DNA from: Asaia krungthepensis NRIC 0535
GTDB taxonomy: Bacteria; Pseudomonadota; Alphaproteobacteria; Acetobacterales; Acetobacteraceae
Direction of reading: 5' to 3'
DNA: 64,000 bases
Assembly: GCF_025995175.1 (NCBI RefSeq)
Contig: NZ_BAPV01000001.1
Coordinates: 62,001-126,000, forward strand
Part shown: piece by piece, positions 1 to 64,000 of the stretch
Layout of the letters: every line of letters starts with the position of its first letter
Position numbering within the stretch: the first letter of the stretch is position 1
Made by a program: the position numbers and the translations under genes
Notes under the pieces: model-generated
The model's input: only the letters and a program-made list of their open reading frames with translations
What the model was told of the DNA's origin: nothing
Database searches by the model: none

Positions 1-1
1 C

Positions 2-949
2 CTGCTCGATCTGGTGCGCAAGCTCTCGGCAGAGGGGATTGCAATCGTCTTCGTGTCGCATCGTCTCGACGAGGTCTCTGCCATTGCCGAGCGTATCACG
101 GTGATGCGCGATGGACGGATGGTCGGCACATATGCTGCATCCGGTCTCGACCAGAGAACGCTGATCCATCTCATGACCGGTATCGAGATCGCGACCCATC
201 ATGCTCCCCGCGATTGCAGTGCTCGTCCCGCCCTGCTTGAAACCCGGCAGCTCACGCGCAAGGGCGAGTATGAGAATGTCTCGATCACCCTGCATGAGGG
301 CGAGGTTCTGGGCCTGACAGGCCTTTTGGGTGCCGGACGGACAGAATTTGCCCTCTCGCTTTTCGGCATGACCAGACCGGATTCCGGAACACTGCTCGTG
401 CATGGCCGGGAATGCCGTTTTCGGACCAATCAGGATGCTCTGGCAGCGGGTCTGGCTTATGTCTCTGAAGACAGACTCAATCTCGGGATCAACGCCGAGC
501 AATCCATCGTCGATAATCTCGATATTGCCGTTCTACCCCGCCTGGCCAATCGATTTGGTACCATCACCGATCGGGCGCGCGTGCAGCTTGCCGAGGACTG
601 GGTGGCGCGTCTGAATATCAAGGTCAATTCTGTTCAGGATGCCATCAACACCCTGTCGGGTGGCAACCAGCAGCGCGTCATTCTGGCACGCTGGCTTGCA
701 TCCCATCCCAAGATTCTCATCCTCGACAGTCCCACAGTGGGTGTGGACATCAAGAACAAGGAGGGGATCTACGCCCTGATCCGCGAATTGAGCGCCCAGG
801 GCGTGGGCATTCTCGTGATTTCGGACGAGATGATCGAGCTTTTCGCCACCTGTGATCGCATCCTGCATATGCGCAATGGCCGTATCGCGGGTGATTACTC
901 CCCGGCACACATCACCGAACAGGCGCTGGAGGCGCAGATCTATGCCTGA
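2..949 (+). CDS. Sugar ABC transporter ATP-binding protein (RbsA/MglA type), 5' truncated
   Basis: The C-terminal two thirds of a double-ATPase subunit that powers uptake of a sugar-like solute through the inner membrane; the reading frame is open at the left window edge, so the start lies outside. The visible part opens with the end of the first nucleotide-binding domain (H-loop SHRLDEV), followed by a complete second domain. That domain has a degenerate P-loop GLLGAGRT with Arg in place of the usual Lys, the signature LSGGNQQR, and the Walker B segment ILILDSPTVGVD. A non-canonical second P-loop is normal in RbsA-type proteins. The last 8 nt overlap the first permease gene, so the three genes are one operon. 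The substrate cannot be read from the sequence; the binding protein presumably lies upstream of the window. Confidence 0.93.
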   Translation: MLDLVRKLSAEGIAIVFVSHRLDEVSAIAERITVMRDGRMVGTYAASGLDQRTLIHLMTGIEIATHHAPRDCSARPALLETRQLTRKGEYENVSITLHEGEVLGLTGLLGAGRTEFALSLFGMTRPDSGTLLVHGRECRFRTNQDALAAGLAYVSEDRLNLGINAEQSIVDNLDIAVLPRLANRFGTITDRARVQLAEDWVARLNIKVNSVQDAINTLSGGNQQRVILARWLASHPKILILDSPTVGVDIKNKEGIYALIRELSAQGVGILVISDEMIELFATCDRILHMRNGRIAGDYSPAHITEQALEAQIYA

Positions 950-1961
950 TTTTGCCACGCTGCGCAGTAGGCCCGAGTTCTGGCTGGCCGGGGTGATCGT
1001 GATTTTATGTGCAGCCCTGTCCCTGTCGACGCCAAGCTTTCTCAGCCTGTCGAATTTCGTCGATCTGACCGAAAGCTACGCCGTGCAGGCCATCATGGCT
1101 ACGGGGCTTTTCGTCGTGCTCATCGCAGGGGGGATCGATATTTCCTTCGCGGCCACGGCTTCGGTGGCGCAATATGTCGCGGCTCTTCTGGCCACGCATT
1201 ATGGGCTCTCGCCCTTCCTCGTTATCCCCGCCGGGCTTGTCGTGGGAACGGGGCTCGGCTTTTTGAACGCCGCGCTGATCCATTATGCGCGTGTCAATTC
1301 CATCATTATCACCATCGCCACCATGAATGTGTATTTCGCCCTGCTGATGTATGCGACGGGCGGTCACTCCATCTATAACCTGCCCGAATGGTGGAGCGAG
1401 CGCGTCACCTTCCTGCAATTCGAGACATCCGGGGGCGATCTCATACGCATCACTTTGCCCATCGTGGTCATGGTGGTGTCGCTCCTGTTGTGCTGGGTCC
1501 TTCTTACCCTGTCCAGAACCGGCAGGCAGCTTTACGCCATGGGCGGCAATGCCGAGGCGGCGCGTCGCATCGGCCTGAATATCTCGAAGCTGCAGTTCTT
1601 TGCCTATGGCTTTGCCGGTTTCATGGCGGCTCTGGCGGGGCTGGTCCAGGCCAATCGCGTGGGTGAAGCCGTACCGAATGCGCTTTATGGCACGGAATTA
1701 TCGGTCCTTTCCGCCGCGGTTCTGGGCGGCGCATCGCTTCTGGGCGGCGTGGGGACGATCGGCGGGATCACGCTCGGTATCCTGCTGCTCGCCATCATCC
1801 AGAACGGGCTCAACCTGCTCGATATCTCGCCCTACTGCTTCGAGATCATCACGGGCGCGATCATTCTCGCCTCCACGACGCTCACTGCCCTTTCGGTCCA
1901 GAGCCGCAAGCGCTCCCGGCTTGTCGAGGAAGCGCCCATCCCGGAGCAAGCCCATGTCTGA
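942..1961 (+). CDS. Sugar ABC transporter permease (RbsC family), first of two
   Basis: Inner-membrane permease of about 339 residues with some ten hydrophobic segments, belonging to the branched-chain/ribose (BPD_transp_2) family. The ATG at 942 is chosen because it overlaps the ATPase stop by 8 nt and gives the usual family length; a longer open frame to 852 would lie inside the ATPase gene. The EAA-like cytoplasmic loop is visible as GGNAEAARRIGLN around residue 200. It is followed by the second permease with another 8-nt overlap, an arrangement (one ATPase, two different permeases) like the YtfR-YtfT-YjfF and LsrACD systems. Function as a simple-sugar importer is inferred; substrate unknown. 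Confidence 0.9.
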   Translation: MPDFATLRSRPEFWLAGVIVILCAALSLSTPSFLSLSNFVDLTESYAVQAIMATGLFVVLIAGGIDISFAATASVAQYVAALLATHYGLSPFLVIPAGLVVGTGLGFLNAALIHYARVNSIIITIATMNVYFALLMYATGGHSIYNLPEWWSERVTFLQFETSGGDLIRITLPIVVMVVSLLLCWVLLTLSRTGRQLYAMGGNAEAARRIGLNISKLQFFAYGFAGFMAALAGLVQANRVGEAVPNALYGTELSVLSAAVLGGASLLGGVGTIGGITLGILLLAIIQNGLNLLDISPYCFEIITGAIILASTTLTALSVQSRKRSRLVEEAPIPEQAHV

Positions 1962-2991
1962 AAATCTGCCCGTGACCGGCAATAAGACAGGACATTCCGC
2001 CTCCATGACCGATCTTGCCGCTCCGTTCCGGCGGCTGTTTCCTGCGCGTGTGTCGGGGCAGGCTCTGGCCGCGCTGGCGCTCGCCATCGGGTTCAGCCTC
2101 ATCGTGCCCGGGTTTTTCAGCCTCGGCTCCATGCGCTCCATGATGTTCCAGCTCCCGCAGCTCGGTCTTCTGGCGCTGGCCATGGCGATCCCCATGATGT
2201 CGGGCGGGTTGAATCTGGCCATCATCGCGATTGCCAATGCCTGTGGCCTCGCCATGGTGACGGTGCTCGGCCATCTGCCTTTGGCGGGCCATGGCACGGG
2301 CTATGTCGGGTTCTGCATCGTGATCGTTCTCATGGTGGGGGCGGTGCTGGGGACGGCACTGGGCGGCGTGACCGGATGGCTGATCGTGCGGACGAAAGTC
2401 CATCCCATTCTGGTCACGCTGGGGATCATGTCGATTGTCGAGGGCACGAGCATCTGGCTGACGCGTGGTGAGGTGGTGTCGGGACTGCCTGCCCTTTATG
2501 GTCAGATCGGCAATGCCTCGCTGGCGCAGATACCGCTGGCCTTCCTCGCCTTTCTGGCGGTGGCGGGCGTGGTGCACCTTCTGCTTCAGCATACGGCTTT
2601 CGGGATTTCGATCCGCATGATCGGGTCGAATGCGCTCGCCACACGCTATTCGGCGGTCGATGTCGACCGCGTAACGATCAGGATATACGCGCTTTCGGGT
2701 TTCCTGTGCTTCTGCGCTGCCTGCCTGATGCTGGCGCGATTTAATTCGGCCAGCGCGGCTTATGCCAAATCCTATCTGCTGGTCACGGTTCTGGCCGCTG
2801 TTCTGGGCGGAGTCGATCCTAATGGCGGTTTCGGACGGGTGACAGGGCTGGTTCTGGCCATGATCATGCTTCAGCTGATTGCGACCGGGTTCAATCTGCT
2901 CGGCTTCAGCGATTATCTGACGCTCGCCATCTGGGGGCTGGTGCTGATCGGGGTGGCCTGTGCCCAGTCCATGGTTAAAAAGAGGCGCTGA
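1954..2991 (+). CDS. Sugar ABC transporter permease (RbsC family), second of two
   Basis: Second RbsC-type permease, about 345 residues, with a long polar N-terminus (about 45 residues) before the first membrane helix. The ATG at 1954 overlaps the preceding stop by 8 nt. The family loop is visible as MIGSNALATRYSAVDV. It probably forms a heterodimeric channel with the preceding permease. The gene ends 30 nt before a hairpin shared with the convergent M20 gene, marking the end of the operon. Sequence divergence from the first permease suggests an old duplication rather than a recent one. Confidence 0.9.
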   Translation: MSENLPVTGNKTGHSASMTDLAAPFRRLFPARVSGQALAALALAIGFSLIVPGFFSLGSMRSMMFQLPQLGLLALAMAIPMMSGGLNLAIIAIANACGLAMVTVLGHLPLAGHGTGYVGFCIVIVLMVGAVLGTALGGVTGWLIVRTKVHPILVTLGIMSIVEGTSIWLTRGEVVSGLPALYGQIGNASLAQIPLAFLAFLAVAGVVHLLLQHTAFGISIRMIGSNALATRYSAVDVDRVTIRIYALSGFLCFCAACLMLARFNSASAAYAKSYLLVTVLAAVLGGVDPNGGFGRVTGLVLAMIMLQLIATGFNLLGFSDYLTLAIWGLVLIGVACAQSMVKKRR

Positions 2992-3021
2992 GAGCGCCCC
3001 TTGACGACCTGAATCCTTAAA

Positions 3022-3050
3022 AGGGCGGCGGCTCTTACCCCGACCGCCCT
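3022..3050. terminator. Bidirectional terminator between convergent operons
   Basis: Stem AGGGCGG-CGG pairs with CCG-A-CCGCCCT across an 8-nt loop. A T-rich run (GGGTTTTATT) follows on the plus strand and CTTTTAAGG follows on the minus strand. It sits between the 3' ends of the permease and the M20 amidohydrolase, so it can end both transcripts. Confidence 0.65.
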
Positions 3051-3057
3051 GAGGGTT

Positions 3058-4470
3058 TTATTCGTTATCGGCAGAGGGCATGGTTTCCGCCGGAATGAGC
3101 GACACATAAGGCTGAACTGCCAGACGCGCCGCGTGATCGGCCTTCGCCGCTTCGAGCAACTCCGGATTGGTCGCAAGGTCGAGCCCGGTCAGGGCCATGA
3201 TCTTCGCAACATGCACCATGCCCTTATGTGCCACCGCAGACTGCCCCTGGGCGGTCATTTGCCAGGAATGAAGCTGGGTACCGATAGCGCAGGTTGCGCC
3301 GAGCGCCTGAACGGTGGGCACGGTCCAGCTCACATCGCCCACATCGGTCGAGCCGAGAGACGAGCGATTGCCCCCGGCAGGCAGAACAAAATCGGCGAGC
3401 GGCTTGTCGAGATCGGGTCTGGTCCCGGCGTGATGAAAGGCGGCGATGATGTCGCTTTTGGGGAAGGTAGCCTGCATTTTTCGGGCGAAATCGCGGTCAG
3501 CCTCATCGAATGGCGGCGGTCCAAGACGCTCGACATGACCCTGCATGGCGGCTTCGAGCGGGGGGCAGGGCAGGATATTGGCCATGGCGCTGATCACGCG
3601 CTCTTCCACCTGTGTTTCGGTCATCAGCGCGGCACCCTGGGCAATCTTGCGTACACGCTCCGTCAGCGGCACCAGATCGGCCAGATCGAGCGTCCGTACC
3701 ACGTAGCGTATGGTGGTTTTCGCCTGCACGACGTTGGGCGCAGCGCCACCTGCATCGAGATAGGCGTAGTGAATGCGCGAACTGGGCAGCATGTGCTCGC
3801 GCAGATAATTGACCCCCACATTCATGAGCTCTGCCGCATCAAGCGCGGACCGCCCCAGAAAAGGGGCAGCCGCAGCATGGGCGGCTTTGCCGGTGAAGGT
3901 GAAATCGAGACGGATATTGGCGAGAGAGGAGGGGGGGAACACGCCGGTGAAAAACAGCGGATGCCAGGAGATCGCGGCATCGACATCATCGAACACGCCT
4001 TCACGCACCATGAAGGCCTTGCCTGCGCCGCCTTCCTCGGCGGGGCACCCATAATAGCGCACGCGCCCCGGCAGATCATGCGCGGCAAGGAAGTTCTTCA
4101 ATGCCGTGGCAGCGAGCAGCGCGGCGGAGCCCAGCAGATTATGGCCGCAGGCATGGCCATTCCCATTGCCGGGAAGCGGGGTGTGTTCCATGACCCCGGC
4201 GGCATTGGTCAGGTCGGGGAGTGCATCATACTCGCCCAGAAAGGCGATGACGGGTCCATCCTGGCCGGCCTCACCCATGACGGCTGTGGGCATGCCGGCT
4301 ACGTTGCGTGTGACGCGAAACCCTTCTTCAGCCAGTTTCTCGGTATGGAGCGCACAGGAGCGGACTTCCTCGAAATTGGTCTCGGGCACTTCCCATACTG
4401 CATCGCTGAGCGCGATCAGGCTTGAAGCGCGGTCATCGACAAAGGAGAGGATGGCATCGGTGTTTTTCAT
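3058..4470 (-). CDS. M20 family amidohydrolase, AbgB-like
   Basis: Metal-dependent peptidase/amidohydrolase of about 470 residues, closest in motif layout to subunit B of p-aminobenzoyl-glutamate hydrolase. Visible motifs are GEYDALP near residue 80, the metal ligand block GHACGHN near 105, PAEEGGAGK near 145, and the HAAAAP dimerisation/lid region. The start is placed at the ATG at 4470, preceded by AAGGA; a longer frame to 4539 has only non-family residues. It is the last gene of a minus-strand set after a TonB receptor and an MFS permease, so the substrate is probably a small amide taken up by those two. No signal peptide is seen, so the enzyme is cytoplasmic. Exact substrate is unknown. 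Confidence 0.9.
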   Translation of the reverse strand: MKNTDAILSFVDDRASSLIALSDAVWEVPETNFEEVRSCALHTEKLAEEGFRVTRNVAGMPTAVMGEAGQDGPVIAFLGEYDALPDLTNAAGVMEHTPLPGNGNGHACGHNLLGSAALLAATALKNFLAAHDLPGRVRYYGCPAEEGGAGKAFMVREGVFDDVDAAISWHPLFFTGVFPPSSLANIRLDFTFTGKAAHAAAAPFLGRSALDAAELMNVGVNYLREHMLPSSRIHYAYLDAGGAAPNVVQAKTTIRYVVRTLDLADLVPLTERVRKIAQGAALMTETQVEERVISAMANILPCPPLEAAMQGHVERLGPPPFDEADRDFARKMQATFPKSDIIAAFHHAGTRPDLDKPLADFVLPAGGNRSSLGSTDVGDVSWTVPTVQALGATCAIGTQLHSWQMTAQGQSAVAHKGMVHVAKIMALTGLDLATNPELLEAAKADHAARLAVQPYVSLIPAETMPSADNE

Positions 4471-4568
4471 GAGAAGAAGATCCTTGTCGGCGGAAGAGGA
4501 GAGCAGGCCCAGCGCGCGCGGAGGAGCGCGCTCAGGCAATGTCAGGAGGCCATGTTAGCTGGGGGATG

Positions 4569-5864
4569 TCACAAGGCGCGGTCGGGCAGGGGGGAAAAGG
4601 CGCCTGGGCGATGCTCTGGCTTCATGAGGTGCCGCAGTCCTAGATAGGCCAGAAGCGAGAGGGGCGTCAGCACACCGATCATCCAGGCAGGCACCATGGC
4701 ATCATGGAAACGGGCGATCAGCAACACGGTAATCGGCTGTGTCAGGCCGCCGAAAACCGAGACGGCGACGGCATAGACGAGGCCAAAGATAAAGGCGCGG
4801 CTATGGTCGGGGATAGCGTCGAACAGCAGGCGCCATACGGGGGCGATGAGCAACCCCGAGGAGAGAAAGATCGTGACGTTCAGGCCTATCTGGGTCCAGA
4901 GCCCCGGATAGGTGATGGAAAGCCCATAATAGACCATGCAGAGCGGCGTGCCGAGGAGCGAAACCCAGAGCACGAAACGCATCGGATCGGGATTGCGATT
5001 GGCGATACGCATCCCGGCGATGACCGCCGTGACGCCGCAGATCAGGCCGATGGTCATGGCGAACATGGCGATACCGGGCGGCAGATGCAGCACCGCAATG
5101 GCATAGCTGACACCGAATGTGCGCAGGTAATTGGTGATGGTCCCGCAAATGATCAGTGCGAAGACCAGCAGGATTTTGGGCGTGACCAGCAGGCGCAGCG
5201 TTGCGCCGAAAGGATGGGGCTCATGCTGTGCCGTATGGGCGGCGGGAATTTGCTGACGGAGCCAGAATCCGAACGGGAGTATGGCAACGCCGATGACAAA
5301 CGGCACGCGCCAGCCCCAGCTGTAAAGCGCATCATGGGAAAGGACGAGCGAGAGAATCAGCCCGAAAATGACCGCCACCAGCATGCCGAGGATCTGCGTC
5401 ACATATTGCATGATGCTGATAATGCCGCCTTTGCCGGGCGGAGCGGCATCGTAGAGCATGGCGGTGGCCGGTCCGACCTCGCCACCATCGGAAAAGCCCT
5501 GCATCATGCGCGCCAGAACGATCATGAAGGGGGCGACAATGCCAAGCCAGCCTGCCGGCGGGGTGGCGGCCAGAAGCAGGGAGCCCACTGCCATGATGGC
5601 AAAAGTCAGCATGAGCGCGGCCTGATGGCCATGGCGTCTGGCATAGATACCGACGCAGAACGCGCCCAGAGGCCGCAGGAAAAAACCGGCACCGAAGGTA
5701 ATGAGCGCATCGAACAGACCGGCCAGACCGCTCGTATTTGGGAAGAAGGCTCTCGCGATCATGGGCGCGAAAAACGCATAAGCCATGAAATTATAGAACT
5801 CGAGAAAATTCCCGACACAGGCGGCCATGATGATCCGCTTCCTGTCCTGTTCCGATCCTGTCAT
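4569..5864 (-). CDS. MFS transporter, metabolite:H+ symporter (MHS) family
   Basis: Inner-membrane carrier of about 431 residues with 12 predicted helices. The N-terminal GNFLEFYNFMAYAFF, the loop FLRPLGAFCVGIYARRHG and RMMQGFSDGGEVG are typical of the MHS subfamily (citrate, proline/betaine, tricarballylate, shikimate carriers). The start at 5864 has AAGGA 11 nt upstream; an extended frame to 6029 would run into the TonB receptor gene. It lies 29 nt after the TonB receptor stop and 98 nt before the M20 gene, implying co-transcription and import of the same compound across the inner membrane. The ligand is not evident. Confidence 0.9.
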   Translation of the reverse strand: MTGSEQDRKRIIMAACVGNFLEFYNFMAYAFFAPMIARAFFPNTSGLAGLFDALITFGAGFFLRPLGAFCVGIYARRHGHQAALMLTFAIMAVGSLLLAATPPAGWLGIVAPFMIVLARMMQGFSDGGEVGPATAMLYDAAPPGKGGIISIMQYVTQILGMLVAVIFGLILSLVLSHDALYSWGWRVPFVIGVAILPFGFWLRQQIPAAHTAQHEPHPFGATLRLLVTPKILLVFALIICGTITNYLRTFGVSYAIAVLHLPPGIAMFAMTIGLICGVTAVIAGMRIANRNPDPMRFVLWVSLLGTPLCMVYYGLSITYPGLWTQIGLNVTIFLSSGLLIAPVWRLLFDAIPDHSRAFIFGLVYAVAVSVFGGLTQPITVLLIARFHDAMVPAWMIGVLTPLSLLAYLGLRHLMKPEHRPGAFSPLPDRAL

Positions 5865-5893
5865 GGCGTCTCTTTCCTTGCGGGTGGGGGCGT

Positions 5894-8338
5894 TCAGTAG
5901 GTCAGGCCGATCCGGCCGCCGATAAAACGCGGCGGGCCGGGAATACGGAAATACGTCGTGGTCGATTGCGAACTCGTGGTGAAATACTCCCTGTTCAGGA
6001 TATTCGACGCATAGAGCGTCGCTGTCCACGGTCCTTTGAGCGGATGCACAGTGAGATGCGCGCCGAGCAGGAAATAGGCCGGAAGCTGATAGGGACCGGT
6101 GCCGCCCGGCACCATGGATTGCGCGGATCGGAAATTCCAGTCGATCCCGGCCTCGCCTTCATAGCGCTTGAGGAAGGCGATGCGATAATCGCCGGAGCCA
6201 TTAAGGGTCAGTTTCGGGTTCATGCCTTCTGTACCGGCATAATCGGTGTAGATGGGCGCCCATATGCCCGTGCGCGCGTATTGGGCATTGACGGCGGCAG
6301 CGTTGATGGCCTGGAAACGCTGGTATTTGCTGCGCAGATAGCCGAAATTCTGCGTCAGGTAGACATGGCGTATCGGATTGATTTCGGTATTGAACTCAAT
6401 CCCCCAGATCTCGGATTTGGGGATGTTGTCGAAGCGCCCGAGAGGACCATAGCTGGGCACGACATAGGTGCCGAGATATTGCTGGTCGTGATAATCGTAA
6501 TAAAAGGCGGCTGCATTGAGCCGGAAACGATTGGGAATGAGATCGGCCTTGAAGCCGAGTTCATAGGCCAGCACGGTTTCGGGTTTGAACGGGTCGAGCT
6601 GTCCCTGCACCACCGTGTTATTGGCGGTCATACCGCCCGGCTTCATGCCCCGGCTGACCTTAAAATAGGTCATGACGTCTTTCGTGGCCTGAAATTGCAG
6701 GCCCAGCGTGCCGGCAAACTGGTTCATGTTGGACCCGGTAGACTGGAACTGTAGGGAGCGCCGTCCGAACTGGACCGTACGCAGATCCAGCAATTGTCGG
6801 TCATCTGCCTCATGGGTCAGACCGCCGATCAGCGTCAGGCGATAGGGCAGCTTGTACGCCAGATGCACGAATTGCGAGAATGTCTGCTGGTTCTGGCCGA
6901 AGGATGTTTCCTGAAGATAGCCGCGTGTGGGCACGTAATCGGTGAAATCGAAAAAGGATTGCTGCGTCATGCGCACACGGTCGTAATAGGCACCGATCAC
7001 CCAGTCGAGCGGCCGGTTCTTGCGTGATTCCAGACGCAGTTCCTGCGAGAAGCTGTTGGCAACGATATTGCGGTAGTTATCGCCCGTGGCCCAGAGCGTG
7101 CCATCCTGATCGGTATATTCGCCCACGCGCTCGGTTTCGAAGGCGCTGATGCTCCTGAGCGTCGCAAAGCCGAAATCATGCGACGCCTTGAGATCGGCCC
7201 CCCACATCGTATTATGCTCGCTGGGCTTCAGATTAGCCGGGCGGCCGATCAATCTGGCGAGACGCGTATTATAACCCCATTGGGCCTGCTGGTAGGTGAG
7301 TGACGGGTAGGGGCGGCTTGGCAGGAAATTCACGACGGGTTTGGCTGCGACGACCTCGGAATCATCCTGGACCCAATGCCCGCTCAGCATGATTTCCGTA
7401 TGCTCTTCCGGCCGCCAACGCAGTTTGGCGCGCAACGCGCCCAGATTTGCATCCCCCAGATGGGCGCCATTGCTCGGATTGGTCTGCCAGCCGCCACCTT
7501 GCATGGTCTGCCCCGCGATCCTGAAGCTGAGCTTGTCTGTCACGATCGGACCGGACACAAAAAGATTGGTGCGGCTGCGGGCGTAGGAGGCAATATCCTG
7601 TGAAACCCCGCCATGCCAGTCATCGGTCGGGTCATTGGTATGAAATGCCACCTCTCCCCCTGTATCCGCCTGGCCATGAGAAAAACCGACCGGCCCGGGC
7701 TCGACAGCCGCGCCGGCGATATCGAACATCATGCCGGACGCCATGCGCGCCAGGGGATAGGCGACGTCGTCATAATAGACGAGAACCGAGGACATGTTGT
7801 TCTGGGTGTAGTCGTTCAGCCCTATGCCGCGCAGGAAGAAATTGGTCGTGCCTGTGCCGTTCACGCTCTGAACGGTCAGGTTTGGGGCCACACGGGGCAG
7901 ATCGAGCAAAGACACCACTCCCTGACGCGTCAGGGTCTCGGCCGTAATATGGGTGGTGGCATCGGCTTCATGCTGGGCTGCGGTAAAATGGAAGCGCCGT
8001 CGTGCTGTGGTGACCGTCAGCGTTTCGGAGCCGCTTTTCATTGCCCCGGGACGTGATGCCCTAAGACGCGGTGCCCCGGGACGTGATGTCGCGTCCCGTG
8101 CGCTGCGGTTTCGTGACGATGCAGGGGCTGAGGCATGGCTGTATGCCCAGGTCGCCGGAGAGGCATGCCGCGAAAGCGCCTTGCGCGCTCCGTGCCCGCC
8201 TCCGGCAGAAGCAGCCTGAGTCTCAGCCTGGGCCTGAAAGCCGAGAGCTGGTGTCAAGGCCGTCGCTATCAACAAAAAGAAGGATGAACGGCACCACAGG
8301 GCCTTTTGGCGCGTCTGGAATGGCTTGTCTGTCATCAT
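5894..8338 (-). CDS. TonB-dependent outer-membrane receptor
   Basis: Receptor of 814 residues. A signal peptide ends near residue 38 (FQAQA), followed by a Ser/Ala/Arg-rich linker to about residue 103. A TonB-box-like ETLTV comes next, then the plug (LLDLPRVAPNLTVQSV...FFLRGIG) and a C-terminal 22-strand barrel ending in an aromatic residue (GGRIGLTY). Two adjacent ATGs (8338 and 8335) follow AGGA; the second has the better spacing. There is no N-terminal STN signalling domain, so no sigma/anti-sigma partner is expected. It heads an operon with an MFS permease and an AbgB-like amidohydrolase and is divergent from a LysR regulator, suggesting active uptake of an organic substrate rather than only iron chelates. 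Confidence 0.92.
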   Translation of the reverse strand: MMTDKPFQTRQKALWCRSSFFLLIATALTPALGFQAQAETQAASAGGGHGARKALSRHASPATWAYSHASAPASSRNRSARDATSRPGAPRLRASRPGAMKSGSETLTVTTARRRFHFTAAQHEADATTHITAETLTRQGVVSLLDLPRVAPNLTVQSVNGTGTTNFFLRGIGLNDYTQNNMSSVLVYYDDVAYPLARMASGMMFDIAGAAVEPGPVGFSHGQADTGGEVAFHTNDPTDDWHGGVSQDIASYARSRTNLFVSGPIVTDKLSFRIAGQTMQGGGWQTNPSNGAHLGDANLGALRAKLRWRPEEHTEIMLSGHWVQDDSEVVAAKPVVNFLPSRPYPSLTYQQAQWGYNTRLARLIGRPANLKPSEHNTMWGADLKASHDFGFATLRSISAFETERVGEYTDQDGTLWATGDNYRNIVANSFSQELRLESRKNRPLDWVIGAYYDRVRMTQQSFFDFTDYVPTRGYLQETSFGQNQQTFSQFVHLAYKLPYRLTLIGGLTHEADDRQLLDLRTVQFGRRSLQFQSTGSNMNQFAGTLGLQFQATKDVMTYFKVSRGMKPGGMTANNTVVQGQLDPFKPETVLAYELGFKADLIPNRFRLNAAAFYYDYHDQQYLGTYVVPSYGPLGRFDNIPKSEIWGIEFNTEINPIRHVYLTQNFGYLRSKYQRFQAINAAAVNAQYARTGIWAPIYTDYAGTEGMNPKLTLNGSGDYRIAFLKRYEGEAGIDWNFRSAQSMVPGGTGPYQLPAYFLLGAHLTVHPLKGPWTATLYASNILNREYFTTSSQSTTTYFRIPGPPRFIGGRIGLTY

Positions 8339-8422
8339 GCTTCCTGCCGGTTATTATTAGTGCAGGCGGCGGTAACACCTGCCGCCCTGCGCGGGCTGTA
8401 GGAAAATAATGAAATCAAAACG

Positions 8423-8441
8423 TTTCGTTATAGAAGCGAAA
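8423..8441. promoter_or_regulatory. Candidate LysR operator (TTTCG-N9-CGAAA)
   Basis: An interrupted inverted repeat, TTTCG then nine bases then CGAAA, in the 152-bp divergent region between the TonB receptor and the LysR gene. The geometry is compatible with a LysR-type T-N11-A box. Binding is inferred from position and symmetry only. Confidence 0.4.
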
Positions 8442-8490
8442 TAAGGTTATGCTGCGTCAACCGTCTGGTTGTCGAAGGAGCGGGCAGGGC

Positions 8491-9432
8491 ATGGTGACTG
8501 GATCGAGGCTGCATCGTCAGCTCAAGCTGCGCCATCTGCATTTGCTGGAAATGCTGAATGCGACGCGCAGCATGCGCCTGACCGCACAGAGACTGAACAT
8601 CTCACCCGCCGCTGTCTCGAAATCCTGCATCGAGATCGAGGCCCTGCTCGGTCAGCGCCTGTTCGAGCGTGTGCATGGCCGTCTTGTGCCCCTGCCAGGA
8701 CTCGAGCGTGTCTTGCTGGCAGCACGGCGGATCGATCATGAATTGCAGGCGCTGAGTGAGGATTTCGTGCGTGAGACGGCCCTGCTGCATGGCAAGGTCC
8801 GTATTGGCTTGCAGGCTCCGATGCTGGAGAGACCGCTTATCGCGTGGGTGTCGCGCATGAAGCGCGAGCAGCCCTTCCTCACTGTAAGTATCGAATATGG
8901 CATGCGTCAGCGTCTGCTCGATGACCTGCATGCCAGCAGGCTCGATATGGTGGCGATCAACCTCCTCGGGGTCTCCGTCTCGGGACGGTTCGAAACCCGG
9001 ACGCTCTGTCTGGAGCATTGTCTGATTCAGGCCGATGGCGCGTTACTGACCGTCTCGGAGGTGCTGGATAACTGGGTCCATTATGTGGATCGCACCTGGC
9101 TGTTGCCCGTCAAGGGCATGGCGATGCGCGACCGCCTGGATCAGGTTTTACAGGCGCGAAGTCTGCCGCTGCCGGACAGGTTGATTGAAATCAGTGTGCC
9201 TCACAGGCTCGAAGAGTTGCGTAGCGCCTGTGATGCGGTGGCTCTGGTGCCGGTATCGTTACTTTCAGAGGCGCAGCATGCGCGTCTCCCGGTTCTGGAT
9301 GGAGGATTGCCGGGGGATGATTTCTTCATGGAGCATGGGATTGCCTGGGCGAGGGGTATCGAACGTACCGCGCCGGTTGCCTATGCTCTGTCGGTGATGT
9401 CGAGCCTGCCCGAACCCTATGGCGTTTCCTGA
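8491..9432 (+). CDS. LysR family transcriptional regulator
   Basis: DNA-binding regulator of about 313 residues. The N-terminal winged helix-turn-helix (MRLTAQRLNISPAAVSKSC, residues about 27-45) is followed by a LysR substrate-binding domain. The ATG at 8491 is chosen because AAGGAG lies 10 nt upstream; an in-frame ATG at 8449 is possible but has no ribosome site. It is transcribed away from the TonB receptor/MFS/M20 operon and probably controls it in response to the imported compound, as is usual for this arrangement. The protein departs slightly from the common HTH in having a Cys after the recognition helix (SKSCIEIE). Confidence 0.9.
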   Translation: MVTGSRLHRQLKLRHLHLLEMLNATRSMRLTAQRLNISPAAVSKSCIEIEALLGQRLFERVHGRLVPLPGLERVLLAARRIDHELQALSEDFVRETALLHGKVRIGLQAPMLERPLIAWVSRMKREQPFLTVSIEYGMRQRLLDDLHASRLDMVAINLLGVSVSGRFETRTLCLEHCLIQADGALLTVSEVLDNWVHYVDRTWLLPVKGMAMRDRLDQVLQARSLPLPDRLIEISVPHRLEELRSACDAVALVPVSLLSEAQHARLPVLDGGLPGDDFFMEHGIAWARGIERTAPVAYALSVMSSLPEPYGVS

Positions 9433-9822
9433 AGTGCGGCTCCCGGGTCGGGCTCCCCAGGGGAGTCCTCTCCGACAAGGTATCGTCAGAGGTTACGCAG
9501 ATAAAACGAAGGGGCAGGCAGGATATCGGACGGGCGTTCGCCAACAATAACGTTTTGGTGAAAATTTCTCTTTGATGAACTTGTGATGAAGCACAGTTAA
9601 CATTTTTGACGCACATTGCCCATTCTTTGAGCCGTCGGATCATGTGGGGCGATCTGACTGTCGATACAGCTTGGAGTGACGGTTCTTCTTGCCGTTATCC
9701 AAAGTGTTGACAGATCTTCCGTCCATACAGGGCCGGTGGCTTCACTGCTCCAACGGCTTTCGGCATGGCGGGCCTGCATAGCGGGCAAAGCTTTGCCCGG
9801 GGGCGTAGCGTGAGGATGTCCC
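9433..9822 (+). other. Intergenic region upstream of the PQQ dehydrogenase
   Basis: No credible gene in these 390 bases. It is locally AT-richer around 9540-9610 and holds an isolated TTGACA at 9707 without a convincing -10 box at standard spacing. Its main feature is the perfect palindrome at 9782-9799, listed separately. It should contain the promoter and 5' leader of the dehydrogenase gene. Confidence 0.6.
9782..9799. promoter_or_regulatory. 18-bp perfect palindrome, candidate operator
   Basis: CGGGCAAAGCTTTGCCCG is a gapless perfect palindrome ending 23 bp before the GTG start of the PQQ dehydrogenase. Its position fits a dimeric repressor site; as RNA it would also form a short hairpin just before the ribosome site. 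Which protein binds is unknown. Confidence 0.45.
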
Positions 9823-12372
9823 GTGCGACGCGTTGTTCCTTTATTATGCACCCTTGCTGGCCTGGTGATCGGGTTGCTCGGTGTGGCTCTGGCCCTCGGC
9901 GGGGCCTATCTCGCCTGGCTTGGCGGAAGCTGGGCCTATATCGTTCTCGGTCTGCTTATGGCCGGTGTCGGGTTCTCGGTCATGGCCCAGCGGACCATTG
10001 CCCTTCCCTTGTCGATTCTGCTCAGCCTTGTTGCAGCGGGCTGGGCGTTCGGTGAGGTGGGCGATGTGTTCTGGCTCGTCCTGCCGCGCGTCGGGGTGTT
10101 TCTGGTTCTGCCCATTGTGGTGGGTGTTCTGGCCCCCTTTTTCGGCTCGACAGAGCGTAACCCTGTCGGTGGAGCAGTGCGTTCGGGCGCCTTGCGCTCC
10201 GGCGGTGTCCCACGCGCCTGGGGGCTCGGGATCGCCGCGGTCTATGCGATTATCTTCTGTGGCGTCATACTCGGTGTGTTTCAGCCTCATGCCGAGGTCA
10301 CGGCAGATGCATCGCAGCAGCCCAAGGCCGATGGGGCGCTGGGGCAGCAGAACGGCAATGACTGGCCTGCCTGGGGGCGCAACCTGACGGGTGACCGTTT
10401 CGCACCCTATACGCAGATCAACGCGCAGAATGTGACCGATCTCAAACTCGCATGGACCTTCCATACAGGGGACCTCGCCATTGACGGGTCTGAATATCAG
10501 GTTACGCCGCTCAAGATCGCGGATACGCTCTATCTCTGCACACCTCTGAACAAGGTGATTGCGCTCGATCCTGTCACGGGCAAGCAGAAATGGCGTTTTG
10601 ACCCGCATATGCAGGTGACGCGCGGCAACAAGGGCTGGAAGCGCTGCCGTGGCGTCAGCTATGCCGATCTCACGACCATGTCGCTGCTGGGGCCCGATGC
10701 GAAAGCATTCGGCCCGGAGGAAACTCCTGCGTCTGCCGACCAGGCCTCCTCCGTGCCAGCGCCCGCTGCACCGCCTGTAGAAACCGCGACGCCCGCGCCT
10801 GTCGCCATCACGGCGGAAACGCCCTGTGCGCGTCGTATTGTCAGCACGACCAACGATGCCCGCCTCTTTGAACTCGATGCCGCGACCGGAGCGCTCTGCG
10901 AAGATTTCGGCGATCATGGCATGGTGAATCTGCTCGAAGGGCTCGGCCCGACGGCACCTGGCTCCTATTATCTGACCTCCGCCCCGCTCGTGGCTGATGG
11001 CGTGATCATGGTGGGTGGCAAGATCAACGACAACATGACCGTCGGTGAGCCCTCGGGCGTCATTCGCGGCTATGATGTGCGTACGGGCCGACTGGTCTGG
11101 GCCTGGGATGCCTCGCGCGGCGACAAGGACAGCCGCCCACTCCCCGCTGGACAGATCTATGCGACCGAAACCCCGAATTTCTGGGGCACGGCCTCCTATG
11201 ATCCCAAGCTGGGTCTTGCCTTCATTCCCATGGGCAATCAGACGCCGGATTTCTGGACCGGTAATCGCCATGACTATTCGGACGAATATACCGACGCGAT
11301 CCTGGCACTCGATATCCGCACGGGCCAGGAACACTGGCATTTCCGTACAGCCAATAACGATATGTTCGACTATGACGTGACGTCGCAGCCGATCCTGTAC
11401 GATATGCCCGATGGCAAGGGTGAGACCACGCCTGTCGTGGTTGCTCTGACCAAGCGCAGCCAGATTTTCGTGCTCGACCGCCGTACAGGCAAGCCTGTCG
11501 TGCCTGTGACCGATCGCAAGGTCGCGACTGACGGTATGCCCGGGCAGCGCATCAGCCCGGTTCAGCCCTATTCCGCCCTCTCCATTGGCGTCGATCCGCT
11601 GAAGGAAAGCGATATGTGGGGCGGTACGGTGTTCGACCAGCTCTACTGCCGCATCGCTTTCCGGAAGATGCGTTGGGAGGGGGAATTTACCCCGCTGAGC
11701 GACAAGCAGAAAACCCTGATCTGGCCCGGCTATTACGGTGGCTCGAACTGGGGCGGCGGAGCGCTTGACCCGCAGACCGGTGTGCTGGTGGTGAACGACA
11801 TCCGCATGGCGATGTGGGGACAGTTCATCAAGCGCGAGGACGCCGCCCATGCCGGCCTCGTTCCCTCGACCGAAGGCGAATATTCCGAGCAGCTTGGCAC
11901 GCCCTGGGGCGTGGAGCGCTCGATGTTCGTCTCACCGCTCGGTGCGCCTTGCTTCAAGCCGCCTTATGGTTCGCTGACGGCCATCGATCTGAAGACTCAG
12001 AAGACGCTCTGGCAGGTGCCGGTTGGTAGCATTCAGGATGCCGCCATTCATGGTGTGTTCGGCCAGAAGGGAATCATTCCGCATCTCTACGTGCCGATTG
12101 GCATGCCGACCATGGGCGGACCGATGCTCACCCAGGGCAATCTCGCCTTCTTCCACGGGTCACTCGATAATTATTTCCGCGCTTTCGACCTGCGCACGGG
12201 TAAGGAAGTCTGGCGTGAGCGCCTGCCTGTCGGCGGTCAGGGTACGCCCATGACTTATGTCGAAAAGGGCAGGCAGTATGTGCTGGTGGTCGCGGGTGGC
12301 GCGACGCGTACCGGCACTAATGCGAACAAGGGCGATTACGTTCTGGCCTATGCCCTCCCGGCAACACCCTGA
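9823..12372 (+). CDS. Membrane-bound PQQ-dependent dehydrogenase (glucose/quinate/polyol family)
   Basis: Quinoprotein of 849 residues that oxidises a sugar, polyol or cyclic acid in the periplasm and passes electrons to ubiquinone. About five membrane helices occupy residues 1-155, followed by an eight-bladed propeller with tryptophan-docking motifs. The propeller shows the mGDH hallmarks TPLKIADTLYLCTPLNK, RRIV, NFWGTASYDP and GGPMLTQGN. Asp518 and Lys544 correspond to the catalytic Asp466 and PQQ-contacting Lys493 of E. coli mGDH. GTG at 9823 follows GAGGA by 6 nt. Two oddities: a Pro/Ala-rich insertion near residues 291-335, and Ala827 where glucose enzymes have a conserved His (His775 in E. 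coli). It is therefore not safe to call it glucose dehydrogenase. Confidence 0.9.
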   Translation: MRRVVPLLCTLAGLVIGLLGVALALGGAYLAWLGGSWAYIVLGLLMAGVGFSVMAQRTIALPLSILLSLVAAGWAFGEVGDVFWLVLPRVGVFLVLPIVVGVLAPFFGSTERNPVGGAVRSGALRSGGVPRAWGLGIAAVYAIIFCGVILGVFQPHAEVTADASQQPKADGALGQQNGNDWPAWGRNLTGDRFAPYTQINAQNVTDLKLAWTFHTGDLAIDGSEYQVTPLKIADTLYLCTPLNKVIALDPVTGKQKWRFDPHMQVTRGNKGWKRCRGVSYADLTTMSLLGPDAKAFGPEETPASADQASSVPAPAAPPVETATPAPVAITAETPCARRIVSTTNDARLFELDAATGALCEDFGDHGMVNLLEGLGPTAPGSYYLTSAPLVADGVIMVGGKINDNMTVGEPSGVIRGYDVRTGRLVWAWDASRGDKDSRPLPAGQIYATETPNFWGTASYDPKLGLAFIPMGNQTPDFWTGNRHDYSDEYTDAILALDIRTGQEHWHFRTANNDMFDYDVTSQPILYDMPDGKGETTPVVVALTKRSQIFVLDRRTGKPVVPVTDRKVATDGMPGQRISPVQPYSALSIGVDPLKESDMWGGTVFDQLYCRIAFRKMRWEGEFTPLSDKQKTLIWPGYYGGSNWGGGALDPQTGVLVVNDIRMAMWGQFIKREDAAHAGLVPSTEGEYSEQLGTPWGVERSMFVSPLGAPCFKPPYGSLTAIDLKTQKTLWQVPVGSIQDAAIHGVFGQKGIIPHLYVPIGMPTMGGPMLTQGNLAFFHGSLDNYFRAFDLRTGKEVWRERLPVGGQGTPMTYVEKGRQYVLVVAGGATRTGTNANKGDYVLAYALPATP

Positions 12373-12421
12373 CGATCCCTTTCGCTCCCTGCCGCCTTGA
12401 CGCGGCATGGGAGCCCCTACG

Positions 12422-12476
12422 AGGTTCCGGGTCTATCGCGGAACCTTGGTCAGGCCCGCGCTCTGCCGGGTCTGAC
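12422..12476 (+). terminator. Two tandem hairpins downstream of the PQQ dehydrogenase
   Basis: AGGTTCCG (12422-12429) pairs perfectly with CGGAACCT (12439-12446). Two bases later GTCAGGCCCG (12449-12458) pairs with CGGGTCTGAC (12467-12476) with one G-U. Neither is followed by a T run, so they may act as 3' stabilisers or a factor-dependent end rather than a classical intrinsic terminator. Confidence 0.4.
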
Positions 12477-12797
12477 ACCTGGGGAATGATGTCGGGTAAC
12501 GCTGCGGCAGATGCATTCCCGCAACGAGGTCCGGCTCGGCCAATACTCCCTCGGAATCGATGACCTGGGGGCAGGATGATAAGGTCCCGCCAAGCAAGCC
12601 GAATATCCGCTTCATCTTCCCTGTCAGTGCTAGTCTGTCGGCGCAGTCCCGGCTGACGTGCCGGAAAAACCACCATTACCGCCTCAAGCGTGTCTCTCTA
12701 TCTAAGCTCTCGACCTTTGGCCTTTCTCTACACAGTCGTGCGGGCCGTGTGATCCGCAATCATGCCGGTCGTGCGCTTTCCGGGTGAGACGATGGGC

Positions 12798-12832
12798 AAA
12801 AGAAAACCCCTCTCCCGTTGCCGGAAAAGGGG
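12798..12832 (-). terminator. Rho-independent terminator of the glycosyltransferase gene
   Basis: Read on the minus strand, CCCCTTTTCC pairs with GGGAGAGGGG (two G-U pairs) across a 6-nt loop and is followed by TTTTCTTTT. It lies 31 nt after the stop of the minus-strand glycosyltransferase. Confidence 0.7.
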
Positions 12833-12862
12833 GCACGGCTGAGTCGTGGAGGCTTGGCTTGT

Positions 12863-15577
12863 TCAGGCTGTGCGTCCAAGAATGCGATTATAGAGCGTGA
12901 CGAGTTCCTGCGCCTGATCCTCGTAGCTCGGAAGGCTGCCCTTGTTCGGGTTCACATAGGAATCGAACCTGCTCTTCTGATCGAGGATGGCTTCAATCGC
13001 GGCTTGGAGCGGAGCGGGATCGTCGATGATCGGGATGAGGGAGCCATTCACGCCATCCACGATTTCCTCAGCCTGGCCGCCCGGTGCCGTCGAGATCACC
13101 CAGACATCGCGCGACAGGGCCTCGCGCACGGTCAGGCCATAGCTCTCGCGCCATTGCGAGGGGAAGAGCAGCACGTCCACCTGATCATAGAAATCATCCA
13201 GTCCGGACTGGGTGTAGGCTGGAACGGTGCGGATCGTGCCCTTCACCAGCCATTCCGACGTATCGATTGAGGGAAAACCCAGATTGAGCGTGTTATCGAC
13301 CAGTACCAGTTCCCAGTCATCGCGCTTGGTGCGCTCCAGCGCCTTGCGGATCAGGTCATAGCCTTTGACAAACCCGATGCCCCCGACAAAACCGAAGCGC
13401 AGCTTGCTGCCTGGCGGGCGTTTCGCCTTGGGCCGCGAGGGCCAGGTGAAGCCGTTACGATTGATCAGAATCCGGTCAGAGGGCACGCCATTGCGCACAT
13501 AAAGCCCCTTATGCTCTTCCGAGGGGCTCAGAATGGCTGCCGCACCCGCCAAAGCCTGGCGCATGACCTTGCGGCGTTCATTCAGGTAATAGGCGCGTGT
13601 TGATTCACCAGGGGCAAGCGGCACTTCGTTCTTCTCAAGGTGGTACTGCCCGTCATCGCGTGTGATAAAAAGACTCTCTGATAGCCACCAGCAATCATGC
13701 AAGCTGATCACATAAGGCACGCCACGTTGTTGGCAGATGCGGGCCATGCCGACACCCATTTCCTGGATGGCATGAAAATGCACCAGTTCAGCGTCCCATG
13801 CATCGATCCAGCGCTCAATTTGACGGGCGATGGCAAGGTTGTCTGTCGCTGCGTTACGTCCAGCTACGATGGAAAAGACGTCCGTATCCAGAACTCTGTA
13901 ACGTAAGGCTCCATCGGGCAGAGCGTCCAGCACAGGACGTGTCGTCATAACGCTGTTCTCGAAGCCGGCCTTGGCGAGCGGCTTGAGAAGGGCTTCCACT
14001 ACGATCGTGGCCCCGCCGAAAGAGCGCGGGGCCATGAAGATGTTCACCTGCAGGACACGCGGCGCCTTGTGGGCATAGGCAGGAGGCTCGCCGAAGATGG
14101 GAGCGGCCTGCTGGGTCAGGATACGGTCGGGCGCATAGAGTGCGAGCGCCGTCTCGCGTGCTTTCAGACCGATGTGGCGACGCAATTGCGCGTCGCTGGC
14201 CAGTGCCAGAACCATGTCGCGCCACTCTTCGGCCGTGCACGCGAGATATCCGTTATCACCGGACTGGATGACCCGGTGATAGGTATCGGTAGGTGAGCAG
14301 ATAGAGGGAAGTTCCAGAATGGCGGCTTCCAGAAATTTGATATTGCTCTTGCAGTCATTGAAGAGCGTGTCCTCGAGCGGCGCAATGGCGATGTCGGCTT
14401 TGGCCAGTTCTTCCAGATAGGCGGCATAAGAGAGTTCGTTCCGACGCTGAATGCGCGAGCCGAATTGTGCAAAGAGCGGAGAGATCTTCAGTGGGCCGAT
14501 AATCAGGAGATTCAATCGCGGCTCTGCCTTCATGGCCGCGATCAAACCGGTTTCAGCGATCTTGAAATCCATGTCATGGGCGCGGCTGCCCGAACCGTAG
14601 CAGACCCAGATCCTGTCGTCATTGCGCGGGGCCGGGTTGGCAAGCAGGGTTTCGGCCACCTTAAGCGTCTGGGTGTCGAGCGCGTTCTCCAGAACCAGCA
14701 CATCCTCGATGCCGACCTTGCGCATTTCGGCGGCCAGGGCTTCCGTGGAGGCCATGCCACGCCCACAGGCACGGAGCGCGCGCAGATAAAGATCGGCCAA
14801 ATGGTAAAGGCCCTGGCGCTCATGATAACTCAATGTCGCGAGATTGCCGTTGCGCCGGTAGAGGATCTTGCTGAACAGAAGATCGTCGATCTCCCAGCGC
14901 GGCTTAAGACCTAGCCTTTTTGCCTCGGCGATCAAGCCGAGTATCGAGGGAACGCCCGGGACGCGATAGAACAGAATTTCGGTCGCCACCTGGAGCGAGG
15001 AGAGCGCCTCGCTGCTGTCCTGCCAGTCGACGATCTGTACGGTCCAGCCGAGACGACGGATCAGCTCGGCCTTCTGGGTCACGCGATATTTGGTACATTG
15101 CTGCAAACCTAGATCGGCGATCAGCAAATAATGGGGGCGCAGCATCTGTGTCGCCTTGGGCGCCGGGCGTCGCAGAAAGGCAGCAAGCTCCTTGGTCGGG
15201 ACAAAAAGCGGATCGCCCGCCTGATCACTATGCCGTGAAAGACGCCGTTTCGCGATTCCCCCGGCATAAAACCGACCCATCGCTTTAAAGAACCCTTCGG
15301 TGCGATAGGAATCGAGCCACTGCTCCCAGGCCTCGTTGATAGGAATGCCGCGCGGCAATCTACCGAGGGTCAGGGCCCGAACCCAACGCAAAGGCTCCAT
15401 GACTCGCCAGGATAGCGAACGGCGCATCAGCTTTAGCTGTTGGTTCGTCAGACGAAGCTCTGCCTGGAGTGAGTCTGCCCGAAGTGTTGCCAGATAGGCA
15501 GAGGATCCGGCTACATCTTCCTGAGGAGCATTCGGGTCAAAAGCAGATCGTGTCTGTCGGTCATCAATATCAGGCAA
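12863..15577 (-). CDS. Large protein with two tandem GT-B glycosyltransferase domains
   Basis: A 904-residue cytoplasmic protein. Residues 25-110 form an N-terminal helical segment of the kind that precedes polysaccharide glycosyltransferases (LTNQQLKLMRRSLSWRV). Residues about 148-490 form one GT-B fold, with a C-terminal half containing KSNIKFLEA. Residues about 508-890 form a complete GT4-like enzyme with FMAPRSFGGA at its start, GFVGGIGFVKGYDLI as the second Rossmann half, and ESYGLTVREAL as the family E-x7-E region. The start is a TTG at 15577; the frame meets a stop 12 codons upstream and no ATG or GTG lies between, so the N-terminus is uncertain. The role is likely surface or exopolysaccharide assembly; sugar donors and acceptor are unknown. 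It has its own terminator. Confidence 0.85.
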   Translation of the reverse strand: MPDIDDRQTRSAFDPNAPQEDVAGSSAYLATLRADSLQAELRLTNQQLKLMRRSLSWRVMEPLRWVRALTLGRLPRGIPINEAWEQWLDSYRTEGFFKAMGRFYAGGIAKRRLSRHSDQAGDPLFVPTKELAAFLRRPAPKATQMLRPHYLLIADLGLQQCTKYRVTQKAELIRRLGWTVQIVDWQDSSEALSSLQVATEILFYRVPGVPSILGLIAEAKRLGLKPRWEIDDLLFSKILYRRNGNLATLSYHERQGLYHLADLYLRALRACGRGMASTEALAAEMRKVGIEDVLVLENALDTQTLKVAETLLANPAPRNDDRIWVCYGSGSRAHDMDFKIAETGLIAAMKAEPRLNLLIIGPLKISPLFAQFGSRIQRRNELSYAAYLEELAKADIAIAPLEDTLFNDCKSNIKFLEAAILELPSICSPTDTYHRVIQSGDNGYLACTAEEWRDMVLALASDAQLRRHIGLKARETALALYAPDRILTQQAAPIFGEPPAYAHKAPRVLQVNIFMAPRSFGGATIVVEALLKPLAKAGFENSVMTTRPVLDALPDGALRYRVLDTDVFSIVAGRNAATDNLAIARQIERWIDAWDAELVHFHAIQEMGVGMARICQQRGVPYVISLHDCWWLSESLFITRDDGQYHLEKNEVPLAPGESTRAYYLNERRKVMRQALAGAAAILSPSEEHKGLYVRNGVPSDRILINRNGFTWPSRPKAKRPPGSKLRFGFVGGIGFVKGYDLIRKALERTKRDDWELVLVDNTLNLGFPSIDTSEWLVKGTIRTVPAYTQSGLDDFYDQVDVLLFPSQWRESYGLTVREALSRDVWVISTAPGGQAEEIVDGVNGSLIPIIDDPAPLQAAIEAILDQKSRFDSYVNPNKGSLPSYEDQAQELVTLYNRILGRTA

Positions 15578-15651
15578 GAGGTACTCATTCGGCGACGAGG
15601 TGAGGGATCAAAATAGTAGTCCACCGCTCTTCTATAACCGAATTTTACCAT

Positions 15652-15690
15652 CTGGAAAAACAAAGGCCCGATCTGGGAGATCGGGCCTTT
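15652..15690 (-). terminator. Strong rho-independent terminator of the RTX-like gene
   Basis: A perfect 13-bp stem, AAAGGCCCGATCT with AGATCGGGCCTTT, encloses GGG at 15662-15690. On the minus strand it is followed by GTTTTTCC. It lies 34 nt beyond the stop of the RTX-like gene. Confidence 0.88.
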
Positions 15691-15724
15691 GCAGAGGCAG
15701 GCGTCCTGAGATCGACGGCAGCAA

Positions 15725-17164
15725 TCAGCTGATGACGATGTTCGATGCCTTCAGATCGGTCACGCCGAGGAAAGTGACCTTCATGTTGTTGTCGAGCTGC
15801 AGCGTGGTGTTGCCGCCGGTCACGGTTGCGGTGGCGAGCAGATCCTTCACGGCCTGATCGGCATCGGCAGGCTTGTAGTTGTACATGAAGAACATGTTGC
15901 CGGCAGCACTGCCGAAATCGGTGATGGTGATGTCGCCGCCATTATGGCCTGCCAGAACACCGAAGCTGTTGGCTGCGCCGTCACCACCGGTCACGGTGGC
16001 GAAGCTGTCACCGTTCGAGTTCTCGAACTGTGTGCCGAACACGAAGTGATCGGAACCCGAGGTGCCGATAACCGTGTTGTTGCCTGCACCGGTCCAGGCT
16101 TCGAGCGTACCCTTGGAGGAGGACGCATCGATATACTGGCTGCCCGTTGTGTTGGGCTGGTTTGCAGTGAACAGGGCGAGGCCGTTCGTGTCGACGGTAG
16201 CGTGCAGGTCGTTTGCGCCCCAGATCGTGCCGAGCCCGGCATTGATCGAGGTGTTGCCTGTGCCCGAGATGAACTTGAGAGCACCCGACACGCTGATGGA
16301 CTGATCGCAGCCGTGATAGACCGAGAGGTCGCCTGCTGCCGAGATGGTGTCGCCGATGGCGCCGACGATGGTGCCCGAGTTGCCGGTGAAGTCGACCGTG
16401 GAGCCCGTGCCGCCGAAAACCGTGCTGTTGATGCCGACAGAGATGCGGCTGCCCACAAGGGCCGCATCGACGACAGCCGAGTTGGACTGCAGCGTGACGA
16501 TGGAGTTGCCACCCAGCAGGGTGACCGTGTCGGAAGCGTTTTCGACACCGGTGATCGTGTCCTGACCTTCGGAGGCGACGAAATTCGCACCTGCGCCCAG
16601 GGTGATCAGGTTTTCGCCTTCACCTGCGCGGATGTTGTTCACGCCGTTGCCGGCAACGATAGTGTCATTGCCGTCACCCGTGGCGATCGTCCAGTTGCCT
16701 GTGCGATCATCTGCGTGGAACAGGTTGTTGCCCATCGTCGAGACGAAGGTGCCGTTATAGTTCCCGGCATAGAAGCTCACGCCTGCCGTATTGCCCGCAA
16801 GGATCGACAGGTTGTCCGTCACCACACCGGTAGCATCGACCGCAACCGGTAAGTTCAGGGGGGCGACCGGGGTGGCTTCCTCCGGGCTCAGATAGGGCGC
16901 ACCCTGCGCACCGATCACGAGGTTGGAATACTTGCCCTGCATCGAGAAGGCGCCACCGGTCGTCACGACACCCTGGATGACACTATTCGCCGAAGACGGA
17001 CCAGCATTCGACCCGTTGACCAGATCAACTGAAGTCAGGTTGCCGCTGGTCGTCGCGTCCAAGATCTGCTTCGCGTAGCTCGAGGCCAGCGTCTGCATAC
17101 GGGCACCTTCCACAGTGACCTGCACAGTCATACCAGACGAACCGACTACCGTTACGATCGCCAT
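15725..17164 (-). CDS. RTX-like calcium-binding/adhesin-type secreted protein
   Basis: A 479-residue Gly/Asn/Thr/Ser-rich, Cys-poor beta-strand repeat protein without a Sec signal peptide. Degenerate nonapeptide repeats of the hemolysin/RTX type are seen in the middle (GDGNDTIVAGNGVNNI, GAGANFVASEGQDTI) and near the end (GTSGSDHFVFG). Charge is strongly acidic. These features suggest type I secretion and a role at the cell surface or in biofilm, but no secretion genes are in the window. ATG at 17164 follows AAGGAG by 9 nt. It is monocistronic: a long AT-rich leader lies upstream and a strong terminator downstream. The N-terminal 100 residues resemble no family known to me. Confidence 0.75.
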   Translation of the reverse strand: MAIVTVVGSSGMTVQVTVEGARMQTLASSYAKQILDATTSGNLTSVDLVNGSNAGPSSANSVIQGVVTTGGAFSMQGKYSNLVIGAQGAPYLSPEEATPVAPLNLPVAVDATGVVTDNLSILAGNTAGVSFYAGNYNGTFVSTMGNNLFHADDRTGNWTIATGDGNDTIVAGNGVNNIRAGEGENLITLGAGANFVASEGQDTITGVENASDTVTLLGGNSIVTLQSNSAVVDAALVGSRISVGINSTVFGGTGSTVDFTGNSGTIVGAIGDTISAAGDLSVYHGCDQSISVSGALKFISGTGNTSINAGLGTIWGANDLHATVDTNGLALFTANQPNTTGSQYIDASSSKGTLEAWTGAGNNTVIGTSGSDHFVFGTQFENSNGDSFATVTGGDGAANSFGVLAGHNGGDITITDFGSAAGNMFFMYNYKPADADQAVKDLLATATVTGGNTTLQLDNNMKVTFLGVTDLKASNIVIS

Positions 17165-17852
17165 GCGATCAGCTCCTTTATTATTTTTGGAGGCTTCAGA
17201 CGCAAACCGTTACATTTGGGCTGTCGCATGGGGCCGGACGCTGTCGACCCATCATGCTTCAGTGGTTGTGCCGTCTGGCAAGACCCGCATTGAACACTAA
17301 CTTCCTTATGAATGTCTTAACCTTCCCGCGGAGTCAATAAATTGCAGGTATTGGACATCATTCGATACCGGTTTGAAGAAAACCTACATATTGGGAAATC
17401 GTTCTCTATGTAGAAATGTTTTGAAATTCCCAGATTTCAGAGGGATATCCTTGCAAATCATAGGATTTATCCTGATGTCTTCAGCGTGACCGAAGCGCAC
17501 CCGATCAAAAATATGTGATTATTACATAAAATTTCATGATTCCATGTCTCCGCTCGCTCGAGGCTTCGTCAAGCTGAGGCCGCATCGTTCATTCGCGATG
17601 ATCTGGAAATCTCTAGAAGTCCGCGCATTCAGTGGCATTCGTGTTTCAATAATGACACGTCGTGTTACAGGAAGTCGTTGAGTAAAGTGCTGATTTAAAA
17701 CAAAAAAAGGCGACGGATGCCACGCATCCCTCGCCGTAAGGTAAAAATGTACGAAAAATCTGGTAAAGGAAACCTGAATATTTCAGATAAATAACTAATA
17801 GTCCCTCACAGTTTTATGAAGAACATGTCCCCCCGGAGCGCAGGGTAAGCAC
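17165..17852. other. AT-rich intergenic region, no gene
   Basis: About 690 bases between the nadE stop and the RTX-like gene start, clearly AT-richer than the surroundings. It holds the nadE terminator (17702-17735), an odd palindrome ACACG-T-CGTGT at 17655-17665, and presumably the RTX-gene promoter on the minus strand. No open frame with a ribosome site is visible; a small RNA cannot be excluded. Confidence 0.6.
17702..17735 (-). terminator. Rho-independent terminator of nadE
   Basis: Stem GGCGA-C-GGATG / CATCC-C-TCGCC with a 5-nt loop at 17709-17735, followed on the minus strand by seven T residues (AAAAAAA at 17702-17708 on the plus strand). It lies about 120 nt after the nadE stop. Confidence 0.75.
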
Positions 17853-19889
17853 TCAAGAAAGGTCGATACCCTCAAGTTCCTCCAGCCAGGCTGCCGCTGT
17901 CCCGTCAGAAGGCGCCCGCCACTCGCCCCTGGGTGAAAGGCTTCCCCCTGGAGAGAGCTTGGGCCCGTTTGGCAATGCTGAACGCTTGAACTGGCTGAAA
18001 CCGAAGAATCGCTTCACGAAGAGGATGAGCCAGCGGTGAATGGTGTGGGGATCATAAGCATAGCGCCGGTCGTCGGGATAATGGGCTGGCCAGATACCAC
18101 GCTCCGCTTCTTCCCATGCCTGCATGGCGAGGAAGAGGATCTTACCCGGCCTGAAGCCGTGACGAAGCGTGTAGTAAAGATTGAAATCCTGAAGCGGATA
18201 AGGGCCTATCTTTTCTTCTGTTTTCTGCACACCGCCGGCGTCGGCCGGTACGAGTTCGGGAGTGATTTCCGCCGAGACGATCGTCTCGAGAACCGTCCCT
18301 ATTGATGTCCCGAGGATTTCTCGTCGGGCGAGCCAGCGTATCAGATGCTGGATCAGTGTCTTGGGCATGCCCGCATTGACATTATAATGAGACATCTGGT
18401 CACCCACGCCATAGGTGCACCAGCCCAGCGCCAGCTCGGAGAGATCGCCCGTCCCGATCACGATCCCGTTGCACTGGTTTGCCAGTCGGAACAGGAAATC
18501 CGTGCGCAGCCCTGCTTGGACATTTTCGAACGTCACGTCATGAACGGCTTCGCCGGCGGCGAAGGGATGGCCGATGGTGGCCAGCATCTGCATGGCCGTT
18601 GGTTTGATATCGAGCTCATGCGCCGAAACGTCGAGCGCGTCCATCAGCTCATGGGCCAGTCCGAGGCTGGTATCGCCTGTAGCGAAGCCCGGCATCGTAT
18701 AGGCTTCCACCCGGTCGCGTGGCCAGCCCATCTCGTCAGCCGCACGTGCCGCGACCAGAAGCGCAAGGGTCGAATCGAGGCCCCCCGACACGCCAATGAC
18801 TACCCGCTCGACCCCGCTCGATCGCAGGCGCTGGGTGAGCGCACGCACCTGTATGGTCCAGGCCTCGTAGCAGTCCTGATCGAGACGCTGAGGATCGCCG
18901 GGCACGAAGGGGAAACGGGGCACCTCGCGTTCGAACCCGATATCGCCCTTTGGGGGCGACAAAGTGAACCGGATACGACGCCACAGGGTCGTCGCGCTGG
19001 CGCGTGCGCAATCATGGAAACTGCCCATCCGCATCCGTTCCTGACGCAGCAGGTCGAGATCGACATCCACAAGAGTCTTTTGCGCGGTCTCCGGAAACCG
19101 GGTTGATTCGCCGAGCACCCGACCATTTTCGTAAACCGAAACCTGTCCGTCCCAGGCTACATCGGTGGTGGATTCTCCCGCCCCCGCCGCAGCATAGATA
19201 TAAGCGCAGATTGCCCTTTGCGACTGCGCGCGGCAGAGCAGATGACGGTCTTCGGATTTGCCGATCGTGATCGTGCTGGCCGAGGGATTGCCGATGATCG
19301 TTGCGCCCGCCATGGCCAGAGCCGTGCTGGGCGGGCTGGGAACCCACAAATCCTCACAGATTTCGATTCCAAGTGAAAAGCCAGGGAGATCATCGGCCTC
19401 GAAGATCAGATCTGTTCCAAACGCGACCGTCTCGTCGCCCAAAACGAGCGTTTCGCCGGTTATCCCTGTTCCCGGGGTGAAATGACGGGAGTCGTAGAAT
19501 TCGCGGTAATTGGGCAGATAGGATTTGGGGACAATGCCCAGAAACCTGCCGCGATGCAGAATGACGGCGCAATTGAACAGCCTGGCCCGATGCACGAGGG
19601 GGGCCCCGACCACCAGCACACTCCCCCAGGAGGCTGATTTCTCCCGCAGGATGAGCAAAGCCTCGATGACGCCTTCGAGCAGTGCGTCCTGCTGGCGCAG
19701 ATCATCGATGGCGTATCCCGAAAGGCCCATTTCAGGAAACACAGCCAAAGCAGCGCCCGCGGCATCGCATTCGGCAGCAAGGGCGATGATCTGGGTCAGG
19801 TTATAGCGTGGGTCGGCAAGGCGTACAGGAACGGTGCAGGCGGCAACACGAGCAAAACCGTGCCGGTACAGAGAGCGGAACGTGCTCAT
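17853..19889 (-). CDS. nadE: Glutamine-dependent NAD+ synthetase
   Basis: Cytoplasmic 678-residue enzyme catalysing the last step of NAD biosynthesis, amidating nicotinate adenine dinucleotide with ammonia from glutamine. The N-terminal nitrilase-type amidohydrolase domain has its Glu in VFPEMGLSGY, Lys in PKSYLPNY and nucleophile Cys in IEICEDLW. The C-terminal synthetase domain has the PP-loop VSGGLDST and GTGDLSELALGW. The length fits the long two-domain form. The start at 19889 has an AGGAG-type site 6 nt upstream. It appears monocistronic, with a terminator beyond its 3' end. Confidence 0.96.
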   Translation of the reverse strand: MSTFRSLYRHGFARVAACTVPVRLADPRYNLTQIIALAAECDAAGAALAVFPEMGLSGYAIDDLRQQDALLEGVIEALLILREKSASWGSVLVVGAPLVHRARLFNCAVILHRGRFLGIVPKSYLPNYREFYDSRHFTPGTGITGETLVLGDETVAFGTDLIFEADDLPGFSLGIEICEDLWVPSPPSTALAMAGATIIGNPSASTITIGKSEDRHLLCRAQSQRAICAYIYAAAGAGESTTDVAWDGQVSVYENGRVLGESTRFPETAQKTLVDVDLDLLRQERMRMGSFHDCARASATTLWRRIRFTLSPPKGDIGFEREVPRFPFVPGDPQRLDQDCYEAWTIQVRALTQRLRSSGVERVVIGVSGGLDSTLALLVAARAADEMGWPRDRVEAYTMPGFATGDTSLGLAHELMDALDVSAHELDIKPTAMQMLATIGHPFAAGEAVHDVTFENVQAGLRTDFLFRLANQCNGIVIGTGDLSELALGWCTYGVGDQMSHYNVNAGMPKTLIQHLIRWLARREILGTSIGTVLETIVSAEITPELVPADAGGVQKTEEKIGPYPLQDFNLYYTLRHGFRPGKILFLAMQAWEEAERGIWPAHYPDDRRYAYDPHTIHRWLILFVKRFFGFSQFKRSALPNGPKLSPGGSLSPRGEWRAPSDGTAAAWLEELEGIDLS

Positions 19890-20070
19890 GGGATCATCTC
19901 CTGTGCCTTATAGCCCACGGCGCACTGCCGGGTTCATGCCCAGAAACGTCTTTCCAGATTAAAAAACAAGGGGTGTGCAGGTGGAAGGCAAACCTGTCGC
20001 AGACTGATCCGTTCACGCTCAGGCCCGGACCATGACGATTTTGTTATGTTCCAATCAAGGAGTGATCGCC

Positions 20071-20241
20071 ATGGACCTGTTGCGCTGGACAATCGTGTTT
20101 CTGATTCTTGCCCTTCTGGCAGGCCTTCTAGGTTTTGGCGGTATTTCTGCCGACTTTGCATCCATCGGCAAGATTCTCTTTTTCATTTTCCTCGTTCTGT
20201 TCGTGCTCAGCTTCATCTTCGGTCGCGGCCGTATGCGCTGA
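20071..20241 (+). CDS. Small DUF1328 (YtjA/UPF0391) membrane protein
   Basis: A 56-residue protein made almost entirely of two hydrophobic helices ([21 protein letters not shown] and [17 protein letters not shown]) with a basic tail GRGRMR. This is the DUF1328 layout; members are small inner-membrane proteins of unknown function that are often stress-induced. The start is the ATG at 20071 with AAGGAG 8 nt upstream; the frame continues to 20032 but those residues are not family-like. Confidence 0.88.
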
Positions 20242-20351
20242 TCCTCGGACCGGACGCCCGGCGGCCTCCCTGTGATGGGGAAAAGGCCGGGCTCGCCGGT
20301 CAGGACCAGGCAGAGGGATGAGCATCCTGCATTATCCCCTCCGCCTGGGTG

Positions 20352-21005
20352 TCAGTACCCGTTAGGATCCGGATCTCCCGGATAAGCGTAGCCCTGAGCA
20401 GGGTCGCACCCCGCGTAGCCACCGCAGGCATAGGTGTACGGGGCGGCGGCGTAGGGTTGAGCCCCATATGGGGCGGCATAGTAAGGCTGCGCCACGGCAG
20501 CGCCAATGACGGCACCTGTCGCCAGACCCACGCCGAGACCGCCCCAGCCGCCACCCCAACCCCAGCCGCCCCAGCCCCAGCCACCGCCCCAGCCCGGCAT
20601 ACCCCAGCCATAGCCCATCCAGCCCGGGCCACCCCAGCCCCAGCCGGGACCACGCCAGCCACCACCCCAGGGTCGGCCCCAGCCGCCCCCACCGTACCAG
20701 CCTGGCCCACGCCCACCCCAACCGGGGCGACCATAGCCAACTCGGCCGTAGCCAGGGCCACCACCCCGGTAGCCACCACCCCAGCCACCGGGGCGACCAC
20801 CACCCCAGCCGCCGGGCCCACCAGGCATACCCCCGCCGGGGCCACCACCGTGGAAGCCCCCACCCGGGCCGCCTCCACCGCCGTGAAAGCCCCCGCCGGG
20901 ACCGCCGCCTCCGTGGAACCCGCCGCCCCGCTGGGCTTGCGCAGGTGACATGAATGTCAGGGGGACGAGGCAGAGCACCGTCCCGACAAGATAGCGATTG
21001 CGCAT
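20352..21005 (-). CDS. Secreted glycine-rich repeat protein of unknown function
   Basis: A 217-residue protein with a clear signal peptide (cleavage after SPAQAQ, near residue 25). An N-terminal block repeats GGGFHGGGGPGG, a middle block is Gly/Trp/Pro-rich (GRPGWGGRGPGWYGGGGWG), and a short hydrophobic stretch GLATGAVIGAAVA follows. The tail is Tyr/Ala/Pro-rich with two Cys (CGGYAGC). Such proteins, with one glycine-zipper-like segment, occur widely in alphaproteobacteria without known function. GAAGGAAAG precedes the ATG at 21005. Low complexity makes homology inference unsafe. Confidence 0.75.
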   Translation of the reverse strand: MRNRYLVGTVLCLVPLTFMSPAQAQRGGGFHGGGGPGGGFHGGGGGPGGGFHGGGPGGGMPGGPGGWGGGRPGGWGGGYRGGGPGYGRVGYGRPGWGGRGPGWYGGGGWGRPWGGGWRGPGWGWGGPGWMGYGWGMPGWGGGWGWGGWGWGGGWGGLGVGLATGAVIGAAVAQPYYAAPYGAQPYAAAPYTYACGGYAGCDPAQGYAYPGDPDPNGY

Positions 21006-21181
21006 GGGTTTGCTCTTTCCTTCCTCGGAAAGCGGATCAATCCGTCTCTCGTCACGATTATATCGTGCCTGGGAGCGGCGGAATAAAGTCGAACGCGTAA
21101 CCGCCGGATGACGTTTCGTGACAAATTACCCGCCCTGGCGGACGATCAGCCCGACTGAACGCGCGAGCCCAGATCGTTTCG

Positions 21182-21745
21182 TTATCGCCGGGGGCGGCGG
21201 CGTATATGGCCACCCAGACGGGACAGGACCTCCTGAAGCTCACCCTGCTTCATGTCCGGTATCGTTATGGGGGGCGGAGGCGTACGCGCGGCCGGGGTTG
21301 AAGGGCGCATGACCGCGGGATCCTGAACGATTCTGATTTTCCGTACGAGGGTCGTCCCGTCATCGAAGCGCAGGTCGCGCCCGGTGCGCAGCGGGCCACA
21401 ATGGTTGTTGATACGCTCGATAAGCTGTGGTGCCAGATGTTGCAGCTCCAGGGCAACGGGGCCCGTGCAGGCAATCGTCAGCGTTCCCTGGCTGACCCGG
21501 CGGGGCTCGGTCTGGGCCGCAAGAGCGGGGCCCACGATTTCGGCCCAGTCCAGGATCAGTCTCACAGCCGGGGCCGGACGCTTGTTGAACGCCGGACGCG
21601 TCACCTGCGGAATAATGGCACCCAGGGCCCGCCCTGCCATGTTCCGGCGTGGTTCCAGCGACCCAGCCTGCGCAGGCATGACGGATCCGGGTACCTTGCC
21701 GGTGACAGCGGGTTTGACCGTTCTGGCCGTGCGGGGGCGCGTCAT
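21182..21745 (-). CDS. DUF721/DciA-like protein
   Basis: A 187-residue basic protein with a DUF721 domain in the middle (VRLILDWAEIVGPALAAQTEPRR...GTLTIACTGPVALELQHLAPQLIERIN). The N-terminal 40 residues are Pro/Arg-rich and the C-terminus is basic (GHIRRRPRR). Some DUF721 proteins (DciA) help load the replicative helicase. The gene is divergent from mutY with 69 bp between starts, a neighbourhood also found in other alphaproteobacteria. The start at ATG 21745 is preferred; a longer frame would cross into mutY. A shorter start at Met36 (MAGRALG) is possible. Confidence 0.8.
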   Translation of the reverse strand: MTRPRTARTVKPAVTGKVPGSVMPAQAGSLEPRRNMAGRALGAIIPQVTRPAFNKRPAPAVRLILDWAEIVGPALAAQTEPRRVSQGTLTIACTGPVALELQHLAPQLIERINNHCGPLRTGRDLRFDDGTTLVRKIRIVQDPAVMRPSTPAARTPPPPITIPDMKQGELQEVLSRLGGHIRRRPRR

Positions 21746-21814
21746 ACCATCAGTCTCCGCCTCACGAGGGCCGGAAAATCGGACACTGGAAGCGGTTCCT
21801 CGGGTGGGGGAGGG

Positions 21815-22921
21815 ATGAACACCCTTGCCGGATACGTTCTCGCGCTTCATATCGCCCGGGTGACTCCTTCTGCCTCTTCCCTGCTCGACTGGTATGCCCG
21901 TCAAAGACGGATCCTTCCCTGGCGTGCCCTGCCGGGGCAAAGCGCCGATCCCTACGCGGTATGGCTGAGCGAGATCATGCTTCAGCAGACAACGGTCGTG
22001 ACCGTTATGCCCTATTATGAGCGCTTCCTGAAGCGTTATCCCACGGTGCACGACCTTGCAGCGTCGCCCTTGCAGGATGTGCTGAGCGCCTGGGCGGGGC
22101 TGGGCTATTACAGCCGCGCACGCAATCTTCATGCCTGCGCCACGATCGTATCGGCGCGTGGTGGCTTCCCCGACACGGTTGAGCAACTCCAGGCCCTGCC
22201 GGGTATCGGCGCCTATACCGCCCGGGCTATTGCGTCGATCGCTTTCGGCGTGCCGGTCGTTCCGGTCGATGGAAATGTCGAACGCATCACGGCGCGGCTC
22301 CACGCAATGACGGAACCCCTGCCTCAGGCGCGTCGTCAGCTCGATAAACTCGCAGAGCACCTCAACCACGATCCCGACGCCCGACGTGCCCCTTCCGATT
22401 TCACTCAGGCTCTTTTCGATCTCGGGGCAGGGATCTGCACGCCGCGTCGACCCTCATGTCTCGTATGCCCGTGGCGCAACCCGTGTAAGGGGCATGAAAC
22501 AGGGGATCCGGCTCGCTTTCCGGTCAAGGCGCCACGCAAGGCGAAACCGGAACGCCATGGTGTGATCTTTGTCATCAAGAGCAGAGAAGGCGCTCTCTGG
22601 CTGCGTCATCGGCCCGAGAAGGGTCTGTTGGGGGGGATGACCGAATTTCCGGGAACAGCTTGGCTCGACGAGCCGATATCCCTGGTCCATGCCCTGTCGC
22701 AGGCCCCCGTCGCGCTTGAGCCGGAGGGGCGGACATGGAAAGTCGCTGGACAGATCCGGCATGTTTTCACACATTTCGTCCTGAATCTGACTGTCGTGAA
22801 TGTTGCGATTGCCGATTTTTCACCGCTCCATAATCAGGATGGATTTGCCTGCCCTCCCGACGCCCTGAAGGACCAGGCCCTGCCGAGCGTCATGAACAAA
22901 TGTCTGGCTCTGGCCCAATAG
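21815..22921 (+). CDS. mutY: A/G-specific adenine DNA glycosylase
   Basis: A 368-residue base-excision repair enzyme that removes adenine opposite 8-oxoguanine. Visible motifs are the family LSEIMLQQTTV, the helix-hairpin-helix LPGIGAYTARAI, the catalytic Asp in VPVDGNVERI, and the 4Fe-4S ligand set C-x6-C-x2-C-x5-C (CTPRRPSCLVCPWRNPC). A C-terminal Nudix-like domain recognises 8-oxoG (GVIFVIKSREGALWLRHRPEKGLLGGM). ATG 21815 follows GGGGGAGGG. It is divergent from the DUF721 gene and 72 bp before an unknown gene. Confidence 0.96.
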   Translation: MNTLAGYVLALHIARVTPSASSLLDWYARQRRILPWRALPGQSADPYAVWLSEIMLQQTTVVTVMPYYERFLKRYPTVHDLAASPLQDVLSAWAGLGYYSRARNLHACATIVSARGGFPDTVEQLQALPGIGAYTARAIASIAFGVPVVPVDGNVERITARLHAMTEPLPQARRQLDKLAEHLNHDPDARRAPSDFTQALFDLGAGICTPRRPSCLVCPWRNPCKGHETGDPARFPVKAPRKAKPERHGVIFVIKSREGALWLRHRPEKGLLGGMTEFPGTAWLDEPISLVHALSQAPVALEPEGRTWKVAGQIRHVFTHFVLNLTVVNVAIADFSPLHNQDGFACPPDALKDQALPSVMNKCLALAQ

Positions 22922-22993
22922 GAGAGGTCAGTGATCCGCTCCCTTTCCCGGGAGCGCCGTCTGGCCCATGACTGATGAAAGGGACGCCTGTCC

Positions 22994-23596
22994 ATGCTCT
23001 ATGCCTCCGCACGTTTCTGGCTTCTCGATTTCTTCGGCCATGTTGTCGATCATGATCCGTTACGGGATTGCCTTTTCTCGGTCGTACCCCCTCCCGGTCG
23101 TTATCCAGGCCTCTTCTTCTTCGCCGACAGCGTTGCGCTTCAGCAATTCACTGTGACCCTGCGCAAGATCGTCTCGCTGCCGGTGCCTATTCCCCAACTC
23201 CAGGCCACCCGCCAGACGAATGGTCTCATCACGCTTCAGCGCCTCGACGGAACGGGGCGTTATCTGCGCAGCGTCGAGAATGCAGGGATCGATTTTCAGG
23301 CAACGGAGGCGAAGGACTGGGAGCATTTCCTGATCCTCTCCGAGCCGATGATGCACAGTTACGCCATTCTCAGTCAGGGAGAAGTGAGCGTCATCACCGA
23401 CCCTGACGAAGAGATCCTTTCGCCGATGAGTTTCGTCGAGGGCTTCAAGGGGCGTATCGGACCTCACGATTTCAGCCTTGCCGCCAATCTCACAGCTCTT
23501 GAGGATCTCTCGTCGCTCGAGGTCGGAAGTGGTGCCCCCCTGGTCCTTCGTACCGATCAGGGAGAGGAAATCACCCTGACCGTCACACGGTCATGA
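22994..23596 (+). CDS. Conserved-looking hypothetical protein
   Basis: A 200-residue soluble protein that I do not recognise. It has no signal peptide or membrane helix, although the N-terminus is aromatic-rich (MLYASARFWLLDFFGHVVDHD). Codon use matches its neighbours, and GAAAGGGA stands 11 nt before the ATG, so it is a real gene. It follows mutY on the same strand and may be co-transcribed. The last 6 bases overlap the 3' end of the convergent photolyase gene. Mixed alpha/beta content is likely; no catalytic motif is visible. Confidence 0.75.
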   Translation: MLYASARFWLLDFFGHVVDHDPLRDCLFSVVPPPGRYPGLFFFADSVALQQFTVTLRKIVSLPVPIPQLQATRQTNGLITLQRLDGTGRYLRSVENAGIDFQATEAKDWEHFLILSEPMMHSYAILSQGEVSVITDPDEEILSPMSFVEGFKGRIGPHDFSLAANLTALEDLSSLEVGSGAPLVLRTDQGEEITLTVTRS

Positions 23597-25036
23597 ACTG
23601 CGGGTCTGGCGATAGGCTTTCATGGCGCGATCGCGTCCTTCGTCGAGTGAAACAATCGGCTTCGGGTAGTCGCGCCCGAGTTTGATACCGGCCTTGTCGA
23701 GTGTTTCCGGATCGGCCTCCCAGGGGGCAGCGAGCGACTCTTTAGGGAGTTTGGCCAGTTCGGGAACCCAACGGCGGATATAATCACCCTCGGGATCGAA
23801 TTTGGCCGCCTGGCGCAGCGGGTTGAAAATGCGGAAAAAGGGTGAGGCTTCGATGCCTGTGCCTGCAACCCACTGCCAGTTGACGGCATTCGACGCAGGG
23901 TCGGCGTCGATCAGCGTGTCCCAGAACCAGGACTCACCCTCACGCCAGTCGATCAGCAGATGCTTCGCCAGAAATGACGCAACGATCATGCGCGCCCGGT
24001 TATGCATCCAGCCTGTCTCCCAAAGCTGTCGCATCCCGGCATCGACAACGGGAATGCCGGTCTGGCCGCGCTGCCAGGCCAGGAGCTGCTTTGGGCTCCG
24101 CCGCCAGGATAACTTGTCGAATTGCGGTTTCAGATTGCGCTCGGGTAATTCGGGGTTGTGGAAAAGCGTGTACCAGGAGAAGTCGCGCCAGCCGAGTTCG
24201 GACAGATAGGTGTCGCGGTCGGGGGTACGCCCTTTATCCTTGCAGTCATGCCAGATCTGACGCGGTGAAAGCACGCCAAGCCTCAGATAGGGCGATAGTC
24301 GTGAACTACCCTCGGCCGCCATGTCATTGCGACCTGTATCGTATTGTCCCAGCGCTTCATGGGCGAAATCGTGTACCAGTTCGGCGGCCTCATCCTCTCC
24401 ATGCTCCCAGTATTCACCCATCTTTTTCCCCCAATCCGGCTTGCTCGGCAGGAGAGCCTTGCCGAGGGCGCAGGGCTTGAGCGTCTTCTTGCCCTTGAGG
24501 GTGACATCCTGGAATTTAAGCTGTCCCGGCACCGGCAGAGGTGAGGGGGGCGTACCGAGCGCCTGAAACCCTTTCCACCAGGCCGAGAAGATCTTGTACG
24601 GCGTGCCTGTCTTTGTTGTGACAGATTCAGGATTGCGTAGCACGGTGCCATGGGATCGATTGAAAGCGCAGTCCAGCGCGTCGAGCTTTTGGGCAACCGC
24701 CTCATCCTGGGCGCGGGCCTGCTTCTGGTAGCGATGATGACAGAACACGGCACGCGCCCCTGTATGAGCCACCAGATCGGGAATGACCGTGACCGGATCG
24801 CCCTCGAGAATCAGGCAGTCGCCGCCATGCTCTCTGAGACTATCTCTAAGCGCCTCGAGCGCGCCATGCAGGAACCATTTATAGGCGCCCCCCGGTGCGC
24901 GTATGGCGTCTGATGTGTCCAGCACATAGACGCACAGGATCTTGCCTCCCTTCTCGCTGGCGGCAGTGAGGGCCGGGTGATCGGCAAGGCGCAAATCATC
25001 GCGGAACCATACGAGGGAAAGCGGGGCTTGGGTCAT
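23591..25036 (-). CDS. phr: Deoxyribodipyrimidine photolyase (class I)
   Basis: A 481-residue light-dependent repair enzyme splitting cyclobutane pyrimidine dimers, with an N-terminal antenna-binding Rossmann domain (LVWFRDDLRLADHPAL) and a C-terminal FAD-binding helical domain. The signature TGIPVVDAGMRQLWETGWMHNRARM, followed by FLAKHLLIDWREGE and NWQWVAGTG, is typical of class I CPD photolyases. The conserved Trp residues of the electron-transfer chain lie in this region. The start ATG is at 25036. It is convergent with the preceding hypothetical gene (6-bp overlap). Confidence 0.95.
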   Translation of the reverse strand: MTQAPLSLVWFRDDLRLADHPALTAASEKGGKILCVYVLDTSDAIRAPGGAYKWFLHGALEALRDSLREHGGDCLILEGDPVTVIPDLVAHTGARAVFCHHRYQKQARAQDEAVAQKLDALDCAFNRSHGTVLRNPESVTTKTGTPYKIFSAWWKGFQALGTPPSPLPVPGQLKFQDVTLKGKKTLKPCALGKALLPSKPDWGKKMGEYWEHGEDEAAELVHDFAHEALGQYDTGRNDMAAEGSSRLSPYLRLGVLSPRQIWHDCKDKGRTPDRDTYLSELGWRDFSWYTLFHNPELPERNLKPQFDKLSWRRSPKQLLAWQRGQTGIPVVDAGMRQLWETGWMHNRARMIVASFLAKHLLIDWREGESWFWDTLIDADPASNAVNWQWVAGTGIEASPFFRIFNPLRQAAKFDPEGDYIRRWVPELAKLPKESLAAPWEADPETLDKAGIKLGRDYPKPIVSLDEGRDRAMKAYRQTRSS

Positions 25037-25301
25037 GGTCGGGCTACTCGGGAAGAGGGACGGGCCGGGAAGAGGCGAAGCTCAAATCGTGAGGCCATGA
25101 GCATCACGGTTGCGTGTCCAGCGCGTCAGAGCGGCTTTGGTTTGTCGGCTGCCCCACTGGCGGCGCATGCGTCAGGCTTTGTCGGTCCGCGAAAGCTGTG
25201 GCCGGGGCGCAACAGCCATGCCGATACCGATTTGTAACGAAGCGAACCCTCTCCCGGCAGGAGCGTTCTGAAGCCCAGAACTTTTGATAAGGAATTGTTT
25301 C

Positions 25302-25496
25302 ATGACCACGGCTTCCTTCTTCCGCACCGGTGCTCTTGCTGTCCTTCTGGCTCTGCCGGCCCTGGGTCTATCGGCATGCAACACGGTTGACGGTGCCGGT
25401 CGCGATGTCAGCTCCATCGGTCACGACGTCAGCCGTGGCGCTGGCGCCACCCAAGGCGCGATCCACAACTCCGTGCCGCAGGCTGCCACGCACTGA
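25302..25496 (+). CDS. Entericidin-like small lipoprotein
   Basis: A 64-residue lipoprotein: signal peptide, lipobox LSAC with Cys at residue 26, then CNTVDGAGRDVSSIGHDVS. This matches the entericidin A/B pattern (CNT..G.G.D....G). The mature peptide is Gly/Ser/Ala-rich and probably anchored to a membrane. Entericidins in enterobacteria form an antidote/toxin pair; here only one gene is present, so such a role is not shown. ATG 25302 has AAGGA 8 nt upstream, and a terminator follows at 25580. Confidence 0.8.
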   Translation: MTTASFFRTGALAVLLALPALGLSACNTVDGAGRDVSSIGHDVSRGAGATQGAIHNSVPQAATH

Positions 25497-25579
25497 TCAG
25501 GGCAGACCTGAACCGGGCAGGCCTTTCCCGGTCTGTCCGGTAACGAACGCCGTCCCTCGTTTCATCGGGGTATCGGCAG

Positions 25580-25610
25580 AAAAGGCGGTGCCTTCGGCAT
25601 CGCCTTTTCT
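25580..25610 (+). terminator. Rho-independent terminator after the entericidin-like gene
   Basis: AAAAGGCGGTGCC pairs with GGCATCGCCTTTT (one G-U pair) around a TTC loop, ending in CTTTTCTGT. It lies 84 nt downstream of the small lipoprotein gene and before the riboflavin leader. Confidence 0.78.
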
Positions 25611-25728
25611 GTATCGGCGTCCCGCAAGGCTCGCAGGGTTGTCCTGGGTAGTCCGGGCACGACTTGCAAAATTATCCGGACACAGCACATAGTAGAAAAC
25701 CGGCCGGTCAGGTCGGCTGATAATTTGA

Positions 25729-25869
25729 CGTTCTCAGGGCGGGGTGGAACTCCTCACCGGCGGTAGGTGCCTTTGCACGAGCCCGCGAGCGCCTTCGGTC
25801 CCTGGACCGAAGGGACAGCAGATCCGGTCCAAATCCGGAGCCGACGGTCATAGTCCGGATGGAAGAGAA
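25729..25869 (+). promoter_or_regulatory. FMN riboswitch (RFN element)
   Basis: The canonical conserved blocks of the RFN element appear in order: TTCTCAGGGCGGGGTG, CACCGGCGGT, AGCCCGCGAGCG, CAGCAGATCCGGT, CCGGAGCCGACGGT and AGTCCGGATGGAAGAGAA. The closing stem is formed by TTCTC with GAGAA. It lies directly upstream of ribD-ribE-ribBA-ribH and should reduce their expression when FMN is abundant. About 126 nt separate its end from the ribD ATG and would hold the expression platform. Confidence 0.96.
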
Positions 25870-25995
25870 CAGGTTACGCTTTCGCAAGGGGCTCCCTCTT
25901 GTGAAGACGCCAGATGTTCGCGCCCGGGGACCGTCCAGACAGGATGGGACCGTATTACCGTGCCGGGAGATTTCTCCTCCAGCCCCGTTTTGCAT

Positions 25996-27081
25996 ATGGG
26001 GCAAGCGCCACAGAGCGTTTCAGCGTCGGAAAGCCGGGCAGTGCGCCAAGGCTTCGAGGCAGCGCTCAATGAGGCTGCACGCTATCTGGGCGCCACTTCT
26101 CCCAATCCTGCCGTGGGCTGTACTTTGCTCGACCGCGAAGGCGGTATCCTTGTGGTTGCCGCCCACCATCGTGCAGGCGCGCGCCATGCCGAAGCGCTGG
26201 CCCTGCATCAGGCGCGTGAACGAGGGGTGATCGACCGTGTCGTGACCGCGCTTGTCACGCTGGAGCCGTGCAATCATGTCGGGCGCACGCCGCCCTGCAG
26301 CGAAGCGCTGCGCGACAGCCCGGTCGAGACCGTCTGGGTGGGTGTGCGCGATCCCAACCCCGTGGCGGGCGGGGGGATTGCCCGGCTGCGGCAGATGCCA
26401 GAAGGGCGTCAGGTGCGCCTGCTGGAGGATGAACCCGGTTTTGCTGATCTTCATGAGGGCTGTCAGGCCCTGATTGCGCCTTTCGCAACGCGCATGGTCA
26501 AGCAGCGTCCGTGGATTACGGTCAAGCAGGCGCTTGATGCGCAGGGCTCCATGATACCGCCTGCAGGACGCACCACTTTCACCTCGCAACAATCGCTCGA
26601 GATCGCTCATCGCCTGCGTCGCGCAAGCGATGCGATCATCACCGGCATTGGCACCATCCTGTCCGATAATCCGCGTTTCGATGTGCGTCATGTGCCGGAC
26701 CATGAAGACAGGGCCCCTCGGCTTGTCGTGGTGTGCGACCGGCAGAATCGCCTGCCGGATTCCTGGCGCGAGAAAATGATCGGCAGCGGATTTCGTGTAC
26801 TCGTTTCACGTGATCTCGCCGAAATTCCGGCCCTGCTGGGCGATCATGGTGTGAACTGGGCCATGGTCGAGGCAGGCCCCTCCCTGCTCGACGAGATCAG
26901 GCGTCTTGCCCTGTGGGATGACTGGCTGGTTTTCCATGCCGGGGAGTCCGGGGCAGGGCAGTCCGGGAGCGCGCCCTCAGACAGGGATCGCGCCGTAATC
27001 ACCTCTCATGGGCCTACGCCCCTGCGTTTCATTCTGGATGAAGGGGCGCATCCCCTTCCTGCTGACAAGGTTGCACTCTGA
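25996..27081 (+). CDS. ribD: Bifunctional riboflavin biosynthesis deaminase/reductase
   Basis: A 361-residue enzyme carrying out the second and third steps after GTP ring opening: deamination of the pyrimidine and reduction of the ribosyl side chain. The N-terminal cytidine-deaminase-like domain has TSPNPAVGC, HAEALAL and the zinc motif PCNHVGRTPPC. The reductase domain begins near RPWITVKQALDAQGS and includes SDAIITGIGTILSDNPR. The start is placed at ATG 25996, just before the deaminase domain; it lacks an obvious ribosome site, and the frame is open back into the riboswitch. Its stop overlaps the ribE ATG (TGATG). Confidence 0.95.
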   Translation: MGQAPQSVSASESRAVRQGFEAALNEAARYLGATSPNPAVGCTLLDREGGILVVAAHHRAGARHAEALALHQARERGVIDRVVTALVTLEPCNHVGRTPPCSEALRDSPVETVWVGVRDPNPVAGGGIARLRQMPEGRQVRLLEDEPGFADLHEGCQALIAPFATRMVKQRPWITVKQALDAQGSMIPPAGRTTFTSQQSLEIAHRLRRASDAIITGIGTILSDNPRFDVRHVPDHEDRAPRLVVVCDRQNRLPDSWREKMIGSGFRVLVSRDLAEIPALLGDHGVNWAMVEAGPSLLDEIRRLALWDDWLVFHAGESGAGQSGSAPSDRDRAVITSHGPTPLRFILDEGAHPLPADKVAL

Positions 27082-27692
27082 TGTTTTCAGGCATTATCGA
27101 GCATATCGGCCGTATCAGGACTGTCGAGACACGCGATCAGGCCATTCTGTTGCAAGTCGAAACCGGCTTGTCGGACATGGATCTGGGAGAGAGCATTGCC
27201 GTCAATGGCGTCTGTCTGACGGTTGCCGCTTATGATTCGACCGGGCTTGCCGATTTCTTCGTCAGTGCCGAAACCCTGTCACGCACGGCCCTCGGACGTC
27301 TGTCGGATGGGGCGCGGGTCAATCTCGAGCGTGCCAGCACACCGGCCACGCGCCTGTCGGGACATATCGTGCAGGGTCATGTCGACGGTCTTGCGCATCT
27401 GGTTTCAGTCAGCCCTGTTGGTGAGTCGCGTCATATCGTCTTTCGTCTCCCTGCCGCCCTGCGTGGCTATGTGGTGGAAAAAGGGTCGATCGCGCTCGAT
27501 GGCGTTAGCCTGACCGTCAATGAGGTCAGCGATGTCGAGGGCGAGGCCTTCACGATTGCCCTCATGATCATTCCCCATACCTGGGACCATACGGGGCTGT
27601 CCGAGATCAGCCCGGGTGATCCGGCCAATGTCGAGGTCGATGTTCTCGCCAAATATGTCGAGAGCCTGCTGAAATACGGGGTGCGCTCATGA
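27081..27692 (+). CDS. ribE: Riboflavin synthase alpha chain
   Basis: A 203-residue enzyme dismutating two 6,7-dimethyl-8-ribityllumazine molecules to riboflavin. It contains the two internally repeated lumazine-binding halves: MFSGIIEHIG...GESIAVNGVCLTV for the first and SGHIVQGHVDG...KGSIALDGVSLTVNEV for the second. The start codon overlaps the ribD stop by 1 nt and the end overlaps ribBA by 4 nt, indicating translational coupling. The gene is called ribE or ribC depending on the nomenclature used. Confidence 0.96.
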   Translation: MFSGIIEHIGRIRTVETRDQAILLQVETGLSDMDLGESIAVNGVCLTVAAYDSTGLADFFVSAETLSRTALGRLSDGARVNLERASTPATRLSGHIVQGHVDGLAHLVSVSPVGESRHIVFRLPAALRGYVVEKGSIALDGVSLTVNEVSDVEGEAFTIALMIIPHTWDHTGLSEISPGDPANVEVDVLAKYVESLLKYGVRS

Positions 27693-28978
27693 CCGCGATG
27701 CTGTCCTACCCGCTTGCGCGCGCGATTGCGGCGCTGCGCGAGGGGCGCATGGTGATGATGATCGACGATGAAGGGCGCGAAAATGAGGGTGATCTGGTGA
27801 TTGCCGCCCAGTTTGCGACCCCCGACGCCGTCAATTTCATGGCCACCCATGCGCGCGGACTGATTTGCCTGCCGCTCGAGGCAGAGCAGATCGATCGGCT
27901 CGGTCTGCCCATGATGCCGCGCCGTGGCCATGATCCACGTGGAACGGCTTTCACGGTTTCCATCGAGGCGACCACCGGGATCACGACCGGCATCTCTGCG
28001 GCGGATCGCGCACGAACGATCCAGGTTGCGGGCCATCCTGATGCGCGGCCCGACGAGATCAGCACACCCGGGCATATCTTCCCGCTGCGTGCCCATCCGG
28101 AAGGCACGGTCGCGCGTGACGGTCATACGGAGGGCGCGATCGATCTGGCCCGTCTGGCCGGGCTCCATCCGGCGGCGGTGATCTGCGAAGTCATGAGCGC
28201 GGATGGCACGATGGCGCGTCTGCCTGAACTGCGTGAGTTCTCGGCTCGTCACGATATCCCGGTGATCTCGATCGAGGAGATCGCGGCGTGGTGCCGGGTG
28301 CATGGTCGTGCCGCGCTGGGTGATCGCGTTGCGCCGGAACCCGTACCTCCTGCGGTCGAGCGTATTGCCGAGGCCGCCCTGCCGAGCGTTTATGGCGGGC
28401 ATGATCTGCGTATCCAGGCCTTCCGCGCGCCGGATGGGATCGAGCATGTCGCCCTCATCAAGGGGGATCCATCGCAGGGTGTGCCGCTTGTGCGCCTGCA
28501 TTCCGAATGCGTGACCGGTGACGCGCTCGGTTCCCTGCGCTGCGATTGCGGTCCCCAGCTTCGTGAGGCGCTGGAGCGTATCTCCGCCGCGCCGTCGGGC
28601 GTGCTGGTTTATCTGCGTGGTCATGAGGGCAGGGGGATCGGTCTTGGCAACAAGATACGTGCCTATGCGCTTCAGGATGACGGCAAGGACACGCTCGAAG
28701 CCAATCTGGAACTCGGCCTGCCCGGTGACGCGCGCGACTGGGTGACCGGCGCGGCCATTCTGCAATCGCTTGGCATCGACGCGCTGACCCTGCTGACCAA
28801 CAACCCGAGCAAGGTGTCGGGTCTCGAGGCGGCAGGGCTGCGCGTTGTGAGCCAGGAACGTCTGGAGGCGGGGTACAACCCGTTCAACCGGGCCTATCTT
28901 CATGCCAAACGCACCCGGATGGGCCATCAGCTGAGTGATGCCTGGCCGGATCTCGTCGATTCCGTGATTGAGAAATAA
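27689..28978 (+). CDS. ribBA: Bifunctional DHBP synthase / GTP cyclohydrolase II
   Basis: A 429-residue fusion making both precursors of the lumazine. The N-terminal half is 3,4-dihydroxy-2-butanone-4-phosphate synthase (MIDDEGRENEGDL, THARGLICLPL, FTVSIEA, GHTEGAIDLARLAG). The C-terminal half is GTP cyclohydrolase II, with the zinc ligands in C-x10-C-x-C (SECVTGDALGSLRCDCG), RGHEGRGIGL and NNPSKV. In some alphaproteobacterial RibBA proteins the second domain is degenerate, but here its zinc Cys and Arg residues are intact. The ATG overlaps the ribE stop by 4 nt. Confidence 0.95.
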   Translation: MTAMLSYPLARAIAALREGRMVMMIDDEGRENEGDLVIAAQFATPDAVNFMATHARGLICLPLEAEQIDRLGLPMMPRRGHDPRGTAFTVSIEATTGITTGISAADRARTIQVAGHPDARPDEISTPGHIFPLRAHPEGTVARDGHTEGAIDLARLAGLHPAAVICEVMSADGTMARLPELREFSARHDIPVISIEEIAAWCRVHGRAALGDRVAPEPVPPAVERIAEAALPSVYGGHDLRIQAFRAPDGIEHVALIKGDPSQGVPLVRLHSECVTGDALGSLRCDCGPQLREALERISAAPSGVLVYLRGHEGRGIGLGNKIRAYALQDDGKDTLEANLELGLPGDARDWVTGAAILQSLGIDALTLLTNNPSKVSGLEAAGLRVVSQERLEAGYNPFNRAYLHAKRTRMGHQLSDAWPDLVDSVIEK

Positions 28979-28987
28979 GGAAGCCCC

Positions 28988-29461
28988 ATGAGCAAATCCA
29001 TTCCCGTCGCCCCCGATCTCACACTGGTGCCGACGCCCAAGCTCGCCCTTCTGGTCAGCCGTTTCAACACGGATGTCACTCATGGTCTGCGCGATGGTGC
29101 ACTCGAATGGCTGGAAGAACACGGCATTCGCGATGTCGACGTGTTTGACGCGCCGGGCGCCTTCGAACTGCCTCTCATGGCGCAGGCTCTGGCCAAGACA
29201 GGCACCTATGAAGGGGTTATCTGCCTTGGCTGCGTGATCAAGGGTGACACGGCGCATTTCGAGTTCATCAGCCTTGGCGCGACGATTGGCATCATGCAGG
29301 CGCAGCTCGCCACCGAAACACCGATCTGCTTCGGAATCCTGACCACTTATACCGATGAGCAGGCCCAGGCGCGGTCGCGCAAGGACGTGCATAACAAGGG
29401 GCGCGAGGCCTCGGCTGCCTGTGTGGAGACGCTCGCTTTCCTGCGCAACACCCGCAGCTGA
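28988..29461 (+). CDS. ribH: 6,7-dimethyl-8-ribityllumazine synthase
   Basis: A 157-residue enzyme condensing the pyrimidine and butanone-phosphate precursors. Family landmarks are VSRFNTDVTHGL, DVFDAPGAFELPLMAQ, CLGCVIKGDTAHFEFI with the catalytic His, and ICFGILTTYTDEQA. It starts 9 nt after ribBA with AAGGAAG as ribosome site and completes the riboflavin operon under the FMN riboswitch. No nusB follows, unlike in many proteobacteria; an RND transporter does. Confidence 0.96.
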   Translation: MSKSIPVAPDLTLVPTPKLALLVSRFNTDVTHGLRDGALEWLEEHGIRDVDVFDAPGAFELPLMAQALAKTGTYEGVICLGCVIKGDTAHFEFISLGATIGIMQAQLATETPICFGILTTYTDEQAQARSRKDVHNKGREASAACVETLAFLRNTRS

Positions 29462-29577
29462 GTCATTTCGTGACAGCCCTGTGACAGGGGCGGTTTCCCA
29501 ATCAGGGGACAATGCTCTAAACCTGCCCGGACCATGGCGCTTTGGCGTCTCTCCGTGGCAGGGTTTAACAAACGTCA

Positions 29578-32172
29578 ATGCTCGCAAATCTCATCGGATC
29601 GATCGTCGCGTTCTGCACAAGGCGCGCCCTTGTTGTTCTGACGCTATTCACGCTTCTGACAGCCGGAAGCCTGTATCTCACCGCCCAACGTCTTGGCGTC
29701 ACCACCGATACCGATGAGATGTTCGCCTCCAGCCTGCCCTGGAAGAAACGCAATGCAGAGCTGAGCCAGCTTTTCCCGCAGAATGACGATCTGATGGTCG
29801 CCATCATCAAGGCGGACATGCCGGAACAGGGCCGCGCCACGGCGCGCGAGCTGGCCAGAATCCTGAAGGCGGATCACAAGAATTTCCGCACTGTGCGTCT
29901 GCCCGACGACTCCCCGTTCCTCCAGAATCACGGCCTGCTTTATCTCGACAAGCCCGTCCTGGGGTCACTGCTCGACTCTATCGTGGCAGCCCAGCCTTTC
30001 CTTGGCACGCTCTCCGCCGATCCGTCGTCGCGCGGTATTTTCACGGCGCTCGGTCTGCTGGGTGAAGGGCTCTCGGCAGGTGAGGACATTCCTGCGAGCT
30101 TCGATCCGGAACTCAGGGGCTTCGCCACCGCCCTGCAGGATGCAGCGGGTAATCACCCCAGGGACCTTTCCTGGCAGAATCTGCTGGCCGGACCGCTGGG
30201 CGATATGGCCGGGCGCTATCAGTTCGTGATGACCCAGCCGCATCAGGATTTCGGGTCCCTTCAGCCGGGGGGCGAGGCGAGCGCCGCCATGCGCAAGGCC
30301 ATCGATTCCCTGCCTTTCGTGAAAAGCGGCAATGCCATCGCCATGATCACCGGCCCGGTCCAGCTGAGCGATGAAGAGTTCTCGACCGTTGCCCATGGCA
30401 TGGGCTTTGGGCTGCTGACCTCGCTCGTGCTTGTGGCTGCCTGGCTGGTTCTGGCGGTCCGTTCCATGCGGGTCATCGTGCCGATCCTGATCACGCTCGT
30501 GATCGGCCTGCTGCTCACAACGGGGTTCGCGGCTATTGCCGTGGGCAAGCTCAATCTGATCTCGGTGGCTTTTGCTGTACTGTTCGTGGGTATTGCCGTC
30601 GATTTTGCCATCCAGTTCTCCGTGCGTTTCAGAGGGCAGCGTCAGGTATCGGGCGCCGCAATGACACCGGCCGATGCCTTGGCCGAGACAGGGCGTGAGA
30701 CAGGGCATCAGATCCTGGTTGCTGCTTTGGCTACAGCCGCCGGGTTCCTGGCCTTTGTCCCGACCAATTTCGTCGGTGTGGCGCAGCTTGGTCTGATTGC
30801 CGGTATCGGCATGATCATTGCCTTTTTGTGCACCATGACGCTTCTGCCGGCACTGCTGCATCTTTTCCGTGCGCGCCTGAGCCGTGGCATGCCGGGCTTC
30901 ACGCGACTTGCTCCGGCAGATCACTTCCTGCGGCGCTACCGCAAGCCGGTTCTGGCCTTTTTCGGCATTCTGGCCGTGACGGGCCTCGCGCTCATTCCGC
31001 GCCTCAGCTTCGATGCGGACCCGCTGCATACCAAGAACCCGGACACCGAAGGCATGCGGGCCATCCATCTTCTGGAACAGGACCCGCGCGCTTCGCCTTA
31101 TGACGGTGAGGTAGTGGTTCCCAATCTGAAGATCGCGGCAGAGCGCGCCAGGCAGTTCGAGGCCCTGCCGAGCGTGTCGTCAGTCATGTGGCTGGGCATG
31201 TTCGTGCCGGAGAACCAGACCGAAAAACTGGCCATGATCCAGGATACGGCCTCTATCCTGCTGCCTACGCTGGTCGGGCAGGAGGTTCAGCCCGCGCCCG
31301 ATGCTAATGCGCTGCGTGCCAGCGCGGCTTCTGCCGCGAGCAAGCTGGGCGCCGTGCTTGACAAGACTGCCCCTGACTCGCCGCTGCGCAGCATCCAGCA
31401 CTCGCTTGCTGAACTTGCTAAGGCACCCGACGCCCAGATCCTGGCCGCCAATACGGCACTGACGCGCTTCCTGCCGGAGCAGCTTGCCCAGCTCGTCGAT
31501 GTGCTTCAGCCCACGCCGGTCACCATCGAGAGCATTCCGCAGGATATCGCTCGTGATTATGTGGCCCCTGACGGGCGCGCGCTCCTCAAGATCCTGCCTA
31601 AGGGGCGTATGTCGGACAGCAAGGTGCTGTACCACTTCCTGAACGACATGCTCACCGTCGACAAGAATACGGCAGGCACGGCGCTCGAAGTGGTGGAGAG
31701 CGCGCATACGATGGTGCATGCCTTCTCTACAGCGGCGATTTCGGCTCTCGTGATGATCGCCATCATCCTGTTCGTGGCTTTGCGTCGCCTGCTGGACATG
31801 GTGCTGGTTCTGGCCCCGCTCCTGCTCTCCGCATTGCTGACCGTAATCCTCATCGTCACCGTGCCCGAGACGCTGAATTTCGCGAATATCATCGCGTTGC
31901 CGCTGCTTCTGGGCGTGGGGGTGTCGTTCAACATCTATTTCGTCATGAATTGGCGGGCGGGGATCAAGAGCCCGCTTACCTCGCCCACCGCGCGCGCCGT
32001 GCTGTTTTCTGCGCTGACCACTGGCACGGCTTTCGGCTCGCTTGCAGCGTCAGAGCATCCCGGCACGGCCAGTATGGGCCGTCTGCTGCTGATGTCGCTG
32101 GCCTGCACCTTGCTCGCCACGCTGACCTTCATTCCGGCTTTGCTGCCCAAGCGCAAGATCGACGCGGAGTGA
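29578..32172 (+). CDS. hpnN: Hopanoid biosynthesis-associated RND transporter
   Basis: An 864-residue inner-membrane protein of the MMPL/RND family with two similar halves, each with one helix, a large periplasmic loop and five further helices. The N-terminus (FCTRRALVVLTLFTLLTAGSL, then DTDEMFASSLPWKKR) and the block LISVAFAVLFVGIAVDFAIQFSVRFR match HpnN, which moves hopanoids towards the outer membrane. The length is normal for HpnN. It stands 116 nt after ribH; no other hopanoid gene is in the window, so its assignment rests on sequence alone. Confidence 0.85.
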   Translation: MLANLIGSIVAFCTRRALVVLTLFTLLTAGSLYLTAQRLGVTTDTDEMFASSLPWKKRNAELSQLFPQNDDLMVAIIKADMPEQGRATARELARILKADHKNFRTVRLPDDSPFLQNHGLLYLDKPVLGSLLDSIVAAQPFLGTLSADPSSRGIFTALGLLGEGLSAGEDIPASFDPELRGFATALQDAAGNHPRDLSWQNLLAGPLGDMAGRYQFVMTQPHQDFGSLQPGGEASAAMRKAIDSLPFVKSGNAIAMITGPVQLSDEEFSTVAHGMGFGLLTSLVLVAAWLVLAVRSMRVIVPILITLVIGLLLTTGFAAIAVGKLNLISVAFAVLFVGIAVDFAIQFSVRFRGQRQVSGAAMTPADALAETGRETGHQILVAALATAAGFLAFVPTNFVGVAQLGLIAGIGMIIAFLCTMTLLPALLHLFRARLSRGMPGFTRLAPADHFLRRYRKPVLAFFGILAVTGLALIPRLSFDADPLHTKNPDTEGMRAIHLLEQDPRASPYDGEVVVPNLKIAAERARQFEALPSVSSVMWLGMFVPENQTEKLAMIQDTASILLPTLVGQEVQPAPDANALRASAASAASKLGAVLDKTAPDSPLRSIQHSLAELAKAPDAQILAANTALTRFLPEQLAQLVDVLQPTPVTIESIPQDIARDYVAPDGRALLKILPKGRMSDSKVLYHFLNDMLTVDKNTAGTALEVVESAHTMVHAFSTAAISALVMIAIILFVALRRLLDMVLVLAPLLLSALLTVILIVTVPETLNFANIIALPLLLGVGVSFNIYFVMNWRAGIKSPLTSPTARAVLFSALTTGTAFGSLAASEHPGTASMGRLLLMSLACTLLATLTFIPALLPKRKIDAE

Positions 32173-32290
32173 TCTCTTCCGCATCCCGCTTCGCAATGCG
32201 CGGAGCAGGGATGCGTAAAATCGGACTGGTCAGACACGGTTTTCCGGTGTTAGGGACGAGCGATAACGTATCTGTGAGTTCGTCCCGATC

Positions 32291-33748
32291 GTGCCGAGTC
32301 AGTTCTTTCGCTGGAGCCTCGCCGTTGCCTGTCTGGCGGGGCTTTCAGGGCCGTTGCCCGTCTGGGCGGCCGATGACGAGGATGAGGAAACCGGCTCGGA
32401 GCCGAGTTACCAGATCAACGATCCCTTTCCTGACCGACCCTTGCAGCCGACCAGCGTGCCTGCATTCGGTCAACCCAAGGCCGTTTTCTACAACCCGTTC
32501 GGTCTGACGGACTGGTTGCGTCGCCGGGGGATCGGGCTGCTCTTCGACAATATCAACGAATATGCGGCGGCGGTCACGGCGCCGACAAAGCATGTCGGCG
32601 ATTACAGACAGGGCTCGAGCAATGCCGGGCAATATGCGCTCTCGCTCAACGTGGATTGGGAGCGTATTGCCGGGATCAAGGGGTTTGCGACCCATATGGT
32701 CGTGACCGGACGCTATGGTACACCCGCCAATCGCATGTTCGGCGACTGGCTCAATCATTCCTCCGAGATTTATGGGGGAGGCGGCAATGTGGTGGTCCAT
32801 CTCGTCATGGCCTATGGCGAGGAGACGCTCTATGGCGGCAAACTCTCCATTGCAGCCGGGCGCATGGCCGAGCTGTCCGATTTTGCCGCAAGCCCCCTCT
32901 TCTGCACATTCCAGATCAATGCAATCTGCGGTCGTCCCCGTGCAGCGGCCGATACCGGCTATGCTTCGACTTTCCCGGCGGGGAACTGGGGAATCAGGGT
33001 GCGCGGCAGACCTTTGCCGCAATCCTATATCCAGCTCGGGCTCTACGTGACCGAAGAGGGTATGTTCTCCTACACGATGAACCGGAGCGGCTTCAAATTC
33101 GACGGCGCGTCGATCAATGGCGTGCGTTTGCCACTCGAGCTCGGCTGGGAGCCCAGGATGCGCGGGCATTTGCCGGGCCATTACCGCGTGGGCGCCGCCC
33201 TGACCACCACGCCCCTCTCGGACATCCATCAAGATCAGTATGGCCAGCCTTATGCCCTGACCGGGCTGAACCAGCGCCAGCATCGCGCCAGTTACAACAC
33301 CTGGGTGATGATGGATCAGAAATTCCTGACCTATCGCAAGGACGCGGCAGGGCAGGATACGGATTCCGGCCTGACCGCGCTCTGGGGCTTTCTCTACAAC
33401 GACAAGCGTGTGTCGCTTCGGAACTGGCAGGTCTATGGCGGTCTGATCAGCCGTGGCACCTGGAAGTCGCGCCCCGAGGACACGATCGCCGTCGCTTTCA
33501 GCTATACGGCGATCTCGCCGGGTGTGCAGCGCACCGAGGAACTGCTCAGAGCACGCGATGCGGTGCTGCCCTATCGTGCCACCGGCATACAGCGCCATGC
33601 CATCGTCATGGAGGCGAATTATGGCTGGCACGCATGGCGCGGGGTCTTGATGCAGCCGATGGTCGAGCTTTTCGTCAGACCCAACGGGCAGGGCAACCTC
33701 AAGGATGCCGTCCTGCTCGGCTTCAAGACCCACGTAGAGTTTCTCTGA
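32291..33748 (+). CDS. OprB-family carbohydrate-selective porin
   Basis: A 485-residue outer-membrane protein with a signal peptide (cleavage after PVWA, near residue 26), an acidic segment DDEDEETGSEPSY, and a beta-barrel with the OprB-type start DWLRRRGIGLLFDNINEYAA. It ends in Phe-Leu (THVEFL). It would allow sugars or polyols to diffuse across the outer membrane, which suits an oxidative sugar-using lifestyle. The start is a GTG at 32291 without a strong ribosome site. It lies 118 nt after hpnN and may have its own promoter. Confidence 0.88.
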   Translation: MPSQFFRWSLAVACLAGLSGPLPVWAADDEDEETGSEPSYQINDPFPDRPLQPTSVPAFGQPKAVFYNPFGLTDWLRRRGIGLLFDNINEYAAAVTAPTKHVGDYRQGSSNAGQYALSLNVDWERIAGIKGFATHMVVTGRYGTPANRMFGDWLNHSSEIYGGGGNVVVHLVMAYGEETLYGGKLSIAAGRMAELSDFAASPLFCTFQINAICGRPRAAADTGYASTFPAGNWGIRVRGRPLPQSYIQLGLYVTEEGMFSYTMNRSGFKFDGASINGVRLPLELGWEPRMRGHLPGHYRVGAALTTTPLSDIHQDQYGQPYALTGLNQRQHRASYNTWVMMDQKFLTYRKDAAGQDTDSGLTALWGFLYNDKRVSLRNWQVYGGLISRGTWKSRPEDTIAVAFSYTAISPGVQRTEELLRARDAVLPYRATGIQRHAIVMEANYGWHAWRGVLMQPMVELFVRPNGQGNLKDAVLLGFKTHVEFL

Positions 33749-33889
33749 AACCCGTTTCCCCTTGCGTATCGCGGCCAGGGCCGATGCACGGCAGAAACAT
33801 GACGATCCGGCAAGCCTGCGTCTTTATGCGTGAATGCCGGGACGCTCTCATGCCATGATTCATGTCTCAATGTTTCAGGAGGATGCCGC

Positions 33890-34639
33890 ATGGAAGCCCA
33901 GATTGACGGGTCGCTCTTTCCCGTATTGCGTATTGCCCTCCAACCGGGCGAACGCCTGACCGCGGAAACCGGCGAATTGTCGTGGAAGAGCCCTCATGTC
34001 ACGCTCACCACCAGCACCTCGGGTGCGGGGAAGAGCGGATTTCTGGGCTCGGTCTCACGCATGATCGCCGGAGGTGGACTATTCATGACCGAGTATCGGG
34101 CCGAGGGGGCTCCCGGGATCGTGGCCTTCGCCGCCAAGATACCCGGACACATCACCGAGCATGCGCTTGACGGATCGCGCGCCTATCTTGTGCATCGTCA
34201 TGGCTTCATTGCCGGGACCGAGGGGGTACGTCTCGACATGGCCTTCCAGCGCAAACTCGGTGCGGGATTATTCGGTGGCGAGGGGTTCATCCTGCAACGT
34301 CTCTCCGGATATGGCCGGTTCTGGGCGGAGATGGGTGGCGAGATCGTCACGCATGATCTGGCACCCGGGGAGCAGATCGATGTGCATCCCGGCCATGTGG
34401 GCATGTTCGAGGAAAGCGTGCAGTTCGACATCACGACCCTGCCCGGCATACGCAACAAGATCTTCGGCGGCGATGGCGTGTTTCTGGCCCGTTTGACCGG
34501 GCCGGGACGCATCTGGCTGCAGACACTCACCTTGTCCAATCTCGCCGGAGCGCTCAGCCCCTATCTCGGGATGACGGAAGCGACAGGCGCAGCCGAAGGC
34601 ACTCTGCTCGGCTCCCTGGTGCGCAAGGCGTTCGACTGA
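33890..34639 (+). CDS. AIM24/TIGR00266 family protein
   Basis: A 249-residue soluble protein with the features of the TIGR00266/AIM24 family: LQPGERLTAETGELSW, a GGLFMTEYRAEG segment, a Gly-rich second half (GLFGGEGFILQRLSGYG), and GIRNKIFGGDGVFLARLTGPGRIWLQTL. The fold in this family is a double beta-helix related to tryptophan RNA-binding attenuator-like proteins; function in bacteria is unknown. ATG 33890 follows AGGAGG by 6 nt, an excellent site. The gene appears monocistronic. Confidence 0.88.
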   Translation: MEAQIDGSLFPVLRIALQPGERLTAETGELSWKSPHVTLTTSTSGAGKSGFLGSVSRMIAGGGLFMTEYRAEGAPGIVAFAAKIPGHITEHALDGSRAYLVHRHGFIAGTEGVRLDMAFQRKLGAGLFGGEGFILQRLSGYGRFWAEMGGEIVTHDLAPGEQIDVHPGHVGMFEESVQFDITTLPGIRNKIFGGDGVFLARLTGPGRIWLQTLTLSNLAGALSPYLGMTEATGAAEGTLLGSLVRKAFD

Positions 34640-34666
34640 TCCCGACGCCGCGCGATACGCCCTGTT

Positions 34667-35434
34667 TCAGGGCAGTCGCGCCTCGCGCAATCTGGCGAGG
34701 AGCTTTTTTTCGGCCGGAGGATGCGCGTAGAGCACTCCGAGAGGAACAGCGTCATGGCCGAGCATCCAGGCGACTTCCAGATGATAAAGTCGATAGAGTC
34801 TGCTCCGTCGCACATCCATTGAGGGATCATGCGCCTGGAATCGCGCGAGATTGTCCCGCATATCGAAGTCACCACCCTTGCCGATGAGATCGGCATATCC
34901 CTCATTGAGCCATGTGGGGCGGGTCAGGGCAAAGAAGCGTCCGAAGCTGCGGCCTTGCATCACATGCGTCGCCTCATGGGCAATGTAATAGGCGAGCGGG
35001 CGTTCCTTCGCATCTGCCATCGGTCCGGCATGGGGAGGAATGATCCTGTCATGAGGGATATCCGACTCACGAAGATAGATATTGGATGTGAGCGGCGCGA
35101 TCACGATGCCCCCGACGCTTGGGTGAAACAGCCCATAGAGCTGTAACCGCCAGCGCGCGTTGCAGAAAAAGACGCGGAAGCGCTGCTGTGGCGTGTAGAG
35201 GCTCGATGTCTGCAAGCGCCGGATCGCGTCGTCCAGAACGACGGTGACAGCGCTGTCGATAGGGCGATCCGACCAGAGGGCGAATTGCCGATACTGCATC
35301 CGATAGGCGAACGCCGGTTCAGGATAAGCCAGGACACCTATATAGGTGGCGACCAGCCCAGCCAGAGCGAGCGTCCCATGGCGCAGCCAAGGCAACAGCG
35401 TCCTCACTCGCGAGGGCGTTGTTGCCGGAGGCAC
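34667..35434 (-). CDS. Membrane-anchored putative zinc metallopeptidase (HEATH...E motif)
   Basis: A 255-residue protein with a single N-terminal membrane helix (LALAGLVATYIGVLAYP) and an outside domain. That domain carries HEATHVMQ, an HExxH zinc motif, followed 24 residues later by NEGYAD, which supplies the third ligand as in gluzincins. I do not recognise a named family. The GTG start at 35434 is only 17 nt after cysE, so it probably ends the ubiH-like/cysE operon. The zinc motif is seen directly; peptidase activity is inferred. Confidence 0.72.
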   Translation of the reverse strand: MPPATTPSRVRTLLPWLRHGTLALAGLVATYIGVLAYPEPAFAYRMQYRQFALWSDRPIDSAVTVVLDDAIRRLQTSSLYTPQQRFRVFFCNARWRLQLYGLFHPSVGGIVIAPLTSNIYLRESDIPHDRIIPPHAGPMADAKERPLAYYIAHEATHVMQGRSFGRFFALTRPTWLNEGYADLIGKGGDFDMRDNLARFQAHDPSMDVRRSRLYRLYHLEVAWMLGHDAVPLGVLYAHPPAEKKLLARLREARLP

Positions 35435-35451
35435 TCCTGGAGGCCCCGATG

Positions 35452-36267
35452 TCAGATCACGTAATCCACGGGAGGCAGACGCTGATCCATACCCAGAGCT
35501 GGCATGGAGGTGTGGCGCGTGCCAATCCGACGGGCCGGATTACCGACCACCGTGGTATAGGGTGGCACGCTTTCGAGAACGACCGACCCTGCCCCGACCT
35601 TGGCCCCCTCGCCGAGTTCGATATTGCCCAGGACGATGGCGCCTGCCCCAACCAGGACGCCGCGTCGCACCTTGGGATGACGATTACCGGTTTCCTTACC
35701 CGTACCGCCGAGCGTGACACCCTGAAGCAGCGAAACGTCATCTTCGATGATGCATGTTTCGCCAATGACGATGCCTGCGCCGTGATCGAAGACGAGGCGA
35801 CGTCCAAGCTGGGCTGCAGGGTGAATATCCAGACCGAAGCGCTCGCTCACAAGGCTCTGGAGATGGCGGGCCAGATGCTGTCGATCATGACGCCATAGCC
35901 AGTGCGCAATCCGGTAGGCCTGTACGGCGTGATAGCCCTTGAAGAAGAGGAATGGGGTCACGTAATCCGGGCAGGCGGCATCGCGCTCGCAAATGGCGAT
36001 CATGTCTTCTGCGGCGGCGGCTGCAATTTCGGGCTGCTCGATGAGCGCCGACGTGACGAGGGCCGAAAGCACGGGGGCGGAGAGCGCGCGATCCGCCAGT
36101 TTCGTACCCAGCAAGGCTGCCAGCGCACCCTGAAAATTGCGGTGATCGCTGATCCCTGTCGCGAAAACGCCCTGAATCAGCACATCGCAACAGACATCGC
36201 TCTGTTTGAGCATTTCCTGCCAGATGGCCTCGAGATCGGGCGAGGGCTGGTCCGAAGGGGCGCTCAT
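35452..36267 (-). CDS. cysE: Serine O-acetyltransferase
   Basis: A 271-residue enzyme making O-acetylserine for cysteine synthesis from serine and acetyl-CoA. The N-terminal helical domain (ending near FLFFKGYHAVQAYRIAHWLW) is followed by a left-handed beta-helix of hexapeptide repeats, with the catalytic region GLDIHPAAQLGRRLVFDHGAGIVIGE and GTGKETGNRHPKV. The C-terminal tail ends in PVDYVI; an Ile end is typical and is the part that inserts into cysteine synthase. The ATG overlaps the stop of the upstream hydroxylase by 4 nt. Confidence 0.94.
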   Translation of the reverse strand: MSAPSDQPSPDLEAIWQEMLKQSDVCCDVLIQGVFATGISDHRNFQGALAALLGTKLADRALSAPVLSALVTSALIEQPEIAAAAAEDMIAICERDAACPDYVTPFLFFKGYHAVQAYRIAHWLWRHDRQHLARHLQSLVSERFGLDIHPAAQLGRRLVFDHGAGIVIGETCIIEDDVSLLQGVTLGGTGKETGNRHPKVRRGVLVGAGAIVLGNIELGEGAKVGAGSVVLESVPPYTTVVGNPARRIGTRHTSMPALGMDQRLPPVDYVI

Positions 36268-37478
36268 AGTCCCATGGCCTTCTTCACGAAGGCGCGCTTC
36301 AGACCGGGAAGGCGACTCATGGCCTCCAGACCCAGATCGCGCCCGAAGCGCAAAATCGGGTTGTCATTGCCGAAAAGACGCTCCAGCCCGTCGCAGGCGG
36401 CCATCATGGCCATGTTGCCCGGTCGGACACGACGCTGGTAGCGGGCCAGAAGATCGCTGGCGCCAAGATCACCGCCTTGCTTGAAGCGCGTTTCCAGCAG
36501 ATCGGTCAGGGCAATGATATCCTTGAACCCGACATTGAGTCCCTGGCCCGCGATAGGATGCAGTCCGTGGGCTGAATCACCGGCGAGGGCGAGGCGTGTC
36601 GCCGTGTAGCGCTGGGCGTATTGCGCCGAAAGAGGATAGATCCAGCGTCTCCCGACAGGCACGCAAGCCCCCACATCATCTCCCAGACGCTCCATGATGG
36701 CACGGGCGAATGCTGTGTCGTCCAGCGCATAGAAGCGTTCCGCCCTGCGGGTAGCCTCGGCCCAGACAATGGCCGAACGATGCGGATGGTCGCTGCTGGC
36801 AGGCAGGGGGAGGCGCGCAAATGGCCCCTGGGGCAGAAAGTGTTCGAGCGCCCGGCCGTCATGAGGGCGTTCATGATGGATGATGCTGATCAGGCCGCAC
36901 TGGTTATAGGGCAGCTTCGTGACCATGATTCCGGCCTGCTGGCGCAGCGGGCTCTGTCGACCCTCTGCCGCAATCACGAGAGACGCCCGATAGACAGCGC
37001 CTGAGCTCAGCGTCACCTCGGCATGGGTGTCATGGAAGATGAATTCTCCGGTTTCCGGCGCAGCGAGTGTGAGCGGCCCCTCATGGGCGGTCAGAGCCCG
37101 GTTGAGCGCCGCCCGCAGATCGCGTGCCTCGATCATCCAGCCAAACGGGGTTGCTGCACCGTTTTCGACCGGCGCGTCCTCAGGACCGAAACGCAGCCCA
37201 TGGGGGGAGGCGGGCTCGCCCGGTCGGCCATCGCTGACGGCGATGCTCTTGATGGGCTGCGAAGGAGCGGGCAGGTGCTGCCATATTCCCGCCGCGTCGA
37301 GCATGCGGCGCGAGCCCTCGGTGATGGCATAGGCGCGTCCGTCAAGCGATGGATGCTCCATGCCGGGCAGGGGAGCGCGGTCGATGAGCAGAACCCGAAG
37401 CCCCGATGCCGCGAGACGACAGGCCAGAGTCGCCCCGACAGGACCCGCGCCGTTGATGCAGATATCGACCTGGTTCAT
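36264..37478 (-). CDS. UbiH/UbiF-family FAD-dependent monooxygenase
   Basis: A 404-residue flavoprotein hydroxylase of the ubiquinone pathway family. It has the N-terminal dinucleotide fold CINGAGPVGATLACRLA, the DG motif region, and the FAD-binding block LALAGDSAHGLHPIAGQGLNVGFKD that is diagnostic for UbiH/UbiF/COQ6. Which ring position it hydroxylates cannot be decided from sequence. It is the first gene of a minus-strand group followed by cysE with a 4-nt overlap; the pairing is not an obvious metabolic one. It is divergent from glnK. Confidence 0.9.
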   Translation of the reverse strand: MNQVDICINGAGPVGATLACRLAASGLRVLLIDRAPLPGMEHPSLDGRAYAITEGSRRMLDAAGIWQHLPAPSQPIKSIAVSDGRPGEPASPHGLRFGPEDAPVENGAATPFGWMIEARDLRAALNRALTAHEGPLTLAAPETGEFIFHDTHAEVTLSSGAVYRASLVIAAEGRQSPLRQQAGIMVTKLPYNQCGLISIIHHERPHDGRALEHFLPQGPFARLPLPASSDHPHRSAIVWAEATRRAERFYALDDTAFARAIMERLGDDVGACVPVGRRWIYPLSAQYAQRYTATRLALAGDSAHGLHPIAGQGLNVGFKDIIALTDLLETRFKQGGDLGASDLLARYQRRVRPGNMAMMAACDGLERLFGNDNPILRFGRDLGLEAMSRLPGLKRAFVKKAMGL

Positions 37479-37624
37479 GGGGCTTTCTTCTCCACAGCTC
37501 TTGTGACCGTGGCTTTTTTAATGCAGCCGCAGGAAATGGGAAATGGAGCTCTCTAGGCTCTTGCCAATCTCGTTATGAAACTGGCACGATTTGGTCTTAC
37601 GAGAACTGGCAGGACTGTTTGTAG

Positions 37625-39333
<1,709 letters not shown>

Positions 39334-39365
39334 TCCGCAAGCTTCTTCACTTCGGGGACATACCC

Positions 39366-39869
39366 ATGGCACTGAAACTCTCTCATGGCCGCGTCTTGGT
39401 GGCCGGTCTTCTGCTCGGTGGGGTGGCTGTCGCCAGCCCCTCCGCCCTGGCCCTGTCGGCCAAGGAATGCCATGCGAAGTTTCAGGCTGCCGAAAAGGCC
39501 GGTACGCTGAACGGGCAGAAATACAAGGATTTCAAGGCTGCGCAGTGCGGTGACGTGTCGACGGCCACGGCGCAGCAGGCGATGCCCACCCAGGAAAAGG
39601 AAGCCGCGACCGACAAGAAGGTCACCACCGAAGCTCCTGCATCGCCCGGTGCCGGGATCGCCTCAAAGCCCTCAACCACGGCTTCCGGTAATGTAGTCTT
39701 CCCGACCTCTGTTTCTGCGGCCTATGCCAAGCTCTCGCCGGGCAAGGCACGTATGAAGACCTGCCTCGACCAGTATCATGCCAACCAGCAATCTGGTGGC
39801 AACGGGGATCTGAAATGGATCCAGAAAGGCGGCGGGTATTACTCGCAGTGCAACGCAAAGCTGAAGTGA
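39366..39869 (+). CDS. Secreted small protein with PsiF-like motif
   Basis: A 167-residue protein with a signal peptide (cleavage near ALA, residue 23). Next comes a short Cys-containing unit LSAKECHAKFQAAEKAGTLNGQKYKDFKAAQCG resembling the KEC...A.KAAG.L.G..W..F...C unit of PsiF-like periplasmic proteins. A Thr/Ala/Pro-rich linker and a C-terminal unit with two Cys (KTCLDQY...YYSQC) follow. It lies 32 nt after amtB and before a strong terminator, so it is probably expressed with glnK-amtB under nitrogen limitation. Function is unknown. Confidence 0.8.
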   Translation: MALKLSHGRVLVAGLLLGGVAVASPSALALSAKECHAKFQAAEKAGTLNGQKYKDFKAAQCGDVSTATAQQAMPTQEKEAATDKKVTTEAPASPGAGIASKPSTTASGNVVFPTSVSAAYAKLSPGKARMKTCLDQYHANQQSGGNGDLKWIQKGGGYYSQCNAKLK

Positions 39870-39897
39870 TCAATTCACCCTGACGCTATTGTTCGAG

Positions 39898-39926
39898 AAA
39901 AGGCCCGGTAACGGGCCTTTTTTTAT
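39898..39926 (+). terminator. Rho-independent terminator of the glnK-amtB operon
   Basis: A perfect 10-bp stem, AAAAGGCCCG with CGGGCCTTTT, around a GTAA loop and followed by further T residues. It closes the glnK-amtB-secreted protein transcript 28 nt after the last stop. Confidence 0.9.
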
Positions 39927-39991
39927 GACATGATCATCCTGATAGGCGGGAAAACAAGTCGTCGCTCACTCGGGGCGTCGCCACGGGAAGG

Positions 39992-40153
39992 ATGACAGAG
40001 CCCTGTGTCCTGACGGGCAATGATCTTTCGGGCGGACTCTCCTCGACCTTGGCAGAATGCAAGCAGGGGGTTCGTTTTGCGAACACTGCAAAGCTCACGG
40101 ATCTCCCCAGGATCCGTTTCGAAGATGGAGTCATTGTGACCTGGGTTCCGTAA
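39992..40153 (+). CDS. Possible small protein, doubtful
   Basis: An open frame of 53 codons (starting MTEPCVLTGNDLSGG, ending FEDGVIVTWVP) with protein-like composition and GC-rich third positions. The frame stays open upstream to 39929 but no ATG or good ribosome site is seen; AAGG abuts the ATG. It lies after the amtB-operon terminator and before an AT-rich promoter region. It could be a real short gene, a gene remnant or chance. An antisense frame over the same bases is equally unsupported. Confidence 0.25.
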   Translation: MTEPCVLTGNDLSGGLSSTLAECKQGVRFANTAKLTDLPRIRFEDGVIVTWVP

Positions 40154-40212
40154 GGCCTCCCGATTAGGCGCTGCACCAGGATCAAATTGTCATTATATTT
40201 TCGGTAAGATTA

Positions 40213-40243
40213 TTGTCGAATCGATAATTATTATCTCTATAAT
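40213..40243 (+). promoter_or_regulatory. Candidate sigma-70-type promoter in AT-rich island
   Basis: TTGTCG at 40213 and a perfect TATAAT at 40238 are 19 bp apart, inside an AT-rich stretch (about 40190-40255) that stands out from the GC-rich surroundings. It also holds TTATTAT/ATAATAA symmetry. It lies 30-60 bp upstream of the glycosyltransferase-like gene. Confidence 0.45.
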
Positions 40244-40275
40244 AATAAAAAATGTTCAACGCAGAGAGAAATGGC

Positions 40276-41814
40276 ATGAGTAGGTTCGTATTCGCCACAA
40301 ATTATAACGAGGGAGAAGATTTCCTCGCACTCTACATCGAAAATTTCCTTCACTATACGGATGAATCCTGTTCCCTGATCATCAATCTGGCCCCCGGCCG
40401 CCGATTGGCTGATCCGGCACTACGCAGTGCCGGTCGAGTCCATATCTTCAACGGCGAGACACACAGATCAAAATGGGGAATGGGCATCGCGCTCGGCCAT
40501 CTGGAGTCTTACGCCTACGCAGCGCGTCATCTCGGATCGTTCGACTATTTTTGCACCCTGGCCTCGAACGCGCTGTTTTTCCGTGCACTCGACAAACAGG
40601 CCATTCTGAACCGTCTCGCCGCGGGAGGCATTTTTCCAGAAGCTCACGGGCGAGATTACCGGGCGGACCATGACATTCCGGTGACGGGTTTCGAGAGAGA
40701 TGAGGGCAGTTGGGCATGGGTCGGGTTCAACCAGTCTGCAAGTTTTCGACGTTGTCTGGCCGATATCTGCCGGATCGAGCGCTGCACGGTCACACAGATC
40801 GAGGGGTTCGTGGCAAGCAGGGAAGACTGGGACATCATTCTGGCCTTTGAGCCGCAGATCCGTCTTCTTCAGGCTGCGCTGGCCATGGACCCGGATGATC
40901 CGCGCAATTACATGGCCGTTGAGGAAATGCTGTTCTCGACTTTTGTCATGCAGCACGGAAGTGGCCGTTTTACCCATCTCTGTTTCATGTTCTGGGACGG
41001 TCTGGGTCGCGTAGGCCCGAAAGAGCTGCTGTCCACCCTGCCAGCGCTGCCTCCCTATCTGTGCAGTGCAAAGTGGTTCGAACGCAGCATCACCGATCCC
41101 GGGGCTATTCTGGTCGGTACTGAGGCGGGGCGTGCATTGCTCGATGCCTGTCGGGGCGGGCCTGCCATTCGCTCGACGATGCTGGCACAGCTGCGGCACG
41201 GGCTCGATGGTCTGGAGGCTGCGCCGCTGGAGGAAACCAGCATTGCCATGCACTGGGGCGATCTTCCAGGATGGATGGGCTCTGCCTCAATCCGGCGCAC
41301 ACTCTACCTTGCGCGGCAATATGAACAACTGCTCGCTGGGCCGGGTGACCCGCTTGCGACTCATGCGCCGTTTTTCCTTGCCGAAATGGCGCATGTGCCC
41401 TTCGAACTCTCGCTTGAACTCGCCGGTGCTGAGAACGAACTGAGCGTGGTCGCCACGGGCTCGTTTCCGCTCCAGAGACAGAGCACGGCTCTGGCCGGGT
41501 ATGTCTATCTTTCCTGCCGGCGCCCGGTCAGTGAGTTCATCCTCGCCTTCGATACGAGGGAGGGTGCCGAGCGTGTGAAGGACAGGATCGTCGTTTACGA
41601 CAACGCCCATGACTATCAGCTCATGTCGCCGATCAGGATCTCTGGCTCGGAGGGTAATGTGCGTTTGCACTACCAGATGCGCAATGAGGCAAAGCACCGC
41701 ATCATGTCTATCGGTTTGCCCTGCTACGGAAGGCTGTTCACCGCGACACGCATGACCGTTCTGGAAACACCGGTTCAGGCTGAGTTGTCGGAGGCCCCTG
41801 CACTTGTTGCCTGA
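40276..41814 (+). CDS. Glycosyltransferase-like protein of unknown specificity
   Basis: A 512-residue soluble protein. The first 250 residues look like a nucleotide-sugar/core-2-type glycosyltransferase region (FVFATNYNEGEDFLALYIENFLHY, then LIINLAPGR, FDYFCTLASNALFF, and WDIIL). The rest is a mixed domain ending in a beta-rich part, and no standard signature is complete. The start is put at ATG 40276 (GAGAGAA upstream); ATG 40252 in the same frame has no ribosome site. It is preceded by an AT-rich promoter and followed on the same strand by an aldolase and a fructokinase, so a role in making a sugar-containing product is possible but not shown. Confidence 0.65.
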   Translation: MSRFVFATNYNEGEDFLALYIENFLHYTDESCSLIINLAPGRRLADPALRSAGRVHIFNGETHRSKWGMGIALGHLESYAYAARHLGSFDYFCTLASNALFFRALDKQAILNRLAAGGIFPEAHGRDYRADHDIPVTGFERDEGSWAWVGFNQSASFRRCLADICRIERCTVTQIEGFVASREDWDIILAFEPQIRLLQAALAMDPDDPRNYMAVEEMLFSTFVMQHGSGRFTHLCFMFWDGLGRVGPKELLSTLPALPPYLCSAKWFERSITDPGAILVGTEAGRALLDACRGGPAIRSTMLAQLRHGLDGLEAAPLEETSIAMHWGDLPGWMGSASIRRTLYLARQYEQLLAGPGDPLATHAPFFLAEMAHVPFELSLELAGAENELSVVATGSFPLQRQSTALAGYVYLSCRRPVSEFILAFDTREGAERVKDRIVVYDNAHDYQLMSPIRISGSEGNVRLHYQMRNEAKHRIMSIGLPCYGRLFTATRMTVLETPVQAELSEAPALVA

Positions 41815-42008
41815 CAGATCGGTATGAAGGTCCAGCAAAGAGCCAAACCGCGCCAAACCTCTTGGCAGAACGATGGTATGCGTCGACGCTGATCATGGGT
41901 CGGCGCACAACCATACTCTGGGGTGAGTTTCCGCGGGGCTGGTGACGCATATGTGTGAACGCACACGGATATATGTCCTGACAATCCTCTACGAACGATC
42001 TCATTCTC

Positions 42009-42728
42009 ATGGCGAAAACTGTACAGGCAGATAAGATCATGACGTCCAGAATAGTGCCAGGCGAGCGTTCCGGGGTGAGACTTTTTCTCGATACGGCCGA
42101 TCGCGAGGCGCTGCAGCGATGGCTGTCGACCGGGCTTTTCCATGGCGTGACCACCAATCCGACAATCCTGGATCGCTCCGGACTGCGCAGTACGATCGGC
42201 GATATTGCGCCACTGATCAGCGAGATCCTCGACTATGACGTGCCTGAGGTACAGGCGCAGTGCTGGGGGACCGAGACGGAGGCGCTTGTCGAGTCAGGGC
42301 TGGCCCTGGCAGCGCTCGACCCTCGCCTTGTGGTCAAGGTGCCGATCACCGAGAAGGGAATCAGGGCCGTGTCGGTGCTGCACAAGCATGGCGTCCGGAC
42401 GACGCTCACCGCTGTGTATGCTGCGCATCAGGCCCTTACGGCTGCCGCAGCCGGGGCAGATTATGTGGCTCCTTATTTCGGTCGTATCGGCGATAGCGGA
42501 CAGGATGCACCAGGTATCCTGAGGACCATGCAACAGATTCTGGTGGCCAGCGGTCGCTCCACCAGGCTGCTTGTGGCGAGCCTGCGCCGAGCAGATGATC
42601 TGGCTCTTCTGGCCTCGATGGGCTGCGATACCTTTACCTTCAGCCCTGCTGTGGCCGAACAGTTGTTCAGCGAGAGTCTGACTATCGACGCAGCAGCCGT
42701 TTTCGAAAGAACGGCGGCCGGGCTCTGA
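42009..42728 (+). CDS. Transaldolase / fructose-6-phosphate aldolase family protein
   Basis: A 239-residue (beta-alpha)8 class I aldolase. The family marks are LFLDTADREALQRW, GVTTNPTIL, the Schiff-base Lys in LVVKVPITEKG, TLTAVYAAHQAL, YVAPYFGRIGDSG and the LVASLRR segment. The short length and TAVY motif place it with the FSA/TalC group rather than the long transaldolases. The start may be ATG 42009 or ATG 42039; neither has a clear ribosome site and the family core begins after both. It is followed 68 nt later by fructokinase, suggesting joint handling of fructose 6-phosphate or a related sugar phosphate. Confidence 0.82.
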   Translation: MAKTVQADKIMTSRIVPGERSGVRLFLDTADREALQRWLSTGLFHGVTTNPTILDRSGLRSTIGDIAPLISEILDYDVPEVQAQCWGTETEALVESGLALAALDPRLVVKVPITEKGIRAVSVLHKHGVRTTLTAVYAAHQALTAAAAGADYVAPYFGRIGDSGQDAPGILRTMQQILVASGRSTRLLVASLRRADDLALLASMGCDTFTFSPAVAEQLFSESLTIDAAAVFERTAAGL

Positions 42729-42796
42729 ATGACGTCCGGCTTGAGCAACGCCGCCATTATGGTGGCTCCGACGGGCCAAGATGCGAAAGAACAGTC

Positions 42797-43771
42797 ATGG
42801 GCGGTTCAATACTCTGCCTTGGTGAGGCAGTGATCGATTTCATTCCGGTCCGCGCCGAAGGGGGAGCGGCCTACCGCCCCTGCCTGGGGGGCTCACCCTA
42901 TAATGTTGCTCGCGCACTCGGGCGTCTTGACGTGCCGACCGAATATGGCTGCGCAGTCTCGACCGATCTGTTTGGCGACCAGTTTGTCGAGGGGCTGACG
43001 CAGAGCAGGGTAGGGCAGCGCTTCCTTCGAAGGCTCGACGCTCCTTCCACGCTGGGTTTCGTCAGTCTCGAGCAGGCGGAACCGGCTTACGCATTTTTTG
43101 ATCAGGGCGCTGCAGACCGTATCTGCCGTGACATGCCTTCTGGCAGCGCGCTTGCCGGGGTTGGTACATTGCATTTCGGGTCTATCGCTCTGATCCGTGA
43201 GCCTGCCGCGTCGGCGTATGAAACACTGTTCCTTCGCGAAGCACGTGGGCCACGCCTGATCAGTTTCGATCCCAATATCCGTGCCTCCCACGTGAGAGAC
43301 GAGGCTGCCTACCGTGCTAGGCTGGAGCGGTTGCTCCACAACGCCGATATCATCAAGATCAGCGGGGCCGACCTTGACTGGCTGCTTCCGGGCCATGCTC
43401 ACGCGGAGGCCGCGCGCAACTGGCTGGGCCACGGGGCGAAACTCGTTGTGATCACGCATGGCAAGGCGGGGGTCAGCGGCTGGACCCAGGATAGTTATGC
43501 CCATGCCGAGGCGCTCAGCGTGGAGGTTGTCGATACGGTGGGGGCCGGAGACAGCTTTATGGCAGGACTGCTTGCCGGGCTTCATGAGGGCGGGTGCTTG
43601 ACCCGGGAGACGCTGATCTCCCTCAGTCCTCAGATCCTGCATGAGGCACTCGCCTATGGCCAGTGCGTCGCCAGCCAGACCTGCACCCGCCGCGGCGCCG
43701 ACTCGCCCTGGCGGGAGGAGATATCCGCGCTTCAGGCGCCTCCCATCACGTTTCCGGATCACAGGGCATAG
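42797..43771 (+). CDS. PfkB-family carbohydrate kinase, probable fructokinase
   Basis: A 324-residue sugar kinase. The N-terminal LCLGEAVIDFIP and GGSPYNVARALGRL, and the C-terminal ATP/anion-hole signature DTVGAGDSFMAGLLAGL with the catalytic Asp, are intact. Motif spacing is that of fructokinases of the ribokinase superfamily. It is likely to phosphorylate fructose and feed the pentose phosphate route, which dominates sugar metabolism in acetic acid bacteria. The last 26 bases overlap the 3' end of the convergent DUF4357 reading frame. Confidence 0.88.
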   Translation: MGGSILCLGEAVIDFIPVRAEGGAAYRPCLGGSPYNVARALGRLDVPTEYGCAVSTDLFGDQFVEGLTQSRVGQRFLRRLDAPSTLGFVSLEQAEPAYAFFDQGAADRICRDMPSGSALAGVGTLHFGSIALIREPAASAYETLFLREARGPRLISFDPNIRASHVRDEAAYRARLERLLHNADIIKISGADLDWLLPGHAHAEAARNWLGHGAKLVVITHGKAGVSGWTQDSYAHAEALSVEVVDTVGAGDSFMAGLLAGLHEGGCLTRETLISLSPQILHEALAYGQCVASQTCTRRGADSPWREEISALQAPPITFPDHRA

Positions 43772-44678
43772 GTCCGGGGCGCTTGCGCCCCGTGAGGTCT
43801 GAGAGGGTATTCCCGGCCTCGTCCTTCCACTCGGTCCAGCCATTGGTAGACCGGCCATTCACCATGTCTCCGGCAGCGCTGGGAGAGCTGAAGTTCACGT
43901 CCTTGCGGAAATAGAGGCGTTCACCCACTATTTCCAGATCACCCGACCCGATGAGGATATCACGTTTCTTCAGGCGATTCGGTGTGATCGATTGCGTCGA
44001 CATTTGTGCGCGTCCCTAGGAGCCGGCCAGAACAACCAGCCCGGTCTCAGTGTAGCGCCCCGTCGCCTGGGCGCGATCATTGCGCAAATAGATCGCAATA
44101 TCCCTGGACGCGTCTTGGACTGGCGGTTGTTGCTCCCTGTCGCCTGAAGCCGCGAGCATTGGAGCCTGCCGGAGAAGCGGTTCGAAAAGGGGATAGCCGA
44201 GCGTGGTCAGGAGGATATCGATGGTCGCGAAAATTTCCCGGCATTCCGCATCGAGCGCGGGTGGCGCATGGGGCCTGCTTCCCGCCGTGCCGTTCATGAG
44301 GCCGTAACGATGCGCCTCAAGGGCGCGATTGATCGACTGCCATTCCAGATAATGGGCGTGAGTGACGGTCAGACTATGGGTGAGGGAGAGGGCGACGAGC
44401 GCCCGGTTCCAGAAATCCTTGCCGTCGTGATGCTGCTTGAGGCGCGAGCCCAGGGCACTGGTCTGCCCGATATAGGCTTTGGGCTGTCCGGTTTCTTCAT
44501 CCTCCCCGAAAAGCCAGTAAACCCCCACATGAGCGGCCTCCTTCATGGTCAGAAAATCGCTCAGCCGCGCACGCGGTATTTCTATGACCTGTATGATTCG
44601 GGTCGTGATTGCAGCGATGCGTATACCTTGGGGATCTCCATCCGGAAGGAAGATCTGGATTGTCTGGGGATGAGCCAT
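43746..44678 (-). pseudogene. GIY-YIG nuclease with DUF4357 domain, split by an in-frame amber codon
   Basis: The first part (44678 to the TAG at 44016-44018, 220 residues) carries a GIY-YIG fold: GVYWLFGEDEE, AYIGQTSALGSRLKQH, KDFWNRAL and HYLEWQ with the metal-binding Glu. It ends inside the linker (ATGRYTETGLVVLAGS). Reading through the TAG in the same frame continues GRAQMSTQSITPN and then gives the DUF4357 hallmark FSSPSAAGDMVNGRSTNGWTEWKD, ending at 43746. Intact relatives have both parts in one chain. So this is one gene with a single nonsense codon, either a pseudogene, a sequencing error or a readthrough case; an ATG at 44003 could also restart the second part. Function is probably DNA cleavage, possibly defence. 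Confidence 0.8.
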
Positions 44679-45112
44679 GGATGAAGCTTTTTGGTTTTGA
44701 TGAGATAGAGCCAGAGACGCTCGGTCATATGGTGCGAACCATTGAATTTTGACGTCGCCGTTGGGGAAGAATGCGCGAACGCAGTATATTTTCCTACCCT
44801 AGAAGCGAGAGGCCGGACTTGCCATTCTGTTTCGAGTGGAATTGGAAGTAATTGAACCGGTTTCAGTGCGATTACCTTACCGCCAGTTCCAACCAATAAC
44901 AGAAATGTTTCCAAGCGGCTTTCCCGCTCCGGAATTAACTCAGGCTGGAACCGCCTGTTCCATGCCGCGAGATATCGGAACACCTTCCTTGAGAGGCAAG
45001 GCCGTCTACGCTCGAGATGGCCGAGAGGTCGGCTTTTCGTTTGCCGACCTCAATGATGCGCCTCCAGTCAGGCAGGGAAAATCCCGGCCTGGCACTGCTC
45101 AGCTTATGAAGC
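44679..45112. other. Intergenic region, nothing recognised
   Basis: About 430 bases upstream of the GIY-YIG gene and downstream of the nucleoside hydrolase gene (both minus strand). It is AT-richer than average. Two open frames of about 100-130 codons on opposite strands cover it, but neither has a ribosome site or any recognisable segment, so they are not called. Confidence 0.5.
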
Positions 45113-46255
45113 TCAGGGCAACGGCTTGCCGCTGAGGGGTTTCTGGGGAGCGGCCACGAGACGGTCCATCAGATCCTCGAACCGGGGGACGTCGATCTTC
45201 TGCACCACGATCGTCTTTCCTTCGCCCAGACCGGGTTGGTAGCCCGGCGTCCAGGAGAGGATATCGCCATAGGAGGGGCCGAACTGGCTGTTCACATCTA
45301 CGTAGAGTTCAGCCTTCTGGGTGATCAGGCTTGGGTCGAGCCAGACCGCCGCGGCAATTTCGTCCCAGAGGGGGAAGCCGGGCTCTCGTGTCTTGAGCGA
45401 TTGCGCAACCGGGGTGCCGGAGCGTGACAGGCGCTTGAGCAGCGCAGGGGTCAACTCGGTATCGGTTGAGGGGTCCACAGGGATCATCGTGATCCTGGCC
45501 CAGGGTGCGCGTAGGGCGATGCTCGCCCCCTCGGGATCGAAGCGGATATTGAATTCGCGACGCGGGGCATTGAGGAATTCGCGCGCAAATTGATGGGCGA
45601 CCTCATCCGGGCGTGTCTGACGCGGATTGAGGCAGCCCCCCATATAGACCAGTTCTTTCGCCAGAGAGGCGAATTCAGGATCCAGACGCTGGGCCAGGGC
45701 CAGATTGGTGAGCGGCCCCGTGGCGATGATCGACACCTGGTGCGGGTAGCGATGCACCATATCGATCATGAAATCGGCCGCGCGCTCCTGCTGCGCCTTG
45801 ATGGTGGGGTTGCCTTGCGGAAGATCGGGCACCACGTCCGGGCCGTGATAAGGCGGGAGTTTCTGAAGGGTGGGTTCCACCCAGTGCTTCATCCATACGC
45901 CCTTCCAGACCAGCTTGCCGTACAGCGCTTCCCAGCGTTCGGTCTGAGCCTCCGTGTTCACCAGAGGATAGGTGGCTCCGGTATAGACGGGCAGGTCGGG
46001 GCGTCCCGCAATCTCCACACCGCGCAAGGCGTCGGCGGTGGCTTCCTTCGTCCAGGCATCGCCCGTGACCGTCGTCACGCCCAGAACCTGCACATTCGGG
46101 GCCTTGATGACCATCCACTGCGCGAGGGCAAAGCCATCATCATCAAGGATCACCTTGCGAGGCTCGGCATGAGCGGCCGCAGCGCTAGTCAGCAGACCCG
46201 CAAAGGCCAGCGCCATACGCCATGACAGCAGGCGTCTTGGTCCGGTTTGGCTCAT
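45113..46255 (-). CDS. Nucleoside hydrolase-like protein, exported, with altered metal motif
   Basis: A 380-residue protein of the inosine/uridine-preferring nucleoside hydrolase family with a signal peptide (ending AAAAHA). Family marks are VLGVTTVTGD, LPVYTGATYPL, IIATGPLTNLALA, LVYMGGCL, EFNIRFDPEGA and PLWDEIAAA. The hallmark calcium-binding DxDxGxDD is replaced by DDDGFALAQ (residues 38-46), missing the paired Asp after Gly, so classical hydrolase activity is uncertain. The start at 46255 gives a clean signal peptide; an in-frame ATG at 46285 would add ten residues. It stands alone between intergenic gaps. Confidence 0.8.
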   Translation of the reverse strand: MSQTGPRRLLSWRMALAFAGLLTSAAAAHAEPRKVILDDDGFALAQWMVIKAPNVQVLGVTTVTGDAWTKEATADALRGVEIAGRPDLPVYTGATYPLVNTEAQTERWEALYGKLVWKGVWMKHWVEPTLQKLPPYHGPDVVPDLPQGNPTIKAQQERAADFMIDMVHRYPHQVSIIATGPLTNLALAQRLDPEFASLAKELVYMGGCLNPRQTRPDEVAHQFAREFLNAPRREFNIRFDPEGASIALRAPWARITMIPVDPSTDTELTPALLKRLSRSGTPVAQSLKTREPGFPLWDEIAAAVWLDPSLITQKAELYVDVNSQFGPSYGDILSWTPGYQPGLGEGKTIVVQKIDVPRFEDLMDRLVAAPQKPLSGKPLP

Positions 46256-46801
46256 TTCTTCAAGGCTGCGGGCATCACGAGGCATGGGTGAGGAAACTCA
46301 TCATCTTGGGGGCTCCTTAAATCGATAGCGGCAATCGGAGCGGGGCACACCCTGATTGCCTTGGCCAGACGCGGATAAGACGCGTGACAGAGACGAGCGA
46401 TTAGTGTGAAGCCTGAGACCCCAACCAGCAATCGGTTAAAGCCGGCTGCAACCTGACAATGAGGCGAGGAGGGATAGGAGTCATGGCCAGGAATATGCTG
46501 CGGGGCGCCTTTGACAGGCACGCCCGGTGCCTTGTCGGGACAGACATCGCCCGGTCTGGCGGGCCCGGCCGGACGCAATGCGGGATTTCCGCACACCTCT
46601 GATTCAGAGCCCATATCTGCCCGGACAGGCCAGATTGTGAGCGCGTCAGCCTGTGCAGGACTTAAGATGTCAGGGGAAGCGAAAAGTTCGCCGTAAGGCG
46701 CACGTTCAGGCAGAGAGGCGCCCGTGCTGGACTGTGTCTCAGGCCGGTTTTTCCAGCGGATACCCTGTCGGTAGGATTTCGGATTTTCAGGAAAGGGGAC
46801 C
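46256..46801. other. Intergenic region, no gene recognised
   Basis: About 540 bases between the nucleoside hydrolase-like gene and tRNA-Tyr. Open frames here are short and without ribosome sites. It should include the hydrolase promoter on the minus strand. No terminator hairpin with a T run was found for the tRNA. Confidence 0.5.
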
Positions 46802-46887
46802 TGGTGGAGAGAGTTGGATTCGAACCAACGTAGGCGTACACCAGCGGATTTACAGTCCGCCCCCTTTAGCCACTCGGGCATCTCTCC
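46802..46887 (-). tRNA. tRNA-Tyr (GTA)
   Basis: Read on the minus strand, the acceptor stem GGAGAGA/TCTCTCC, discriminator A and encoded CCA are present. The anticodon GTA lies in GGACTGTAAATCC, a long variable arm marks a class II tRNA, and the T-arm is GGTTCGAATCC. Length is 86 nt including CCA. It is divergent from rlmB. Confidence 0.97.
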
Positions 46888-46982
46888 AGGTCGGGACGGG
46901 GAATATGGCGGATCAGGATCGGTGTCAACGGGCATTCTTCATTTTTGTTGCATGATACGGCCGTTGCTCCCATAGAGCGCTG

Positions 46983-47774
46983 ATGTCCAAACGCCCCTCC
47001 CGCCCTTCCGCCGCCCGCGCTCCGGCTGGCCGTTCCGCACGCTCATCCGAGGGGCGCTCGACCGCCTCGGGCTACTGGATGTACGGCCTTCACGCCGTTG
47101 AAGCCGCCCTGCGCAATCCGGACCGCCAGGTTCATGAGTTGCTGGTGACCAAGGAGGCTCTTTCGGCGTTAGAGGCCAAGCAGGCACCGATCCGTCTCTC
47201 CCCCAATGTGGTGGAGCGCCAACGTCTCGATCATCTGTGCGAGCGTGACGCCGTACACCAGGGTGTATGCCTGCGTGTCGAACCGCTCACACCGCCTTTC
47301 CTCGATGAGGTGCTCGAAAGCCGGGAGGGGCCGCTTCTGATTCTCGATCAGGTAACCGACCCGCGCAATATCGGTGCGATCCTGCGTTCGGCCGCGGCTT
47401 TTGGCGCCGCAGCGCTGGTCGTGCAGGATCGCAATACCCCGCAGGAGGGTGGCGCTCTGGCCAAGGCGGCCTCGGGTGCGCTGGATGTCGTGCCCGTACT
47501 GCGCGAGGTCAATCTCTCACGCATCATCGCTCAGCTTCAGAATGCAGGCCTCTGGACGGTCGGTCTCGATGCCGACGGCTCGGTGCTGAACGGGCGGGGC
47601 TTCGCCGGGCGACGTGTCGCTCTCGTGCTCGGGGCTGAAGGGGCGGGACTGCGCCGCCTCACCCGTGAAAGCTGCGACGAGATTGCCAGCGTCTACATGC
47701 CGGGTGATATGGAGAGCCTGAACGTCTCGAATGCCGCAGCAGTCGCCCTTTACGAGCTCGTACGCCCGGCCTGA
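46983..47774 (+). CDS. rlmB: 23S rRNA 2'-O-methyltransferase of the RlmB/TrmH (SpoU) family
   Basis: A 263-residue SPOUT methyltransferase expected to methylate G2251 of 23S rRNA. After a basic Pro/Arg/Ser-rich N-terminus (residues 1-28) comes the substrate-binding domain beginning YGLHAVEAALRN. The trefoil-knot catalytic domain follows, with its three motifs: LDQVTDPRNIGAILRSA, LVLGAEGAGLRRL and MPGDMESLNVSNAAAVALYE. The exact target is inferred from family; TrmH-like paralogues exist. It is divergent from tRNA-Tyr by 95 bp. Confidence 0.92.
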   Translation: MSKRPSRPSAARAPAGRSARSSEGRSTASGYWMYGLHAVEAALRNPDRQVHELLVTKEALSALEAKQAPIRLSPNVVERQRLDHLCERDAVHQGVCLRVEPLTPPFLDEVLESREGPLLILDQVTDPRNIGAILRSAAAFGAAALVVQDRNTPQEGGALAKAASGALDVVPVLREVNLSRIIAQLQNAGLWTVGLDADGSVLNGRGFAGRRVALVLGAEGAGLRRLTRESCDEIASVYMPGDMESLNVSNAAAVALYELVRPA

Positions 47775-47967
47775 GAGGCGTTCGCTGACGGCGCGCTGAC
47801 AATCCCGAAGCGCATGAAAAGCGCATAAAGAAGTGCGCGCCGGGCCAGCGAATCCCATGGCCGCGTTTCCTTTGAGAGCCTTGATGTTCTTCTGATCAGG
47901 GCTGCGTCTTACAGTGGCACTGTGTTAGCCTTCCCTCCTGCTGAGTCGTCTCAAGAGGGGAGCCCGC

Positions 47968-48966
47968 ATGAAAGCGGTTGGCTACAAGGCGCCTGGCGCG
48001 CCGGAAATCCTTGAGGATATCATCCTCCCCGACCCCCTGCCGCCTCAGGGGCGTAACCTTCTGGTACGGATCAAGGCGGTCTCGATCAATCCCGTGGATA
48101 CGAAGATCCGATCCCGCGCGGGTGCGCTCGAAGGCGCGACATGGCGCGTTCTCGGGTGGGATGCCGCAGGGATCGTTGAGGCGATTGGCCCGGATGTGAC
48201 GTTCTTTAAACCCGGCGACCATGTTTTCTATGCGGGCGAGCTCATGCGGCAGGGAAGCAATGCCGAGCTTCAACACGTCGATGAAACCCTCGTCGGGCAT
48301 ATGCCGCAAGGTCTTGACTGGGGGCAGGCGGCATCGCTCCCCCTGACAGGCGTGACGGCGTGGGAAATGCTCTTTGACCGCATGGGGGTTACCAGTCTGA
48401 CCGAGGGCATTCTGCTGGTCGTCGGTGGGGCCGGGGGTGTTGGGTCGATCCTGATCCAGCTTGCACGCAAACTCACGGGACTGACCGTGATTGCAACTGC
48501 ATCACGCCCCGAAACGGAGGCATGGGTACGTCGTATGGGGGCGCATCATGTGATCAATCACCGCGCCGATTTGGCGGCCCAGATAAGGGCGCTGGGAGAC
48601 GATTCAATAACTCATATCGCCTCGCTCACGGCCAGTGACCGTCACCAGGCTTTCTACGAGGAAATTCTCGCGCCGCAGGGGCATGTGAGTCTGATCGATG
48701 ACCCGGCCAGTTTCGATATCATGGGGTTCAAGCGCAAGAGCGCGGTGATCTCGTGGGAGTTCATGTTCACGCGCTCGCTCTTCGCCACGCCCGATCGGGG
48801 GCGTCAGCACGAGATACTGGAGCAGATTTCCTCGCTCGTTCAGGCAGAGGCAATCCTGCCGACCGATCATAAACGCGCCCAGGGTCTGAGCGCCGGCATT
48901 TTGCGCGGCCTGCACGAGGAAAGCGAGAGCGGTACAAGCATCGGCAAGACTGTACTGGTCTATTGA
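47968..48966 (+). CDS. Zinc-type alcohol dehydrogenase-like / quinone oxidoreductase
   Basis: A 332-residue medium-chain dehydrogenase/reductase with a GroES-like N-terminal domain (LLVRIKAVSINPVDTKIR, VLGWDAAGIVEAIG) and an NADPH-binding Rossmann domain (LVVGGAGGVGSILIQLARKL). The catalytic and structural zinc ligands of true alcohol dehydrogenases are absent, as in the zeta-crystallin/YhdH-like group, so it more likely reduces enones or quinones. ATG 47968 has GAGGGGAG upstream. It appears monocistronic. Confidence 0.9.
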   Translation: MKAVGYKAPGAPEILEDIILPDPLPPQGRNLLVRIKAVSINPVDTKIRSRAGALEGATWRVLGWDAAGIVEAIGPDVTFFKPGDHVFYAGELMRQGSNAELQHVDETLVGHMPQGLDWGQAASLPLTGVTAWEMLFDRMGVTSLTEGILLVVGGAGGVGSILIQLARKLTGLTVIATASRPETEAWVRRMGAHHVINHRADLAAQIRALGDDSITHIASLTASDRHQAFYEEILAPQGHVSLIDDPASFDIMGFKRKSAVISWEFMFTRSLFATPDRGRQHEILEQISSLVQAEAILPTDHKRAQGLSAGILRGLHEESESGTSIGKTVLVY

Positions 48967-49166
48967 GACCCGGCTCCCACAGTCACGACGCTACCGAGCC
49001 AGCCCGGTGCGTAAAAGTCGAAACGACCGGGTAAGGACAACCTTGTCCGCTTTCAGGCGCTGTTACAGGGATGAAGGAGGGTGGATGGGTACGCCTCATT
49101 CTCGCTCCGCCGTTTGGGCCTCTCGCACTGGCGCCCGATGGCTGTCTGAACTGAACAGAGGAAATC

Positions 49167-49565
49167 ATGGGTATTTTCAGCACGATCATGACGAAGATCT
49201 TCGGACACGCGGAAGCTGCACCGGCTAGCGGGTCTGCGGGCAATGCCACGCCTGCTGCCGAAACCGCACAGGGTGCCGCGCCGAACGTCCCTTCGGCACC
49301 GAGCGCCCCGGTGGATGTCGATGCCGTATTGACCCATATGGCCGCCGAGAAGGGGCAGACGCTGAACTGGCGTACATCGATCGTCGATCTTTTGAAGCTG
49401 CTCGATATGGATAGTTCTCTTGAGGCACGCAAGCATCTCGCCCAGGAACTGCATTATACCGAAAGCACTGAAGACAGCGCTGCCATGAATGTCTGGCTGA
49501 TCCGTCAGGTCATGCAGAAACTGGCGGAAAACGGCGGAAAAGTGCCTGAAGATCTGCGCCACTGA
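49167..49565 (+). CDS. DUF3597 family protein
   Basis: A 132-residue protein. A short N-terminal segment GIFSTIMTKIFGHA is followed by an Ala/Pro/Ser-rich linker (residues 17-48). The helical DUF3597 domain comes next: VDVDAVLTHMAAEKGQTLNWRTSIVDLLKLLDMDSSLEARKHLAQEL. The last quarter, NVWLIRQVMQKLAENGGKVP, is also typical. Ribosome site GAGGAAA is 6-8 nt before the ATG. Function is unknown; the fold contains a helix-rich domain similar to LysM-adjacent proteins in other bacteria, but no role is shown here. Confidence 0.88.
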   Translation: MGIFSTIMTKIFGHAEAAPASGSAGNATPAAETAQGAAPNVPSAPSAPVDVDAVLTHMAAEKGQTLNWRTSIVDLLKLLDMDSSLEARKHLAQELHYTESTEDSAAMNVWLIRQVMQKLAENGGKVPEDLRH

Positions 49566-49710
49566 TCCGGGGATGAGGGATTGCCCCAACGACCGGGGCG
49601 GTCCCTTCTGTTGCGGCCTCTGTCATCGCATGAGGCCCACATCGATAAACCGGGTGGATCCTCGTTCGGTGTGAAGCGGAGCTTGCAGGCAAGGCTGGTG
49701 GAGCCTGAGC

Positions 49711-51537
49711 CTATACGGCGAACTGACGCACCATCTGATTGAGCAGCAGAGGGTCCTCAGTCAGCATGACCTGACGATAGAGATCGTCGCATCCTGTCAG
49801 GGACAGAGAGCGTATCATCCGCTTGACTGGCGGAAGAAGCGCCGCCGACATCGAAAACGACCGCAGCCCCATGCCGATCAGCAGCGCGACCACCCGTGGG
49901 TCCGAGGCCATCTCGCCGCAGACACAAACAGGCCTGTGCGCCCTCAGAGCCTCATCGACCGACAGGCGCAGCAGGCGCAGAACGCCGGGGTGCAGAGCCG
50001 TATACAGTTCCGATCCCATGGCTGCCGAGCGATCGACAGCAAGGGTGTACATGGTCAGATCGTTCGTTCCCAGGGCGAGAAACTCTGCCTGACGCACGAG
50101 GGCCCCTGTGGTCAGGGCGGCTGCCGGGGTCTCGATCATGACGCCAAGCGGTGGAAGCTCCTGAGGGAGCTTGACGCCCCGACGGCGCAACCTCTTGGCG
50201 CATCGCTCATAGATCTGTCGCGTGGCAGTCACCTCGTTGACCGAGCTCACCATGGGCAGGAGAACACGCAGCCTGCCATGGAGGCTGGCACGCAAAATGG
50301 CGCAAAGCTGCGTTTCGAGTATCTCGGGATGACGGAGCAACAGCCTGAGTCCGCGCACACCGAGCGCCGGATTCTCTTCTTCCTCTTCCCGATGGATGCC
50401 AAGTTGCCGCAGACGCGCCAGTCCCTTTTCACCACCCCAGTCCAGAACCCTGATGGTTGTGGTCATGCCCGGCATATCGGCTACGATCCCGGCGTAGGTC
50501 TCGTATTGTCCGTCCTCATCCGGCAGGGCTTCGCTCTCATCAAAGAGGAACTCTGTGCGAAGCAGCCCGATCCCGGCGGCACCATTACGATGCAGCAGGG
50601 GTAGTTCGTTGGCCAGCTCGACATTGGCCAGTAATTCGATGTCTTCGCCGCTCACCAGCCGGCTCGGCAGACGCCTCAGCCTGCCGATTCCCTTTCGCTC
50701 CCTGGCTTCGTCGGCCATGACCGAACGCGCCTCGGCGAGTGTGGCCGAATCAGGATGCAGGATGACCTTGCCGGTCGTGCCGTCGATGATCAGCAGATCG
50801 CCGTCATTGATCCGGTCTGTCAGATGGGGCACGGCCAGAATAGCCGGCACATTGAGTGCCCGGAGCATGATGGCCGTGTGGTCGGTGACTCCGCCGCCTT
50901 CGGACAGTACCGCGGCGATCCTGTTCGGGTCGATCACGGCGGCGTCTGCCGGGCGGATCTGTTCGGCTACGAGGATCGAGCCCCCGGGGATATCGGAAAA
51001 CGCCCGGAAGGAAACACCGGTCAGATTGCGCAACAGGCGGCGTGCCACCTCCCGGAATTCTCCTTCCCGACGACGCGCGCCTTCGATTTCCTCTTCCGGC
51101 ATGCCGGGCTGCGGTCCGGCCATGGCTGCAAGGGCATCGCTCTCGACCTGGACCGCCGCTTCGGCAGTGATACCGTCTTCGGCGATGCGTCTTTGAGCCG
51201 CGCGAACCAGACGGGAGTGATTGAGCATCCGCTCGTAAACGCTGAGCAGGGCGTCGATCTCGATGCGCCCTTCTTCCGGAAGGGCATTGAGCTTGGTACG
51301 CAGCTTGCGCAATTGCTTGAGCGTCAGGGCGATCGCCTGATCGAGACGAGCCTGTTCAGCCTCGATAGTCAGCTCCGAGGGGAGACGTTCGATGACCGGA
51401 AGCGGGCGCTCATAGGTCAGGCTGGCCCGTGCAATGACAACCCCGGGGGAGATACCTGCCCCGCGGAGCACTTCCATGGGCAGGTCATCGACGGGCAGAA
51501 CGGCTTCGCTGGACGGGCGCCGCAGTCGCTTAATCAC
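49711..51537 (-). CDS. ptsI: Phosphoenolpyruvate-protein phosphotransferase (PTS enzyme I)
   Basis: A 608-residue enzyme that takes phosphate from PEP and gives it to HPr. The phosphohistidine site is GGGVTDHTAIMLRAL, and the PEP-binding TIM barrel has GIGLLRTEFLF, the loop VRGLRLLLRHPEI and the active-site CVCGEMASD. No GAF domain is present, so it is EI, not EI-Ntr. The start is taken as GTG at 51537, which overlaps the HPr stop by 8 nt; a TTG at 51558 is also open. It is the last gene of a five-gene set hprK-rapZ-EIIA-HPr-EI. No sugar-specific EIIB or EIIC gene is near, so the chain is likely regulatory. Confidence 0.93.
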   Translation of the reverse strand: MIKRLRRPSSEAVLPVDDLPMEVLRGAGISPGVVIARASLTYERPLPVIERLPSELTIEAEQARLDQAIALTLKQLRKLRTKLNALPEEGRIEIDALLSVYERMLNHSRLVRAAQRRIAEDGITAEAAVQVESDALAAMAGPQPGMPEEEIEGARRREGEFREVARRLLRNLTGVSFRAFSDIPGGSILVAEQIRPADAAVIDPNRIAAVLSEGGGVTDHTAIMLRALNVPAILAVPHLTDRINDGDLLIIDGTTGKVILHPDSATLAEARSVMADEARERKGIGRLRRLPSRLVSGEDIELLANVELANELPLLHRNGAAGIGLLRTEFLFDESEALPDEDGQYETYAGIVADMPGMTTTIRVLDWGGEKGLARLRQLGIHREEEEENPALGVRGLRLLLRHPEILETQLCAILRASLHGRLRVLLPMVSSVNEVTATRQIYERCAKRLRRRGVKLPQELPPLGVMIETPAAALTTGALVRQAEFLALGTNDLTMYTLAVDRSAAMGSELYTALHPGVLRLLRLSVDEALRAHRPVCVCGEMASDPRVVALLIGMGLRSFSMSAALLPPVKRMIRSLSLTGCDDLYRQVMLTEDPLLLNQMVRQFAV

Positions 51538-51814
51538 GTTCGCCGAAGCCGTCCGCAACGAGGGCTATCAACGCGTTGAGCGCGGCACTGGCCTGCGGGC
51601 CAGTCGCAGAGAGACGTACGGTTTCGCCCCGGCCAGCACCCAGCATCATCAGCCCCATGATGGAAAGGGCCGACACGCTCTGCCCCTGACGGCTGACATC
51701 GATGCTGGCGTCGAATCCCTCGGCAAGGGTAACGAATTTCGCCGCCGCCCTTGCATGAAGACCGAGCCGGTTGACGATGGTCACATCGCGTTCCAGCGTC
51801 GGCGCGAGGCTCAT
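51530..51814 (-). CDS. ptsH: Phosphocarrier protein HPr
   Basis: A 94-residue phosphocarrier. His20 in NRLGLHARAAAKFV is the EI-dependent site and Ser51 in ALSIMGLMML is the HPr-kinase site; the spacing of 31 residues equals that between His15 and Ser46 in model HPr proteins. Presence of the Ser agrees with the hprK gene nearby. The ATG overlaps the EIIA stop by 4 nt and the 3' end overlaps ptsI by 8 nt, so the genes are tightly coupled. Confidence 0.95.
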   Translation of the reverse strand: MSLAPTLERDVTIVNRLGLHARAAAKFVTLAEGFDASIDVSRQGQSVSALSIMGLMMLGAGRGETVRLSATGPQASAALNALIALVADGFGERD

Positions 51815-52320
51815 CGGGCGACCTGGCGCATGGGGGCCAGCAACGGGGAGATTGGGGGGAGGGGGGACACGTATTTCATGGTGGTCGTCACCACCATTTC
51901 ACAGCTTTTCCCACCTTGCAAACATGAGGGCGGCAACTGGGATGCGGCGGCAATGTATTTACGCCCCGCCATAGTGGCCAGTTCGGCGCACTCGGCCAGA
52001 CTGCGTGTGCAGCGTGTCTTGGCCAGCTTGACCAGCATGGGCACATTGACCCCGGCCAGTACCTCGACACGTCCTTCCTGACGCAGGGAAAGCGCGAGGT
52101 TGGAGGGGGTGCTGCCGAACATGTCGGTCAGGAGAAGCACGCCGTCTCCGGTATCGACCGAGATGATGGCGGCGTCGAGCAGAGGGCGGGCCGCGACGAT
52201 ATCGTCGTCGGGCGAAATTCCCATTGTCGCAATCTGGCGCTGGGGTCCAACGACATGGGTCACGATTTCAAGAAGAGACTGGGCCAGAGAGCCGTGTGTG
52301 ACCAGAACGATCCCGATCAT
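51811..52320 (-). CDS. PTS EIIA-Man family protein with C-terminal extension
   Basis: A 169-residue phosphoacceptor. The N-terminal GIVLVTHGSLAQSLLE places the phospho-His at residue 9, as in EIIA of the mannose family, followed by VLLLTDMFGSTPSNLAL and VLAGVNVPML. The core domain ends near residue 125. About 40 further residues (LPPSCLQGGKSCEMVVTT..., ending in MRQVAR) are Pro/Ser-rich and unlike family members. It probably receives phosphate from HPr and serves as a signal output, since no permease is present. It overlaps ptsH by 4 nt. Confidence 0.9.
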   Translation of the reverse strand: MIGIVLVTHGSLAQSLLEIVTHVVGPQRQIATMGISPDDDIVAARPLLDAAIISVDTGDGVLLLTDMFGSTPSNLALSLRQEGRVEVLAGVNVPMLVKLAKTRCTRSLAECAELATMAGRKYIAAASQLPPSCLQGGKSCEMVVTTTMKYVSPLPPISPLLAPMRQVAR

Positions 52321-52396
52321 CGGGGCCTTCCTTCATGGGGTATGTGACGCCAGTTTTGCGGCGACCCCAGAAGATATTGGTCATCCAAAGACGTTA

Positions 52397-53365
52397 TCAA
52401 GACGGCTCGGTCCGTATCTGTTCATCCGGCGTGACATGCTGCTGGGGAGCACGAACCCATCGCCATGAGCTGCGTCCCTGACGTGCCAGTTCACGATGCA
52501 TGACGACGATCGGCACGTCTGACAAGAGTTTAATCTCGTCCAGGTTGCATAACGTTGTCGCGAGTTCTTCAACAAGTGTTACCGAACGGTGTTGGCCGCC
52601 TGAGCAGCCTATCGCAATCGTAGCATGCTTCTTTCCCTCGGCGACGAAACGAGGCAGTACAAGTTTCAACAGGTCGAGGATGCTCGTAAAAAAGACCGGG
52701 TAATCGGGATCCTGCTGAACGTATTCGCGCACGTCGACGTCCAGCCCGGTTTTTGCCTTCAGTTCCGGGTCGTAATGCGGATTGCGCAGGAAACGTGCAT
52801 CGAAGACCAGATCGGCTTCACGCGGTAATCCTGCGGGATAAGCGAAGGAAAGCAGGGTGAGCGTCATCGAGTCGCCATCATTCTGATGACCGAATCGCGA
52901 TTCGATGAGTCGTCTCAGATCATGCGGCGGCAGGTCTGAAGTGTCGATCACGAGATCGGCCGCCCCGCGTAACGGGGCAAGCAAGGCGATTTCCTGATCG
53001 ATGCTGGCGACCAGCCCTGGTGCTGTGCCTGTGCTGTTATCAAGCGGATGGCGGCGTCGCGTCGCAGTGAAACGGCGAAGCAGCACATCTGTCTCGGCAG
53101 TGGCATAAAGCAGTTCGACATGAAGATCGTGCTGGGTACGCAGATGGGCGAGCGCCAGCAAAACTGCACGGGCTTCGAAGCCGCGCGTACGGACATCGAT
53201 GCCGATGGCCAGAGGGTGTTCCGTGCGCGCCGCGAGGGCATCGAGCAGGGTCAGAGGCGGGTTGTCCGTCACTTCATAGCCAAGATCCTCCAGCACGCGC
53301 AGGATCGATGACTTGCCCGCTCCCGAGAGACCCGTGACCAGAAGGATGCGCCGCGCCGCACTCAC
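52397..53365 (-). CDS. rapZ: RapZ/YvcJ-family nucleotide-binding protein
   Basis: A 322-residue P-loop protein with Walker A VTGLSGAGKSS near residue 10, Walker B-like region around LVIDTSDL, and the C-terminal RapZ domain containing LLSFAYPAGLPREADLVFDARFLRNPHYDP and IAIGCSGGQHRSVTLVEELA. In enterobacteria RapZ binds GlmZ and controls glucosamine-6-phosphate synthase; in alphaproteobacteria it lies with hprK as here. It starts 43 nt after the hprK stop and ends 76 nt before the EIIA gene. Confidence 0.93.
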   Translation of the reverse strand: MSAARRILLVTGLSGAGKSSILRVLEDLGYEVTDNPPLTLLDALAARTEHPLAIGIDVRTRGFEARAVLLALAHLRTQHDLHVELLYATAETDVLLRRFTATRRRHPLDNSTGTAPGLVASIDQEIALLAPLRGAADLVIDTSDLPPHDLRRLIESRFGHQNDGDSMTLTLLSFAYPAGLPREADLVFDARFLRNPHYDPELKAKTGLDVDVREYVQQDPDYPVFFTSILDLLKLVLPRFVAEGKKHATIAIGCSGGQHRSVTLVEELATTLCNLDEIKLLSDVPIVVMHRELARQGRSSWRWVRAPQQHVTPDEQIRTEPS

Positions 53366-53408
53366 AAATCGCTACTCCGTTCGAACAGCCTGAAACTTCG
53401 GTTCGAGC

Positions 53409-53951
53409 TTAGCGAGCTTCCCGCGCGCTGGGGAGGGGGAGACAGTCATGCGAGCCGCCATTAACGCCGCAGACAAGCGTCAAATCGCCGCGAATGCAGC
53501 GCATGACCGTGCGAATGACCGCCACGGCATCGGCATGAAACCCGTCCATGGTGATCTGCCACAAACCTGAGGTGGCATCGATCTGTCGTGGTGGCAGACG
53601 TTCGGGCACGATGCCGGGTACCAGATGAACATGGAGCACAAGGGTTGTCTGGGGCGCAGAGGGCATCTGTACCAGACCGACACCGCGTATTTCGACCAGC
53701 CCGGCCAGAGCCGAGGCAGGGCAGGCCAGCTTGCCCGCAAGATGGATCTGGTCATCGCCCACAAGCATGAACCCGCTATCGATCAGGCGGAGCAAAAGAC
53801 TCGATTTCCCGGCACCGGAACAGCCGGTCAGCAGAACGCCTGAATCGCCCAGGCTTGCGCATGAGCCATGCACCAGCCCCGATGGCGGAATGTTGAAAGG
53901 CGATGTGCAGCTTTGGGAATGTGCGTTATGCTTGGGCTCATGCACGATCAT
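53409..53951 (-). CDS. hprK: HPr kinase/phosphorylase, short alphaproteobacterial form
   Basis: A 180-residue kinase domain with Walker A TGCSGAGKSSLLLRL, the GDDQIHL catalytic segment and the family signature VEIRGVGLVQM. The N-terminal regulatory domain of Gram-positive HprK is missing, as is normal in alphaproteobacteria. It should phosphorylate Ser51 of HPr. ATG 53951 follows a run of GGAGG sequences; GTG 53945 is an alternative with equally good spacing. Longer upstream frames would cover most of the ridA gene. Its start codon overlaps that of the divergent RidA gene by 12 nt. Confidence 0.87.
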   Translation of the reverse strand: MIVHEPKHNAHSQSCTSPFNIPPSGLVHGSCASLGDSGVLLTGCSGAGKSSLLLRLIDSGFMLVGDDQIHLAGKLACPASALAGLVEIRGVGLVQMPSAPQTTLVLHVHLVPGIVPERLPPRQIDATSGLWQITMDGFHADAVAVIRTVMRCIRGDLTLVCGVNGGSHDCLPLPSAREAR

Positions 53952-54284
53952 TCCTCCCCTCCCTCCCGTCCTGTCCTGCAGGACAGTGTGACCTATTACG
54001 GTGTGACAGGGCTGGGCCCGGACGGAAAGCCTCCGGAGAGTCTGATCGAGGAATGCCAGAATGCCCTGGCGCGTATCCGGGATATTCTGGCGACCCATGA
54101 CCTTGTGCCCGAGGATATCGTGCATCTGGCCTATATGATTCCTGACAGTGTCACGTTCAGCGCCTGTCAGCGCGTGATTGCCGAGGCTTTGGGTCCGGCG
54201 CGGCCGGCCATGACCCTGAGACTCAAGCCTTCATTCGATGTGCCGGGTCAGCGACTGGAATTCAATTTCATTGCCTCTGCCTGA
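53940..54284 (+). CDS. RidA/YjgF family protein
   Basis: A 114-residue protein of the Rid family. It shows VLQDSVTYYGVTGLGPDG, an amphipathic helix LIEECQNALARIRDILATHDL, EDIVHLAYMIPD and the C-terminal strand GQRLEFNFIASA. The Arg near the C-terminus is in place of the carboxylate-binding Arg of active RidA, but surrounding residues differ, so imine deaminase activity is not certain. The first Met of the family-like part is 53940; an in-frame ATG at 53929 is also possible. Neither has a strong ribosome site. Starts overlap hprK head to head. Confidence 0.78.
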   Translation: MHDHSSPPSRPVLQDSVTYYGVTGLGPDGKPPESLIEECQNALARIRDILATHDLVPEDIVHLAYMIPDSVTFSACQRVIAEALGPARPAMTLRLKPSFDVPGQRLEFNFIASA

Positions 54285-54348
54285 GGCGCCCGACGGGATG
54301 ACCCGTGTCCGGGCGCTGTGCATGCCATTGGGGTGATAGGGCGGACCA

Positions 54349-54380
54349 CCGTGCCGGGCATCTTGATCTGCCCGGCACGG
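54349..54380. terminator. Perfect 12-bp hairpin between convergent genes
   Basis: CCGTGCCGGGCA and TGCCCGGCACGG flank an 8-nt loop. It sits between the 3' ends of the RidA gene and the M61 peptidase gene. No T run follows on either strand, so it is either a weak terminator or a 3'-end stabiliser. Confidence 0.5.
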
Positions 54381-54399
54381 GGGGAGGGTTGATGCCTGC

Positions 54400-56361
54400 T
54401 CAGTGACGCGCGGAATAGAGGGTCGTCAGGCGGTCTGGTGTGTTGGCAATACGTTCGAGATGCGGGTAGCGCAGTCCGTCATGATACGGAATGGATACGG
54501 TGCGGAAGTGCTCGCCTGACTTGACCAGCAGCGTGATAGGCGCCTTGTCGGTCTTCGCGGCCTTGATGGCATCGATCAGGACTTCGGGGGTAAAGCTGTC
54601 GCCATTGACGGCGATGAGCTGGTCATGGATGGCAAGACCCGCCTTATAGGCCGGGCTGTCCCAGGCAACGGTGCCCAGCGTGCCGTTCTTGGCGTTGATG
54701 ATCACGCCCAGTGAGAAACGAAGCCCCACGCGGTGGCGGTTCTTGAGCAGCTGCGCTTCGAAGGCATTCTCCTGATCGGTATAGACCAGCTTGTAGCCGC
54801 CTGCTTCGAGCCCGTTCAGCGGCGCGCGCTTCTGGACCGTGCTGATGCGCTCGTTCAGGAACTTGGCCCAGTCATAGGGGACGATCTTGTTGAGCGTCAG
54901 AACCACATCGTCGAATGTGTAGGGGCTGACGATGATGCTGCCGTCATTCGTGCCGAAAAAGGCCTTGGCAAAATCATCGATCGACTTGGTGTCATGGGAC
55001 AGCTTGCGGATGGTCATGTCGGCATCCAGCCAGACGAGCTGGCCCTCGACATAATAATCCTCCGAGCGCTGGAAGTCGCGCCATGAAAGCGGCGAGCGCT
55101 GGGCGATGATCGGGTCATTGGTCGTGTCGGCCACAGGGCGCCAGCTACGCCCTGCCTGCGAATCATAGGTGGCGGCCATCAGGGCAAGGCTGTCGAAGCC
55201 CTGGTCCTTTGTCACAAGCCCCGAACGCGCGGCGAGGATGTTGCCCCAGAATTCTGTCTGGCCCTCATAGACCCAGAGAAGCGAACCGCGCTGGGGCGTG
55301 TTGAACGTGGCGCCGTAGAGATCGGCCGGACGACGATACTTGCCGTTCCAGGAATGGGTGTATTCATGCGCCAGCAGATCGCGCTGCGGGAAGGAATGCT
55401 TCCAGTCCGTGAAATAATCTTCGGACACGCTGTCTTCGCTTGACTGATGATGTTCGAGACCGATCCCGCCAAGCTCGTCGGTCAGCGCCATCAGGAAGTC
55501 GTAATGTGCGTAATGCTGCGAGCCGAAGGTCAGGAGCGCCTGCGTGACCAGATTGCGATGGATCTGCAATTCGGCGTCGTCATAGGCCAGGTCGCTTGGT
55601 TTGTCGGCCACCATATTGAGCGTGACGGGCACGCCGCCCGGGGCATTCAGCGCAACCTTCTTGACATAGGCGCCGGCAAAGATCGGGGAGTCGACCAGCG
55701 TGTTATACGGCACCGTCCCGAAGGTGAGCGTATCGCCCGTGGCCGGGCCCGTCGGACGCAGGGCGGTAGCGGCCTGCCAGCCATGGGGCAGGGTCAGGCT
55801 CGCCTGATAGGGCATGTTGCGCGAGTAATAGCCCGCCGGATAAAGCGAGACCTCGTTCCACTGCACGTTGACGATATGCGGGGTCATGACCACGCGGCCT
55901 TCATTATCCGTGACAGGCGAAAGCAGCTTGAAGTCCAGATCGAGCTGGGTCTGCGCCTTGGTGACGGGCACATGAAACGCAAAAACGTCCACGGGATCGC
56001 GCAGCCAGGAGAGGCTCTTGCCTCCCGAATGCACTTCGAGCCCGCCAAGCTGGGTGATGGTTCCCTCGGGCGCATGACCGCCCGGCACCCATTTGGGATA
56101 GAGCAAAACCAGCTCGCCCGCCTCGCGTGCGGCCTGGGGCACAGGCAGGGTTTCATGAATGCTCATCACGTGATGCGCCAGATCGGTGGCATTGACGCTG
56201 AGCTTGATGGTGCCGGGGAAGGCGCCGTCCTTTGCCTGAGGCAGAGGCGAGGGGAGCGGCGTCGCCTCGGGCTGCGGTTGGGCAGCCAAAGCGGGCAGGA
56301 TCGGGCTGCCAAGAAGCAGGGCGGTCAGGAAACTGCCGGCGCGAAAGAGGCGGATCGTCAA
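54400..56361 (-). CDS. M61 family (glycyl aminopeptidase-like) exported metallopeptidase
   Basis: A 653-residue protein with a signal peptide (cleavage after ALAA, residue 27), so it acts in the periplasm or outside. After an N-terminal beta domain, the catalytic domain has GGIGLEHHQS (residues about 298-307) and the zinc motif HEYTHSWNGKYRRP (332-344), with the third ligand expected in LLWVYEGQTEFW. A C-terminal PDZ domain (RFSLGVIINAKNGTLGTVAWDSPAYKAGL) is typical of M61. ATG 56361 is used. The cell substrate is unknown. Confidence 0.92.
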   Translation of the reverse strand: MTIRLFRAGSFLTALLLGSPILPALAAQPQPEATPLPSPLPQAKDGAFPGTIKLSVNATDLAHHVMSIHETLPVPQAAREAGELVLLYPKWVPGGHAPEGTITQLGGLEVHSGGKSLSWLRDPVDVFAFHVPVTKAQTQLDLDFKLLSPVTDNEGRVVMTPHIVNVQWNEVSLYPAGYYSRNMPYQASLTLPHGWQAATALRPTGPATGDTLTFGTVPYNTLVDSPIFAGAYVKKVALNAPGGVPVTLNMVADKPSDLAYDDAELQIHRNLVTQALLTFGSQHYAHYDFLMALTDELGGIGLEHHQSSEDSVSEDYFTDWKHSFPQRDLLAHEYTHSWNGKYRRPADLYGATFNTPQRGSLLWVYEGQTEFWGNILAARSGLVTKDQGFDSLALMAATYDSQAGRSWRPVADTTNDPIIAQRSPLSWRDFQRSEDYYVEGQLVWLDADMTIRKLSHDTKSIDDFAKAFFGTNDGSIIVSPYTFDDVVLTLNKIVPYDWAKFLNERISTVQKRAPLNGLEAGGYKLVYTDQENAFEAQLLKNRHRVGLRFSLGVIINAKNGTLGTVAWDSPAYKAGLAIHDQLIAVNGDSFTPEVLIDAIKAAKTDKAPITLLVKSGEHFRTVSIPYHDGLRYPHLERIANTPDRLTTLYSARH

Positions 56362-56711
56362 GCGGGAACACTCCGGAAATAGGGTCTTGGCTGAAACGGT
56401 TCATTACCAAAATGGAAACAGAGGCGCATGGCAACCCATATTCCGGGCATAATTTCTCCCCCGTTGCGAACTCTGTCTGATCGCCCCGGCGAGGAGGGCC
56501 ATCACCGGACCGTGCAACCCGTTATCGCCCAGGCACCGTCATCCCGACGCAAGGCCTCGTGGTGAGCACAGGGTCCCCCCGGAAATGCTGCTTTGCCTCG
56601 ATCCGGGAGATCTGTCCTGTGCGGGTATGCCCCGGGGTTCCTGACGTTATCGGGGCGTTCGCCACATCAGAGAGGTCTGAAAATCTCGGCCTGCGAGGGG
56701 GGAATACCGCC
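56362..56711. other. Intergenic region, no gene recognised
   Basis: 350 bases between the M61 gene start and the end of the PutA homologue. It should hold the M61 promoter on the minus strand. No hairpin with a T run or open frame with a ribosome site was seen. Confidence 0.5.
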
Positions 56712-59700
56712 TCAGCGCGAGGTCAGAAGCCCGATATCGCCACCGAGTGCGGCATGGTTGACGGTCACGACGCACTCGCTCAGCAGCCATTCCGGGCGCA
56801 CCGTATCGAGATCATAGACCGGCACGACCATTCCCTCCCGGGCGGTTACCGTCAGGGCGGCCTGTTCGGCGCTCTCGGCGCCTCGCTGGATGATCATGGC
56901 ATCGCATTCCGGCAGGGCGCCGGGGTCGACGCGAGTGATGATATTTGCGAGCTGACGCGATACCTGACGCAGCCATTCCACGGCGGGATCGGGTGCGAGC
57001 ACAAGCACGGTATTGCCCGTGCCCAGAGCCAGACCAACCGCATGAAGCAGAGCTGGCCAGCTTTCGCAGGCGCAGAGAATGACGCCGCGCGGGCGCAGGG
57101 TATAGCGGTTGCTCTCGCCGGAGGGAGCGGGCAGATCGAAAGATAATCCGCTCAACCCGTGGGCAATGACGGCCCGAACGCGTCGTGCCGAGGGCGGATC
57201 ACGCGGCTCGAGAAAAGACAGGAAAGCCCGTGCCGCGGAAGGAACAGGGGTTTCCGGCGCCGCGATGATCGGGCAGGGCGCGCCATGCATCAGCCTTGGT
57301 AGAAGAAGAGGCCCGCCCAGTTTGGGTCCGGAGCCGGACAGGCCCTTGCCACCGAAGGGCTGCATCCCGATCGTGGCCCCGATCATGGGGCGATTGACAT
57401 AGATGTTGCCGGCTCTGCTTCGCGAGCAGGCACGCTCGGTAGTCGTGGAAAGGCGGCTCTGCACGCCGAAAGTGAGCGCATAGCCTGTCGCATTCAGCGC
57501 ATCGATCACGCCATCGAGCTCATGCCGCGCGTAGCGCCGCACATGCAGGACCGGGCCAAATACCTCTTGTCCGATATCGGCCACGCGTCCGATCTCGATC
57601 AGGGTTGGCGCCACGAAATGCCCACGCAGGGTTTCGGCCTGCATGTCGGGCTGCCAGACGCGATAGCCGGCGCGCCTCATACGCTCGATATGATCTTCCA
57701 GTCGTGCCCGGGCACTGGCCGAGATCACCGGGCCGATATCGGTCCTGAACTGATCGGGTGCTCCGATGCACAACTCGCGTATGGCGGATTGAAGCCGCTC
57801 GATCAGCGTGTCGGCTCCGTCTTCCTGAATTAGCAGGACGCGCAGAGAGGCACTGCGTTGCCCGGCGCTGTCGAAAGCGGAAGACAGGATATCGGGAATG
57901 ACCTGCTCGGGGGGCACGGAGCTGTCCACGAGCATGGCGTTCTGCCCGCTCGTATCGGAGAGCAGGGGCACGGGCTGACCCGTACGCCCGGTGCGTCCGA
58001 GCAATTCGCGACTGATGGTTTTCGCAACGGCTGTCGAGCCTGTGAACATCACCCCGTCTATGCGTGAATCCGCGACGAGCGAGGCGCCGACATTTCCCTC
58101 ACCGGGCAGGAGCTGAAGGGCACGCGCGGGAAGTCCCGCCTCCAGAAACAGGCCGAGCAGCCGGGCGGCGATCAGCGGTGTTTCCTCGGCGGGTTTGGCA
58201 ATGACGGCATTGCCCGCGGCTAAGGCCGCCGCAACCTGTCCGGTGAAACTTGCAAGCGGAAAATTCCACGGGCTGATACACAGAATAGTGCCAAGAGGCG
58301 CGCCAAGCCCGCCTGTTTCAGCAAGGCTGCGTAGCTGGGCGGCGTAGTACCGCAGGTAATCTATCGCTTCTCGCCATTCGCCCGCGGCATTGGCCAGGGT
58401 CTTGCCTGCCTCGCGTATCAGCAGGGCGATCAGGGTCGTCTGATCCTGCTCAAGAGCCAGGGCCATGCGATCGAGACAATCGGCGCGCGCAGCGGGCTCG
58501 GTGCGGCGCCAGATCATGTCGGTTTCGGCAGCGTTGAGCGCGGCGTCGATATCGCGTGGTCTGGCGTAGACCACCACCCCCACCCTGTCCTCATGGGTGG
58601 CTGGGTTGCAGATGGCGCGTGGCCTTCCCTCGGCTCTGGGCATGGCGGCGCCCATCGGGAGTGCCTGAAACGGGCCGAGCTGTGTCGGCAGACTGGCCGC
58701 GAGTCCTCCCAGTGTGAGTGGGTTCGCCAGATCGAGACTGGCGGCAGAGACCCGCTCGGGCAGAAACAGTTCGGTAGGGGGCGTGATGCGCTGGCTTGGC
58801 ATGCCGCGCGGCAGGACATTGCGCGCCTTGGCCACCGGATCGGCGATCAGCGTGTCCAGGGCAATAGTCCGGTTGGCGGCCTGATTGACGAAAGAGCAAG
58901 GAGCCCCGTTCTCGAGCAGACGACGCACCAGGGTTGGGGCGAGGCGTGAATCGGGGCCGATCGGGGCCATGATCCGACAGCCCGGCCTTGCAGCATTCAG
59001 CCCCGCGTTGCTATGCCCCGCAACGGGAACGGCGTTGGCGCGCATCAGCGGGGCATAGAGCGTTTCGCCCATGCCATGCAGGGAGCCGAATTCGTATCGA
59101 CCCGGGGTGAACGGTCCAGCAAGGGCCATGATGGTCGCGACGCTGCGGGCATTATGGGTGCCAAATTGCGGATAGAGCGCTTCCGGCGCCTCGAGTGCCC
59201 GCCGGGCGCAGGCGATGAAGCTGACATCGGTGTGGCATTTGCGCGTGAAGACCGGGTAATCGCTGGCCGATTCCCTCTGGGCGTCACGGATCTCCCGATC
59301 CCAGAACCCGCCCTTGACCAGACGGAGCACGAGGCGTCTCTCGGTCTCGCCTGCCAGCGCGATGAGATGCTCGATGACGGGCAGGCACCTCTTGTCGCTG
59401 GCCTGCACCGTGAAGCCCAGCCCGTTCCACCCGGCCAGCTCATGCAGATGGCAGAGAGCCTCGAACAGATCGAGTGACAGCTCCAGTTCGGTGCTGCGTC
59501 CGGCATCGAATATCAGGAGAATGTCGGCGGCATGGGCGCGTTGCGCCAGCGTGGCGAGAAAGGGCAGCAATTCGGCCCTGATCCGCGCGATCTGGGTCAT
59601 GTCGAAGCGGGGATGCAGTGATGACAGGCGCAGCGAGAGCGCTGGACGCTCGAACAGTGAATTCCCCCGTGCCTGTCGCCCTAGGGTATCGATCATTGTC

Positions 59701-60362
59701 AGGGCATCGCGCCGCGCCATCTCGGCTTCCTCGGCGGTCTGGGCTGGCTCGTGCAGCGCGGCATAGGCGAGTGTGAAACCCTGCTGTTCCAGCTTCCGCC
59801 CGCGCCGCAAGGCCTGATTCAGGGTTTCCGCCAGAACGAACTGGCTGCCCATCATCCGTATGGCCTTTTCCACCCCATGCCGGAAGAAAGGGGCGGTTCC
59901 CCGCATGGCGAGACTGCGCAGTCCGCCTGTGACGGCATTGAAGCGCGACGAGGTGGACATGGCCCAGCTCGCGGCATTCAGGAAGAACGGATGGTCATGG
60001 CCTCCATGATGCAGCCACTCCCCCTGGCCGATCTGGTCATGGATCAGAGCATCGCGCGTTGCGGCATCGGGAATGCGCAACAGCGTTCCGGCAAGGCAGA
60101 GCAGGGCCTTTCCCTCGGATGAAGCAAGGGGGAAGGCCTGCATCATGGTCTCGACCCCTTTTGTATCCGCATTGTCGCGCAGGGTCGTCGCAAGGAGGCG
60201 GGACTGGGTCTCCACCTCTTCCAGCTGGCTGTCGGTCAGGGTCGCGCGGGTCAGGAGCGGGGCAAGGATCTCCGCCTCGGGACGGCGGGCAGCATGGGCA
60301 ATGGCCTCACGCGTGGGCGAGAGCGCCGGACGGTGGGGGAGGAAACTGGAAAACGGGGTCAT
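56712..60362 (-). CDS. putA: PutA homologue (proline dehydrogenase / glutamate semialdehyde dehydrogenase) with substituted active sites
   Basis: A 1216-residue protein colinear with PutA but without the N-terminal ribbon-helix-helix domain. The proline dehydrogenase barrel spans about residues 150-490 and the aldehyde dehydrogenase domain about 590-1070. A C-terminal domain follows. Spacing matches E. coli PutA with a constant offset of 84, yet residues equivalent to Asp285, Lys329, Tyr437, Tyr540 and Tyr552 are Ala201, Arg245, Phe353, Met465 and Thr477. Asp286 and Arg480/481 are kept. In the aldehyde domain the nucleophile Cys is Ser837 (AGQRSASLR) and the general-base Glu is Asp803 (SDTSGQN). 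NAD-fold segments such as SPWNFPLASFTGQVAAALAAG remain. Normal catalysis is doubtful. Confidence 0.88.
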   Translation of the reverse strand: MTPFSSFLPHRPALSPTREAIAHAARRPEAEILAPLLTRATLTDSQLEEVETQSRLLATTLRDNADTKGVETMMQAFPLASSEGKALLCLAGTLLRIPDAATRDALIHDQIGQGEWLHHGGHDHPFFLNAASWAMSTSSRFNAVTGGLRSLAMRGTAPFFRHGVEKAIRMMGSQFVLAETLNQALRRGRKLEQQGFTLAYAALHEPAQTAEEAEMARRDALTMIDTLGRQARGNSLFERPALSLRLSSLHPRFDMTQIARIRAELLPFLATLAQRAHAADILLIFDAGRSTELELSLDLFEALCHLHELAGWNGLGFTVQASDKRCLPVIEHLIALAGETERRLVLRLVKGGFWDREIRDAQRESASDYPVFTRKCHTDVSFIACARRALEAPEALYPQFGTHNARSVATIMALAGPFTPGRYEFGSLHGMGETLYAPLMRANAVPVAGHSNAGLNAARPGCRIMAPIGPDSRLAPTLVRRLLENGAPCSFVNQAANRTIALDTLIADPVAKARNVLPRGMPSQRITPPTELFLPERVSAASLDLANPLTLGGLAASLPTQLGPFQALPMGAAMPRAEGRPRAICNPATHEDRVGVVVYARPRDIDAALNAAETDMIWRRTEPAARADCLDRMALALEQDQTTLIALLIREAGKTLANAAGEWREAIDYLRYYAAQLRSLAETGGLGAPLGTILCISPWNFPLASFTGQVAAALAAGNAVIAKPAEETPLIAARLLGLFLEAGLPARALQLLPGEGNVGASLVADSRIDGVMFTGSTAVAKTISRELLGRTGRTGQPVPLLSDTSGQNAMLVDSSVPPEQVIPDILSSAFDSAGQRSASLRVLLIQEDGADTLIERLQSAIRELCIGAPDQFRTDIGPVISASARARLEDHIERMRRAGYRVWQPDMQAETLRGHFVAPTLIEIGRVADIGQEVFGPVLHVRRYARHELDGVIDALNATGYALTFGVQSRLSTTTERACSRSRAGNIYVNRPMIGATIGMQPFGGKGLSGSGPKLGGPLLLPRLMHGAPCPIIAAPETPVPSAARAFLSFLEPRDPPSARRVRAVIAHGLSGLSFDLPAPSGESNRYTLRPRGVILCACESWPALLHAVGLALGTGNTVLVLAPDPAVEWLRQVSRQLANIITRVDPGALPECDAMIIQRGAESAEQAALTVTAREGMVVPVYDLDTVRPEWLLSECVVTVNHAALGGDIGLLTSR

Positions 60363-60588
60363 GCTGTCTCGATCACACGAGGACTTAAAGCCTGAGTCTA
60401 GACGGGGGAACGAAGCAGGAAAACCCCACGGTCGTTACTTGTGAGTCATGAACGTCTCTGGCCCGGTTTCGCTTCCGATCGGGGTAATGCGGCGGCAGGT
60501 CAGGCCTGGGAGATTGCAAAGCCAGTGACCGTAAGGAGTGCCGTGGGTCACGCCTCCCTAGGGTGTTCCTCGGCGGAGTTGCAAACGG

Positions 60589-60891
60589 TCAGGGGTGATG
60601 TCTGTTGAAGAGTCGCACGCTACGCTCCTCGATCTTAAGTTCGCGCAGCGCAGCAGCGAATTTTTCGAAATGCGGCGTTTTCAGATGCGCCTCGAAGGCT
60701 GCTCGTCCAGTATAGACTTCATGGAGCACGACGATGCCTTGGTCATCCTGCGGAGTCAGGACATCGAAGGTCAGACACCCCTCTTCATCTGCACGCGAAC
60801 GATCGCTGTCATACCGGCAGATATCGAGAAATGCGGTCAGGCTTTCAGACGGAACGGTGAATTCCGCGATGACAGTAAAGTGCTCTGACAT
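60589..60891 (-). CDS. Antibiotic biosynthesis monooxygenase (ABM) / YgiN-like protein
   Basis: A 100-residue dimeric alpha+beta barrel protein. It has the ABM pattern: FTVIAEFTVPSESLTAFLDICRYDSDRSRADEEGCLTFDVL, then VVLHEVYTGRAAFEAHLKTPHFEKF. Members include quinol monooxygenases and heme-degrading or stress proteins; the specific role is unknown. The start at ATG 60891 has GGAG 8 nt upstream; the frame continues to 61002, but that part would run into the glycine riboswitch on the other strand. It is divergent from the gcv operon. Confidence 0.85.
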   Translation of the reverse strand: MSEHFTVIAEFTVPSESLTAFLDICRYDSDRSRADEEGCLTFDVLTPQDDQGIVVLHEVYTGRAAFEAHLKTPHFEKFAAALRELKIEERSVRLFNRHHP

Positions 60892-60962
60892 GTCCGTAAC
60901 TCCGTCGAGTTTACTGAATTGACTTTTCTGCCCCAATTCTGCGAAGAGTAAACACCGATTCA

Positions 60963-61119
60963 CGGGAGAGACCGGACAATTTTTCCGGCGCCGAAGGAGC
61001 AACCGCCCCGGAAACTCTCAGGCAAAAGGACCGCGATCGGCTGGAACTTCTGGAGAGAGGCATCCCTGTGGGGTGTCCGCCGACGGGATAGCGATCTCAG
61101 GCAAAGGCGACAGAAGGGG
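60963..61119 (+). promoter_or_regulatory. Tandem glycine riboswitch upstream of gcvTHP
   Basis: Aptamer 1 (about 60963-61034) shows CGGGAGAGACC, GGCGCCGAAGGAGCAACC and GAAACTCTCAGGCAAAAGGACCGC, all canonical. A short linker leads to aptamer 2 (about 61049-61119), with TGGAGAGAGGC, GCCGACGGGATAGCGATCTCAGGCAAAGGCGACAGAAGGGG. The core of aptamer 2 is less standard (GCCGACGGGATAGC where GCCGAAGGGGCAA is usual). It should switch on the glycine cleavage operon when glycine is high. A run TTTTTTCGTTTT follows before the gcvT ribosome site. Confidence 0.93.
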
Positions 61120-61159
61120 CGACGATTTTTTCGTTTTCTGCCTTGGGGGATTCCGCCCG

Positions 61160-62293
61160 TTGTTCGACCCGCTCTCATTCACGCCGCTCAATGACCTGCA
61201 TATCGAGCTCGGAGCTCGCATGGTGCCGTTTGCGGGCTATTCCATGCCCCTGCAATACCCGGCCGGGCTCATGGCAGAGCACCTGCATACGCGCAAAAGC
61301 GCAGGGTTGTTCGACGTCTCCCATATGGGACAGCTGCGGATCACCCCCAAACAGGGCACGCTCAACGATGCCGCTCTCGCGCTGGAAAGCCTGATCCCGG
61401 TCGATCTGGCGGGTCTGGGCGCCAACCGCCAGCGCTACGGTTTTCTCACCAATGACGCAGGCGGTATCCGTGACGATCTGATGGTCGCCAATATGGGTGA
61501 CTGGTTGTTCGTGGTCGTCAATGCCTCCTGCAAGGCCGCCGATACGGCGCTGATGGAAGCGGCTCTCGGGGATCGGGTGGTGATCGAGAAGCTCGATGAT
61601 CGCGCCCTGCTGGCCCTTCAGGGGCCGGAAGCTGTCAACGTTCTTCAGGATCTTTGCCCGGAAGCCGCCGAAATGCGGTTCATGGATGCGATCGAGGCTG
61701 ACATCGATGGCGTTGCCTGCACCCTGACCCGCTCGGGTTATACGGGTGAGGATGGCTATGAGATCGGCATCCCGGCCGAGCATGCCGAGCAGATCGCCCG
61801 TGCGCTTCTGGCCGATGAGCGCGTTCTGCCCATCGGTCTGGGTGCGCGCGACAGCCTGCGTCTCGAATCCGGTCTGTGCCTGTACGGGAATGACCTGGAC
61901 GAAACCACCACACCCGTCGAGGCCGCTCTTGGCTGGGCCATGCAGAAGGCGCGCCGTGAAGGCGGCGCGCGTGCAGGGGGCTATCCGGGCGCCGAGATCA
62001 TCATGAAGCAGGCGCGTGAGGGCGTGTCCCGCCTGCGCGTCGGTCTGGCTGCGGAAGGGCGCGCGCCCGTACGCGCTGGTACCGAGCTTTTTGCCGATGA
62101 GGCTGGCACGCAGAAGGTGGGTGTCGTCACCTCCGGTGCTTTCGGTCCGAGCATCAACGCCCCTGTGGCGATGGGCTATGTCGAGACGGCTTATGCCGTT
62201 CTAGGCACCACGCTTTACGGCGCCCTGCGCGGCAAGTTCGTGCCGGTTCAGGTGCGCGCCCTGCCTTTCGTCCCGCCCGGCTTCAAACGCTGA
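61160..62293 (+). CDS. gcvT: Aminomethyltransferase (glycine cleavage T protein)
   Basis: A 377-residue folate-dependent enzyme transferring the methylene group from lipoyl-H protein to tetrahydrofolate. It has the N-terminal TPLNDLHIELGARMVPFAGYSMPLQYP, FDVSHMGQ, the folate-site ALQGPEA, TRSGYTGEDGYEI and LRLESGLCLYGNDL. No ATG or GTG fits the expected N-terminus. The TTG at 61160 with GGGGGA 9 nt upstream gives the normal length; an ATG-type frame starting at 61073 would lie inside the riboswitch. It is followed 27 nt later by gcvH. Confidence 0.92.
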   Translation: MFDPLSFTPLNDLHIELGARMVPFAGYSMPLQYPAGLMAEHLHTRKSAGLFDVSHMGQLRITPKQGTLNDAALALESLIPVDLAGLGANRQRYGFLTNDAGGIRDDLMVANMGDWLFVVVNASCKAADTALMEAALGDRVVIEKLDDRALLALQGPEAVNVLQDLCPEAAEMRFMDAIEADIDGVACTLTRSGYTGEDGYEIGIPAEHAEQIARALLADERVLPIGLGARDSLRLESGLCLYGNDLDETTTPVEAALGWAMQKARREGGARAGGYPGAEIIMKQAREGVSRLRVGLAAEGRAPVRAGTELFADEAGTQKVGVVTSGAFGPSINAPVAMGYVETAYAVLGTTLYGALRGKFVPVQVRALPFVPPGFKR

Positions 62294-62320
62294 AAACCGT
62301 CAACTGAGAGAACGCGATCA

Positions 62321-62686
62321 ATGAGCACCACCTATTATACCCCGTCCCATGAATGGATCCGTCTCGAAGGCGATATCGCCACGGTCGGCATCACGGCTCA
62401 TGCTTCCGACGAACTCGGCGAGCTGGTTTTTGTGGAAGCCAAGGACGAAGGCACCGAAGTGCCGCAGGGTGAGCCCGCCGCCGTTGTCGAATCGGTCAAG
62501 GCCGCTTCGGACATCTATGCCCCGGTGAGCGGCGTTCTGGCCGGATTCAACACCCGTCTTTCCGATGAGCCGACCCTGGTCGGGACCGATCCGGAAGGCG
62601 AGGGCTGGATTTTCAAGCTGCGCGTGAGCGATTCCGCCCAGCTCGAATCCCTGCTCGATGCGGATGCCTACAAGGCGTCGCTCTGA
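62321..62686 (+). CDS. gcvH: Glycine cleavage system H protein
   Basis: A 121-residue lipoyl carrier shuttling the aminomethyl group between P and T proteins. The lipoylated Lys is in AAVVESVKAASDIYAPVSG; N-terminal HEWIRLEGDIATVGITAHA and C-terminal NTRLSDEPTLVGTDPEGEGWIFKL are typical. The length is normal. It is the second gene of the gcvTHP operon, with about 140 bp before gcvP. Confidence 0.97.
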   Translation: MSTTYYTPSHEWIRLEGDIATVGITAHASDELGELVFVEAKDEGTEVPQGEPAAVVESVKAASDIYAPVSGVLAGFNTRLSDEPTLVGTDPEGEGWIFKLRVSDSAQLESLLDADAYKASL

Positions 62687-62826
62687 TCTGACCGCCGGGC
62701 TGGCTTGCCGGTCCGGCTCCTTTTGTACCGTCAGATCCGGATGGCCGGTCTGATGCTTCCTTCCGAGCACAGGGTGGCCCGTGCCGTCCTGACTCGTTTG
62801 CGTTCCTGACGAGGATCTGCCGAGAC

Positions 62827-64000
62827 GTGACCCGTAACGCCCCGCTCAATACGTCGCCCAATACATCGCTATGGCCCGCGCATGAAGACGACCAGTTCGT
62901 CTCGCGCCATAACGGCCCGCGTCCCGGCGAAGTCGTTTCCATGCTCAAGACGCTCGGTGTACCGAGCATCGATGCGCTGATCGAGCAGACCGTGCCTTCT
63001 GCCATTCTGGACCGCAAGGCCTCTGGCGTCGGTCCTGCGCTGACCGAGAGCGAGGCACTGGCGCGGCTGAAGCAGATCGCAAGCCGCAATGTGGTCATGC
63101 AGTCCATGATCGGGCAGGGCTATCACGGCACGATCCTGCCTCCCGTGATCCAGCGTAACATCCTCGAGAACCCGGCCTGGTACACGGCCTATACGCCGTA
63201 TCAGCCTGAAATCAGCCAGGGTCGCCTCGAAGCGCTGCTGAATTTCCAGACGCTGGTCTGTGATCTGACCGGGCTCGATATCGCCAATGCGTCGCTTCTG
63301 GACGAGGCCACGGCCTGCGCCGAAGCCATGGCGCTCGCCCAGCGCAACGCCAAGACCAAGAGCACGGTATTCTTCGTCGATTCCGACACGCATCCCCAGA
63401 CCCTTGCGGTGCTGCGGACACGTGCCGAGCCTCTGGGCTGGACCATTCAGCTCGGTAATCCCGAAACCGATCTCGATCCTGAAGCCGTTTTCGGTGCGCT
63501 GCTTTCCTATCCGGGCAGTTCGGGTGCGGTGCGCGATTTTCGTGGGGTGATTGCGTCCCTGCATGAAAAGGGCGCGATTGCAGCCCTTACCTGCGACCCG
63601 CTGGCTCTCGTCATGCTTGAAGCGCCTGGCAAGCTGGGGGCAGATATCGCCATCGGCTCCATGCAGCGTTTTGGCGTGCCCATGGGCTTTGGTGGTCCCC
63701 ATGCCGGGTTCATGGCCGTGCGTGATGCCTATAAGCGCACCATGCCGGGCCGTCTGGTTGGTGTGTCGCGTGACAGCCGTGGGGCTTCGGCCTATCGCCT
63801 CGCGCTCCAGACTCGCGAGCAGCATATTCGTCGCGAGAAGGCGACCTCAAACATCTGCACGGCACAGGTGCTTCTGGCAGTCATCGCCTCGATGTATGCG
63901 GTCTATCACGGCCCGGAAGGTCTCCGCGCCATCGCCCATCGCGTGAACCGTCTTGCATCCATTCTGGCCGAAGGTCTGCGCGAACTGGCCGTCAAGGTCG
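62827..64000 (+). CDS. gcvP: Glycine dehydrogenase (decarboxylating), P protein, 3' truncated
   Basis: The first 391 codons of the PLP enzyme that decarboxylates glycine; it runs off the right window edge. The N-terminal [21 protein letters not shown] corresponds to the usual F.RRHIGP segment. It is followed by [52 protein letters not shown]-type [12 protein letters not shown] and the loop [24 protein letters not shown] 62827 has GAGGA 11 nt upstream and is the only start before the conserved region. The layout suggests the single-chain P protein (about 960 residues when whole). Confidence 0.95.

Follow-up and report, generated by a model that had tools for sequence, protein, structure and literature searches.

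The putA2 locus and its product

The window, a stretch of 64,000 nucleotides, carries on its minus strand an open reading frame, putA2, without internal stops. The source genome also has a canonical putA elsewhere, as the earlier note had proposed to check; that gene adjoins a divergent Lrp-like gene, and its product is called PutA1 here. The features of putA2 are as follows.

56712..60362, minus strand: putA2, a PutA paralogue without the catalytic residues of both domains (ATG start, 1216 aa)
59814..60362, minus strand: arm / N-terminal region, residues 1-183 (PF18327 at 15-62, PF14850 at 70-175)
58881..59813, minus strand: PRODH (proline dehydrogenase) barrel, residues 184-494, with the largest PutA2/PutA1 rate ratio among the domains
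57288..58622, minus strand: ALDH (GSALDH, semialdehyde dehydrogenase) domain, residues 581-1025, with catalytic Glu and Cys replaced
56715..57287, minus strand: C-terminal ALDH-superfamily-like domain, residues 1026-1216, which has the lowest PutA2/PutA1 rate ratio of the domains and carries PutA2-specific residues

Pfam analysis of the product identified the PutA arm (PF18327), PF14850, Pro_dh and Aldedh, and phmmer aligned residues 2-1213 to the PutA of S. meliloti (SmPutA, 5kf6) with E = 0. The results showed PRODH, ALDH and, as in the long form, C-terminal domains in a single chain with full-length homology, which is the domain composition of a bifunctional PutA. The N-terminal RHH DNA-binding domain that marks trifunctional PutA had no Pfam match at E <= 0.001, the first match (residue 15) being the arm domain, and the trifunctional-PutA NCBIfam model scored 1199 bits, under its cut-off of 1750. 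A search of genome contigs with the PutA2 protein as query returned one locus, in Asaia sp. W19. Promoter and terminator scans at putA2 gave no signal exceeding shuffles. A connection of putA2 with a glycine riboswitch was dropped, since the riboswitch sits on the opposite strand, ahead of gcvT.

Catalytic residues of both domains are replaced

The codons of the changed sites, located by alignment, are listed below.

59760..59762, minus strand: Ala201, at E. coli Asp285 (alignment; E. coli number assumed)
59628..59630, minus strand: Arg245, at SmPutA Lys265 (phmmer alignment)
59304..59306, minus strand: Phe353, at E. coli Tyr437 (alignment; E. coli number assumed)
58968..58970, minus strand: Met465, at SmPutA Tyr473 (phmmer alignment)
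58932..58934, minus strand: Thr477, at SmPutA Tyr485 (phmmer alignment)
57954..57956, minus strand: Asp803, at SmPutA Glu810 (phmmer alignment)
57852..57854, minus strand: Ser837, at SmPutA catalytic Cys844 (phmmer alignment)

The phmmer alignment to SmPutA confirmed the earlier reading of a PutA homologue with altered catalytic residues in both domains. In the proline site, Lys329, Tyr540 and Tyr552 of E. coli PutA are replaced by Arg245, Met465 and Thr477, and the Arg555/Arg556 pair is kept as Arg480/Arg481 (SmPutA Arg488/Arg489). The changes of Asp285 to Ala201 and Tyr437 to Phe353 were also seen; for these two residues we assume both the E. coli number and the role. The nucleophilic Cys and the general-base Glu on which GSALDH activity depends in a bifunctional PutA are Ser837 and Asp803, as had been claimed. 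In addition to the changes listed in the earlier note, SmPutA Ser845, which contacts the substrate carboxylate, is Ala838 in the window protein (SmPutA site numbering and contact according to PMC12398946).

Asp803 and Ser837 were common to 10 of 10 PutA2 proteins of the Asaia genus plus G016 (three of the 10 read from fragments), and the substitutions proved to be clade-wide, while the 18 PutA1 rows compared had canonical residues at the PutA catalytic sites, indicating neither chance nor a sequencing slip. All seven complete rows of the Asaia type and G016 share Asp803, Ser805, Ser837, Ala838 and Ser839; the G006 fragment has Asn at position 805. Asaia PutA2 retains the oxyanion Asn700 as well as Phe701 and the NAD contacts, and the PRODH pocket sites drift within the genus. 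Judged by these residues, loss of both canonical PutA reactions in the window PutA2 is very likely.

We also compared cofactor and substrate contacts, applying assumed lists of FAD-contact and NAD-contact positions. In six Asaia-type rows, 11 of 12 FAD contacts and none of seven proline contacts were kept in the PRODH barrel, and all six NAD contacts were kept in the Asaia ALDH domain, which is not above the ALDH background (P = 0.28). FAD contacts dropped to 9/12 once G016 was included and to 5/12, no better than background, in a second genus described below, indicating that cofactor binding by PutA2 may not be general. The earlier claim that the FAD and NAD segments are kept holds for the most part in Asaia; for FAD it weakens with G016 and fails in the second genus.

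PutA2 is a separate clade that probably lost catalytic residues more than once

PutA2 forms a separate PutA clade, with members in 22 of the 397 Acetobacteraceae genomes sampled. Its 22 rows received an SH-aLRT of 100 in a 73-row tree. Three C-terminal fragments and one middle fragment of frame-broken copies were excluded from this tree, and three N-terminal fragments, cut at the frame change, were included. The clade contains catalytically complete members; catalytic residues are changed in 18 of the 22, comprising 10 of the Asaia type (Glu to Asp, Cys to Ser) and eight of another genus, which we take to be Acetobacter (Glu to Gln or Arg, Cys retained). The oxyanion Asn is Ser in seven of these eight, and G401 retains Asn. 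In a 26-row tree without the frame-broken copies, the intact PutA2 of G078 was sister to the Asaia-type group (99/98). An AU test rejected all 15 complete degenerate rows as a single clade (p = 0.0125), the tested group having been named after the first tree had been seen. Catalytic residues were probably lost in two or more independent events, and G401 suggests that in the second lineage GSALDH loss may have preceded PRODH loss.

PutA1 was present in 18 of 18 genomes with a degenerate PutA2, although in G007 it is split (this copy was excluded from residue counts), and the two genes are not adjacent in their genomes. An intact PutA2 was the genome's sole PutA in three of four cases (E <= 1e-100); PutA1 and PutA2 are both intact in G033. 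No neighbour gene common to all 22 PutA2 loci was found. An M61 peptidase lies near putA2 in Asaia-type loci and G030, and the G080 stretch has one at its edge. Most of these Asaia-type and G030 peptidase loci contain RapZ, as does the G078 locus. In six genomes, including G030, a neighbour of putA2 is a TPR protein with similarity to a glycosyltransferase, and in four it is a prolyl oligopeptidase (one of these was analysed with Pfam).

Constraint has moved toward the C-terminal half

We compared the rates of PutA2 and PutA1 domain by domain. In six Asaia-type genomes, the PutA2/PutA1 ratio was 5.12 (3.83-7.27) for PRODH, i.e. 5.1 times more divergent, 0.94 (0.75-1.17) for ALDH, and 0.38 (0.27-0.55) for the C-terminal domain, i.e. 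2.6 times less divergent; seven genomes of the other genus gave 2.77, 1.29 and 0.58, respectively. In all eight computable pairs, pairwise dN/dS of the C-terminal domain was lower for PutA2 than for PutA1; for PRODH it was higher in six of eight. Whole-gene dN/dS of PutA2 was 0.04-0.17 in eight of nine pairs; in three divergent Asaia-type pairs it was somewhat higher for PutA2 (0.12-0.17) than for PutA1 (0.08-0.11). For G000/G008 dS was unequal between the copies (0.46 vs 0.13), and the PutA2 C-terminus of G162/G210 had a low dS (0.23); these rates may therefore be biased by recombination. The results showed that constraint has moved away from the PRODH barrel and onto the ALDH and C-terminal unit. 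The best-protected part of PutA2 now lies at the end of the protein instead of in its first half, which suggests that PutA2 has acquired another function.

Across 17 PutA2 rows (two intact), 83 positions were invariant and not fixed to the same residue in 16 PutA1 rows, many of them qualifying only through PutA1 variability there; 41 are C-terminal and 18 lie in late ALDH. At 27 of the 83, the PutA2 residue was never seen in the 16 PutA1 rows, and 17 of the 27 are C-terminal.

Reading-frame breaks occurred in putA2 of three of nine Asaia-genus genomes, and G157 holds a remnant. The breaks are single-base shifts at differing positions in draft genomes, and PutA1 of G007 is split as well, which makes sequencing error likely for at least some of them. 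Full-length PutA2 frames have been retained over high synonymous divergence in two lineages. In the window, the intact frame and the purifying selection on putA2 agree with the earlier view of a gene free of frameshifts and apparently maintained.

Discussion

PutA2 belongs to a well-defined enzyme family but lacks the catalytic residues of that family, and its gene is under purifying selection, with the caveat of frame breaks in three draft genomes; both properties are those of a pseudoenzyme. This reading, one of several that the earlier note had offered, is the best supported, because the changes are clade-wide, the genome has a canonical putA and selection is purifying. PutA2 may also be a regulator, another option of the earlier note; the RHH domain of trifunctional PutAs had no Pfam match in it at E <= 0.001. 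On balance, we favour PutA2 as a lineage-specific second PutA, now a maintained pseudoenzyme that probably binds cofactors and would act through its ALDH/C-terminal unit. PutA2 would still fold; an AlphaFold model of residues 560-1216, from an alignment of two rows (the window and L060, 94% identical), had a mean pLDDT of 33 and was discarded, so the argument for a retained fold comes entirely from homology. It may still hold FAD and NAD(H) as ligands while working without turnover through a PutA2-specific surface of the ALDH and C-terminal domains, as a partner, scaffold or sensor answering to cofactor or aldehyde occupancy, with proline oxidation left to PutA1.

One of the closest comparisons is bifunctional SmPutA of Sinorhizobium meliloti (5kf6, 9c34, 9c36), which shares the domain order over the aligned length, including the C-terminal domain; PutA2 differs in the replacement of Lys265, Tyr473, Tyr485, Glu810, Cys844 and Ser845 and in its specific residues in the late ALDH and C-terminal parts. 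Human ALDH16A1, presumably without a PRODH half, is likewise an aldehyde dehydrogenase homologue missing catalytic residues, but it belongs to a different family and organism and lacks the entire catalytic triad. It has been termed a pseudoenzyme (PMC10650815). The engineered SmPutA C844S carries the same Cys to Ser change as the window protein; its GSALDH is disabled and its pocket still binds aldehyde and NAD+ (PMC12398946). That laboratory mutant has an intact PRODH site and Glu810, whereas PutA2 is natural and changed there too. Non-catalytic regulatory roles have been described for trifunctional PutA of the E. coli type and for a Ralstonia PutA regulator (PMC9132996 and PMC5293562); unlike our reading of PutA2, both retain activity, and trifunctional PutA has the RHH domain for which the window protein gave no match.

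The main rival holds that PutA2 is a re-specialised enzyme, its PRODH half a scaffold and its ALDH pocket running another reaction (Ser837/Asp803 in Asaia, Cys837/Arg803 in the other genus). Five pocket residues constant beside a drifting PRODH pocket, the retained oxyanion Asn, Phe701 and NAD contacts in Asaia, and an ALDH domain constrained like that of PutA1 all fit this view. However, the lineages fixed different residues and the oxyanion Asn is mostly lost in the second, which makes a new chemistry common to both unlikely; moreover, the substrate-carboxylate contact is gone in Asaia and Cys to Ser disables the parent reaction in the SmPutA account. The suggestion in the earlier note of a different substrate or a hydrolytic reaction retains the fixed Asp/Ser pair in its favour but is disfavoured by the other lineage, which kept Cys with Gln or Arg in place of Glu and so points to no common new chemistry, and the drift of the PRODH pocket within the genus argues against a new PRODH substrate. 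We consider re-specialisation unlikely. An ordinary working PutA is hardly credible: full-length homology, conserved FAD contacts and two proline dehydrogenases listed for Asaia bogorensis (PMC4596401) agree with it, but seven proline-contact positions are changed or variable, the Cys to Ser change by itself disables GSALDH in SmPutA, and 18 PutA1 rows show no variation at the changed sites.

PutA2 might instead be a non-catalytic subunit tuning PutA1 in a hetero-oligomer, a specific form of the pseudoenzyme reading that we find doubtful. PutA1 always accompanies the degenerate copy, and constraint in comparison with PutA1 is strongest in the C-terminal domain; yet simple redundancy predicts the co-occurrence equally, the genes are not neighbours, and G030, which has no PutA1, already shows PutA2-specific residues, so that pairing with PutA1 was not what gave rise to them. 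Slow decay of a redundant, functionless copy would explain the drifting PRODH catalytic sites, the frame breaks and the G157 remnant, but is quite improbable given the low whole-gene dN/dS, a C-terminal domain held tighter than that of PutA1, the full-length frames of two lineages and the likely sequencing errors among the breaks.

Extending the pseudoenzyme reading, we tentatively propose that acetic acid bacteria have in PutA2 a natural pseudoenzyme that arose independently at least twice. Its catalytic ancestor would already have had an extra ALDH/C-terminal function, such as sensing NAD(H) or aldehydes and relaying this to a partner; the chemistry would have been lost after PutA1 covered proline oxidation, and selection would have kept the extra function. 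The literature search found no account of a catalytically dead PutA among the matches listed. PutA is a standard example of substrate channelling, and discussion continues over what the C-terminal ALDH-like domain does in long PutAs. A natural family with dead chemistry that holds this domain more tightly than active PutA does gives a route to the non-catalytic role of the domain. The annotation of a gene listed as a proline dehydrogenase in Asaia may be wrong, with consequences for metabolic models, and the same is probably possible for a gene of the second genus, taken to be Acetobacter. Repeated loss in two-copy genomes makes PutA2 a good case for studying the transition from enzyme to pseudoenzyme.

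Catalytic residues are replaced in both enzyme domains of PutA2

We aligned the PutA homologue of the window (PutA2) with Sinorhizobium meliloti PutA (SmPutA) using phmmer, and SmPutA numbers were taken from PMC12398946. The results agreed with an earlier note that had described key catalytic residues as changed in both enzyme domains. In the proline dehydrogenase (PRODH) site, the proline-binding SmPutA residues Lys265, Tyr473 and Tyr485 correspond to Arg245, Met465 and Thr477, with the Arg pair retained, and in the semialdehyde dehydrogenase (GSALDH) site Glu810 and Cys844 are Asp803 and Ser837; Ser845 is Ala838. Ala201 and Phe353 lie at positions that we take to correspond to E. coli PutA Asp285 and Tyr437.

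The frame is unbroken, as the same note had stated, and the alignment spans residues 2-1213. PutA2 passed the NCBIfam bifunctional PutA model (1057 vs a cut-off of 747 bits) and missed the cut-off of the trifunctional model (1199 vs 1750 bits). Its final 191 residues on their own matched the SmPutA C-terminal domain (E = 8e-07), and its closest named relative is from Asaia sp. W19 (94% identity), which places the window in Asaia or a very near relative.

The putA2 gene and the Pfam domains of its product
Window 56712-60362, minus strand: putA2, ORF of 1216 aa
N-terminal part: PutA arm and PF14850
Residues 184-494: proline dehydrogenase domain
Residues 582-1016: aldehyde dehydrogenase (ALDH) domain

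The six complete PutA2 of the window's genus (Asaia-type) retained 11 of 12 FAD contacts (9 of 12 with the PutA2 of genome G016 added) and 0 of 7 proline-contact positions. The PRODH background for contact retention was 77/149 positions, those invariant in 18 canonical PutA (PutA1) and three intact PutA2 rows. Hypergeometric tests on the six rows gave P = 0.003 (FAD retention) and P = 0.005 (proline-contact loss). These values are indicative only, because the contact lists are short and in part provisional, and because Arg481, which PMC12398946 also gives as a proline contact, was scored as FAD. NAD contacts were retained 6/6, which is not above the ALDH background (141/174). Across the six rows the PRODH pocket varies (R, C or K at the Lys site; F, L, T or Y at the Tyr552 site; R, H or D at the Arg555 site). 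Asp803, Ser805, Ser837, Ala838 and Ser839 are identical in these rows and G016, and position 805 is Asn in the PutA2 fragment of G006.

A canonical PutA1 is encoded in the same genome

The earlier note had raised the question of a canonical putA elsewhere in the genome, and one was found at G000:C17:14524-18075. Its product is 46% identical to PutA2 and canonical at every examined catalytic site. The divergent gene beside it encodes a product that, by eye, reads like an Lrp/AsnC regulator, the same arrangement as the putA/putR pair described for Caulobacter and many Alphaproteobacteria in PMC6168545. For Asaia bogorensis, PMC4596401 lists a pair of proline dehydrogenase genes; one of them is probably the PutA2 paralogue.

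PutA2 forms a distinct clade with at least two probable catalytic losses

We searched 397 sampled Acetobacteraceae genomes with the PutA2 C-terminal domain (E <= 1e-30). Matches were found in 28 genomes, comprising 22 PutA2 (at least 54% identity), five ordinary PutAs of lower similarity (37-41%) and a short remnant in G157. In a class-wide sample of 385 genomes (E <= 1e-25), the matches listed included only the window's genome and one 34% match from the same family. The 22 PutA2 rows split from other PutAs in a 73-row tree (SH-aLRT 100).

The substitutions proved clade-wide, with Asp for Glu and Ser for Cys in 10/10 PutA2 from nine genomes of the window's genus and G016, three of them read from fragments. 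The eight PutA2 of genus g79, which we take to be Acetobacter, keep the Cys and carry Gln (G401) or Arg (seven) for the Glu; the seven with Arg have Ser for the oxyanion Asn and further replacements at the PRODH Lys, at the Tyr sites and at one PRODH Arg. Four PutA2 have intact catalytic sites (G030, G033, G080 and G078, the last split in two frames). PutA1 is present in 18/18 genomes with a degenerate PutA2 (split in G007); no other PutA was found at E <= 1e-100 in G030, G078 or G080, and G033 has both copies.

In the 73-row tree, the Asaia-type group has intact G078 as its sister with support of 94, just below the starred level, and this fork received 99/98 in a careful 26-row tree. The AU test rejected the 15 complete degenerate rows as a single clade (p 0.0125), the tested group having been chosen after the first tree was seen. 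Together with the different fixed residues (Asp/Ser vs Gln or Arg with Cys), these results favour at least two independent catalytic losses. PutA2 of G401 keeps 7/7 proline contacts and 3/8 GSALDH contacts (the Glu and four others lost), suggesting that GSALDH was lost first in the g79 lineage.

Genus g71 holds the intact two-frame PutA2 of G078 (L076), its sole one, and the remnant of G157 (L132). PutA1 of G016 is nested in the Asaia PutA1 group and its PutA2 lies outside Asaia PutA2 on a long branch (73-row tree; L059, L041), a discordance that could reflect gene exchange or more rapid change.

Constraint has shifted towards the C-terminal domain

Pairwise dN/dS was calculated by the Nei-Gojobori method for nine genome pairs and was computable in eight. 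Whole-gene PutA2 values were 0.04-0.17 in 8/9 pairs; in three divergent Asaia-type pairs they were 0.12-0.17, vs 0.08-0.11 for PutA1. In 8/8 computable pairs the C-terminal dN/dS of PutA2 was below that of PutA1, and PRODH dN/dS was higher in PutA2 in 6/8 (the exceptions, equal or lower, were G002/G005 and G162/G210). Recombination may bias this comparison, because in some pairs dS is uneven between the copies and because the C-terminus of PutA2 has a low dS in G162/G210 (0.23). For G000/G008, dS was 0.46 in putA2 (L001/L010) vs 0.13 in putA1 (L002/L042), so recombination may have affected one of these genes.

In the divergent Asaia-type pairs, PRODH is the most conserved region of PutA1 (93-94% identity) and the C-terminal domain the least (64-65%), the short linker aside, whereas in PutA2 the C-terminal domain is the most conserved (83-87%) and PRODH much less so (60-71%). 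This reversal is weaker in g79 (G162/G413 PutA2: PRODH 85, ALDH 84, C-terminal 82%).

PutA2/PutA1 mean distance ratios (95% column bootstrap, 200 draws)
Six Asaia-type genomes: arm 1.91 (1.38-2.49); PRODH 5.12 (3.83-7.27); ALDH 0.94 (0.75-1.17); C-terminal 0.38 (0.27-0.55)
Seven g79 genomes: arm 1.80 (1.43-2.33); PRODH 2.77 (2.12-3.45); ALDH 1.29 (1.09-1.53); C-terminal 0.58 (0.45-0.73)

Across 17 PutA2 rows, of which two are intact and 15 degenerate, we identified 83 invariant positions that are not fixed to the same residue in 16 PutA1 rows; many of these positions qualify through PutA1 variability. The 83 comprise 41 C-terminal, 18 late ALDH, 16 early ALDH, 7 PRODH and 1 arm. At 27 of the 83, the PutA2 residue is absent from all 16 PutA1 rows, and 17 of these are C-terminal.

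Neighbourhood of putA2 and other window features

Window 60589-60891, minus strand: small ABM-domain gene, 226 bases upstream of putA2, same strand
Window 60953-61043, plus strand: glycine riboswitch (Rfam RF00504, 67 bits), immediately 5' of gcvT
Window 61073-62293, plus strand: gcvT, divergent from putA2
Window 25726-25874, plus strand: FMN riboswitch (RF00050, 104 bits)
Window 49711-54125, minus strand: PTS-type cluster (PEP-utilising enzyme I-like, EIIA-man, RapZ, HPr kinase C-terminal domain protein), adjoining an M61 peptidase gene

All nine genomes of the genus, and also G016, carry a homologue of the ABM-domain gene in this position. In four g79 genomes (L099, L100, L103, L104), PutA2 is flanked by a prolyl oligopeptidase gene (Pfam-checked in one of the four) and an L-serine dehydratase-like gene (named by eye). 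In six genomes (L054, L055, L101, L095, L096, L097), a gene for a TPR protein that resembles glycosyltransferases by eye adjoins PutA2 on the opposite strand, with a flagellin-like gene nearby in three.

Proposed role of PutA2

Decay of putA2 may be considered, as single-base frame breaks interrupt the ALDH half, each at its own point, in 3/9 genomes of the genus (G001/L019, G006/L017, G007/L018). However, these genomes are all drafts and PutA1 is also split in one of them, making sequencing error likely. Because Asp and Ser are fixed in the Asaia-type rows, the ALDH pocket may carry out a new reaction, but the g79 lineage does not share these replacements, which speaks against a single new chemistry common to both.

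Further results count against the proposed pseudoenzyme: PutA1 and PutA2 are both intact in G033, g79 PutA2 keeps 5/12 FAD contacts, no better than background, and no neighbour gene is common to all 22 PutA2 loci. A search of open-licence papers, which leaves absence unproven, returned no report of a PutA lacking catalytic residues. According to PMC12398946, replacing the Cys by Ser is enough to disable GSALDH in SmPutA, and the pocket still binds semialdehyde and NAD+. Residues critical for catalysis are gone from PutA2, and its gene is retained under constraint that is distributed differently. Asaia PutA2 would be a folded pseudoenzyme that binds FAD and NAD, and a surface within its ALDH/C-terminal unit would let it serve as a sensor, scaffold or partner.
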